From Syntrophaceae bacterium (GTDB lineage: Bacteria; Desulfobacterota; Syntrophia; Syntrophales; UBA5619): 42,989 nt of DNA. Position numbers and translations under genes: made by a program. Of this stretch, positions 1-42,989 are shown piece by piece. The stretch lies in NCBI GenBank assembly GCA_003141195.1, contig PLLC01000072.1, forward strand, positions 3,166 to 46,154, in the 5' to 3' direction. Position 1 is the stretch's first letter. Each line of letters opens with the position of its first letter. The notes under the pieces are model-generated. The model was given only the letters and a program-made list of their open reading frames with translations, was not told where the DNA came from and ran no database searches.

Positions 1-84
1 CCGGAGGATCAGCGCCCGGCGCTTTTAAGCGCCTACCGGGAGGTCATCGTATCCCTGAGTGAAGCGGATCCGATGGCTGAATAG
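1..84 (+). CDS. sbcD: C-terminal end of an SbcD-like nuclease subunit (partial)
   Basis: An open frame enters from the left edge and ends at TAG 82-84, giving 27 residues that contain ALLSAYREVIVSLSEADP. The fragment is too short for a domain call. SbcD (a Mre11-type metallophosphoesterase) is normally encoded directly upstream of sbcC, and its proteins often end in a short helix of this type, so the identity is inferred mainly from the sbcC gene that follows. The catalytic part lies outside the window. About 170 bp, including a small inverted-repeat element, separate this stop from sbcC. Confidence 0.5.
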   Translation, partial: PEDQRPALLSAYREVIVSLSEADPMAE

Positions 85-123
85 GAGAAGGCAGTATGAG
101 AGCTTTGAAAATCTACCCTCTTT

Positions 124-217
124 GTCATTCCCGCGAAAGCGGGAATCTATGAAGCCACTGAGATGACTGGATTCCTGCGCCTGTCCCGGACCCTGATCCG
201 GGATCCGCAGGAATGAC
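124..217. repeat. MITE-like inverted-repeat element between sbcD and sbcC
   Basis: The ends are inverted copies, GTCATTCC (124-131) and GGAATGAC (210-217). Inside, ATTCCCGCGAAAGCGGGAAT is a hairpin with a GAAA loop, and a second partly palindromic segment follows (ATTCCTGCG... CGCAGGAAT). Elements with the core CATTCCCGCGAAAGCGGGAAT are, from memory, scattered through intergenic spaces of many proteobacteria. This copy has no coding capacity and sits 38 bp before the sbcC start. Whether it affects sbcC expression cannot be read from the sequence. Confidence 0.65.
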
Positions 218-255
218 GATTTACCAAGTTTCGACAGAAATTCAAAGGGGTCAAT

Positions 256-3200
256 ATGAGGATCCTTGGCGTACGGTTCAAAAACCTGAACTCCCTTGCG
301 GGCGAATGGCAGGTGGATTTCACCCACCCGGACTATGCGTCTGACGGCATATTTGCTATTACGGGCCCTACCGGTTCCGGAAAGACGACCATCCTCGACG
401 CCGTCTGCCTCGGGTTGTACGGCCGAACGCCCCGTCTGGACAAGGTGACGAAAAGCGGCAACGAGATCATGTCGCGCCAGACGGGTGAATGCTTTGCCGA
501 GGTGACCTTCGAGACACAGAAGGGCCGGTACCGCTGCCACTGGAGCCAGCACCGCGCCCGGAAACAGTCGGAAGGCGAGCTGCAGCAGGCCAGGCATGAA
601 ATAGCCGACGCCGATTCCGGGACCGTCCTGGAATCGAAGATCACCCAGGTGGGTGAATTCATCGAAAAGGCCACGGGTATGGACTTCGAGCGCTTCACCC
701 GTTCGATGCTGCTGGCCCAGGGGGGATTCGCGGTCTTTCTCCAGGCCCCTCCCGACGAGCGGGCGCCCATCCTGGAGCAGATCACCGGGACCGAAATCTA
801 CAGCCGGATATCCATGAAGGTTCACGAGCGCCGCACGGAGGAGCGCGACCATCTCGAGCTGTTGCAGGCGGAACTGAAGGGAATCCAGGTTCTAAGCGCG
901 GAGGAAGAGAGGGAGCTGCAAACCGGCTTGAAGGAAAAGCAGTCCCGGGAAGCGGAGCTGGAGAGCCGGGTCGAAGGCCTCCGCAAGGCGGCCCTCTGGC
1001 TGGATCGTGTGGCCGCCCTGGAAAGGGAGATCACTGAACTGGACGGGAAGCTCCTGGATTTCGAGAAGCGTCGGCAGACGTTTGCGCCGGAATCGATCAA
1101 ACTGGAAAAATCCCGCAAGGCCCTCGGTCTGGAAGGCGATTACCGGGGGGTCGTTACTTTGCGTTCCCAGCAGGACGATGAGACAAAGGAACTCGATGGC
1201 GCACTCGCAATGCTGCCCGAAAAAAAGAAGGGTTGCGCCGATGCGCTGACCCTGAAACAGGCCGCGGAGGCTGGGCTGAACGAGGCGCGGACCCGGCAGA
1301 TCGCCGAAGCGGGAGTCATCAAGAAGGTACGCGAACTGGATGCCAGGCTGGGGGAGCAGAAAAAGCAGGTTGAAGAGAAGGTCAAGGCGATTGGGGAGAC
1401 CGAGAGGCAGGGAAGGGGATATCAAAGCAACATCGGACAGGTCGAGCGGGCGCTGAAAAAGGCGCAGGCAGGCCTGGAAGCGATCCGGGACTACCAGGCC
1501 AGGCACGCCGCAGATGCCATGCTGCTGACCAACCTTGCCGTCATTGCCAGGGAATTCGTGTCGCTTCGCGATAGGGAGGCAAAGCATGCCAAGGCCTGCG
1601 AAGAGCTTTCCGTGGCAGCCGGGAAAAAGGCGTCCGCCGGTGCGGCGTGTCACAAGCTTGAAGCCGACCACGAGAAATCCCGCCGGGAATTCGAGAAGGG
1701 GCAGAGGGAACTCGGGCGTCTAAACGATGAGCTTACGGCCATCCTCCAGGGACGCGATCTCGGCCGGTGGCGCGATGAGGCAGATGCCCTGAAGGAGCGC
1801 GAGCGTCTTCTGCTTCAGGCGGGCGAAACCATCGACCGGATCGAAAAGACAGGCCGGGCGCTGGACGGTCTGAAAACGGTCTTGGAAACCTTCCAGGCCG
1901 GTCATGAGAAGCTCTCGGGAGAGATCAAAACCTCCTCGGATCAAAAGGCGATTCTGGAAAAGGAGATCGGAACCCTGGAAACGGAGGTTTCTCTCCTCGG
2001 CCGGATCCGTGATCTTGAGGAGGAAAGGCGGCGGCTGGAGGACGGCAGGCCGTGCCCTCTGTGCGGCGCCACCGATCATCCCTACGCGAAGGGCAATCTC
2101 CCCGAATGGAACAGGGCGGAAGCCGGCTTGAAAAAGGCAAAGGCTAAATACAAAAAAGTGTCTGAGAAACTGGGCAAACTGGAAACCGAACTGGCCAAGG
2201 CGGCGGCGGAGATCCGGCATACGGAAAAAGAGATGGGGGAGAAGAGAGCCGCGCGGGATACGGATGAAAAGGCGTGCGGTGACGCGCTGGTGAAGCTGAA
2301 TATCCACGGTAATGCGCATATGGGGACAGATTTTGAATCTGTCCCCATATGCGAGGCGCTGGCCGGTGTCCGGACGAAAATGGCCGAAACAGCCGCCGTC
2401 GTCACCGTCGCCGAAGAGAAAGGCAAGAGGGAGAAGACGGCGCAAACGACGCTGGAGACCTTCCGGACGCAATTCGAGAACGCGGGCAAGGCGTTGCAGG
2501 AGGCCCGGCATCAATTAGAGACGGCCGGCCGGGAGCACGAACGGCTGATCCGGGAGCGTGACGCTATTGGGGAAGAGACTCAACAGGTCCGCACCGCGGC
2601 GCTTACGGGGGTGGAACCGTTCGGGATCGTAGAGATTCCCTCGGCCGGTCTCGACGCCGTCTTGCGGGACCTCACCGGGCGCAGGGATAAGTGGCAGGCC
2701 GGGCAGGATGAAAAAACCGCCGCCGGGAAGAGGATCGGTGACCTGGGGGCCGCGCTCGACAAGGAGAGCGCACTGCTTGCGAGTCTTGAAAGGGATCTGA
2801 CCGCAAGACGCCGGGATCGTGACGATCGGCTGCGGCAGGTTGAATCCCTCAGCGCTTCCCGCCGGGAACTCTTCGGGGAGAAGAATGCCGACCAGGAGGA
2901 AAAACGGCTGGCGGACGCCGTGGATCGGGCGGGCAGGGCCTTCGAAAAGGCGCGCGAAGAATGCGAAAAAATGGAGAAAGAGATCGGCGCCCTGAAAGAT
3001 AAAATCGATCGGTTGAAAGAAAGGACGGGAAAAAGGGCGAAGGATCTGGCACGGGCGGAAGGGAACCTAACGGAGCGGATCGACAGGGCGGGGTTCGAAA
3101 ATGAGGCCGGCTATTTGTCTGCCTGCCTGGCCGAAGAGGCGCGGGAGAGGCTCGCGGATCGGGAGAAGGCCCTGGTCAAGGAGAAAACGGAACTGGACGC

Positions 3201-3939
3201 CCGCCGGAGGGACCGATCGGAGGCGCTGGCGGCGGAACGCGAGAAAAGCCTGACGGATCAGCCCGGCGAGACGCTTCGGGAAACCATCGGCGTCGGTGAG
3301 GCGGACCTGAGACGGATCCGTGGCGATATCGGCGGAATCACAAACAGCCTGGGTGAAAACGAAAAAATGAGGGAAAGGCAGCAGGAACGCATCAACAACA
3401 TGGACGCCCGGAAAAAGGAATGCGCCCGCTGGGACGACCTGCATCTGCTGATTGGCTCCGCCGACGGCAAGAAATTCCGGAACTTTGCCCAGGGGCTGAC
3501 CTTCGAGATGATGACGATGCATGCCAACCGCCAGCTCCGGAAAATGACGGACCGCTACCTGCTCATCCGCGACGCATCGCAACCGCTGGAACTGAACGTC
3601 ATCGACAACTATCAGGCGGGCGAGATCCGCTCCACGAAGAATCTCTCCGGCGGCGAAAGCTTCATCGTCAGCCTGGCCCTGGCGCTCGGCCTCTCCCAGA
3701 TGGCGAGCCGCAATGTGCGCGTCGATTCGCTCTTCCTCGATGAAGGGTTCGGAACCCTTGACGAAGATTCCCTGGAAACGGCCCTGGAAACCCTGGCGGG
3801 ACTCCGTCAGGACGGCAAGCTGATCGGCGTCATCTCCCATGTCCCGGCGCTCAAGGAGCGTATCGGCACGCAGATCCGGGTAGCCCCCGGAACCGGCGGG
3901 CGCAGCAGCCTGACCGGCCCCGGATGCCGGAGGATTTGA
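256..3939 (+). CDS. sbcC: Exonuclease subunit SbcC (Rad50-type SMC-like ATPase)
   Basis: This 1227-residue protein has the plan of SbcC/Rad50: an N-terminal ATPase half with Walker A GPTGSGKT (residues 37-44), a long charged coiled coil, a zinc hook CPLC (residues 600-603), a second coiled coil, and a C-terminal half with the signature NLSGGES and Walker B DSLFLDEGFG (about residues 1130-1165). With SbcD it forms an ATP-dependent nuclease that opens hairpins and processes blocked double-strand ends. The start ATG follows an AAAGGGG ribosome site. The sbcD end just upstream fits the usual operon. Unusual: a perfect 39-bp palindrome lies inside the second coiled-coil half (2315-2353) and is read in frame. 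The family assignment is firm. Confidence 0.93.
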   Translation: MRILGVRFKNLNSLAGEWQVDFTHPDYASDGIFAITGPTGSGKTTILDAVCLGLYGRTPRLDKVTKSGNEIMSRQTGECFAEVTFETQKGRYRCHWSQHRARKQSEGELQQARHEIADADSGTVLESKITQVGEFIEKATGMDFERFTRSMLLAQGGFAVFLQAPPDERAPILEQITGTEIYSRISMKVHERRTEERDHLELLQAELKGIQVLSAEEERELQTGLKEKQSREAELESRVEGLRKAALWLDRVAALEREITELDGKLLDFEKRRQTFAPESIKLEKSRKALGLEGDYRGVVTLRSQQDDETKELDGALAMLPEKKKGCADALTLKQAAEAGLNEARTRQIAEAGVIKKVRELDARLGEQKKQVEEKVKAIGETERQGRGYQSNIGQVERALKKAQAGLEAIRDYQARHAADAMLLTNLAVIAREFVSLRDREAKHAKACEELSVAAGKKASAGAACHKLEADHEKSRREFEKGQRELGRLNDELTAILQGRDLGRWRDEADALKERERLLLQAGETIDRIEKTGRALDGLKTVLETFQAGHEKLSGEIKTSSDQKAILEKEIGTLETEVSLLGRIRDLEEERRRLEDGRPCPLCGATDHPYAKGNLPEWNRAEAGLKKAKAKYKKVSEKLGKLETELAKAAAEIRHTEKEMGEKRAARDTDEKACGDALVKLNIHGNAHMGTDFESVPICEALAGVRTKMAETAAVVTVAEEKGKREKTAQTTLETFRTQFENAGKALQEARHQLETAGREHERLIRERDAIGEETQQVRTAALTGVEPFGIVEIPSAGLDAVLRDLTGRRDKWQAGQDEKTAAGKRIGDLGAALDKESALLASLERDLTARRRDRDDRLRQVESLSASRRELFGEKNADQEEKRLADAVDRAGRAFEKAREECEKMEKEIGALKDKIDRLKERTGKRAKDLARAEGNLTERIDRAGFENEAGYLSACLAEEARERLADREKALVKEKTELDARRRDRSEALAAEREKSLTDQPGETLRETIGVGEADLRRIRGDIGGITNSLGENEKMRERQQERINNMDARKKECARWDDLHLLIGSADGKKFRNFAQGLTFEMMTMHANRQLRKMTDRYLLIRDASQPLELNVIDNYQAGEIRSTKNLSGGESFIVSLALALGLSQMASRNVRVDSLFLDEGFGTLDEDSLETALETLAGLRQDGKLIGVISHVPALKERIGTQIRVAPGTGGRSSLTGPGCRRI
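2315..2353. repeat. Perfect palindrome inside sbcC
   Basis: CGCATATGGGGACAGATT (2315-2332) and its exact reverse complement (2336-2353) flank a TTG spacer. The 39 bp equal 13 codons, so sbcC stays open and encodes roughly HMGTDFESVPICE, whose glycine, proline and cysteine are out of keeping with the surrounding Lys/Glu-rich coiled coil. The core GGGGACAGATT...AATCTGTCCCC resembles REP-like palindromes that I recall from delta-proteobacterial genomes in association with REP-type transposases. No transposase is present here. Confidence 0.8.
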
Positions 3940-4189
3940 GAGAAGAAATCGGGGAGGAAATCTCGGGGGTGGTGGTCTCGACTTTTTTCGAAGTCGTCCA
4001 AGAAGCGGCGCTGAAAAACAGGAAAACCGGACCGCACAAAATGAAGCCGTGGATTCAATCAGTAAAATTAAAAAAATCCCTTGACTTTTTTAGGGGGGGG
4101 GGGTGAGAGGTAACTACATTAATGGAGGGGCTGAATAGTTCCTGGGCTTTAAGCACATTTTATGCCACGGATTCAGGTAAGGTGCTATT

Positions 4190-4984
4190 ATGTGTAACGA
4201 AAGACAAGAACAAGATCCCGGGAAGTTCCGCGATCAAATTAGACAGGGCAAATGGCAAAAATCTACCAGTGGAGCCTGTCCCGGCTATGTCCAAGCCAAT
4301 CTCGTTATCCTCCCGAGGGAATTCGCTCTCGATTTTACCATCTTTTGTTTGAGGAATCCCCAGCCTTGCCCGATCATTGAAATCCTTGATCCGGGAAACC
4401 CTATTGTACAGGAAGCAGCCCCCAATGCGGACATCCGCACCGATATCCCGAAATATTGCATCTTCAAGGATTCAAAACTGGTCGAGGAAAGAACAGAGAT
4501 CACCAACTTATGGCGTGACGATCTTGTAACTTATTTAATCGGTTGCAGTTATACCTTTGAAGAAGCCCTGGTTCGGGGAGGGGTTCCCGTAAAGAATTAT
4601 CTCCAGCAAAAAGATCCAGGCGTATATATCAGTTCAGTCATGTGCCGGCCAGCCGGAGTTTTTTGGGGGCCCATGGTAGTCACTATGAGACCGATTCCTG
4701 GCCATCTTGTTGCACGGACGGTTCAGATAACCTCGAGATTTCCTAAAGCGCATGGCGCGCCCGTCCATATCGGCAATGGGGAGCCAATCGGAATCACGCA
4801 TCTTGAAAAGGTTGACTTTGGCGAACCTCCCGTAATCGACAGGGGGGATGTGCCTGTTTTTTGGGGTTGCGGTGTTACTCCGCAGCTGGCAGCAATGAAA
4901 TCAAAGGTTCCGTTCATGATTACCCATAAACCCTGTCATATGTTCATTACAGATATAAAAATAGAAGAAATGGCCATTTCCTGA
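4190..4984 (+). CDS. ycsI: YcsI/DUF1445 family putative hydro-lyase, D-glutamate cyclase-like
   Basis: The 264-residue protein matches the YcsI (DUF1445, formerly UPF0317) family in length and in landmarks: SGACPGYVQANLVILP near the N terminus, ADIRTDIPKY, LIGCSYTFEEAL, MRPIPGHLVARTVQITSRFP, HGAPVHIG, and VFWGCGVTPQLA with THKPCHMFITD at the end. Mammalian members act as D-glutamate cyclase (D-glutamate to 5-oxo-D-proline); bacterial ones are usually called putative hydro-lyases, and B. subtilis ycsI sits with ycsF/kipI/kipA. Here the gene is about 400 bp ahead of a livKHMGF transporter and pxpABC, the same functional neighbourhood. The ATG is placed by an AAGG ribosome site 7 nt upstream. 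Base composition is lower in GC than in sbcC. The exact reaction in this organism is inferred. Confidence 0.82.
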   Translation: MCNERQEQDPGKFRDQIRQGKWQKSTSGACPGYVQANLVILPREFALDFTIFCLRNPQPCPIIEILDPGNPIVQEAAPNADIRTDIPKYCIFKDSKLVEERTEITNLWRDDLVTYLIGCSYTFEEALVRGGVPVKNYLQQKDPGVYISSVMCRPAGVFWGPMVVTMRPIPGHLVARTVQITSRFPKAHGAPVHIGNGEPIGITHLEKVDFGEPPVIDRGDVPVFWGCGVTPQLAAMKSKVPFMITHKPCHMFITDIKIEEMAIS

Positions 4985-5388
4985 CTTTTTTAAAATAACC
5001 CGGGGCACCCCGTGGGATTTAAGGATGAAATTGCTGTGCCACTCAGAAGCCAGGGGCTTGAATTCAGGATGGAGATTCATAGGAAGACCGCTAAGGATTT
5101 TCGGGATTAGAGGGCATAGCATAAGGGCGCATTTGTCGGAATAAGCCAGCAAGTTGCTGGTGATCTACGGGGTTACCATTCTGCTGAATTTTGAATCCTG
5201 GATTCTGAGCCGTTATATGTTCCTTTGAGCAGTGCTGTGTAATCTATGGAAGGGGGTGGTTGGAAAGAGAGGTGGAAAGCCATGATCGCGGCATGAGATC
5301 CGTATGGATGCATCGAAAATCATAATACAAGAATCAGGAAGGAACAATGAAGCGAAAATATGATCAAAACACTACAGGAGGTAGTACA
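4985..5388. other. Non-coding spacer between ycsI and livK
   Basis: I see no convincing gene in this roughly 400-bp gap. It contains a short perfect hairpin, CCAGCAA-G-TTGCTGG (5146-5160), and a C/G-rich stretch at 4999-5013 just after ycsI that could form a weak stem without a T tract. No clear sigma-70 or sigma-54 promoter was found, although the spacing suggests that livK has its own promoter. Confidence 0.5.
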
Positions 5389-6690
5389 ATGAAATACCGG
5401 AAAACAGTTCTTTTTTCCATCGTTGTGTTCTTGTCTCTTCTTCTTATTGTTCCTCCGCTTTTTGCGCAGGAAAAAGAGATTAGGATCGGTGTTCTCTATC
5501 CGCTCTCAGGGGCAGCAGCTACAATCGGGAGAGACCTTCAGAGGGCAGCAGAGCTGACCGCAGAGATTATCAATAATAAAACTCCCGGCGTTGATATACC
5601 CATGGCACAGTGGGCTGGGATACCGAATTTAGGTGGCGCTAAAATCAAACTGATCTTTGCAGACCATCGGGGCGAGCCTGACCGTGGAGCAGACCTTGCA
5701 AAAAGACTTATTCTTGACGACAAAGTTGTCGGGTTAATGGGCGCCTACCATAGCTCAGTTACAAAGACCGTCAGTGCTGTGGCCGAGCGCTATGGAATCC
5801 CCATGATCAATGATTCATCGACATCACCCGAACTTACAAAAAGAGGATTGAAATGGTTCTGGCGTACAACACCCCATGATGATATTTTTAACAAAGACCT
5901 TTTTGAGCTTCTCAAGGGGTTGACAGAAGGAAAGGTAAAGGGTGTTAAGGCCATTCCTAAAGATCAGCTTAAGAACGTTGCCTATGCCTGTGAAAATACC
6001 GAATGGGGTTCAAGTGTAGCAAAATCAATAGAGGGATTTGCAAAAGAGTACGGCTTCAATATAACGAAAAAGATACTCTACAACGCAAACTCGCCCGACC
6101 TCACCTCCGAAGCAAAGGCCCTTGTTTCTGTAAAACCGGATGTTATGCTTTTCGCATCTTACCTCTCTGACTCGCTCCTCATGATCAGAACCTTGAAGGG
6201 TATGAAGGCATCAACGAACTTTTTCTGGGGACAGGATGCCGGCTTTGAAATGGCTGATTTTGTTAAAACACTCGGCACAGACACAAACGGTGTTCTGACG
6301 AGAACAGTCTTTATCGCAAAGATTGCAAAGGTAAAAAAGGTTGCAGGTCAGGTCAATGCCCTTTATAAGGAAAAATATGGCGATGACCTTACAGGAGCCA
6401 CTGCCCGGTCAGTCGTAGGGGTCCAGACATGGGCATACGTTCTGAATAAAGCCGGTTCAACTGACCCCAAGGCTATCCAGAAGGCATGCAATGAGATCAA
6501 TATCCCCGCTAATGATCTGGTTATGCCATGGGCAGGTGTTAAATTCGATGCCACCGGCCAGAACATTCTCGGCAGAGGTCTTATCGGGCAGTACCAGAAG
6601 ACCAAAGAAGGCATGATCGATCTCGAGATCATTTACCCCTTTGAGCTTGCCACTGCCAATATGATCTATCCATTCCCGGGATGGAAATAA
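5389..6690 (+). CDS. livK: Periplasmic substrate-binding protein of a branched-chain amino acid-type ABC transporter
   Basis: The 433-residue product begins with a Sec signal peptide (basic MKYRK, hydrophobic core, probable cleavage after PPLFA). A Leu/Ile/Val-binding fold follows, with typical starts such as IRIGVLYPLSG, AKRLILDDKVVGLMGAYHSS, GIPMINDSSTSPELT and YACENTEWGSS. It would capture the ligand in the periplasm and deliver it to LivHM. I chose ATG 5389, not the in-frame ATG at 5347, because AGGAGGT lies 6 nt before it and the signal peptide starts there. The ligand is not evident from sequence: the family also binds amides, short acids and aromatic compounds. Genes for 5-oxoproline metabolism on both sides suggest pyroglutamate or a related compound. 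Confidence 0.88.
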   Translation: MKYRKTVLFSIVVFLSLLLIVPPLFAQEKEIRIGVLYPLSGAAATIGRDLQRAAELTAEIINNKTPGVDIPMAQWAGIPNLGGAKIKLIFADHRGEPDRGADLAKRLILDDKVVGLMGAYHSSVTKTVSAVAERYGIPMINDSSTSPELTKRGLKWFWRTTPHDDIFNKDLFELLKGLTEGKVKGVKAIPKDQLKNVAYACENTEWGSSVAKSIEGFAKEYGFNITKKILYNANSPDLTSEAKALVSVKPDVMLFASYLSDSLLMIRTLKGMKASTNFFWGQDAGFEMADFVKTLGTDTNGVLTRTVFIAKIAKVKKVAGQVNALYKEKYGDDLTGATARSVVGVQTWAYVLNKAGSTDPKAIQKACNEINIPANDLVMPWAGVKFDATGQNILGRGLIGQYQKTKEGMIDLEIIYPFELATANMIYPFPGWK

Positions 6691-6696
6691 CATTGT

Positions 6697-6765
6697 AAGC
6701 ATTCAGCGGTCAGCATTCAAGCATTCAGCATTAGGAAGTTGCTGACTGCTGACCGCTGATAACTG
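6697..6765. repeat. Inverted/direct repeat cluster between livK and livH
   Basis: TCAGCGGTCAG (6703-6713) pairs perfectly with CTGACCGCTGA (6749-6759). Between them AGCATTCA recurs, so the spacer is both a direct and an inverted repeat. It resembles short intergenic repeat elements remembered from delta-proteobacteria. It could form an mRNA hairpin that stabilises livK message relative to livHMGF, a common arrangement for binding-protein genes, but this is inference. Confidence 0.6.
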
Positions 6766-6792
6766 ATCACTTTTTTAAGGAAACAATACTCC

Positions 6793-7680
6793 ATGACTTT
6801 AATTGATGCATTATTACAGGGAATACTGATGGGGCTTCTTTTTGCCCTTGTTGCCCTTGGGTTGAACATTATTTTCGGCGTTATGAACATAGTCAACTTT
6901 GCCCATGGCGAATTCCTTATGATCGGTATGTACACCACGTACTGGACGAGTCTCCTCCTTGACATCGATCCCCTTCTTACACTGCCTGTAGCTGCCCTTG
7001 TAGGGGTTCTGCTCGGCATAGCGTCCTATTACAGCCTGATCAGGTATCTCCTCCGTGGCCCTGCAATCGCTCAGCTCTTCGGGACCTTCGGTCTCATGCT
7101 CTTTCTTCGATACCTTGCACAGTTCCTCTTTGGAATAGATTATCGGATCATCCAGAAGGGTCTCCTGATTGGAAAGTCCCTCTCCATCGGTCCCTTCATC
7201 TTTGACTGGACAAAACTTGCTGCGGGTATACTCAGTCTGTTTGCCTTCGCATTCGTATACTATTTTCTCAATAAAACAAAAACAGGAAAGGCCCTCCAGG
7301 CAACATCGATAAACAAAGAAGCCGCTTCTTATATGGGCATCAAGACAGACAAAATGAATGCCATTGCATGGGCTATAGGCGGTGGTACAGTGGGTATTGC
7401 CGGGGGTTTGCTGGCGAATTTCTATTACGTCTATCCCACGATAGGTATTCTCTTTGTCATGATCGCTTTTGCCTGCGTCGCTCTGGGCGGGTTCGGGAGC
7501 ATTAAAGGGGTCTTTTTCGCCGGTTTACTTGTAGGCATTCTCGAAATGGTTTTCCCCGTCTTCGGTTCTCTCGTGAACTCGGATTTCCTCGGTCCTCATT
7601 TTAAATTTACCATAGTCTATCTTACTTATTTTATCATTGTCGTTTTCAGACCTCAGGGATTATTTGGATGGAAAAACTAA
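6793..7680 (+). CDS. livH: ABC transporter permease LivH
   Basis: This 295-residue, very hydrophobic protein has about eight membrane segments and the LivH-type N terminus (LLQGILMGLLFALVALGLN, then FGVMNIVNFAHGEFLMIG), characteristic of the first permease of branched-chain amino-acid (HAAT) systems. It would pair with LivM to form the inner-membrane channel. The conserved FACVALGGFGSIKG segment near residues 225-240 is the likely coupling region contacting the ATPases. The ATG follows AAGGAAAC. Its end overlaps livM by 13 nt, a sign of translational coupling. Confidence 0.92.
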   Translation: MTLIDALLQGILMGLLFALVALGLNIIFGVMNIVNFAHGEFLMIGMYTTYWTSLLLDIDPLLTLPVAALVGVLLGIASYYSLIRYLLRGPAIAQLFGTFGLMLFLRYLAQFLFGIDYRIIQKGLLIGKSLSIGPFIFDWTKLAAGILSLFAFAFVYYFLNKTKTGKALQATSINKEAASYMGIKTDKMNAIAWAIGGGTVGIAGGLLANFYYVYPTIGILFVMIAFACVALGGFGSIKGVFFAGLLVGILEMVFPVFGSLVNSDFLGPHFKFTIVYLTYFIIVVFRPQGLFGWKN

Positions 7681-8663
7681 AGGACGCATTTGATTTCAGA
7701 GATTTTTCAAGGGCCGAGCAAGTCGGCTTTACCATCTTTTCCATCTTTCTGCTCCTCTTTCCCTGGCTTGGTGCTGGGTCATTCGTAAAGGTGGTTATGA
7801 TTCAATTTCTCCTGTTCTCCCTCTTTGGAATGGGATGGAATACCATAGGCGGATATGGTGGACAGGTAGACCTCGGCAAGGCCCAATGTGTGGGAATCGG
7901 TGCATATACTGTGGCCCTTACCATGGTGTGGTGGAAGATCCCGTTCTGGGTATCCATGCCTATGGGGATTCTGCTTGCCGTTGGTTATTCCTTCATGATC
8001 GGCTATCCCTTATTCCGTCTTAAAGGGCATTACTTTGCTATTGCCACGATCGCTACATCTCTCGTGTTGCAGGATATTTTTGCAAACTGGAAACTGGTAG
8101 GCGCCGCCAAAGGGATAGAACTTCCGATACATGACCATCCTGATTTTCTCTACATGCAGTTCAAATCCGACACATATTACTACTACTTCATTATGGTACT
8201 TTTTTATGTGGCCATCTTCTACATGAACTGGTTCCGCAGATCAAAACTGGGTTATCAGTTAAGGATGATAAAAGATGACGAGGATGCCGCTGAAAGCCTT
8301 GGCATAGATATACGCTGGTGCAAGATAAAGGCATACTCCATTTCAGCCTTCGTTGCCGTTGGCGGTGGGTTTATGGCCGTTTACAACCTCTACATAGACC
8401 CTGTTTCTGTCATGGACTTAGACCTTTCTATTAAAATTGCCCTCATGGCAATGCTCGGAGGGGCAGGTTCCCTCTGGGGGCCTATTATTGGCGCTGCCTT
8501 TCTCGTTCCCCTTGACCGTTTCCTCGGAAGCTGGCTTGGCGGCCAAAAAGGGTTGATCGGCCTTGATTTCATGATCTATGCAATGCTTATCATGGTGGTC
8601 TCTGCCTATCAACCGAGGGGTATCTGGGGCATCATCGAACAGTTCAGAAGAAAAGGGAGCTGA
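7668..8663 (+). CDS. livM: ABC transporter permease LivM
   Basis: The 331-residue multi-span membrane protein is the second permease. It carries the LivM-type GYGGQVDLGKAQCVGIGAYT segment (normally GQ.SLGHA), the MIKDDEDAAESLGID loop and the ALMAMLGGAGSLWGPIIGAAFL coupling segment. It overlaps livH at its start and ends 2 nt before livG, so livHMGF is one translational unit. The family call is sure; substrate range cannot be deduced from the permease. Confidence 0.92.
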   Translation: MEKLKDAFDFRDFSRAEQVGFTIFSIFLLLFPWLGAGSFVKVVMIQFLLFSLFGMGWNTIGGYGGQVDLGKAQCVGIGAYTVALTMVWWKIPFWVSMPMGILLAVGYSFMIGYPLFRLKGHYFAIATIATSLVLQDIFANWKLVGAAKGIELPIHDHPDFLYMQFKSDTYYYYFIMVLFYVAIFYMNWFRRSKLGYQLRMIKDDEDAAESLGIDIRWCKIKAYSISAFVAVGGGFMAVYNLYIDPVSVMDLDLSIKIALMAMLGGAGSLWGPIIGAAFLVPLDRFLGSWLGGQKGLIGLDFMIYAMLIMVVSAYQPRGIWGIIEQFRRKGS

Positions 8664-8665
8664 TT

Positions 8666-9397
8666 GTGGCATTTCTTGAAATATCGAACATCGTAAAAGA
8701 TTTTGGCGGACTTGTGGCAAACAACAACGTCTCGTTCCAGATCGAACAGGGTGAGATCATTGGTCTTATCGGCCCCAATGGCGCCGGAAAAACAACCCTC
8801 TTCAACTGCATTGTCGGTTATTATAAACCCGATTCAGGAAAGGTGATTTTTAAAGAAAAGGACATAACGGGATTGAGACCCTTTGACACGAACAGGGCGG
8901 GTATCGGCAGGACATTTCAGGTTATGAAGGTAACAACTGGCATGAGCGTCATCGAAAATGTCATGGTAGGTGCATTCTGCAGGACCGATGACCGTCATAC
9001 GGCACAGTCAGAGGCCTCTGAGGTGCTCAACTTTCTTGGACTGGAAAGCGTAAAAGAATATCATCTGAATGAATTACCCATTGCAATGCAGAGAAAGGTA
9101 GGGCTTGCCAGGGCATTGGCGACAAAACCTGAATTGCTTATGCTTGACGAAGTCGCATCAGGCTTAAACCGCACGGAGACGGATGAACTGGTATTGCTTC
9201 TGAGGAGACTCAACGCCGAAAAAGGGGTAACACTCATTCTTATCGAGCATATTATGGAGATGGTTATGTCTGTTTCCCATCGTGTCATTGTACTTGATTA
9301 TGGCGAAAAGATTGAGGAGGGTCTGCCCGGTGAAATTGTCAAAAACGAAGATGTGATCAAGGCATACCTGGGAGAGAAATATGCTAAGAGTCACTGA
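8666..9397 (+). CDS. livG: ABC transporter ATP-binding protein LivG
   Basis: The 243-residue ATPase has Walker A GPNGAGKT (residues 36-43), a Q-loop in IGRTFQVMK, Walker B LLMLDE and the H-loop LIEHIMEMV. The start is GTG 8666, preceded by AAGGGAG. The signature helix is odd: where LivG proteins usually show a YGQQRRLEIARAL-like sequence, this one reads LPIAMQRKVGLARALAT, so the glycine of the LSGGQ-type motif is absent. LivF keeps a standard LSGGEQQ, so the heterodimer would have one canonical and one degenerate composite ATP site. The gene overlaps livF by 17 nt. Confidence 0.92.
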   Translation: MAFLEISNIVKDFGGLVANNNVSFQIEQGEIIGLIGPNGAGKTTLFNCIVGYYKPDSGKVIFKEKDITGLRPFDTNRAGIGRTFQVMKVTTGMSVIENVMVGAFCRTDDRHTAQSEASEVLNFLGLESVKEYHLNELPIAMQRKVGLARALATKPELLMLDEVASGLNRTETDELVLLLRRLNAEKGVTLILIEHIMEMVMSVSHRVIVLDYGEKIEEGLPGEIVKNEDVIKAYLGEKYAKSH

Positions 9398-10085
9398 GAT
9401 CGAAGTCTGCTACAGTGGTATACCTGTTGTCCACAACGTTTCACTCCATGTTGGGCAGGGTGAGCTTGTTACGGTGGTAGGTTCAAACGGCGCCGGGAAA
9501 TCGACTCTCCTCAAAACCATCGCAGGGGCCCTTCATCCGACAAAAGGGTCAATACAGTTCGAGGGCAAAGATATACACAAACTGTCAACACCGGATATTG
9601 TCAAGCTTGGCATTACCTATATCCCTGAAGCGCGTCTCATATTCGGGCCTCTCACGGTGGAAGAAAATCTTGAGCTTGGTGCATACATTTTAAATAATTC
9701 CGAAGAAACAAAGAAAAATCTCGATTTCATATACAGCCTCTTTCCACGGTTGAAAGAGAGACGCTCACAGTTGAGTGGCACCTTAAGCGGCGGCGAGCAG
9801 CAGATGCTTGCCATCGGGAGGGGTCTCATGTCAAACCCGAAACTTCTCATGCTTGACGAACCTTCTCTGGGGCTCATGCCGAAACTGGTAGATGAAATGC
9901 TCGAAGCCGTTGCAAAGCTGAGGACAATCGGAAAAACTATACTCCTTGTGGAACAGAAAGTCTTTGAATCCCTTGACATATGCGACCGTGGATATGTTCT
10001 TCAGACGGGCAGGACAATCCAGGAAGGGACAGGCAAAGAACTCCTCAATGCAGAAGACATCAAAAAGGCCTTCCTGGGACTTTAA
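9381..10085 (+). CDS. livF: ABC transporter ATP-binding protein LivF
   Basis: This 234-residue ATPase is the second nucleotide-binding subunit. Walker A is GSNGAGKS (residues 34-41), the signature is LSGGEQQMLAIGRGL, Walker B is LLMLDEPSLGL, and the C terminus (VLQTGRTIQEGTGKEL) is LivF-like. It closes the transporter operon and overlaps livG. After its stop the DNA changes from a moderate-GC, more A/T-ending codon style to the strongly GC-rich style of pxpA. Confidence 0.93.
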   Translation: MLRVTEIEVCYSGIPVVHNVSLHVGQGELVTVVGSNGAGKSTLLKTIAGALHPTKGSIQFEGKDIHKLSTPDIVKLGITYIPEARLIFGPLTVEENLELGAYILNNSEETKKNLDFIYSLFPRLKERRSQLSGTLSGGEQQMLAIGRGLMSNPKLLMLDEPSLGLMPKLVDEMLEAVAKLRTIGKTILLVEQKVFESLDICDRGYVLQTGRTIQEGTGKELLNAEDIKKAFLGL

Positions 10086-10372
10086 CATTCAAGGAAAGGG
10101 TTCAAAAATCAGGGGTCAGGGGCCTGTTGCCCAAACTTATTTTACAGAAAATCTCGCTTTCACTCATACGCTGCGCTCCTCTTACCCCAGTAAGGTTAGG
10201 TGCTTCTGGCCAAAGGGAAGATCACCAGGGAATTGATTTCCATGCTCTCGTCATGGCGTCATTCCGGGTTCCACGTTTTTTGCGGCAACCGCATATCGCC
10301 TTGTTCCTCCCGAATCGAATGATCGGGAAATGATCCAAAGATGATCGAAACGCTGTACGAGGAGATGAACCG

Positions 10373-11149
10373 ATGAAGAGGATCGATATCAACTGCGACA
10401 TGGGCGAGAGCTTCGGCGCCTACACGATCGGCATGGACGGCGAGGTGATCCGCTACATCAGCTCGGCCAACATCGCCTGCGGGTTCCACGCCGGCGATCC
10501 CCGGGTCATGAACCGGACCGTGAAACTTGCCAAAGAAAACGGCGTGGGTGTCGGGGCCCATCCGGGATACCCCGACCTCGCGGGATTCGGCCGGCGGAAC
10601 ATGGACTGCACCCCCGACGAGGTGCGCGATGATGTGATCTACCAGATCGCGGCCCTGCGCGGCTTCTGCGCCCTCCACGGCGTGAAGCTGCAGCACGTGA
10701 AGCCCCACGGCAGCCTGTACAACATGTGCGTGGGAAATGAGCCATTGTCCAGGGCTGTGGCCGAGGCCGTTGCCGCCGTCGATCCGGAACTCCTCTGGGT
10801 GACGCTCGGCGGGGCTCAGGCTGGCCTTGCGCAGAAGATCGCCGATGCGGCGGGGATCCGTGTCGTCTTCGAAGCCTTCCCCGACCGGGCCTATACTTCC
10901 GATGGAAAGCTGGCACCGAGGAAACTTCCCGGGGCCGTGATCACCGACCCGAAGCGGGCCGCCGAACAGGCCCTTCGGATGGCCAAAGAAGGCAGGGTGA
11001 TCGCCACGGACGGTACGGTCATCGAAATGGAAGTCCGAACACTATGCGTGCACGGCGACAATCCATCGGCCGTGGATCATGTAAGGACGATCCGGCAGGC
11101 GCTTGAGGCCGAGGGGCTTCGCATCGTCCCGCTGGGTGCATCGGCCTGA
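10373..11149 (+). CDS. pxpA: 5-oxoprolinase subunit PxpA (LamB/YcsF family)
   Basis: The 258-residue protein shows the whole LamB/YcsF signature: DINCDMGESFGAY at the N terminus, SANIACGFHAGDP, GVGAHPGYPD, HVKPHGSLYN, FEAFPDRAY and VHGDNP near the end. PxpA with PxpB and PxpC makes the bacterial ATP-dependent 5-oxoprolinase, which opens 5-oxo-L-proline (pyroglutamate) to glutamate. The gene starts after a GAGGAG site, is followed by pxpB after 29 nt, and is strongly GC-rich. The 287 bp before it contain no gene; whether it is read through from livF or from its own promoter is not clear. Confidence 0.93.
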   Translation: MKRIDINCDMGESFGAYTIGMDGEVIRYISSANIACGFHAGDPRVMNRTVKLAKENGVGVGAHPGYPDLAGFGRRNMDCTPDEVRDDVIYQIAALRGFCALHGVKLQHVKPHGSLYNMCVGNEPLSRAVAEAVAAVDPELLWVTLGGAQAGLAQKIADAAGIRVVFEAFPDRAYTSDGKLAPRKLPGAVITDPKRAAEQALRMAKEGRVIATDGTVIEMEVRTLCVHGDNPSAVDHVRTIRQALEAEGLRIVPLGASA

Positions 11150-11178
11150 CATCCCCTTCATCACGGTATTTTCGAGCC

Positions 11179-11883
11179 ATGGCAGTCCTCTATGAACAGG
11201 CCCGATTCCGGTTGAGCGGCGACCGCGCGCTCCTGGTGGAATACGGCGACGGAATCGACCCCGTCATCAACGAAAAGGTGCGGGCCATGACGGCGCTCTT
11301 GAAGAAAGACCTCCCGAAGGGCGTCGAGGCGGTTGTCCCGGCCTACCGCTCCCTCTCCATTATCTATGATCCCCTGGCGACGACACCCGCAAGGCTGGCG
11401 GAGATCCTCCATGCCCTGGAAGCGGATTCCCGTGCGGCGGAGATTGCGAAGGCGAAAGTCATTCCGATCCCAGTCTGCTACGGCGGCGAGTTTGGTCCCG
11501 ACATCGGCGTCGTTATGGAACACACCGGCCTGCGGGAGGACGAGATCGTCGCCGTCCATGCCTTCGTCGACTATCCCATCTACATGATCGGCTTCACGCC
11601 GGGATTCTGCTACCTGGGCGGACTGGATCGCCGGTTGCAGACGCCCCGCAGAAAAACGCCGCGGACGAACCTCCCGGCGGGCTCCGTGGGAATCGCGGAA
11701 TCCCAGACGGGCATGTATCCCATCGACAGTCCCGGCGGCTGGCAGATCATCGGGCGGACGCCGCTGCGACTCTTCGCCCCCGCGCGGGAAAACCCCTTTC
11801 TGTACGAGGCGGGAGACCGTATCCGGTTTGTACCCATTGCCGAGGCCGAATTTGGCCGATTGTATGAAAAGGAGTGGTCCTGA
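11179..11883 (+). CDS. pxpB: 5-oxoprolinase subunit PxpB (KipI-like)
   Basis: The 234-residue protein belongs to the KipI/AHS1 family: N-terminal FRLSGDRALLVEYG, central YMIGFTPGFCYLGGLD, and the C-terminal cyclophilin-like part with LPAGSVGIAESQTGMYPID and SPGGWQIIGRTP. In B. subtilis the homologue was first described as an inhibitor of the sporulation kinase KinA; with PxpA and PxpC present, a metabolic role in 5-oxoproline hydrolysis is the better reading. Its TGA overlaps the pxpC start (TGATG), which suggests coupled translation. Confidence 0.92.
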   Translation: MAVLYEQARFRLSGDRALLVEYGDGIDPVINEKVRAMTALLKKDLPKGVEAVVPAYRSLSIIYDPLATTPARLAEILHALEADSRAAEIAKAKVIPIPVCYGGEFGPDIGVVMEHTGLREDEIVAVHAFVDYPIYMIGFTPGFCYLGGLDRRLQTPRRKTPRTNLPAGSVGIAESQTGMYPIDSPGGWQIIGRTPLRLFAPARENPFLYEAGDRIRFVPIAEAEFGRLYEKEWS

Positions 11884-12839
11884 TGGAGCTCTTCGCTGTT
11901 CGGAACCCCGGTCCCATGACCACCGTACAGGATCTCGGGCGTCTGGCCTTCCTGGACCGGGGCGTTCCCCTCTCCGGGGCCCTCGATCCCTTTGCCTGCC
12001 GGGTTGCGAATCTGCTCGTGGGAAATCCCGAAGAGGCGGCCGTCCTGGAGATCACCGTGATGGGCCCCACCCTCGAGGTTCTCGCGCCGGCCGATATCGC
12101 ACTGACCGGCGCCGACATGGGGATGACCATCAACCGGGAGCCCGTCCGGGCATGGCGGACGGTGAGAGCGAACCCCGGCGAAGTCATCCGGATTCCCCGG
12201 GCTGCATACGGCTGCCGGGCCTACCTGGCCGTCACGGGAGGCATCGATGTTCCCCGGATGATGGGGAGCCGCTCCACCTTCGTGAGGGCGAAAATCGGCG
12301 GTGTTCAGGGACGCGGATTGATCAAAGGCGACACCCTGCACCGGGGCGCGGGCAGTCTCCTAAGTCGCCCCCGTGAGCTCCCCGACGAATGGATTCCACA
12401 ATATGCACGAGAGATCGCGCTCAGGGCCGTCCCAGGTCCACAGGACGACGCCTTCCGGGAAGGCATCGACGCTTTTTTCGGCGCCTCCTATGAAGTGACC
12501 CAGCAAGCCGACCGAATGGGCTGCCGGCTCCGGGGGCCCGCTGTCCGTCGCGATGGGGAATTACCCGAGAGCATCGTGACGGAGCCCACGATGCCCGGAA
12601 ACGTTCAGGTTCCCGCCGACGGACAGCCCATTATCCTCCTGGTCGAGCAGACCTCGGGGGGGTACGCAAAAATCGCGACCGTGATTACGGCGGATCTCCC
12701 CAAGGTGGCCCAGGTCGTGCCCGGGAATTCCGTGCGGTTCGAACGGGTGACCCTGGAGGATGCACACCATCTGTATCGGGAGCAGCAAAAGCACGTGCAA
12801 CAAATCCGGGAGTATCTCAAAAGGGTAAATGGATTGTGA
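11883..12839 (+). CDS. pxpC: 5-oxoprolinase subunit PxpC (KipA-like)
   Basis: The 318-residue protein is of the KipA/AHS2 (biotin-dependent carboxylase-like) family: TTVQDLGRLAFLDRGVPLSG, the DPFACRVANLLVGNPEEAAV segment, YRAYLAVTGGID-type sequence, and EQTSGGYAKIATVITADL near the C terminus. It completes the PxpABC complex. ATG 11883 is chosen because GGAG lies 8 nt upstream and overlaps the pxpB stop; an in-frame GTG at 11874 would leave too little room for that ribosome site. It converges on rimO with a 151-bp gap. Confidence 0.91.
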   Translation: MELFAVRNPGPMTTVQDLGRLAFLDRGVPLSGALDPFACRVANLLVGNPEEAAVLEITVMGPTLEVLAPADIALTGADMGMTINREPVRAWRTVRANPGEVIRIPRAAYGCRAYLAVTGGIDVPRMMGSRSTFVRAKIGGVQGRGLIKGDTLHRGAGSLLSRPRELPDEWIPQYAREIALRAVPGPQDDAFREGIDAFFGASYEVTQQADRMGCRLRGPAVRRDGELPESIVTEPTMPGNVQVPADGQPIILLVEQTSGGYAKIATVITADLPKVAQVVPGNSVRFERVTLEDAHHLYREQQKHVQQIREYLKRVNGL

Positions 12840-12990
12840 CGGGATTTTTATTCCAAAATCCATGAGAAGACAAATTTATAACCGGTATTATCCAAAGCTC
12901 GGAATTGAATAACGAATCGTTGCCGACCGAGCGCAGGTTTCCGATCCGGAAGGGCGAAAGAGGCGGCCGATAGGAAGAAAGCGAAACAGA

Positions 12991-14340
12991 TCAGAGGATT
13001 TCGGCGAACAGATCATAATCGTCGGCAGCGATAATCCGGCAGGCGATGATCGTTCCCGTCTTCGGAGCCCCTCCCCGGAGATGGGTCGCCCCGTCGATCT
13101 CGGGGGCCTGGCGCCGGCATCTCCCGATGTGGCTGTAACCGGAGAGTTCGCCCTTCCCCTCGACGAGGACCTCCTGCCGCGTCCCGATCAGGTTGCTGTT
13201 GATCTCCCGGGAGATGAGAGCCTGCTCCTCCATTACGAGGTTCCGGCGCCGCTCCTTCTCTCGTTCCGAGATACTCGACGGAAGGGCCGCGGCCTCCGTT
13301 CCCTCCTCCCGGGAGTAGGGAAAGATCCCGAGGTGGTCGAAACGGATCTCGCGGACGAAGGAAAGAAGGTTTTCGAACCGGCGGCGGGTCTCCCCGGGGA
13401 AGCCGACGATGAGCGAGGTCCGGAGGGAGACGCCGGGGATGATCTCCCGGGCCTTCGCAATGGCGTCCCGGATCAGGGCGCCGTCCCCCCGCCGGTGCAT
13501 GGCCGCGAGGATCGCGTCATCGCTGTGCTGGATGGGGATATCCAGGTAACGACAGATTTTTTTCTCATCCGCGATTGTCCTGAGAAGCTCCTCCGTCAGA
13601 CGGGCGGGGTAGGTGTAGAGGAGACGGATCCAGGAAAGGCCGTCGACGGCGGCCAGCTCCCGGAGCAGGCGGTTCAGTGTCGGTTTCTCCCTTCGGTCGA
13701 GACCATAGGCCGTCGTATCCTGGGAGGTGACGATCAGTTCGCGCACCCCCCGTGCGGCGAGCCACGCCGCCTCCTTTACGATATCGTCGATGGCTCGGCT
13801 CCGGGCCTTGCCGCGGATGGAGGGGATAACACAGTAGGAGCAACGGTTGGAACAGCCGTCGGCGATCTTGATGTAGGCGCTCCCGGCCGGGGTGGAAATC
13901 AGACGTCTGTGGCCGGCGTTCATGAGGAAGGTCGGCCGGCCGATGGCGGAGCGCCGGCGTGTTTTTCCGATGACGGAAAGGAGGGCGTCGAGATGTCGGC
14001 CGATGTGGGGAACCGCCGCCGTGCCGAGGAAGAGATCGACCTCCGGCAACGCCTCTTCCAGTTCCTTCCCGTAGCGCTGGGGGAGACAGCCGGTGACAAC
14101 CAGATGGGTGCAGGGGCCGCAGCCCCCCTGCTTCCAGGCGGCCATGCGGAGGATCTCCGCGATCGCCTCCTCCCGGGCGGGGAGGATGAAGGCGCAGGTG
14201 TTGACGAGCAGGACGTCGGCCTCCTCCTGCCGGTCCGTCAGGAGATAGCCTTTTTCGGCGAGGACACCCGCCATGACTTCGGAATCGACCAGATTCTTGG
14301 GACAGCCGAGGCTGACGATGTGGACTTTTTTTGTATGCAT
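12991..14340 (-). CDS. rimO: Ribosomal protein S12 methylthiotransferase RimO
   Basis: The 449-residue protein is a radical-SAM methylthiotransferase. The N-terminal domain has the three cluster cysteines C13, C49 and C85 (SLGCPKN, NTCAF, TGCLPQRYG). The radical-SAM motif is C163-x3-C167-x2-C170 (DGCSNRCSYC), and a TRAM-like domain ends the protein. SLGCPKNLVDSE distinguishes RimO from the tRNA enzyme MiaB. RimO adds a methylthio group to one aspartate of S12; the matching residue is present in the rpsL product of this window (D89 counting Met, [10 protein letters not shown]). It is transcribed on the minus strand downstream of ftsK with a 59-bp gap. Confidence 0.93.
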   Translation of the reverse strand: MHTKKVHIVSLGCPKNLVDSEVMAGVLAEKGYLLTDRQEEADVLLVNTCAFILPAREEAIAEILRMAAWKQGGCGPCTHLVVTGCLPQRYGKELEEALPEVDLFLGTAAVPHIGRHLDALLSVIGKTRRRSAIGRPTFLMNAGHRRLISTPAGSAYIKIADGCSNRCSYCVIPSIRGKARSRAIDDIVKEAAWLAARGVRELIVTSQDTTAYGLDRREKPTLNRLLRELAAVDGLSWIRLLYTYPARLTEELLRTIADEKKICRYLDIPIQHSDDAILAAMHRRGDGALIRDAIAKAREIIPGVSLRTSLIVGFPGETRRRFENLLSFVREIRFDHLGIFPYSREEGTEAAALPSSISEREKERRRNLVMEEQALISREINSNLIGTRQEVLVEGKGELSGYSHIGRCRRQAPEIDGATHLRGGAPKTGTIIACRIIAADDYDLFAEIL

Positions 14341-14399
14341 TTTTTAGGATATTTTTTCTGCAGAGAAGCCTGGGCCGTCGCCCGAACGGGCCTTTCCTG

Positions 14400-16697
14400 T
14401 CAACGCGGGATTTTCCGCGCGAGGACCTTCCGCGGCTTGGCGCCATCCGAAGGGCCGACAACGCCCTCCGCCTCCATCCGTTCGATGATCCGGGCCGCCC
14501 GATTGTACCCGATCTTCATGTACCGCTGCACGAGGGAGATCGACGCCTGTCCCAGATCCGTCACGAGCGCGACGGCCTCGTCGTACTTCTCGTCGAAGTC
14601 CGCGTCCGGTTTCTCCCCCTCGGCCGCCCCGGGTTGATATTCCGTGATCGACTCGTCGTAGGCGGGCTTTCCCTGTTTTTTCACGAAATCGACGATCCGT
14701 TCGATCTCCCGGTCCGAGACATAGGCGCCGTGGATCCGCGTCAGTCTGGAAGTGCCGGGGGGGATGAAGAGCATATCCCCGGCCCCGAGGAGCTTTTCTG
14801 CGCCCATTTGATCGAGGATGGTCCGCGAGTCCACCTTGGAGGAAACCTGGAAGGAGATCCGGGTGGGGAAGTTTGCCTTGATGATCCCCGTGATGACGTC
14901 CACGGAGGGGCGCTGGGTCGCCAGGATCAGGTGGATCCCGGCGGCTCGGGCCATCTGGGCGAGGCGGGTCAGCGATTCCTCCACATTCCTCTGGGCGACC
15001 ATCATCAGATCCGCGAGCTCGTCGATGATGATGACGATGTAGGGGAGCTGATCGGGAAGCGGTTCGTTCCTCCGGAATGTCTCTTCCGCCGCTTTTCTCA
15101 CCGGGCTTCCGCCCGGAACAGCCTCTTTCTTTTCCGCCGTTTCTTCCGGTCTGGTCTCTCCCGTTCCGGAGATCGGCAGGGGGGGCGGTGCGGGCGTCTT
15201 CCCCGCGCGCAACTGGTTGTAGGCCTCGATGCTCTTCACTCCCACGTCGCTGATGATCCGGTAGCGGCGCTCCATCTCCTCCACGGCCCAGCGGAGGACG
15301 AGGGATGCCTTTTTCGGATCGGTGACGACCGGGTGGAGGAGGTGGGGGATCCCCTCGTAGCCGGACAGTTCCAACCGCTTGGGGTCGATCATGATGAATT
15401 TGACCTCGTCCGGCGGCGCCTTGAAGAGGATGCTGCAGATCATGGCGTTCAGGGAGACGCTCTTCCCCGAGCCGGTCGTCCCGGCGATCAGAAGGTGGGG
15501 CATGCGAATCAGATCGGTGATGACGGGGGCGCCCACGATGTCCTCGCCGAGGGCAATGGAGAGCAGGGAGGGCGATTCCCGGAAGGTCGCATGGTCGAGG
15601 ACGTCCCGCAGGCGGACCGGATCCCGCTCCTGATTGGGGATTTCGATGCCGATCGCCCCTTTGCCCGGGATGGGGGCAATGATCCGGATGCTCGGGGCGC
15701 GCAGCGCCAGCGCCAGGTCATCGGAGAGGTTCGTGATCTTGTTGATCTTGACGCCCGGGGCGGGTTCCAGCTCATACATGGTGATGACCGGACCGGGTTT
15801 CACCTCGACCACCTTTCCGTCGACGCCGAAGTCGGAGAGTTTTTTCTCGAGGATCCGGGAGTTGGCGATCAGGGTTTCCCGTTTGATTCGCGTATCCTTC
15901 CTCTCCACGCGGTCCAGCAGGGTCAGGGGCGGCAGCTTGAACTTTCCGTTCAGCCGGCTGGCGAAATCGAAATGGGTCTGCTCCGCCTTCGCTAACTTTT
16001 CCTTGAGGGTTTCCGGCTTTGTCTCCATGATGATCGGGGCAGGCGCCGCGGCCGGTCTGTTCACGGCGGGCGCTTCCCGTTTTCTGCCGAATCTCTCCCG
16101 GCAGCGGTCAAGCAAGGATCTCCCCGTTCGTGCTGCCTTTCCCGCCGCGGCCGCCGATTTTCCCGCAAAGGAAACGACGGAAAAATCGAACAGGATCATC
16201 AGCGCGACGATCAGGATCAGACCCAGAATGATCATGGATCCGGCCAGACGCAGGTAGGCGTCGAGAAGCCTTGCCGTGACCGTCCCCAGCAGCCCGCCCG
16301 CGCTCAGCGAAATGCCGTAGATCTTGATATCTCCGATGAGCAGGGCAAACAGACCGGATGTGGCGAAGACGAGACCGGCCAGGCCCGCCGCCGCTGCCGC
16401 CCCGATCCGGAACTGGGTTTCGCGGAAATATCGGAAGGCGGCGACCAGAAGCAAAACCGGCAGCCAAAGGATACCGATCCCCAGCAGACGGAGCAGGGTA
16501 TCCGCCGTGTAAGATCCCGCCGCGCCGGTCCAGTTGTGGAGCGGCGCGTCCTCCGGCACGTAATGGGTGAAGGAGGGATCGAGAGGATGATAGGAGAGCA
16601 GGGCAAGCAGGAGAAAAAGGGCGACGGCAAGGCAGATCAGCCCGGAGATTTCCGTGGCCCGTTTCTGGGAAGGCGATTTCTCATTCATTTTTTTCAC
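14400..16697 (-). CDS. ftsK: DNA translocase FtsK/SpoIIIE
   Basis: The 765-residue protein has four N-terminal membrane segments (about residues 18-190), a linker, the motor with Walker A GTTGSGKS (about residues 403-410) and Walker B IVIIIDELADLMM (about residue 555), and a C-terminal winged-helix gamma domain (SISLVQRYMKIGYNRAARII) that reads polar KOPS-like sites. It pumps chromosome termini through the closing septum. The linker is short compared with E. coli FtsK. A Pro/Glu-rich insertion of about 45 residues (PAPPPLPISGTGETRPEE) separates the YNQLR segment from Walker B, longer than I expect for the family. It lies 19 bp downstream of uppP. Confidence 0.94.
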   Translation of the reverse strand: MKKMNEKSPSQKRATEISGLICLAVALFLLLALLSYHPLDPSFTHYVPEDAPLHNWTGAAGSYTADTLLRLLGIGILWLPVLLLVAAFRYFRETQFRIGAAAAAGLAGLVFATSGLFALLIGDIKIYGISLSAGGLLGTVTARLLDAYLRLAGSMIILGLILIVALMILFDFSVVSFAGKSAAAAGKAARTGRSLLDRCRERFGRKREAPAVNRPAAAPAPIIMETKPETLKEKLAKAEQTHFDFASRLNGKFKLPPLTLLDRVERKDTRIKRETLIANSRILEKKLSDFGVDGKVVEVKPGPVITMYELEPAPGVKINKITNLSDDLALALRAPSIRIIAPIPGKGAIGIEIPNQERDPVRLRDVLDHATFRESPSLLSIALGEDIVGAPVITDLIRMPHLLIAGTTGSGKSVSLNAMICSILFKAPPDEVKFIMIDPKRLELSGYEGIPHLLHPVVTDPKKASLVLRWAVEEMERRYRIISDVGVKSIEAYNQLRAGKTPAPPPLPISGTGETRPEETAEKKEAVPGGSPVRKAAEETFRRNEPLPDQLPYIVIIIDELADLMMVAQRNVEESLTRLAQMARAAGIHLILATQRPSVDVITGIIKANFPTRISFQVSSKVDSRTILDQMGAEKLLGAGDMLFIPPGTSRLTRIHGAYVSDREIERIVDFVKKQGKPAYDESITEYQPGAAEGEKPDADFDEKYDEAVALVTDLGQASISLVQRYMKIGYNRAARIIERMEAEGVVGPSDGAKPRKVLARKIPR

Positions 16698-16715
16698 GAA
16701 CCGTTTTTGGCCTTG

Positions 16716-17546
16716 TTATCCTATACCCCGGAGGATCAGGGTGGCGGACCCGACAAACCAGCAATACCAGGCAAAGGGGGCGAGGCCTGTCTTGTTGATC
16801 ATGGCGAAGAGGAGCTTCAGGGAGAGAAACCCCGTCACGGCGGCCGCGAGGAAACCGGCGCCCAGCACGGGCAGATCGCCTGCGGGGAGCCGCATCAGAT
16901 CGGCCGATTTCAGGATGACGGCGCCGCCGATCGCGGGGATGGACAGCAGAAAGGAAAACCTTGCCGCCGTCTCCCGCTCCAGTCCCCGGAAGATCCCGAA
17001 AGAAATGGTGGACCCCGAGCGGGAGATCCCCGGGATGAGGGCGACCGCCTGAACGAGGCCGAGGACAATCCCATCCGTCAGGTTCATGTCGCCCTTCCGC
17101 CTTCCGTTCGTTTTCACCCGGTCCGACCAAAAAAGCAGAATTCCCGTGATGAAAAGCATGCAGGCCGTCGTCTCCACCGATTCGAAAAGGCGCTCGATCC
17201 GGTCCTTGAAGAGGATGCCGATCACGCCCGTCAGGAAGGTGGCGATCATGATCCACAGAACCATCCTCCGGTTGGCGGCTTTCTCCCCGGAATCGGTTCC
17301 CAGCGCATTGGTTGCCGGCCCTTTCCCCGGCATCAGGGAGGCGAGGAGCTCGCCGATCTCCCGTCTCAGGAAGAAAACCACGCTTAGGAGCGTCCCGAGG
17401 TGGAGGAGGACATCGAAGGCGACGCCCGGCGGCTGGAATCCCGGGACCAATGCGGGGACGATGACCAGATGCGCAGAGCTGCTGACCGGCAGCGGTTCGG
17501 TCAGCCCCTGGACGACGCCTAAGATGACGACTTCCGTCAGGGTCAC
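16716..17546 (-). CDS. uppP: Undecaprenyl-diphosphatase UppP (BacA)
   Basis: The 276-residue, roughly eight-span membrane protein removes a phosphate from undecaprenyl diphosphate to recycle the lipid carrier of peptidoglycan and O-antigen synthesis. Both family motifs are visible: Q13-x3-E17 in VVQGLTEPLPVSSSAH, with H26, and PGISRSGST. The first motif deviates from the common EFLPVSSxGH in having P for F and A for G; the catalytic-type residues remain. Its ATG overlaps the end of plsC by 4 nt, so the two envelope genes are coupled. Confidence 0.92.
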   Translation of the reverse strand: MTLTEVVILGVVQGLTEPLPVSSSAHLVIVPALVPGFQPPGVAFDVLLHLGTLLSVVFFLRREIGELLASLMPGKGPATNALGTDSGEKAANRRMVLWIMIATFLTGVIGILFKDRIERLFESVETTACMLFITGILLFWSDRVKTNGRRKGDMNLTDGIVLGLVQAVALIPGISRSGSTISFGIFRGLERETAARFSFLLSIPAIGGAVILKSADLMRLPAGDLPVLGAGFLAAAVTGFLSLKLLFAMINKTGLAPFAWYCWFVGSATLILRGIG

Positions 17547-18298
17547 AGGGCGTCCTTCCCGCGGTCCGGTGCGGGGGGCGTTCCGCCGGAGGCTCTGCCG
17601 CTTTCAAAGTTTCGGATAATGATGCCGCGGACCCGTTCGATCAGTTCGCTTCTCATTTCAATTGTGTATCCGGACACATCCACCGGCTGGCCGATGACCA
17701 TCGTGACCCTTCCCGGTTTGATCTTCAGGGTCCGTTTCGGCAGGATCTCATGAGCGCCGATGATCGAGATGGGCACGATGGGTACCCCTGCCTGGATGGC
17801 GAGGTGGAACAGGCCCTGCTTGAACGGCTTGACCGTCCCGTCCTTGCTGCGGGTCCCTTCGGGGAAGGTGACGACCGATTTCCCCTCCCGGATCTTCTGC
17901 GCTGCCTCCTCTAGGCTTTTCATCGCCTTCTCGTGGTTCTGCCGGTCGATTTCGATGTATCCGGCACTTTTCATGGCCTTGCCGAAGATGGGGATCTTGA
18001 AGAGTTCCTTCTTGACGATCCAGCGGAACTGGCCGGGGATGTGGGCCAGGACGATCAGGATGTCGAAATCGCTCTGGTGGTTGGCCATGAAGATCTGCGG
18101 CCGGTTCATCAGGACATTTTCCCTGCCGATCACATTCACCCGGATGCTGGTGAGTTTGAGGAGCATCCTCGCCCACAGGTTGGCGATTTTGTGTGCCTTG
18201 TTCTCACCGGGTGAGATGAGCGGGAACAGCAGTGCGCACGTCGACATGAAGGCGGTGACGGCGACGGCAAGCATGACGAGCAATGCGGAACGAATCAT
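17543..18298 (-). CDS. plsC: 1-acyl-sn-glycerol-3-phosphate acyltransferase (PlsC family)
   Basis: The 251-residue protein has an N-terminal membrane segment (residues 4-28) and the acyltransferase blocks: H74-x4-D79 in NHQSDFD, a glycerol-phosphate-binding region around YIEIDR, FPEGTRS (145-151) and VPIVPISIIGAHE. It would acylate lysophosphatidic acid to phosphatidic acid at the inner membrane. It is the first gene of the minus-strand run plsC-uppP-ftsK-rimO and diverges from hldA across a 205-bp spacer. Confidence 0.9.
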   Translation of the reverse strand: MIRSALLVMLAVAVTAFMSTCALLFPLISPGENKAHKIANLWARMLLKLTSIRVNVIGRENVLMNRPQIFMANHQSDFDILIVLAHIPGQFRWIVKKELFKIPIFGKAMKSAGYIEIDRQNHEKAMKSLEEAAQKIREGKSVVTFPEGTRSKDGTVKPFKQGLFHLAIQAGVPIVPISIIGAHEILPKRTLKIKPGRVTMVIGQPVDVSGYTIEMRSELIERVRGIIIRNFESGRASGGTPPAPDRGKDAL

Positions 18299-18428
18299 GA
18301 TCAGGTCCTAATCCCGGCAAATGGATGTTCTTGAATGAACCCCCGTAGTGTTGCTGTTTCTACTCGAATATCCCCCCGAAGTCAATAAGGAATGTTCCTA
18401 CGGCCGGCGGACGTTTCCGAGAAAAGGA

Positions 18429-18457
18429 TTGACAAACGCCGCCGGTGATAATAGCAT
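18429..18457 (+). promoter_or_regulatory. Candidate sigma-70 promoter for the hldA operon
   Basis: A perfect -35 TTGACA (18429-18434) is followed after 17 bp by TAGCAT (18452-18457), which matches four of six -10 positions. A start near 18464 would give a leader of about 40 nt before the hldA ATG. It lies in the spacer divergent from plsC. Confidence 0.5.
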
Positions 18458-18503
18458 AACACATCATGAAATATGACCTTTTCTTCCAGGCAGGAATGAC
18501 AGG

Positions 18504-19499
18504 ATGTCTATGAAGCGCATCATGAGCAAACGGCGGGCGTTTGCGATCATTGAAAACTTTTCCCGGTCCCGGGTCCTGGTCGTCGGGGACATCATGGCGG
18601 ATCACTTTATATGGGGGAATGTGTCCCGGATCTCGCCCGAGGCGCCCGTTCCCGTGGTCGAGGTGAGGAAGGATAGCTTCATGCTGGGAGGCTGCGCCAA
18701 TGTGCTGAACAATATCTTTGCGATGGGAGGCCGGGTTCATCTGGCTGGCGTGATTGGGACCGATGAGACGGGGAAACGTTTGCTGGCCGAGTTCCGCAGC
18801 CGGGGCGTGGATATGGGCGGCATCGTCGTGGAGGCGGGGCGTCCCACGACGCTCAAGACGCGGATCGTGGCGCACGGTCAGCAGGTGGTCCGGTTCGACC
18901 GGGAGGACCGCAAACCGGTCCAGGCGAAAAGCGTCCGGAAGATCCTTTCCTATATTGAGTCGTTACGGGATGATCTGGGGGCCCTGGTGGTTTCGGATTA
19001 CAACAAGGGGGTGGTGACCCGTCCCCTTTTAGAGGGAATCCGGAAGGGGATCGCCGGCCGCCCGATCTTCACCTGCGTGGATCCGAAGCAGCGGGATTTC
19101 TCCCTGTATCAGGGGTTCGACATCGTCACCCCCAACCATTACGAGGCCGGTCGTGCGGCGGGGGAAGAAATGCAAAACGGCCAGGATCACATCCGTGTCG
19201 GCATGAAGTTATTGCAGCAGTATGATTTCAAGGCACTGCTGATGACCCGGGGGGAAGAGGGGATGAGCCTCTTCGAGAGGGACGGCCGGATGAGACACAC
19301 GGCGTTTCCGGCCGAGGCGCGGGAAGTCTTCGATGTGACCGGCGCCGGGGATACGGTCATCGGCGTCCTGGCCCTCTCCATGGCGGCGGGGGCCTCTTTC
19401 CGGGAGGCGGCGTATCTGGCCAACCATGCCGCGGGGATCGCGGTGGGGAAGTCGGGCACGGCCACGGTGACCCGGGAGGAGCTGAAAAGCGCCCTATGA
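18504..19499 (+). CDS. hldA: D-glycero-beta-D-manno-heptose-7-phosphate kinase (RfaE1/HldA)
   Basis: The 331-residue protein is a PfkB-type sugar kinase with the RfaE N-terminal pattern: VLVVGDIMADHFIWGNVSRISPEAPVPVV (quoted in part), GGCANVLNNIFAMGG, SDYNKGVVT and the catalytic DVTGAGDT (about residues 280-287). It phosphorylates heptose 7-phosphate in ADP-heptose synthesis for LPS. The adenylyltransferase half found in E. coli HldE is absent, so a separate rfaE2/hldC is expected elsewhere. The DUF4416 gene overlaps its stop by 4 nt. Confidence 0.9.
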   Translation: MSMKRIMSKRRAFAIIENFSRSRVLVVGDIMADHFIWGNVSRISPEAPVPVVEVRKDSFMLGGCANVLNNIFAMGGRVHLAGVIGTDETGKRLLAEFRSRGVDMGGIVVEAGRPTTLKTRIVAHGQQVVRFDREDRKPVQAKSVRKILSYIESLRDDLGALVVSDYNKGVVTRPLLEGIRKGIAGRPIFTCVDPKQRDFSLYQGFDIVTPNHYEAGRAAGEEMQNGQDHIRVGMKLLQQYDFKALLMTRGEEGMSLFERDGRMRHTAFPAEAREVFDVTGAGDTVIGVLALSMAAGASFREAAYLANHAAGIAVGKSGTATVTREELKSAL

Positions 19500-20077
19500 G
19501 CGAGCCGCAGCCGCCGGAGGCCGTCAAACTGATTGCGAGTCTCCTTTCCGGGGATGAACGCCTGCTCGGCGATGCGGTGCAGGCCCTGTCGGAAAGGTAT
19601 GGAAGGGCCGATTTCATCAGCGCCCCGGCGCCTTTTACCTATACCGACTATTATGAGAAGGAATTCGGCGGTTCCCTGATCCGCCGTTTTGTCGCTTTTG
19701 AACGGCTCATCCGGCCGGAGGCCCTGCCGGATGTCAAGATATGGACCAACGCCCTGGAGATGAGGCTCACGGCGGAGGGGCGTAGAAGGGTGAACATCGA
19801 TCCCGGTTATCTCGCCAAGGCCCATCTGATTCTGGCCACGGGCAAGGGTTACACCCATCGGCCCTGTCTCCGGGAGGGGATTTACGCCGATCTGACCCTG
19901 ATCTACCGGGACAAATCGTTTCACTCCCTCCCCTGGACCTACCCGGATTATGCCGGTGGGGAGGTGATCGGCATGTTGACCCGGATCCGGGACAAGTATC
20001 TGCTGCAGCTTAAGGGAAAAGCGGCGGGGTCCGGTCCGGCGGCGCGGAAGGTATCCGATTCGGATGGAGATTTTTAA
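19496..20077 (+). CDS. DUF4416 family protein
   Basis: This 193-residue protein of unknown function resembles the DUF4416 family, a conserved gene in delta-proteobacteria, and has features such as PFTYTDYYEKEFGG, WTNALEM, NIDPGYL and FHSLPWTYPDY. It has no signal peptide or membrane segment, so it is likely cytoplasmic. It overlaps hldA by 4 nt and is followed by yicC, which places it in an operon with heptose and nucleotide-metabolism genes, but this gives no specific function. Confidence 0.8.
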   Translation: MSEPQPPEAVKLIASLLSGDERLLGDAVQALSERYGRADFISAPAPFTYTDYYEKEFGGSLIRRFVAFERLIRPEALPDVKIWTNALEMRLTAEGRRRVNIDPGYLAKAHLILATGKGYTHRPCLREGIYADLTLIYRDKSFHSLPWTYPDYAGGEVIGMLTRIRDKYLLQLKGKAAGSGPAARKVSDSDGDF

Positions 20078-20090
20078 ATGAGGAATTCCA

Positions 20091-20975
20091 ATGATTAAGA
20101 GCATGACCGGTTACGGCAAGGCGGAGGCCGTCCTGGCGGGCAGGAAATTTATGATTGAAATGAAGTCCGTCAACCATCGCTTTCTGGAGATCTCGTTGCG
20201 CATGCCGGGGATGCTTCTCCCTCTGGAGGGTGAGATCAAGAAGCGGATCGGGGAACAGTTTTCCCGGGGGAGAATCGAGGCGACCCTCCGGGTGGACGGC
20301 GACGGGAACGCGGAAAACGAGGGCCGCTTCACCCTGAACCTGCCCCTGGTCCGCAATTACCATGCCCTGCTCGGCCAGTTGAAGGAGGAATTCCACCTCG
20401 GCGATGAGGTGACCCTGGCCATGATGGCCGGCTTCCGGGACGCCTTCATTCCCGCGGAGACGATTCAGGACCCGGCGACCCTTTGGGAGGGGCTTTCAAA
20501 GATCCTCGCCGATGCGATCCGGACGTTAACGGAGATGAGGGAGAAGGAAGGAGAAAGCCTGAAGCGCGATCTGACGGGACGTCTGGATCGGATCGGCGGA
20601 TTCCTGGAAGGGATCGCCGGGAGGGCGCCGCAGGTGGTTCTGGACTATCAGAAGCGGCTCACCGACCGGGTCCGGGAACTGACAGGCGGTATGGTGATCG
20701 ACGAGGCGCGTCTGCTTCAGGAGGTGGCGATCATGGCGGAGAAGAGTGATATTACCGAAGAGGTCGTCCGTTTCCGCAGCCATATAGGTCAGTTCTCCGA
20801 TCTGCTGGCGGGGGCGGACGCCGCCGGGAGAAAGATCGATTTCCTGATCCAGGAGATGGGTCGGGAGATCAATACGATCGGTTCCAAGAGCGGGAATGCG
20901 GAGATCTCGCGGAGTGTCATCGAGATCAAGAGTGAACTGGCGAAATTGCGGGAGCAGGTGCAGAACATTGAATGA
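20091..20975 (+). CDS. yicC: YicC family endoribonuclease-like protein
   Basis: The 294-residue protein begins with the YicC hallmark MIKSMTGYGKAEA and MKSVNHRFLEISLRMP and ends with the DUF1732 region (EKSDITEEVVRFRSHIGQF, IQEMGREINTIGSKS). E. coli YicC is an endoribonuclease that promotes decay of certain RNAs. The gene commonly precedes gmk and rpoZ, as here. Its stop overlaps the proposed TTG start of gmk. Confidence 0.91.
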   Translation: MIKSMTGYGKAEAVLAGRKFMIEMKSVNHRFLEISLRMPGMLLPLEGEIKKRIGEQFSRGRIEATLRVDGDGNAENEGRFTLNLPLVRNYHALLGQLKEEFHLGDEVTLAMMAGFRDAFIPAETIQDPATLWEGLSKILADAIRTLTEMREKEGESLKRDLTGRLDRIGGFLEGIAGRAPQVVLDYQKRLTDRVRELTGGMVIDEARLLQEVAIMAEKSDITEEVVRFRSHIGQFSDLLAGADAAGRKIDFLIQEMGREINTIGSKSGNAEISRSVIEIKSELAKLREQVQNIE

Positions 20976-21651
20976 TGCTGCGTCTAAAAGACAACCGGGC
21001 TTGTTGATGGTCGTGTCCGCCCCTTCCGGTGCGGGGAAGACGTCGATCTGCCGGGGGATCCTGCGGCAGTTCCCCAATATCCGTTTCTCCGTCTCCTGCA
21101 CCACCCGTCCGCCCCGTCTCGGCGAGGTGAACGGAAAGGATTATGACTTCATCTCCGCAGGGGAATTCCGCGAACGGATTGCCCGGGGGGAGTTCGTCGA
21201 ATGGGTGGAGAATTACGGTCAGTTCTACGGGACGCCGAAAAAGACGATGAACGCTTTTCTCAACCAGGGATACGATCTGATCCTGGATATCGAGCCGCGC
21301 GGGGCGAAGGCGATCCGGGAACACGATCCGCGGGGGGTCTTCATCTTCATCCTGCCCCCCTCGCTTTCCGAGCTGAAGTCCCGGATGTCTCTCCGGGGGG
21401 AAAGCGCCGCCGTCATGGAACGCCGTCTCCAGAGTTCTCTGGATGAAATCCGGGAGGCTCTGTGGTATGATTATATTATTTTCAACGAAAAACTGGAAGA
21501 GGCCGTCGATCAGTTTCGGTCTGTCTACATTGCCGAAAAGTCCCGGCGGGATCTTTTTACGGAAAGAATCGAGGCATTTTTTAAAGACGAATTGTGTCTG
21601 ACGGCTTCGGACAAAGTTCCGCAGGCAAGGCGCGCGAATCCTGAGGAATGA
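20968..21651 (+). CDS. gmk: Guanylate kinase
   Basis: The protein (227 residues if the TTG at 20968 is used) converts GMP to GDP with ATP. The P-loop is APSGAGKTS (K24), followed by CTTRPPRLGEVNGKDYDF, EYGQFYGTPK-type sequence (ENYGQFYGTP) and the lid region. The TTG overlaps the yicC stop and has GGAG about 10 nt upstream; the alternative ATG at 21007 would remove residues just before the first beta strand. The C-terminal tail (KVPQARRANPEE) extends beyond the usual end, and its DNA appears to belong to the adjacent repeat-like sequence. Confidence 0.9.
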   Translation: MNDAASKRQPGLLMVVSAPSGAGKTSICRGILRQFPNIRFSVSCTTRPPRLGEVNGKDYDFISAGEFRERIARGEFVEWVENYGQFYGTPKKTMNAFLNQGYDLILDIEPRGAKAIREHDPRGVFIFILPPSLSELKSRMSLRGESAAVMERRLQSSLDEIREALWYDYIIFNEKLEEAVDQFRSVYIAEKSRRDLFTERIEAFFKDELCLTASDKVPQARRANPEE

Positions 21652-21740
21652 GGCGTACTGTTTCGTACGCCGCAAGCCTGCCCCGAGCCTGTCGAGGGGA
21701 AGGATGAAGCGCAACGCAGCATCCGGATTTTTTACGATGC
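21620..21740. repeat. Dispersed-repeat-like sequence covering the gmk 3' end and the gmk-rpoZ spacer
   Basis: The segment contains GGCGTAC-TGTTTC-GTACGCC (hairpin near 21653-21672), the half-palindrome GCCCCGAGCCTGTCGAGGGG, GAAGCGCAACGCAGC and a T tract (GGATTTTTTACGA). I recall blocks of this kind, GAGGCGTAC...GTACGCCGCA followed by GAAGCGCAACGCAGCA, as dispersed intergenic repeats in delta-proteobacterial genomes. Here the CCGAGCCTGTCGAGG piece interrupts it. The GGATG...CATCC stem followed by T residues could also act as a transcription terminator for the hldA-gmk operon. Confidence 0.5.
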
Positions 21741-21774
21741 CGTATTGTCTTAATCATTTGGAGGTGTAAACCCT

Positions 21775-22047
21775 ATGGCCAGAATTACTGTGGAAGACTC
21801 TCTGCTGATGGCAAAGAACCGGTTTGCCCTTGTTTTGTTGACCTCTCAGCGGGCCCGGCAGCTCCTGAAAGGATCTCAGCCCCTGACGGATACGAGAAAC
21901 AACCGGGAGGTCGTGATCGCCCTGCGGGAGATTGCGGCGGGCAAGGTTGGTTACGCCCATCCCGAATATATGAAAAGGGTCAAGGAGCATTTCAAATCGA
22001 TACCGCATGATACCGAGTTTGTCAGCGATGATGAATACAGCGAATAA
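21775..22047 (+). CDS. rpoZ: RNA polymerase omega subunit
   Basis: The 90-residue protein matches omega: [20 protein letters not shown], then [26 protein letters not shown] and an acidic tail. It binds the beta-prime subunit and assists assembly of RNA polymerase, whose large subunits are encoded later in this window. A good GGAGGTG site precedes the ATG. The linkage to gmk is widely conserved. Its end overlaps the start of pyrF. Confidence 0.93.
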
Positions 22048-22789
22048 CTCCGCGCGGGGCCGGCTGATCTTTGCCCTCGATATCGGCGGGGGGCTGGAGG
22101 AGGCCCTTTCCTGGGTCGATCGGCTGTGGGATCACGTCGGTCTGTTCAAGGTGGGGAAGGAGTCTTTTGTCCGGTACGGTACGGAGATCGTCCGGCAGAT
22201 CCATGCCCGCGGCGGAAAGGTTTTTCTGGATCTCAAGTTCCATGATATCCCCAACACCGTGGCCCGGGCGGCGGAAGCCGCCTGCGGGCTGAGGGTGGCG
22301 ATGTTCAACCTCCACGCCCTCGGCGGAATGCGGATGATGACGGAGACGGTCGGCGCGGTGCGGAAGTTTACAGAGAGATCAGGGGAAAAGCCGCCGGTGA
22401 TTCTGGCGGTCACCGTGCTCACCAGCCTGAACGACGGCGATCTGCAACTCCTTGGATTCAAAGGGGGAACACGGGAGACGGCGCTCCATCTTGCCCGTCT
22501 TGCCCAGGATGCAGGCGTATCGGGGGTTGTGGCCTCTGCCGAGGATGCCGCCACCATCCGGAAAGCCTGCGGCGGCAAATTTTGGATCGTGACCCCCGGG
22601 ATCCGTGGGGCCAAAGAAGTGGCGGGCGAGGATCAGAAAAGGATCGTGACGCCCGCTGAAGCCGTTTCATCCGGAGCCGACTACCTGGTGGTGGGAAGGC
22701 CGATCCGTCAGGCGGCGGATCCCGCCGGCGAGGCGGATGCGATCACGGAAGAGATCGTCCGGGGGCTTGCACTCAGAGACGGAAGGTAG
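22028..22789 (+). CDS. pyrF: Orotidine 5'-phosphate decarboxylase
   Basis: The 253-residue TIM-barrel enzyme makes UMP from OMP. The catalytic array D68-x-K70-x-x-D73 is visible in [13 protein letters not shown], the substrate-binding FALDIG lies near the N terminus, and VTPGIRG and VVGRPIRQA occur at the phosphate site. The start is uncertain: ATGs at 22007, 22028 and 22031 are in frame and none has a clear ribosome site; all overlap rpoZ, suggesting translational coupling. Confidence 0.92.
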
Positions 22790-22839
22790 CGCCACACGGC
22801 TTTGAAGATTCTTAAGAAACCCGATTACGGAGGGATGTC

Positions 22840-23574
22840 GTGCAGGTGATCTATGGCATCAACCCTCTCCGGGAGGTTTTTTTTTCCCATCCTGAGATGC
22901 TGGAAAAGGTCGTTGTCGCGGACAGACGGGGGGGGAACGAGGTGCGGAAGATCCTGAAACTTGCCGCCGAACACGGGATCCCCGTAGAGTTCGGCGGGAG
23001 GGAACGGGTGGAAAATCTGGCGCCGCGCCAGGTCCACCAGGGGGTTGCGGGGATCTGCCGGGAGCACGCGTACGCCACCGTGGATGAGGTGATCGCCCAC
23101 CGCCACGAGAAGTCCAAATATGACCTGGTGGTTCTCCTGGACAGCGTCACCGATCCGCAGAATCTCGGTTCCATCATCCGGACGGCACATTGCTGCGGGG
23201 CGAACGGCGTGATCATCCCGGGAAACCGCGCCGCTTCCGTAACGGCTTCCGTCGCAAAGGCTTCTGCGGGGGCGGTTCAGTACCTGCCGACGGCGATGGT
23301 GGTCAATCTGGTTCGCACCATCGAATATCTGAAAGAGAGGGGCTTCTGGATCTACGGCGCCGACGCGGTGGCGCGGATGGATATCCAGGCGCCGGACTAC
23401 GAGGGGAATATCGCCTTGGTCATGGGAAGCGAGGGCCGGGGGATCCGGCCTCTGATCCGGAAAAAGTGCGATTTCCTGATCTCCATTCCCATGCGGGGGC
23501 AGGTGGCTTCTCTGAATGTTTCAGTTGCGGCCGGGGTAATCCTTTTTGAGATTCTTAGAAAATGGGGGAATTAG
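22840..23574 (+). CDS. rlmB: 23S rRNA 2'-O-methyltransferase, RlmB/TrmH (SpoU) family
   Basis: The 244-residue protein has the three SpoU motifs of knotted methyltransferases: NLGSIIRTAHCCGANGVIIP, VMGSEGRGIRPL and SIPMRGQVASLNVSVAAGVI. An N-terminal L30e-like substrate-binding domain (QVIYGINPLREV) fits RlmB, which methylates G2251 of 23S rRNA, better than tRNA-specific TrmH. The start is GTG 22840 with CGGAGGGA just upstream. It ends 2 nt before pilC. Confidence 0.88.
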   Translation: MQVIYGINPLREVFFSHPEMLEKVVVADRRGGNEVRKILKLAAEHGIPVEFGGRERVENLAPRQVHQGVAGICREHAYATVDEVIAHRHEKSKYDLVVLLDSVTDPQNLGSIIRTAHCCGANGVIIPGNRAASVTASVAKASAGAVQYLPTAMVVNLVRTIEYLKERGFWIYGADAVARMDIQAPDYEGNIALVMGSEGRGIRPLIRKKCDFLISIPMRGQVASLNVSVAAGVILFEILRKWGN

Positions 23575-23576
23575 TT

Positions 23577-24782
23577 ATGCCGATATTCTTGTGGCAGGCG
23601 GAAACGAAAAAGGACGAATCCAGAAAAGGCGAGTTGGATGCCGCCGACGAAGCGGCGGTCCGGGGCCAACTTCGCCGCCAGGGATACAAATCGATCACCG
23701 TCAAGAAAAAGCCCAAAGACCTCTTTGCAAACATCCCCTTTTTCAAGCAGAAGGTCAAGGGGAAGGATGTGGTGGTCTTTGCCCGGATCTTCGCCACCAT
23801 GATCAACGCGGGCCTGCCTCTGATCCAGTGTCTGGACCTCCTCGGCAAGCAGGAGCAGAACAAGACCTTCGCCAAGGTGATCGGGACCATCAAGGAGGAT
23901 ATTGAAGGGGGCTCTACGCTGACCGATGCCCTGAAGAAATTTCCGAAAATATTTGACGACCTCTTCGTCAATCTCGTGGCGGCGGGAGAAAGCGGCGGCA
24001 TTCTGGACGTGATTCTCCTGCGTCTGTCCGGTTACATGGAGAAGGCGATGAAACTGAAAAGCAAGGTCAAGGGGGCGATGACCTATCCGCTCATCGTTCT
24101 GGTCATCGCGATCGTTATTGTGGGCGGACTCCTGGTTTTTGTCGTCCCGATGTTCCAGAAAATGTTCGAAGGGATGGGTGGATCCTTGCCCGCACCGACG
24201 CAGTTTCTGGTAGATTTAAGCGCGTTTTTGCAGAATTACTTCCTTTACATGGGAGTGGGGCTGGTCGCTCTCTTCTATGGATTCAAGCGGTACTATGCGA
24301 CCGAACAAGGGACGCTCGTCGTCGATGCGCTGGCCTTGAAATCCCCGATCTTCGGCCCGTTGCTGAAGAAGGTGGCCGTGGCCAAGTTCACGAGGACCCT
24401 CGCCACCATGATGAGCAGCGGTGTGCCGATTATGGAGGGGCTCGGCATCGTCAGCAAGACAGCGGGAAACAAGATCATCGAGATCGCCCTCATGAAAACG
24501 AGACAGAGCATCAGCGAAGGGAAAACGATCGCCGAACCCCTGATGGAAACGGACATCTTTCCCGCCATGGTGGTGCAGATGATTGCGGTCGGCGAGGCCA
24601 CCGGCGCCCTGGACACCATGTTATCCAAAATCGCCGATTTTTATGATGATGAGGTGGATGCGGCGGTTAACGCGCTGACCGCCCTGCTGGAACCGTTGCT
24701 GATGTGTATTCTGGGGCCCGCGGTCGGCTTCATACTCATCGCTATGTATTTGCCCATCTTCATGGCGGCCTCGACCGTGTGA
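23577..24782 (+). CDS. pilC: Type IV pilus/type II secretion inner-membrane platform protein (PilC/GspF)
   Basis: The 401-residue protein carries two repeated T2SF domains (about residues 60-185 and 265-390), each with a helical bundle and membrane segments such as AMTYPLIVLVIAIVIVGGLL and the C-terminal LLMCILGPAVGFILIAMYLPIF. It forms the platform that couples the assembly ATPase to pilin extraction. ATG 23577 is chosen over the in-frame ATG at 23562 because GGGGGA lies 7 nt before it and family members begin with MP.F.W. No pilB, pilT or pilin gene is adjacent, so this is an isolated pilus gene in a housekeeping run. Confidence 0.9.
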   Translation: MPIFLWQAETKKDESRKGELDAADEAAVRGQLRRQGYKSITVKKKPKDLFANIPFFKQKVKGKDVVVFARIFATMINAGLPLIQCLDLLGKQEQNKTFAKVIGTIKEDIEGGSTLTDALKKFPKIFDDLFVNLVAAGESGGILDVILLRLSGYMEKAMKLKSKVKGAMTYPLIVLVIAIVIVGGLLVFVVPMFQKMFEGMGGSLPAPTQFLVDLSAFLQNYFLYMGVGLVALFYGFKRYYATEQGTLVVDALALKSPIFGPLLKKVAVAKFTRTLATMMSSGVPIMEGLGIVSKTAGNKIIEIALMKTRQSISEGKTIAEPLMETDIFPAMVVQMIAVGEATGALDTMLSKIADFYDDEVDAAVNALTALLEPLLMCILGPAVGFILIAMYLPIFMAASTV

Positions 24783-24856
24783 TAGGTCAGGGGCGATCTT
24801 CAAGCGGTGTGCACGGGGAAAGCCGGTGTCCGGCGGGAAAGATTGTGAATAAAAAA

Positions 24857-24933
24857 TGGTCGGGATGGCGCGATTTGAACGCGCGACTCCTGCGTCCCGA
24901 ACGCAGTGCCCTACCAAGCTGGGCCACATCCCG
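24857..24933 (-). tRNA. tRNA-Pro (CGG)
   Basis: On the minus strand the 77-nt sequence begins CGGGATGTGGCCCAGC, has an anticodon stem CTGCG/CGCAG with loop TTCGGGA (anticodon CGG, reading CCG), a T arm with GTTCAAAT and an encoded CCA end. All four arms can be drawn by eye. Confidence 0.95.
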
Positions 24934-24943
24934 ACACGGGCCT

Positions 24944-24972
24944 TCCATAACCAATTTGGAGTGGATTGTCCA
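24944..24972 (-). promoter_or_regulatory. Candidate promoter for tRNA-Pro
   Basis: Read on the minus strand, TGGACA (24972-24967) and TATGGA (24949-24944) are separated by 17 bp. The -35 matches five of six positions; the -10 is weaker. Transcription would begin a few bases before the tRNA 5' end. Confidence 0.4.
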
Positions 24973-25137
24973 TCCTTTTTTTCGGCTCATGGGAAAAAGC
25001 GCGAAATCTTGGTCTCCCTGCAGCGGATGCATCCCAAAAAAGTTTCCGTGGCGTGCTTTCCTGCAAGAAGATCCCGTTTGTGTTTTTGGGATCGACATGG
25101 TAGGAGCACACCGAGAACAATTTCCGGGGGAAAAATT

Positions 25138-25554
25138 GTGATCATCTACGATCTTGAATGCCGGGACGGCCATAAATTCGAAGGATGGTTCAAGGACAGG
25201 GGGGTCTTCGAAGAGCAGAAAGCGCAAAAACTCATCGCCTGTCCCGTGTGCGGAAATACCGAAGCGGCGTTGATCCCCTCTTCGGTGGCGATCCTGGGGC
25301 GGGACAACCGTTCCGCCGCGGTCAAAACGAAGACCGGACCGTCGCCGCAGAAGGTCCTCAGGGAATTTCATGAATATATCCGTAAGAACTTCGATAACGT
25401 GGGTGATAAGTTCGCGGAGGTCGCCCTCCGGATTCATCATGGAGAGGAAGATGGGAGAAACATCAGGGGGACCACCACCGGGAGCGAAGAAGAAACCCTC
25501 CGGGAAGAGGGCATCCAGTTCATCAAGATTCCGCTGCCGAAGTTTGACGGTTAG
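25138..25554 (+). CDS. DUF1178 family protein
   Basis: The 138-residue protein begins with a short zinc-ribbon-like part (IIYDLECRDGHKFEGWF and ACPVCGN), then a variable middle and a helical C-terminal region (VLREFHEYIRKNFDNVGDKF, IRGTTTGSEEETLREEGI). This fits the DUF1178 family, common in proteobacteria and of unknown function. GTG 25138 is taken as the start because the family starts at this point and GGGGGA lies 6-7 nt upstream. It ends 45 bp before the cysK-cysS fusion gene, on the same strand. Confidence 0.8.
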   Translation: MIIYDLECRDGHKFEGWFKDRGVFEEQKAQKLIACPVCGNTEAALIPSSVAILGRDNRSAAVKTKTGPSPQKVLREFHEYIRKNFDNVGDKFAEVALRIHHGEEDGRNIRGTTTGSEEETLREEGIQFIKIPLPKFDG

Positions 25555-25599
25555 AGAGCGGCGGGTTCACAGCGATACGTTGGTATTCCCCTCGGCATC

Positions 25600-27909
25600 A
25601 TGATCAATACCTATCACAGCATCGACAAGACCATCGGCGATACGCCGCTCGTTGAGATCCGCGGACTGAATCCCAGCAGCAGGGTGCGGATCTTCGCCAA
25701 GCTCGAATATTTCAACCCCGGCGGTTCCATCAAGGACCGCGTTGCCGCCTATATGATCGAGCAAGCCGAAAGGCGCGGCGAACTGACGAAGGACAAGGTG
25801 ATCCTCGAAGCCACCAGCGGCAACACCGGCATCGGCCTGGCGCTGGTGGCGGCGTCCAAAGGTTATCGTCTCTGTCTGGCGATGCCGGAGTCGGCGAGCG
25901 AGGAGCGAAAGCGTATTCTGAAGGCCCTGGGGGCGGAACTGGTCCTCACGCCGGCGAACCTGCGCACCGACGGCGCCATCGAGGTTGCCTACAACCTGAT
26001 GCGTGAAAATCCCGGCAAATATTTCGGCACCGACCAGTTCAACAGTGCCGACAATGTCGGGGCGCACTATCACGGAACGGGCGAAGAGATCTGGCGCCAG
26101 ACGGAAGGTGCGGTCACGATGGTCGTTGCGACCCTGGGCACCAGCGGTACGGCTATGGGAGTTTCAAAGAGGCTCAAGGAGTACAACCCGGCCGTCCGTA
26201 TCGTGGGGGTGGAACCCTACCTCCAGCACCGCATCCAGGGTTTGAAGAACATGAAAGAATCCTACCGTCCGGGGATTTATGACCGGAGCCGGCTGGACGA
26301 AAAGATCAACATCCTGGACGAGGATGCCTTCGAGATGGCCCGCCGTCTGGCCCGTGAGGAAGGCTTATTTGTGGGGATGAGTTCCGGCGCCGCCATGTAT
26401 GTGGCCGCACAGAAGGCGCGGGAATTAAAGGAAGGCGTCATCGTGGCGATTTTCCCGGATGGCGGAGAGCGGTATCTCAGCACCGATCTCTTCACGGACC
26501 GGACGCAGTCGAGCCTCAAGCTGTACAATACCATGACACGGGAGAAGGCAGCCTTCAAGCCGATCCATCCCGATGAAATCCTCATGCATTCCTGCGGACC
26601 GACCGTGCATGATGTGCCGCATATCGGAAATTTCCGACGTTTTGTCGTCTCCGATCTGATCCGGCGCTATCTCGAATACCAGGGGTATCGGGTCCGGCAT
26701 GTCATGAACATCATTGACCTCGCCGACCGATCCATCCGGGGGGCCGAACAGGCCAATGTCGATCTGGCGACCTACACGGAGAAGGGGGCGGCCACGTTTC
26801 TCGATGGGCTCCGGAGATTGAACATCCGGCCGGACGATGAATATCCCCGGGCGAGCGACCATTTTGAAGAGATGGTCAGACTCGTGGAAAAGCTCGTGCA
26901 GAAGGGGTATGCGTATGAAAAGCTGAGGTCGGTCTATTTCGACATCTCGAAGCTTGCGGATTACGGCTGTCTGTCCAATGTTGATCTCCAGAAGATCGAA
27001 CCGGGCCGGACCGTCGATCAGGATGACTATGAGAAGGACAGCCCGATGGACTTCACGCTCCTGAAGCGGTCGAATCTGAGCGAGCTGAAAAGGGGGGTCT
27101 ATTTCAAGACCCGCTGGGGAAATGTGCGGCCGAGCTGGCATCTGGAGTGCGCGGCCACGGCCATGAAATATCTGGGGGAGACCTTCGATATCCATGCCAG
27201 CGGCGCGGATGTGATCTTCCCCCACTGCGAGAATGTCCTGGCCATCGGCCGGGGGGCGACGGAAAAGCGCCCGGCGAATTACTGGCTCCATACCGAGCTC
27301 GTCCTGGCGGAAGGAACGAAGATGTCCCGGTCGCTCGGCAATGCCGTCACCCTTGAGGACCTTGAAAAACGGGGATATCATGGCCGGGAGGTCCGGTTTT
27401 TTCTACTCAGTTCTCATTACCGGAAGCCCCTTCATTTCTCGTTCGGCGCGCTGGAAACCGCCAAAAATACGGTGAAGAAATTAGATGGTTTCGTGCAGCG
27501 GCTGATCCGCTTTACGCCGGGCGATGGATATCCCGATACCGATCAGTTGATTTATGACGTGAAACAGGATTTTGCCGGCGCCATGGACGACGATTTCAAC
27601 ATCTCCGGGGCGCTGGCCTCCTTGTTCGGATTTGTCAACCGGGTTGGTTTTCCCCTGGCGAACGGGCAGTTCAGCGAACCGGAGCGAAATCGCATCCTCG
27701 ATATCGTGAAGGGTCTGGATTCGGTCCTGGGGATCCTGAATTTTGAGGAGGAGCAGCTCGGCGAGGAAGCGTGCCTTCTTCTGCAGGAGAGGAAAGTGCT
27801 GAGAAAAGAGGGGCATTGGGAAGAGGCGGACCGGATCCGGATCCTGCTTGCGGGGATGGGCGTCGAGATTTCAGATACCCCGAATGGGGCGGTCTGGCGT
27901 CTGAAATAG
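25600..27909 (+). CDS. Fused cysteine synthase-like / cysteinyl-tRNA synthetase-like protein
   Basis: This single 769-residue frame has two enzymes. Residues 1 to about 305 are an O-acetylserine sulfhydrylase-like PLP enzyme: NPGGSIKDR with the PLP lysine K45, ATSGNTG (71-77), GTSGT as phosphate-binding loop, and GMSSGAA. Residues from about 310 on are CysRS-like: C332 in HSCGPTV, HIGN (341-344), WHLEC with C517, FPHCEN (540-545), KMSRS (574-578), and a helical anticodon-binding end. It could make cysteine and charge it onto tRNA in one polypeptide. Unusual: the glutamate that normally follows FPHHEN as a zinc ligand is V546 here, and the second His is C543. No clear ribosome site precedes the ATG. 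An MshC-like or editing role is a less likely alternative. Confidence 0.88.
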   Translation: MINTYHSIDKTIGDTPLVEIRGLNPSSRVRIFAKLEYFNPGGSIKDRVAAYMIEQAERRGELTKDKVILEATSGNTGIGLALVAASKGYRLCLAMPESASEERKRILKALGAELVLTPANLRTDGAIEVAYNLMRENPGKYFGTDQFNSADNVGAHYHGTGEEIWRQTEGAVTMVVATLGTSGTAMGVSKRLKEYNPAVRIVGVEPYLQHRIQGLKNMKESYRPGIYDRSRLDEKINILDEDAFEMARRLAREEGLFVGMSSGAAMYVAAQKARELKEGVIVAIFPDGGERYLSTDLFTDRTQSSLKLYNTMTREKAAFKPIHPDEILMHSCGPTVHDVPHIGNFRRFVVSDLIRRYLEYQGYRVRHVMNIIDLADRSIRGAEQANVDLATYTEKGAATFLDGLRRLNIRPDDEYPRASDHFEEMVRLVEKLVQKGYAYEKLRSVYFDISKLADYGCLSNVDLQKIEPGRTVDQDDYEKDSPMDFTLLKRSNLSELKRGVYFKTRWGNVRPSWHLECAATAMKYLGETFDIHASGADVIFPHCENVLAIGRGATEKRPANYWLHTELVLAEGTKMSRSLGNAVTLEDLEKRGYHGREVRFFLLSSHYRKPLHFSFGALETAKNTVKKLDGFVQRLIRFTPGDGYPDTDQLIYDVKQDFAGAMDDDFNISGALASLFGFVNRVGFPLANGQFSEPERNRILDIVKGLDSVLGILNFEEEQLGEEACLLLQERKVLRKEGHWEEADRIRILLAGMGVEISDTPNGAVWRLK

Positions 27910-28171
27910 CCTGCGTTGGCGGTACGACGGGACAGGGACGTTCAGGTCCGTCCGGCGGGCGCGGCTATCGCACGGGATTTCTGCCGGGGCGCGCAGCGGG
28001 GGAACAACGCGGGGACCGGTTGGTCTTTCTGACGGAAACCTCCTGTAAAGCAGGACTTCCGCCTCGTGACCGCAGGAGAATGGGCCGAGGATTTCATCTT
28101 TTCCGCCGCTGTCTTTGGGGAAGAAGTCCGAGAGCGTTACGGCACACCGGTGCAAAAAAATAAAAAAAATC
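27910..28171 (+). other. Spacer with a possible decayed coding remnant
   Basis: No intact gene fits here. One plus-strand frame, about 28040-28160, reads QDFRLVTAGEWAEDFIFSAA, then VFGEEVRERYGTPV, with protein-like composition, but it has no start and a stop lies just upstream. I do not recognise the family. It may be the end of a lost gene or chance. The 3' part is A-rich and leads into the tRNA promoter. Confidence 0.3.
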
Positions 28172-28200
28172 TTGACAAACCTTGGCATAAAAATTAATAT
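28172..28200 (+). promoter_or_regulatory. Consensus sigma-70 promoter of the tRNA-secE-nusG cluster
   Basis: TTGACA (28172-28177), a 17-bp spacer and TAATAT (28195-28200) form a nearly perfect promoter, embedded in A/T-rich DNA. Transcription would start near 28207, about 85 nt before the first tRNA. It probably drives the whole tRNA, rpmG, secE and nusG run. Confidence 0.8.
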
Positions 28201-28291
28201 CTATAGTTTAACAAAGAACGAGATTGTTCCGCCCGAACGGCATTCAAGCGGTTCGAGTGGAAATTGTTTTTTATATTGAGCAGTTAGGATC

Positions 28292-28367
28292 GCTGGCGTA
28301 GCTCAATCGGTAGAGCAGCTGATTTGTAATCAGCAGGTTGCGGGTTCAAGTCCCATCGCCAGCTCCA
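28292..28367 (+). tRNA. tRNA-Thr (TGT)
   Basis: 76 nt with acceptor GCTGGCG/CGCCAGC, anticodon stem GCTGA/TCAGC, loop TTTGTAA (anticodon TGT, reading ACA), T arm GTTCAAGT and an encoded CCA. It is the first gene of the tRNA cluster. Confidence 0.95.
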
Positions 28368-28390
28368 ACATTTGTCACGGGGATCGTCAT

Positions 28391-28475
28391 GGAGGGGTTC
28401 CCGAGCGGTCAAAGGGAGCAGACTGTAAATCTGCCGGCGAAGCCTACGGAGGTTCGAACCCTCCCCCCTCCACCA
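28391..28475 (+). tRNA. tRNA-Tyr (GTA)
   Basis: 85-nt class II tRNA with acceptor GGAGGGG/CCCCTCC, anticodon stem GCAGA/TCTGC, loop CTGTAAA (GTA), a long variable arm and an encoded CCA. It is 23 bp after tRNA-Thr. Confidence 0.95.
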
Positions 28476-28532
28476 GTTTTTTATAGCGGAAATTTCCCAT
28501 CCGGAGGTGCCGGTGGGGATGGGCGGTGATAA

Positions 28533-28608
28533 GCGGGAGTAGCTCAGTGGCTAGAGCGTCAGCCTTCCAAGCTGAGGGTCGCGGGTTCGAATCCCGTTTC
28601 CCGCTCCA
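28533..28608 (+). tRNA. tRNA-Gly (TCC)
   Basis: 76 nt with acceptor GCGGGAG/TTCCCGC, anticodon stem TCAGC/GCTGA, loop CTTCCAA (TCC, reading GGA), T arm GTTCGAAT and an encoded CCA. Confidence 0.95.
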
Positions 28609-28711
28609 TTTTGTTTGGAACGGGGCCGTGTGCCCCCCGGGGTGTGTGACCGATTCTTCCGTGGATTCTGATCGGTGGCGGGGGGAAGCGGCGCTTGCGA
28701 AGAGGGAACCA

Positions 28712-28787
28712 GCCCACGTAGCTCAGTCGGTAGAGCACATCCTTGGTAAGGATGAGGTCACCAGTTCGATCCTGGTCGTGGGCTCCA
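28712..28787 (+). tRNA. tRNA-Thr (GGT)
   Basis: 76 nt with acceptor GCCCACG/CGTGGGC, anticodon stem CATCC/GGATG, loop TTGGTAA (GGT, reading ACC) and an encoded CCA. In many proteobacteria this tRNA is followed directly by a tuf gene; here rpmG follows after 21 bp. Confidence 0.95.
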
Positions 28788-28808
28788 TTGAGGTTAGGTG
28801 GTTTTATC

Positions 28809-28958
28809 ATGCGAAATATCATTACCTTGGCCTGCACGGACTGCAAACAGCGGAATTATACGACGACCAAGAACAAAAGGACCATGCAGAATCGGCTGGA
28901 GATGAAAAAGTACTGTAAATTCTGCCGGTCCCATAAACTGCACCGGGAAACGAAGTAA
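28809..28958 (+). CDS. rpmG: Ribosomal protein bL33
   Basis: The 49-residue basic protein has paired cysteines C9-x2-C12 and C36-x2-C39, the zinc-binding (C+) form of bL33, with the family pattern [10 protein letters not shown] and [15 protein letters not shown]. The frame is open upstream through the tRNA-Thr, so the start is fixed by homology at ATG 28809 ([12 protein letters not shown]), with AGGTGG just upstream. It lies between tRNA-Thr and tRNA-Trp, a common order in this group. Confidence 0.93.
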
Positions 28959-28990
28959 GGGAAAAGAGGCGCCGCCTTGCTCGACCGGAC

Positions 28991-29067
28991 AGGCCAGTAG
29001 CTCTAATGGATAGAGCGCCGGACTCCAAATCCGGATGCTGGGGGTTCAAGTCCCTCCTGGCCTGCCA
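28991..29067 (+). tRNA. tRNA-Trp (CCA)
   Basis: 77 nt with acceptor AGGCCAG/CTGGCCT, anticodon stem CCGGA/TCCGG, loop CTCCAAA (CCA), T arm GTTCAAGT and an encoded CCA end. It sits between rpmG and secE, as in many bacteria. Confidence 0.95.
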
Positions 29068-29113
29068 TTTTTTATAAAGCGGTATTGTGTGCGGAGGAAT
29101 CAGGGGTTTCTGG

Positions 29114-29317
29114 ATGGACAGGATAAAGGTTATCGCGGAGAAGGTAAAGCAGTTTCTGGCCGGCTCGAAGGTTGAGTTGAAAAAAGTCACGTGGCCGACG
29201 CCGAAACAGACCCTTGCCTCCACATCCGTCGTCATCATTGTGGTAATCATCGTGTCCGTTTTTCTGGGGATCGTCGATTTCGGGCTGACCAAGATCATCA
29301 AGCTGGTGCTGGGTTGA
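29114..29317 (+). CDS. secE: Preprotein translocase subunit SecE
   Basis: The 67-residue protein is the short single-span SecE: an amphipathic start, the family motif VELKKVTWPTPKQT, then one membrane helix (STSVVIIVVIIVSVFLGIV). It clamps SecY in the inner membrane. ATG 29114 has AGGGG 7 nt upstream; an in-frame GTG at 29087 lies ahead of the better GGAGG and is less likely. NusG begins 4 nt after its stop. Confidence 0.92.
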   Translation: MDRIKVIAEKVKQFLAGSKVELKKVTWPTPKQTLASTSVVIIVVIIVSVFLGIVDFGLTKIIKLVLG

Positions 29318-29321
29318 GACT

Positions 29322-29852
29322 ATGGCTTTTAGGTGGTACGTCGTTCATACCTATTCCGGTTTCGAAAACCGGGTGAAGCTTTCTCTGCAGGAGAGGATCG
29401 AGACGGCCGGAAAGCAGGCCTTTTTCTCGGATATCCTGATCCCCGAAGAGGACATCGTCGAGCTGGTGTCGGGCGAGAAAAAGACCTCGAAGCGGAAGTT
29501 TTTCCCCGGCTACATCCTCGTCCGGATGGAGATGAACGATGATACCTGGCACGTCGTGAAGGACACGCCCAAGGTGACCGGCTTCATCGGCAGCAAGGAC
29601 AAACCTTCGCCGATTCCCGATAAGGACGTGGAAACCCTGAGGACCAGAATCGACGAGGGGACGCTCAAACCCAAACCGAAGTTCGAATTCGATGTGGGGG
29701 ACCATGTGCGGATCATCGATGGCCCCTTCACCAATTTTGAAGGGGTCGTCGATGAGGTAAAGCCGGAGAAGGGGAAACTGCGCGTGATTGTAAGCATTTT
29801 CGGACGGTCGACGCCGGTGGAGCTGGACTTCATTCAGGTTGCGCAGACGTAA
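29322..29852 (+). CDS. nusG: Transcription termination/antitermination factor NusG
   Basis: The 176-residue protein has the NGN domain ([32 protein letters not shown]) and a C-terminal KOW domain ([20 protein letters not shown]). It rides on RNA polymerase, modulates pausing and links to Rho or ribosomes. It is directly downstream of secE, the universal order, and upstream of rplK. Confidence 0.95.
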
Positions 29853-29944
29853 ACAGGAAAAAGTCAATGGGTAAGGCGCCTGTAACTGTTCTTGCCTTGC
29901 CACGGCGGCAGATCTAAATTTAGACTGAAACGAAGGTGATCAGA

Positions 29945-30370
29945 ATGGCAAAGAAGGTTATCGCGAGTATAAAACTTCAGATCAAGGCAGGCAAGGCAAC
30001 CCCTTCACCTCCGATCGGTCCGGCTCTCGGTCAGCACGGCGTCAACATCATGGAGTTCTGCAAGGCGTACAACGCCATGACGCAGAACCAGGAGGGGATG
30101 GTCATCCCGGTTGTCATCACGGTTTACGCGGACCGGTCCTTTACCTTCGTGACCAAGACGCCGCCCGCGTCCGTGCTGCTGAAGCAGGCGGCAAAGATCG
30201 CCAAAGGTTCGGGCGACCCCAAGCGGGATAAGGTTGGTCAGGTGACGCTAAAACAGATCCGGGAAATTGCCGAACTGAAGTACAATGACCTGAATGCTGT
30301 GGATATTGAAGGCGCGATCCGGATTGTTGCGGGAACGGCAAGATCCATGGGGATTGAAATCGCGGGCTGA
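29945..30370 (+). CDS. rplK: Ribosomal protein uL11
   Basis: The 141-residue protein has the usual uL11 length and pattern: [35 protein letters not shown] and the C-terminal rRNA-binding part ending in [10 protein letters not shown]. It forms the base of the GTPase stalk. The start is ATG 29945 with AAGGTGAT upstream; a GTG 9 nt earlier in frame is less likely. Confidence 0.95.
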
Positions 30371-30482
30371 TGACCCGGGGCGCTTCCGGTGGAACACCGG
30401 GTGATGTGCCGGCGGGCGTCTGAATGGAAAAGTTTCGGAGAATCCCCGTCCCCGGCGGTGGGTTTCGATTTGAGGTTTGATC

Positions 30483-31181
30483 ATGTCCAAAAGAGGCAAG
30501 AAGTACATCGAGGCGAGGCAGAGGATCGAGGTGGGAAAGCGCTATCCCGTCCAGGAGGCGGTTTCGCTGGTTGTGGGTACGGCCAGGGCGAAATTCGATG
30601 AGACGGTCGACGTCGCCATCCGGCTTGGGGTGAATCCGGCGCACGCCGACCAAATGGTCCGGGGCTCCGTGGTTCTCCCCCATGGGCTGGGAAAATCCGT
30701 TCGGGTGCTGGTTTTTGCCAAGGGCGAAAAGGAGAGGGAGGCCCTGGAGGCCGGCGCCGATGTGGTGGGATCGGATGATATCGTTGAAAAGATCAAGGGG
30801 GGCTGGCTCGACTTTGACCGGGTCGTCGCCACACCGGATATGATGGGAAGCGTGGGCAAGTTAGGGAAGATCCTCGGCCCCCGCGGACTCATGCCGAATC
30901 CGAAGGTGGGAACGGTGACGTTTGATGTGGGAAAGGCCGTTTTGGAGCTGAAGGCCGGGAAGGTCGAATTCCGTGTGGAGAAGGCGGGTATTGTCCATTG
31001 TCCCATCGGCAAGGCCTCTTTTGGGGCGGAAAAACTGACGGAGAATTTTCTAGCCCTGCTGGAGATGGTTCTTAAACTGAAGCCCGCGTCGAGCAAGGGC
31101 CTGTACATCCGGAGTGTTTCCCTTTCGACCGTCATGGGTCCCGGGGCGAAGGTGGATCCTCTCGCCATCCGGAACATATAA
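30483..31181 (+). CDS. rplA: Ribosomal protein uL1
   Basis: The 232-residue protein is uL1: [35 protein letters not shown], then [20 protein letters not shown] and the C-terminal [14 protein letters not shown]. In many bacteria it also represses translation of the rplKA messenger. ATG 30483 is preferred to the TTG 6 nt earlier. A 112-bp gap separates it from rplK, larger than usual. Confidence 0.95.
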
Positions 31182-31182
31182 T

Positions 31183-31204
31183 CCATGGCCCCGCGGGGCC
31201 ATGG
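31183..31204 (+). terminator. Hairpin just after rplA (no T tract)
   Basis: CCATGGCCCCG and its exact complement CGGGGCCATGG form a 22-bp perfect palindrome 1 bp after the rplA stop. With no following T run it is not a classic intrinsic terminator; it may protect the rplKA message end or mark an RNA-processing site. Confidence 0.4.
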
Positions 31205-31218
31205 GAATCTTGAAAAAC

Positions 31219-31300
31219 GGGTCTGAGACAGCAGGTACAGGAAGTTTAAACGTGGTCGGTCGGCCTGCCGAGACTGGGATAAGCGGCCTTTTGGGCCGGG
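31219..31300 (+). promoter_or_regulatory. L10-type ribosomal protein leader (autoregulatory RNA)
   Basis: The spacer upstream of rplJ contains GAGACAGCAGGT (31225-31236) and CCTGCCGAG (31264-31272), which pair and leave the asymmetric GAGA/GAG-type internal loop that L10 leaders use as a kink-turn for binding the L10(L12)4 complex. A second hairpin, CGGCC-TTTTG-GGCCG, follows at 31274-31288. The position and motif fit the known L10 leader family, which represses rplJL when L10 is in excess. Confidence 0.7.
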
Positions 31301-31356
31301 GAAATCGTCCTGTATGTTGCTCTGTTCTCTGACTTTTTCAACGGGGTTTTCTAAAC

Positions 31357-31383
31357 GGGGACACCTTGCCGCAAGGTGTCCCC
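31357..31383. repeat. Perfect palindrome GGGGACACC...GGTGTCCCC in the rplJ leader
   Basis: GGGGACACCTTGC and GCAAGGTGTCCCC, separated by one C, form a 27-bp near-continuous palindrome between the L10 leader and the rplJ ribosome site. Its outer GGGGACA/TGTCCCC matches the core ends of the palindrome inside sbcC, so it may be a member of the same REP-like family and not a ribosomal regulatory element. Confidence 0.6.
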
Positions 31384-31423
31384 ATCCGGAAGGAACGGAT
31401 CAGATGGGAAAGGAGGTTGAAGA

Positions 31424-31948
31424 TTGGATCGGAGAACGAAAGAGCAGGTTGCTGCTGAACTCCATGAAAAGCTGAAAGATTTCAAGTTGGCTGTTCTTAC
31501 CGGTTACAGCGGGATGGATGTGGCGAAAATAACGGCGCTGAGGGTTGTTCTGCGAAAATCGAATGCGGAACTCCGGGTTGTCAAGAATTCGCTGCTCTCC
31601 ATCGCGTCGCGCGAAACAGATTTCTGCGCGCTGGAAGAGCACTTTCGAGGGCCTCTGGCCGTGGCGATCACCCGCGGCGACGTGGTCGAGACCACCAAGG
31701 CGCTGGTTGATTTTGCCAAGAAGAATACCAGTCTTGAAATCAAGGCGGCCGTGATGGGCGGCAAACCTCTGAGCAGGGAGCAGCTCGCGATTCTCGCCGA
31801 ACTGCCGAGCCGGGAGGTTTTGATCGGGAAGCTGCTTTCCCTGATGGTCGGGGTGCAGACCTCCCTTGTGAATGTCCTGAGCGGGGTTCCGAGGAATTTT
31901 GTACAGGTTCTCGATGCCTATCGGGAACAGAAGGCGTCAGCAAACTAA
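31424..31948 (+). CDS. rplJ: Ribosomal protein uL10
   Basis: The 174-residue protein has uL10 features: the N-terminal rRNA-binding domain (TGYSGMDVAKITALRVVLRK, VVKNSLLSIA, FRGPLAVAI) and a C-terminal helix that binds L7/L12 dimers (FVQVLDAYREQKAS). The start is TTG 31424, with AGGAGG 8 nt upstream. It is probably autoregulated through the L10-type leader at 31219-31300. Confidence 0.94.
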   Translation: MDRRTKEQVAAELHEKLKDFKLAVLTGYSGMDVAKITALRVVLRKSNAELRVVKNSLLSIASRETDFCALEEHFRGPLAVAITRGDVVETTKALVDFAKKNTSLEIKAAVMGGKPLSREQLAILAELPSREVLIGKLLSLMVGVQTSLVNVLSGVPRNFVQVLDAYREQKASAN

Positions 31949-31975
31949 CAATCATATACAGGAAGGAATAGGACA

Positions 31976-32359
31976 ATGGCGAAAGAGATTACCAAAGAGG
32001 ATGTCGTAAAATTCATTGAAGGGATGACGGTTCTTGAGCTTTCGGAACTGGTGAAGGAACTGGAGCAGAAGTTTGGTGTGAGCGCTGCGGCGCCGGTTGC
32101 CATGGTCGCCGCCGCTGGCCCGGCGCAGGCTGCTCAGGCTGAGGAAAAGACCGAATTCGATGCGATCCTGACGGGGTTCGGCGATCAGAAGATCCAGGTG
32201 ATCAAGGTGGTCAGGGCCATCACGGGCCTGGGTCTCAAGGAAGCCAAGGACCTGGTGGACGGCGTTCCCAAACCGATCAAGGAGGCCGTCTCCAAGGATG
32301 AGGCTGCCGATATCAAGAAGAAGATCGAAGAGGTTGGCGGCGCCGTTGAAATCAAGTAA
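31976..32359 (+). CDS. rplL: Ribosomal protein bL12 (L7/L12)
   Basis: The 127-residue protein has an N-terminal dimerisation helix ([20 protein letters not shown]), an alanine-rich hinge, and the globular domain with [28 protein letters not shown] and VEIK at the end. It forms the flexible stalk that recruits translational GTPases such as EF-Tu. It follows rplJ after 27 bp. Confidence 0.95.
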
Positions 32360-32405
32360 GTAGGCGATGATCCGTAGGCGAAGCCTGAAAAGAACGGCAA
32401 GGGAC

Positions 32406-32476
32406 AGAACCCCGCGATGCAACAGGTTGTCTGCACGACATTGCAGAAAGACAGGTTGATGGGGTTCTTTTCTCTA
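32406..32476 (+). terminator. Attenuator-like hairpin between rplL and rpoB
   Basis: AGAACCCC (32406-32413) can pair with GGGGTTCT (32461-32468), followed by a T-rich run (TTTTCTCT). A partial terminator between rplL and rpoB is well known in bacteria, where it lowers polymerase relative to ribosomal protein synthesis. The long loop (47 nt) could hold a further stem. Confidence 0.45.
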
Positions 32477-32529
32477 ATTTTTATGGGTGAAAGCTTAAGA
32501 TTGCTGACGGCTCAAGGCGAAAGGATGCT

Positions 32530-35500
32530 ATGGGCGAATTTAGAAAGAATTTTGGACGTATCCGGAGGATACTGGATATCCCCAACCTGATCGATATTCA
32601 GACCGATTCCTACCGAAAGTTTCTTCAGCAGGAGATCAATCCGGACAAACGGGGTAACTATGGACTGCGGGGCGCCTTCAACAGCGTCTTCCCCATTTCC
32701 GATTTCAGTGGAAAATGTTCTCTCGAGTTCGTAAGTTACAGGATCGGTGATGTCCGGTACGACATGCAGGAGTGCGTTCAGAAGGGAATGACCTATGCGG
32801 CTCCGCTGAAGATCGTAGTCCGACTGGTTGTTTTCGATACGGAACGGAATACGGAGCCCAAACCCATTCGGGACATCAAGGAGCAGGAGATCTATTTCGG
32901 TGAGATCCCGCTGATGACCGAAAACGGCACCTTCATCGTGAATGGTACGGAAAGGGTGATCGTCAGCCAGCTTCACCGCTCACCGGGGATCTTTTTCGAT
33001 CATGACAAGGGCAAGACCCTCGCCAGCGGCAAGTTGATCTACTCATCCCGGGTCATTCCGATCCGCGGGTCGTGGCTGGATCTCGAGTTCGATTCCAAGG
33101 ACCTTCTCTATGTGAGAATTGACCGCCGGCGAAAGATGCCGGTGACGATCCTCCTGAAGGCGATGGGGAATTCCACGCAGTTCATCCTGAATTATTTCTA
33201 CAACATCGAACAGATTCTTCTGGAGAACGGTCGCTTCTACATGGCCGTGAACGATTCTCTGGTCGGGGAAAAAGCCCCCGCGGATGTCGAGACGAAGGCA
33301 GGAGAGATCGTTGTCAAGAAGGGGAGGAAGATCTCAAAACCCCTGCTGAAGAAGATGGTCGATTCCGCAGTGACCCGGATACCGGTGAAAGACGAGGATA
33401 TCATCGGCAGAATCTTCTCTTCCGATATACTCGATCCCGAGACCGGCGAAATCCTGATCCGGTGTAACGAGGAGCTGACGGCGGAAGGGTTGCAGCTTCT
33501 TAGGGACAAGAGGATTGCCTCGTTCCGGTTCATTCATATCGATGAAGATCGCGAGAATGCCTCCATTCGGGATACGCTCCTGATGGACCGGATCGAGACG
33601 GCGGAGGACGCGATCATCGAGATCTACCGTAGGCTAAGGCCGAGCAACCCGCCCACGCCGGAGACCGCGCACAAATTCTTCAACAGCCTCTTTTTTGAAC
33701 CGGATAGCTATGATCTCTCCGATGTGGGGCGTGCGAAGATGAATTACAAGCTCCGGTTGGATGTTCCGACGAGTGTGACGGTTTTGCGCAATGAGGACAT
33801 CCTGGCGGCGGTCAAGTATCTGATCGACCTTAAAAACGGCGCCCCCGATTGCAGCGTGGACGACATCGACCATCTGGGCAACCGCCGGGTCCGTTCCGTG
33901 GGGGAACTGATCGAAAACCAGTACCGGATCGGCCTGGTCCGGATGGAGCGCGCGATCAAGGAGAAGATGAGCCTGCAGGACATCGAAACCATGATGCCCC
34001 ACGATCTCATCAACGCCAAGCCGGTCTCGGCCGTCGTGAACGAATTTTTCGGAAGCAGCCAACTTTCTCAGTTCATGGATCAGACCAACCCGCTTTCCGA
34101 GATTACGCACAAACGAAGATTGTCGGCCCTCGGGCCGGGGGGTTTGACGCGAGAACGGGCGGGATTCGAGGTCCGCGACGTTCATCCCACCCATTACGGC
34201 CGCATCTGTCCGGTGGAAACCCCGGAAGGTCCGAACATCGGTCTGATCGTCTCCCTGAGCACCTTCGCCCGGGTGAATGCATTCGGATTCATTGAAACGC
34301 CTTACCGCGTGGTGAAAGAGGGGCGGGTACTCGATGATGTACGTTATCTGACGGCCATCGAAGAGGAGAACCAGATCATCGCCCAGGCCGACAGACCCCT
34401 CGACAAGGATGGAAAGTTCGTCGGGGCGCTGATTTCCGCGAGAAAGGGAGGCGATTTTCTCTCCGTCGTGCCGACGGATGTCAACATGATGGATGTTTCT
34501 CCCAATCAGCTGGTCAGTGTGGCGGCCACCCTGATCCCGTTTCTGGAACATGACGATGCCAACCGGGCCCTGATGGGATCCAACATGCAGCGGCAGGCGG
34601 TGCCCCTGATGAAACCCGAGGTGCCCCTGGTGGGTACGGGGATGGAATCCGTTGTGGCGCGGGACTCCGGTGCGGTTATGGCGGCCCGGAGATCGGGCGT
34701 GGTGGAGAGTGTGGATGCCGCGCGGATCGTCGTCAAATGCGACTCCCCCGCTAAGGAAGGACTGGACACGGGGGTGGATATCTACAACCTGATCAAGTAT
34801 CAGCGCTCCAACCAGGACACCTGTTTCAACCAGAAGCCCATTGTCAGCAAGGGGCAGAAGGTGAGCAAGGGAGAGATCATTGCAGACGGCCCCGCCACGG
34901 ACAAGGGTGAACTGGCCCTGGGAAGGAACGTGATGGTTGCCTTCATGTCCTGGGGGGGGTACAACTACGAGGATTCCATCCTGGTCAGCGAAAGGATCGT
35001 CAAGGACGACATCTACACCTCGATCCACATCGAGGAATTCGAGACGATGGCCCGGGATACGAAGCTCGGCAAGGAAGAGATTACCCGGGATATCCCCAAT
35101 CTGGGTGAAGAGGCCCTGAGAAACCTCGACGACAGCGGCATCGTCCGCATGGGTGTGGCGGTAAAGCCGGGCGACATTCTGGTCGGAAAAATCACCCCCA
35201 AGGGAGAAACGCAGCTCTCCTCGGAAGAGAAGCTCCTGCGGGCCATCTTCGGGGAAAAGGCGAGCGATGTTCGCGACACCTCCCTGCGTGTCCCTCCCGG
35301 CGTCGAAGGCACGGTGATTGACGCAAAGATATTCGCCCGGAAGGGGACGGAGCGGGATAGCCGTTCTCAGTATATCGAGGAAGAGGCCGTTTCTCTCCTG
35401 CACAAGAACCGGGATGACGAGATCCGAATCACCACCGAGGGGGTCAGGAAGCAGATCGCCGGCATGCTGATCGGAAAGACGTCGGGGGTGAAGGTTTCCG

Positions 35501-36618
35501 ATCCGAAGAAAAAGCGGATTCTCTTAAAGAAGGGCGAGGTCATTACCGAAGAGATTCTGGAGAGGACGCCCTTTGAGCTCTGGCGGGAGATCTCCCCGGA
35601 CGGCGAGGAAAAGACGGAAACCCGCATCGGCGTCCTGTTTGATAACCTCTCCCGGAAAACGGATTTTGTCGAGGCGTATTTCGCGAAGAAGATCGAGAAA
35701 CTCAAGGCCGGCGACGAGCTCCCGCCGGGGGTGATCAAACTGGTCAAGGTATACATCGCCATCAAGCGGAAGCTCTCCGTCGGGGATAAGATGGCGGGCC
35801 GTCACGGAAACAAAGGTGTTCTTTCCCGCATCCTCCCCGAGGAGGATATGCCCTATTTCAAGGATGGCACGCCGGTGGACATCGTCCTGAATCCGCTGGG
35901 CGTCCCCTCCCGGATGAATGTGGGGCAAATTCTGGAGACGCACCTGGGCTGGGCGGCTCGAGGCATGGGCGAAAAGATCAATGCCCTCGTGGAGAAGAAT
36001 TGCGGATTGGATCTCCTCAAGAAGGAGATGAAGGCGGCCTATTCCTCTCCCGAATTTAACCGCTTCATCGACGGTGCAGGCGAGGATGAAATCCGTAAGT
36101 TTGCGGGTCGTCTGAAAAAAGGCATTCTTGTATCGACGCCGGTTTTCGACGGCGCCGATGAAAAAGAGATCAAAAACATGCTCAAGGCCGGCGGCCTTCC
36201 CGAAACCGGTCAGACCATCCTGTTTGACGGGAGGACCGGAGAGCCCTTCGACCAGGAGATCACCGTGGGCATGATCTACATGCTGAAACTTCACCATTTG
36301 GTCGACAACAAGATCCACGCCCGGTCGATCGGTCCTTATTCCCTGGTGACCCAGCAGCCGCTCGGCGGCAAGGCGCAGTTTGGGGGACAGAGATTGGGAG
36401 AGATGGAAGTCTGGGCCATGGAGGCCTATGGCGCCGCTTACGCCCTCCAAGAGTTCCTGACGGTCAAGTCCGATGATGTGGCCGGCAGGACGCGGATGTA
36501 TGAAGCGATTGTTAAGGGTGAGCACACGTCGGAGCCGGGTTTGCCCGAGTCCTTCAACGTTCTGGTGAAGGAGCTGCAGAGCCTCTGTCTCGACGTGGAG
36601 CTGATTGAAGAGGAATAG
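32530..36618 (+). CDS. rpoB: RNA polymerase beta subunit
   Basis: The 1362-residue protein is full-length RpoB. The rifampicin region (about residue 515 on) reads [19 protein letters not shown], then [13 protein letters not shown], with the sensitive-type Asp, His and Ser residues. Other landmarks are [44 protein letters not shown] and, near the C terminus, [20 protein letters not shown]. It forms the catalytic core with RpoC, encoded 62 bp downstream. The ATG lies in a weakly defined ribosome site (AAGGCGAAAGGAT). Confidence 0.97.
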
Positions 36619-36623
36619 GAATC

Positions 36624-36650
36624 CGGGGCGGAGGGATTTCCCCCGCCCCG
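36624..36650 (+). other. GC-rich hairpin between rpoB and rpoC
   Basis: CGGGGCGG (36624-36631) pairs with CCGCCCCG (36643-36650) in the 62-bp spacer, without a following T run. It may act as an RNA-processing or stabilising structure; it should not stop transcription of rpoC. Confidence 0.35.
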
Positions 36651-36680
36651 CTTCCGTGTCAATATTAGGAGATATCATCC

Positions 36681-39600
36681 GTGGAAGACGTTTTCAGTTA
36701 TTTTGAAAAACCGAAGGATCCCATAAGGTTCAATGCGATCAAGATATCCATTGCCTCTCCGGAAAAGATTCTTTCCTGGTCGCATGGAGAGGTCAAGAAA
36801 CCAGAGACGATCAACTACAGGACCTTCAAGCCGGAGCGCGACGGGCTTTTCTGTGCGAAAATCTTCGGTCCCGTCAAGGATTATGAGTGCCTGTGCGGTC
36901 GCTACAAACGGATGAAGCACCGGGGCGTCGTCTGCGAGAAATGCGGCGTGGAGGTCATCCAGTCCAAGGTCCGCCGGGAAAGGATGGGGCATATCACCCT
37001 GGCCACGCCGGTTGCCCACATCTGGTTCCTCAAGAGCCTTCCCAGCCGGATCGGGAATGTCCTCGATCTGACCCTGAAAGAGCTGGAAAAGGTCCTTTAT
37101 TTCGAGTCATGGATCGTCCTCGATCCCAAGAACACCCCCTTGAAGAAAAAGGACCTCCTGTCCGATGAGGAATACAGCGACCTGAGGGATCAGTATGGGC
37201 CGGAAGCCTTTGAGTCCGGCATCGGCGCCGAGGCCGTCCGCACCCTTCTCGAGGAGGTCGATCTCGATAAGCTGGATGACGAACTCCGTTCGGAGCTGAA
37301 GAGCTCCGTTTCGGAGACGAAGCGGAAAAAGTACGTGAAGAGATTGAAGGTGGTTGAGGCCTTGCGAAAGTCGGGCAACAAGCCGGAGTGGATGGTCCTG
37401 ACCGTCCTTCCCGTGATCCCGCCCGACCTGCGTCCGCTGGTGCCTCTGGACGGCGGACGGTTCGCCACCTCCGACCTCAATGATCTCTACCGGAGGGTGA
37501 TCAACCGGAACAACCGCCTGAAGCGCCTGCAGGAACTCAATGCGCCCGAAATCATCATCCGTAACGAAAAGAGGATGCTCCAGGAGGCGGTTGATGTCCT
37601 CTTCGACAACGGCCGAAGGGGAAGGGCCATCACGGGGACGAACAAACGTCCGCTCCGCTCCCTTTCGGATATGCTCAAGGGGAAGCAGGGCCGATTCCGC
37701 CAGAACCTCCTCGGCAAAAGGGTGGATTATTCCGGACGTTCGGTCATCACGGTCGGTCCGGACCTAAGGCTGCATCAGTGCGGCCTTCCCAAGAAGATGG
37801 CCCTGGAGCTCTTTAAACCGTTCATCTACAGGCGTCTCCAGGAAAAGGGGTACGTAACGACGGTCAAGAGCGCCAAGAAGATGGTGGAGAAGGAAACGTC
37901 CGAGGTGTGGGACGCCCTCGACGAGGTGGTCCGGGAATACCCCGTCATGCTGAACCGGGCGCCGACGCTGCACCGCCTCGGCCTGCAGGCGTTTGAACCG
38001 ATCCTGATCGAAGGGAAGGCCATCCAGCTTCATCCTCTGGTCTGCACGGCCTTCAACGCCGATTTCGACGGCGATCAGATGGCCATTCATGTGCCCCTTT
38101 CGATCGAGGCCCAAACGGAAGCCCGGGTCCTGATGATGTCGACCAACAACATCCTTTCCCCAGCCAACGGTATGCCGATCATCATCCCCAGCCAGGATAT
38201 TGTGCTGGGGATCTATTATCTGACACGGGCGCTCAGCGGCGTCAAAGGCGAGGGGATGGTCTTTGCCGACCCCGGAGAGGTCCGGTCGGCGCTGGATTCA
38301 CAGGCCGTGGATCTGCATGCAAGAATCAAGGTCCGTATCGACGGGGAGATGAAAGAGACCACCGTGGGCCGGGTCGTGCTTTATGAAGTCATTCCCGAGA
38401 CCATTTCCTTCGATGCGGTCAACAAGGTCATGAACAAGAAGGAACTGGCCAACCTGATCAACCACTGCTACCGCACCCGCGGGGATAAAACCACGGTTCT
38501 GCTGGCCGACCGCCTGAAGGACATCGGGTTCAAATACGCCACCCAAGCCGGGGTTTCGATTGCGATCCAAAACATGGTCATTCCGGAGAACAAGAAGGAG
38601 ATCGTGGCGCGTGCGGACAAGGACGTATTGGGGATCCAGAAGCAGTACATGGAGGGGCTGATCACCTACGGCGAACGGTACAACAAGGTCATCGATATCT
38701 GGGCCCAGGCGACGGAGAAGATTGCTGCGGAGATGTTAAGCGGGATCACCACGGAAGAGCGCGTTTTGCCCAACGGGAGCCGAATCAGAGGCGAAAGCTT
38801 CAATCCCATCTATATGATGGCCGATTCCGGCGCAAGAGGGAGCGCGGTTCAGATCCGTCAGCTCGCCGGGATGAGGGGGCTGATGGCCAAACCGTCCGGT
38901 GAGATCATCGAAACCCCGATCCGGGCGAACTTCCGGGAAGGCCTGACGGTGTTAGAGTACTTCATCTCCACACACGGCGCCCGGAAAGGGCTTGCCGACA
39001 CGGCATTGAAGACGGCCAACTCGGGGTATCTCACGCGGCGGCTCGTGGATGTGGCCCAGGATTGCATCATCTCGGAGGATGATTGCGGGACGATCGACGG
39101 GATCTACGTTTCCGCCCTGATGAAAGGCGGGGAAATCATCGAAACGGCGGGCGAGCGCGTTTTGGGAAGGGTTGTCCTGGAAGAGATCCGGGATCCCTTC
39201 ACCGGGGAGGTTCTGGTCAATGCCAATCATGAAATCGATGAAGCCCTGGTGAAGAAGATCGATGACGCCGGGATCGAAAAGATCAATATCCGGTCGGTGC
39301 TCACCTGCAAGTCCAGACACGGGGTCTGCGCCATGTGCTACGGGCGCGACCTGTCCCATGGACATCTCGTCAACATCGGCGAGGCGGTCGGCATCATCGC
39401 GGCCCAGTCGATCGGCGAGCCCGGGACCCAGTTGACCATGAGAACCTTCCATATCGGCGGTACGGCAAAGTTCGAGGAACACTCCACGCTGGAAGCGAGA
39501 CATGACGGGATCATCCGATTCATGAATCTCAATACGGTGAAGAGCAGGGCCGTCGGGCTCGTCGTCATGAACCGCAACGGCGAGGTGCACGTCCTTGATG

Positions 39601-40847
39601 AACAGGGGCGGAGCCGCGGCAAGTATCCCGTTCCCTACGGGGCGCATATCAAGGTGGAGGACGGCAGCCGGGTGAAGGGACCCAGGGATCAGAAAAGGGG
39701 CGACCTCATTGCGGAATGGGATCCCTTCTCCATCCCGATTCTGGCCGAGGTGAACGGAACGGTCAAGTTCGGGGATATCATCGAAGGGAAGACCATGCAG
39801 GAGTTGGTGGACGAGGTGACCGGCCTCTCGCGGAAGGTCATCGTCGAGTCCAAGGGAACGGATATGCGTCCGCGCGTTTCCATCAAGGACAAGAAGGGCA
39901 AGACAGCCAAAGTTCCGGGGGCGAGAACGGTCGCCCGGCACCTCCTGTCGGTCGGGTCCAACATCGTTGTGTCGGAGGGGGATACGGTCAACGCCGGCGA
40001 TATTCTCGCCAAGATTCCCCGGGAGACCACCAAGACGAAGGATATCACAGGGGGTCTTCCCCGCGTGGCGGAACTGTTCGAGGCGCGAAAGCCGAAGGAG
40101 TATGCCGTGGTCAGCGAGATCGATGGCGTCGTCTCCTACGGCAAGGATTCCAAGGGGAAGCGGAAGGTGGTCATCACCCCCGACGCCGAGGATGAAAAGG
40201 AATACCTGATCCCCAAGGGGAAGCATGTCAGCGTCCAGGAAGGGGACCGCGTGAGGGCCGGCGAAGCGCTCATGGACGGCGTCAACAATCCGCATGACCT
40301 CCTCATGATCAAGGGGGAAAAGGAACTCGCCCGATACCTGGTGGACGAGGTCCAGGAGGTCTATCGGCTCCAGGGGGTCAAGATCAACGACAAGCACATG
40401 GAGGTGATCGTCCGCCAGATGCTCCGCAGGGTGATGGTCAAGGACCCGGGAGACGCCTCCTTCATGGCCGATGAACAGGTGGAGCGGTTCCGTTTCCAGG
40501 AGGAGAACGACCGGGTGGTGGCCCAAGGCGGGAGACCGGCCCAGGGCGAACCTATCCTGATGGGGATCACGAAGGCGTCCCTTTCTACGCAGAGCTTTAT
40601 CTCCGCCGCGTCCTTCCAGGAAACGACGAGGGTGCTGACGGAGGCCTCCCTTGCCGGGAAGACCGATTATCTGCGCGGTCTCAAAGAGAATGTCATCATG
40701 GGAAGGCTGATTCCCGCGGGTACGGGGCTCTCCATGTACAAGAAACTGGGGATCGAAACGACCGGTGAGGAACCGGCCCGGTTGGAGGCGTTGCCGCCGG
40801 ATGAAAAAAGTAGCGAGAAAGTACTTGACATCGAAACGGAAAATTGA
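36681..40847 (+). CDS. rpoC: RNA polymerase beta-prime subunit
   Basis: The 1388-residue protein has the zinc-binding cluster [20 protein letters not shown] near the N terminus, the catalytic NADFDGD magnesium loop (459-465), the bridge/trigger region ([39 protein letters not shown]) and a second cysteine cluster [11 protein letters not shown]. The start is GTG 36681 with AGGAGA upstream. Length is similar to E. coli RpoC. It is in the usual rpoB-rpoC-rpsL order. Confidence 0.97.
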
Positions 40848-40908
40848 TAGCTAGACCGTCTTTTGTTGGACCAGATAATAGACAGCCTGAAAGCGGCTGG
40901 GAGGAATA

Positions 40909-41280
40909 ATGCCTACAATAAATCAGTTGGTTAGGAAGGGAAGGGCCAAGATCGCCAGGAAAGCGGCGACGCCCGCGCTGGCCGGTTCACCACAGCGGCG
41001 CGGGGTATGCGTCCGGGTTTACACATCCACCCCCAAGAAGCCGAATTCCGCTTTGAGAAAAGTGGCCAGGGTGCGACTGACCAGCGGTTACGAGGTGACT
41101 TCCTATATCCCGGGTGTGGGACATAACCTTCAGGAGCATTCCGTCGTCCTGGTGCGCGGCGGTCGCGTCAAGGATCTTCCCGGCGTGCGTTACCACATCA
41201 TCCGGGGAACGCTGGACGCCGTCGGCGTCCAGGACAGGAAACAGAGTAGGTCGAAATACGGGGCCAAGAGACCGAGCTAA
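40909..41280 (+). CDS. rpsL: Ribosomal protein uS12
   Basis: The 123-residue protein is uS12: [29 protein letters not shown] with the streptomycin-sensitive K43, and [15 protein letters not shown]89 (counting Met) corresponds to the aspartate that RimO methylthiolates; rimO is also in this window. It follows rpoC after 61 bp and precedes rpsG after 13 bp. Confidence 0.96.
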
Positions 41281-41293
41281 GCGGGGATAGATC

Positions 41294-41764
41294 ATGCCGA
41301 GGAGAAGAGTAGTTACCAAGAGGGAGATCCTGCCGGATCCGAAATACAACAACCGGCTGGTGGCGAGGTTCATCAACAGCCTCCTGAAGAGGGGAAAGAA
41401 GAGTATTGCGGAGTCCATCCTTTATGGGGCTTTTGATATCATCCAGGATCGGGTCAAGGAGACTCCGGTTGATGTTTTTGAAAAGGCCGTGAACAACGTC
41501 AAACCGGTGATCGAGGTCAAGTCGAGGCGCGTCGGCGGCTCGACGTATCAGGTGCCGACGGAGGTGATTCCGTCACGTCGGGTTGCCCTCGGAATCCGCT
41601 GGTTGATCACCCATGCGCGGGAACGCTCCGAAAAGACCATGCACGAGAAGCTGGCCGCGGAGCTGATGGATGCGGCGAACAACAGGGGCGGGGCGATCAA
41701 GAAGAGAGAGGCCGTTCACAAGATGGCCGAGGCCAACAAGGCGTTTGCCCATTATCGATTCTAA
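41294..41764 (+). CDS. rpsG: Ribosomal protein uS7
   Basis: The 156-residue protein matches bacterial uS7: [20 protein letters not shown], then [34 protein letters not shown]-type sequence ([18 protein letters not shown]), and the C-terminal [20 protein letters not shown]. It initiates assembly of the 30S head. fusA, the usual next gene in the str operon, is absent; 242 bp of non-coding DNA and tuf follow instead. Confidence 0.96.
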
Positions 41765-42006
41765 CAGCAACTCTTTTTATATTGCGCCTTATGTTGCGCC
41801 GGAATGTACAATACGCTTAAGTGCCGGCGCCTGGTTTGAACCGGGGATGGTTTGCCGGAGGTGCGGAACGACGAATGGTCCGTTCCCCCCTCCCCCCCGA
41901 TGGGTTCGATCCCTTTTGCGGATGCGTAACGGACTCAACATCAGGAACGGATCAAATAAACGGTGTGGAAAACAAATGAACCATTCAAATTTTAAGGAGG
42001 TTTGAG
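41765..42006. other. Non-coding spacer between rpsG and tuf
   Basis: No gene is visible in this 242-bp stretch where fusA is normally expected. It contains a weak promoter-like pair (TTGCGC at 41782, TACAAT at 41807-41812, spacer 19 bp), a C tract (CCCCCCTCCCCCCC near 41886-41899) and, at its end, a strong ribosome site AAGGAGGT 5 nt before the tuf ATG. Confidence 0.4.
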
Positions 42007-42989
42007 ATGGCTAAGAAGAAATTTGAGAGGACGAAGCCGCATCTGAATATCGGCACGATCGGTCACGTTGATCACGGAAAGACCACGTTGACGGCCGCGA
42101 TCACAAAACACTTGGCCACGAAGGGATTGGCCGAATTCAGACCCTTTGATTCCATCGACAATGCACCGGAAGAAAAGGAGAGAGGGGTCACCATCAATAT
42201 CTCGCATGTGGAGTATCAAACGGAAAAACGTCACTATGCCCATATCGACTGCCCGGGCCATGCCGACTACATCAAAAACATGATTTCCGGCGCCGCGCAC
42301 ATGGACGGTACGATTCTCGTCGTGGCGGCATCCGATGGTCCCATGCCTCAGACCCGCGAGCACATCCTCCTTGCCCGTCAGGTTCAGGTCCCTTATGTTG
42401 TCGTTTACCTCAACAAAGTCGATTTAGTTGATGATCCTGAGCTTCTCGATTTAGTCGAACTGGAATTAAGAGAACTTTTGACTCAATATGAGTTTCCGGG
42501 TGATGATATTCCTATTATTCGTGGATCGGCACTTAAAGCTTTGGAAACAGATGATTCTGATTCAGCCGATGCAAAATCTATCTGGGAGCTTCTTGATGCT
42601 GTAGATAGCTACATTCCACAACCGAAACGTGATACGGAAAAGCCTTTCCTGATGCCGGTTGGCGATGTTTTCACAATTTCCGGCCGTGGTACAGTTGTGA
42701 CAGGTAGAGTGGACAGAGGTATTGTAAAGGTGGGTGAGGAAGTCGAAATCATCGGAATCAGACCTACCTTTAAAACAGTTGTTACCGGTATAGAAATGTT
42801 CCGCAAAATACTTGATGAAGGTCGGGCCGGTGATGATGTTGGCTTGCTTTTAAGAGGTATAAAGCGTGAAGAAGTGGAAAGAGGTCAAGTTATTGCAAAA
42901 CCAGGATCAATTACTCCACACACAAAATTTGAAGCTGCTGTTTACGTTTTGACAAAGGAAGAAGGAGGGCGTCATACACCATTCTTCTC
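42007..42989 (+). CDS. tuf: Elongation factor Tu (5' part, runs off the window)
   Basis: The frame encodes 327 residues before the edge, about four fifths of EF-Tu. Visible are the P-loop GHVDHGKT (19-26), the G2/switch region [32 protein letters not shown] and the domain 2 segment [22 protein letters not shown]-Tu brings aminoacyl-tRNA to the ribosome. Codon style changes sharply within the gene: up to about 42360 codons end mostly in G/C, after about 42420 they end mostly in A/T. PVGDVF has Gly where EF-Tu usually has Glu. Recombination or an assembly join is possible. Confidence 0.92.

Follow-up and report, generated by a model that had tools for sequence, protein, structure and literature searches.

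The window, i.e. the whole stretch of 42,989 nucleotides analysed here, contains on its forward strand a gene for an SbcC/RAD50-like ATPase of 1227 aa (sbcC, 256-3939), an ORF without internal stops whose two ends encode SbcC/RAD50 domains (AAA_23, SbcC_Walker_B). Its reading frame is open across a perfect 18+3+18 bp palindrome (2315-2353; neither the palindrome nor its DNA parts are assigned to a strand). The arms (2315-2332 and 2336-2353) comprise 18 nt each, are 100% complementary and enclose a 3-nt centre, TTG (2333-2335), which is TTA in two sister species; the in-frame 18+18 bp inverted repeat with a 3-bp spacer is thus as the first-pass annotation of this DNA had described it. No other close inverted repeat of the window is as good, the runner-up among perfect repeats having 13 bp, and in 12 Markov shuffles of the window the longest inverted repeat did not exceed 12 bp. 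A shared mobile core, GGGGACAGATTTTGAATCTGTCCCC (2322-2346), is bordered by a left arm extension, CGCATAT (2315-2321), and a right arm extension, ATATGCG (2347-2353), exactly complementary to each other and both outside the core. The repeat-derived codons, HMGTDFESVPIC (2317-2352, forward strand), lie where the coiled coil is predicted to break, and the outermost base pairs belong to the adjoining Ala and Glu codons; of the 13 codons originally counted, the in-frame read-through stands and the extent is reduced accordingly. The CPLC zinc-hook motif (2053-2064, forward strand), invariant in 32 homologues, lies about 85 codons upstream of the insert. An assembly artefact is ruled out as the source of the insert by its presence in at least four separate assemblies. 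The ORF upstream of sbcC resembles SbcD by eye, and just upstream of sbcC (124-147) lies a different REP-like hairpin, CATTCCCGCGAAAGCGGGAATC.

The core of the sbcC palindrome is a dispersed repeat. Its 25 bp read GGGGACAGATT(TTG)AATCTGTCCCC, and the pattern GGGGACAGATT-n-AATCTGTCCCC has 38 exact matches, i.e. 38 complete copies of the family, in the 3.27-Mb genome (G000), in which the reversed control pattern has none; the palindrome is therefore not unique, whereas uniqueness would have spoken against the original proposal of an inserted element. Most exact half-sites (76 of 90) lie within complete palindromes. Complete copies number 38 in G000, 26 in G001, 67 in G008 and 63 in the related genome G062, with a range of 0 to 67 within the genus. 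The family is distributed patchily over the order (25 of 148 genomes), and the majority of its copies are intergenic.

The palindrome bears GGGGACAG at both ends, which fits the terminal motif GGGGWSAS of TIRYT elements (PMC3733652; also described in PMC6006769), the TIR-associated tyrosine transposases of TnpA_REP subclass 2.1 (PMC3733652, PMC6006769). Y1 transposase genes of the genus lie between inverted repeats that begin with GGGGAC and continue differently; the RAYT gene of the window's own genome has GGGGACATAATACC at its 3' end. G062 contains a truncated Y1 gene (PF01797, E 3.8e-6) flanked by GGGGACAGATTTATTT and AAATAAATCTGTCCC. Because of the fitting ends, the GGGGAC repeats at Y1 genes of the genus and the flanks of the G062 gene, the palindrome reads as two outer TIR ends of a TIRYT element placed head to head. 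The TIRYT likeness comprises the GGGGWSAS ends, the related Y1 genes of the genus with their GGGGAC inverted repeats and the dispersal of TIR-derived repeats; the difference is that here a 25-bp palindrome stands alone, to which each TIR contributes no more than its outer 12 nt. The REP-like element proposed at first holds as a multi-copy REP-like element of a Y1-linked kind, with the GGGGWSAS terminal-repeat type; it belongs to neither the GTAG nor the CGTC family of REPs, since the palindrome ends in GGGG/CCCC and carries neither tag. A search for a Y1 transposase had also been suggested; it yielded the genus genes with GGGGAC ends and no intact gene with exact GGGGACAGATTT ends, the sole Y1 gene with the same TIR being the truncated one in G062. 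G010, among these draft genomes, has 18 family copies and no Y1 match. Two Y1 genes of the window's own genome (ORFs of 146 and 111 aa) were rejected as the source; they are IS200/IS605 TnpA-like and lack matching ends.

A hexamer coding test applied to 127 copies, with those flagged as coding on both sides counted as in frame, returned 17 in-frame copies in about ten genes. The hosts, named by Pfam or by eye, are sbcC, mfd, an epimerase, an aminotransferase, a glycosyltransferase, a molybdopterin oxidoreductase, an FAD protein, a SIS/GATase protein, an ArsA-type ATPase and an alpha/beta hydrolase. In mfd, two loops have been struck repeatedly by the family, and a different REP family has entered one of these in G009: the loop that is family-filled in G000 and G002 holds an unrelated palindrome in G009 (L173), ATCCCCGA...TCGGGGAT. 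Net length changes in sbcC and mfd relative to empty alleles are multiples of three and mostly below 25 (e.g. +15, +18), which implies that target bases were lost. The only translations seen in frame are GDRF[EQ]ICP and GTD[LF]KSVP; the GQISNLSP frame never occurs among the in-frame copies, and a reading-frame preference was discarded as an explanation, the third frame being open in too few copies to be meaningful. Proteins at L101, L137 and L153 contain several in-frame peptides (GHDAASCP, MMPHRVP, DFKSVP), which resemble translated repeats from more than one REP family.

The sbcC insert is common to three species (the window, L037 and L038) and absent from most other SbcC homologues, which agrees with the absence from relatives expected of an insertion. 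A divergent allele (L047/L053, with a decayed copy in L075) carries a second family copy, no more than about one codon away from this position; the allele's relatives L054 and L055 have no insert. The site differs in net length from insert-free relatives by about +12 nt in the window, +3 nt in the two sister species and +15 nt in the other allele; since the gain amounts to a few codons and not 13, native sbcC sequence was replaced by the repeat, not simply added to. An AlphaFold model of the hook region has a mean pLDDT of 87 and interrupts the helix at segment residues 202-216, a stretch that overlaps the insert (209-220), so the site is plausibly a tolerant loop. One genus (L050-L055, L165-L171) contains two divergent sbcC alleles with about 65% identity, while mfd of the same genus is 84-98% identical to that of G008; this suggests allele replacement.

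The main new point is a locus-specific growth of the arms, which is statistically strong and for which we infer a mechanism. In 24 of the 127 copies the arms continue for at least 6 bp into exactly complementary, locus-specific flanks, against a mean of 0.5 and a maximum of 4 copies in 2000 flank shuffles, and the extension lengths are bimodal (0-4, then 7-12). The full 18-bp arms had been taken for the repeat; the shared core has 25 bp, and CGCATAT/ATATGCG is such a local extension. A comparison of filled and empty sites, covering about half of G001 contig by contig, revealed that the left arm at L149 (filled, G001) repeats in inverted form the native right flank, which is still present at the empty site L107 of G008. 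In mfd, G008 carries a 9-bp extension at a position where the empty alleles of G010, G001 and G006 lack any inverted repeat. Syntenic copies differ in their extensions (L032 10 bp, L123 4 bp, L144 0 bp) and keep the core, while flank identity is about 60% within 12 bp and 87% at 60-120 bp; perfect cores were selected by the search pattern and near-core flanks are often intergenic, and the fast divergence beside the core may partly be intergenic relaxation. The centre is inverted in 5 of 29 comparable syntenic pairs, a picture that separate insertions could also give. Arm growth is not automatic for palindromes, since copies of a sister family, GGGGACACCTTGC, are not extended (0 of 13 reach 3 bp). 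A GGGGACA palindrome, GGGGACACCTTGC-C-GCAAGGTGTCCCC, with three exact copies in the genome, lies in the window at 31357-31383, in the leader that separates an rplA-like from an rplJ-like ORF (both ribosomal-protein-like, named by eye).

We consider it probable that the palindrome is a solo TIRYT-type miniature element, mobilised by a Y1 transposase, tolerated in an SbcC loop and then subject to foldback template switching at its site. Two outer TIR ends (GGGGACAGATTT) joined head to head would once have been moved by a Y1 (HUH) transposase and have landed where the coiled coil of SbcC has a flexible break; a version without stops and in frame (GTDFKSVP) would have been tolerated there and later inherited by three species. 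The hairpin would render its site liable to foldback template switching, either in the course of insertion or afterwards: a polymerase copying one flank into the other would lengthen the arms (CGCATAT/ATATGCG in sbcC), and the same switching would flip the centre and replace adjacent bases, with only frame-keeping changes surviving within genes. Transposase-driven insertion, template switching and neutral tolerance are thus what we infer behind the dispersed family, its in-frame state, its recurrence in loops, the extended arms and the flipped centres.

The extension could instead be made during insertion itself, one end of the single-stranded hairpin joining the target and the 3' end folding back to prime a copy of about 7-12 nt of target. 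The bimodal lengths and the gain of element plus inverted flank copy at L149 are in its favour, and the unequal extensions of L032, L123 and L144, which appear to stem from a single insertion, point to later change; on balance we regard this as rather unlikely. The corresponding idea that hairpin end joining and self-priming write an inverted target copy of this length, a new footprint or inverted target duplication, appears slightly more doubtful still. Insertion into pre-existing hairpins or inverted repeats, with the extended arms as old target sequence, would account for locus-specific complementary flanks, yet it is contradicted at two sites, by the mfd alleles without inverted repeat and by the empty L107 site with just one of the two arms, and we judge it highly improbable.

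With regard to sbcC itself, strongly supported forks of the gene tree lie between the insert-bearing clade A (three species) and clade B, and two independent acquisitions are therefore likely; clade B members G004 and G006 have no insert. A single event spread between the divergent alleles by gene conversion would explain the nearly identical position, the minority core TTTTAAA shared by both alleles and their co-occurrence in one genus. It fits less well with the differing insert flanks and the insert-free sister B alleles, and repeated strikes on one site do happen, as the mfd loops demonstrate, so that gene conversion remains the less likely course. The first-pass annotation had found a palindrome in the gene of a palindrome-cutting nuclease striking. 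As the same family lies in frame in mfd (at two sites) and about eight other genes, among them those of the epimerase, aminotransferase and glycosyltransferase, the pairing is probably a coincidence, and a link to the function of SbcC is not supported. That the palindrome is a functional part of sbcC, e.g. an mRNA hairpin or a DNA site for self-limitation of SbcCD, could be argued from the predicted RNA hairpin, which is very stable (-36 kcal/mol, z -7.2), and from the same loop having acquired a copy twice. Most homologues manage without the insert, however, unrelated genes carry the family, the G037 copy is decayed, and identical codons in the insert are not clearly commoner than sbcC divergence predicts, i.e. 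no constraint at the DNA level was detected; such a function is very improbable.

Among known systems, intragenic GTAG/CGTC REPs also place in-frame palindromes in genes, including repair genes, and such insertions, recurrence at one site included, have been on record since 2013: according to the main text of PMC3733652, two Xanthomonas species have recB struck at roughly the same position. The ends of the present family differ (GGGGAC), and that main text names neither sbcC nor mfd. Rickettsia palindromic elements (RPE) likewise lie in frame within conserved proteins, as the copies described here do; RPE-1 is longer in the account of PMC3733652 than the approximately 8-12 codons found here. 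Template switching is known to homogenise arms and to invert spacers (PMC8604942). The family resembles quasipalindrome mutation (PMC8604942, PMC7202029) in its arms, which are extended beyond chance (24 copies vs 0.5 expected), and perhaps in its inverted centres; the difference is that a mobile palindrome apparently nucleates the process here and that it reaches into unique DNA at the flanks. Our literature search found no publication that combines REP and quasipalindrome terms.

The striking pairing of a palindrome with a palindrome nuclease gene thus requires no special cause, and arm growth by copying of neighbouring DNA seems to be the more unusual part. An inverted target duplication, if true, would be a transposition hallmark of a new kind. 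Palindromic repeats in genes are usually viewed as static inserts; here the mobile palindrome seems to be a nucleus that keeps rewriting its surroundings, with unique DNA beside it as the source of the longer arms and with as many as a dozen residues altered in conserved proteins without loss of the frame. The family offers a natural, countable system for hairpin-driven template-switch mutation and for the origin of new peptide loops.
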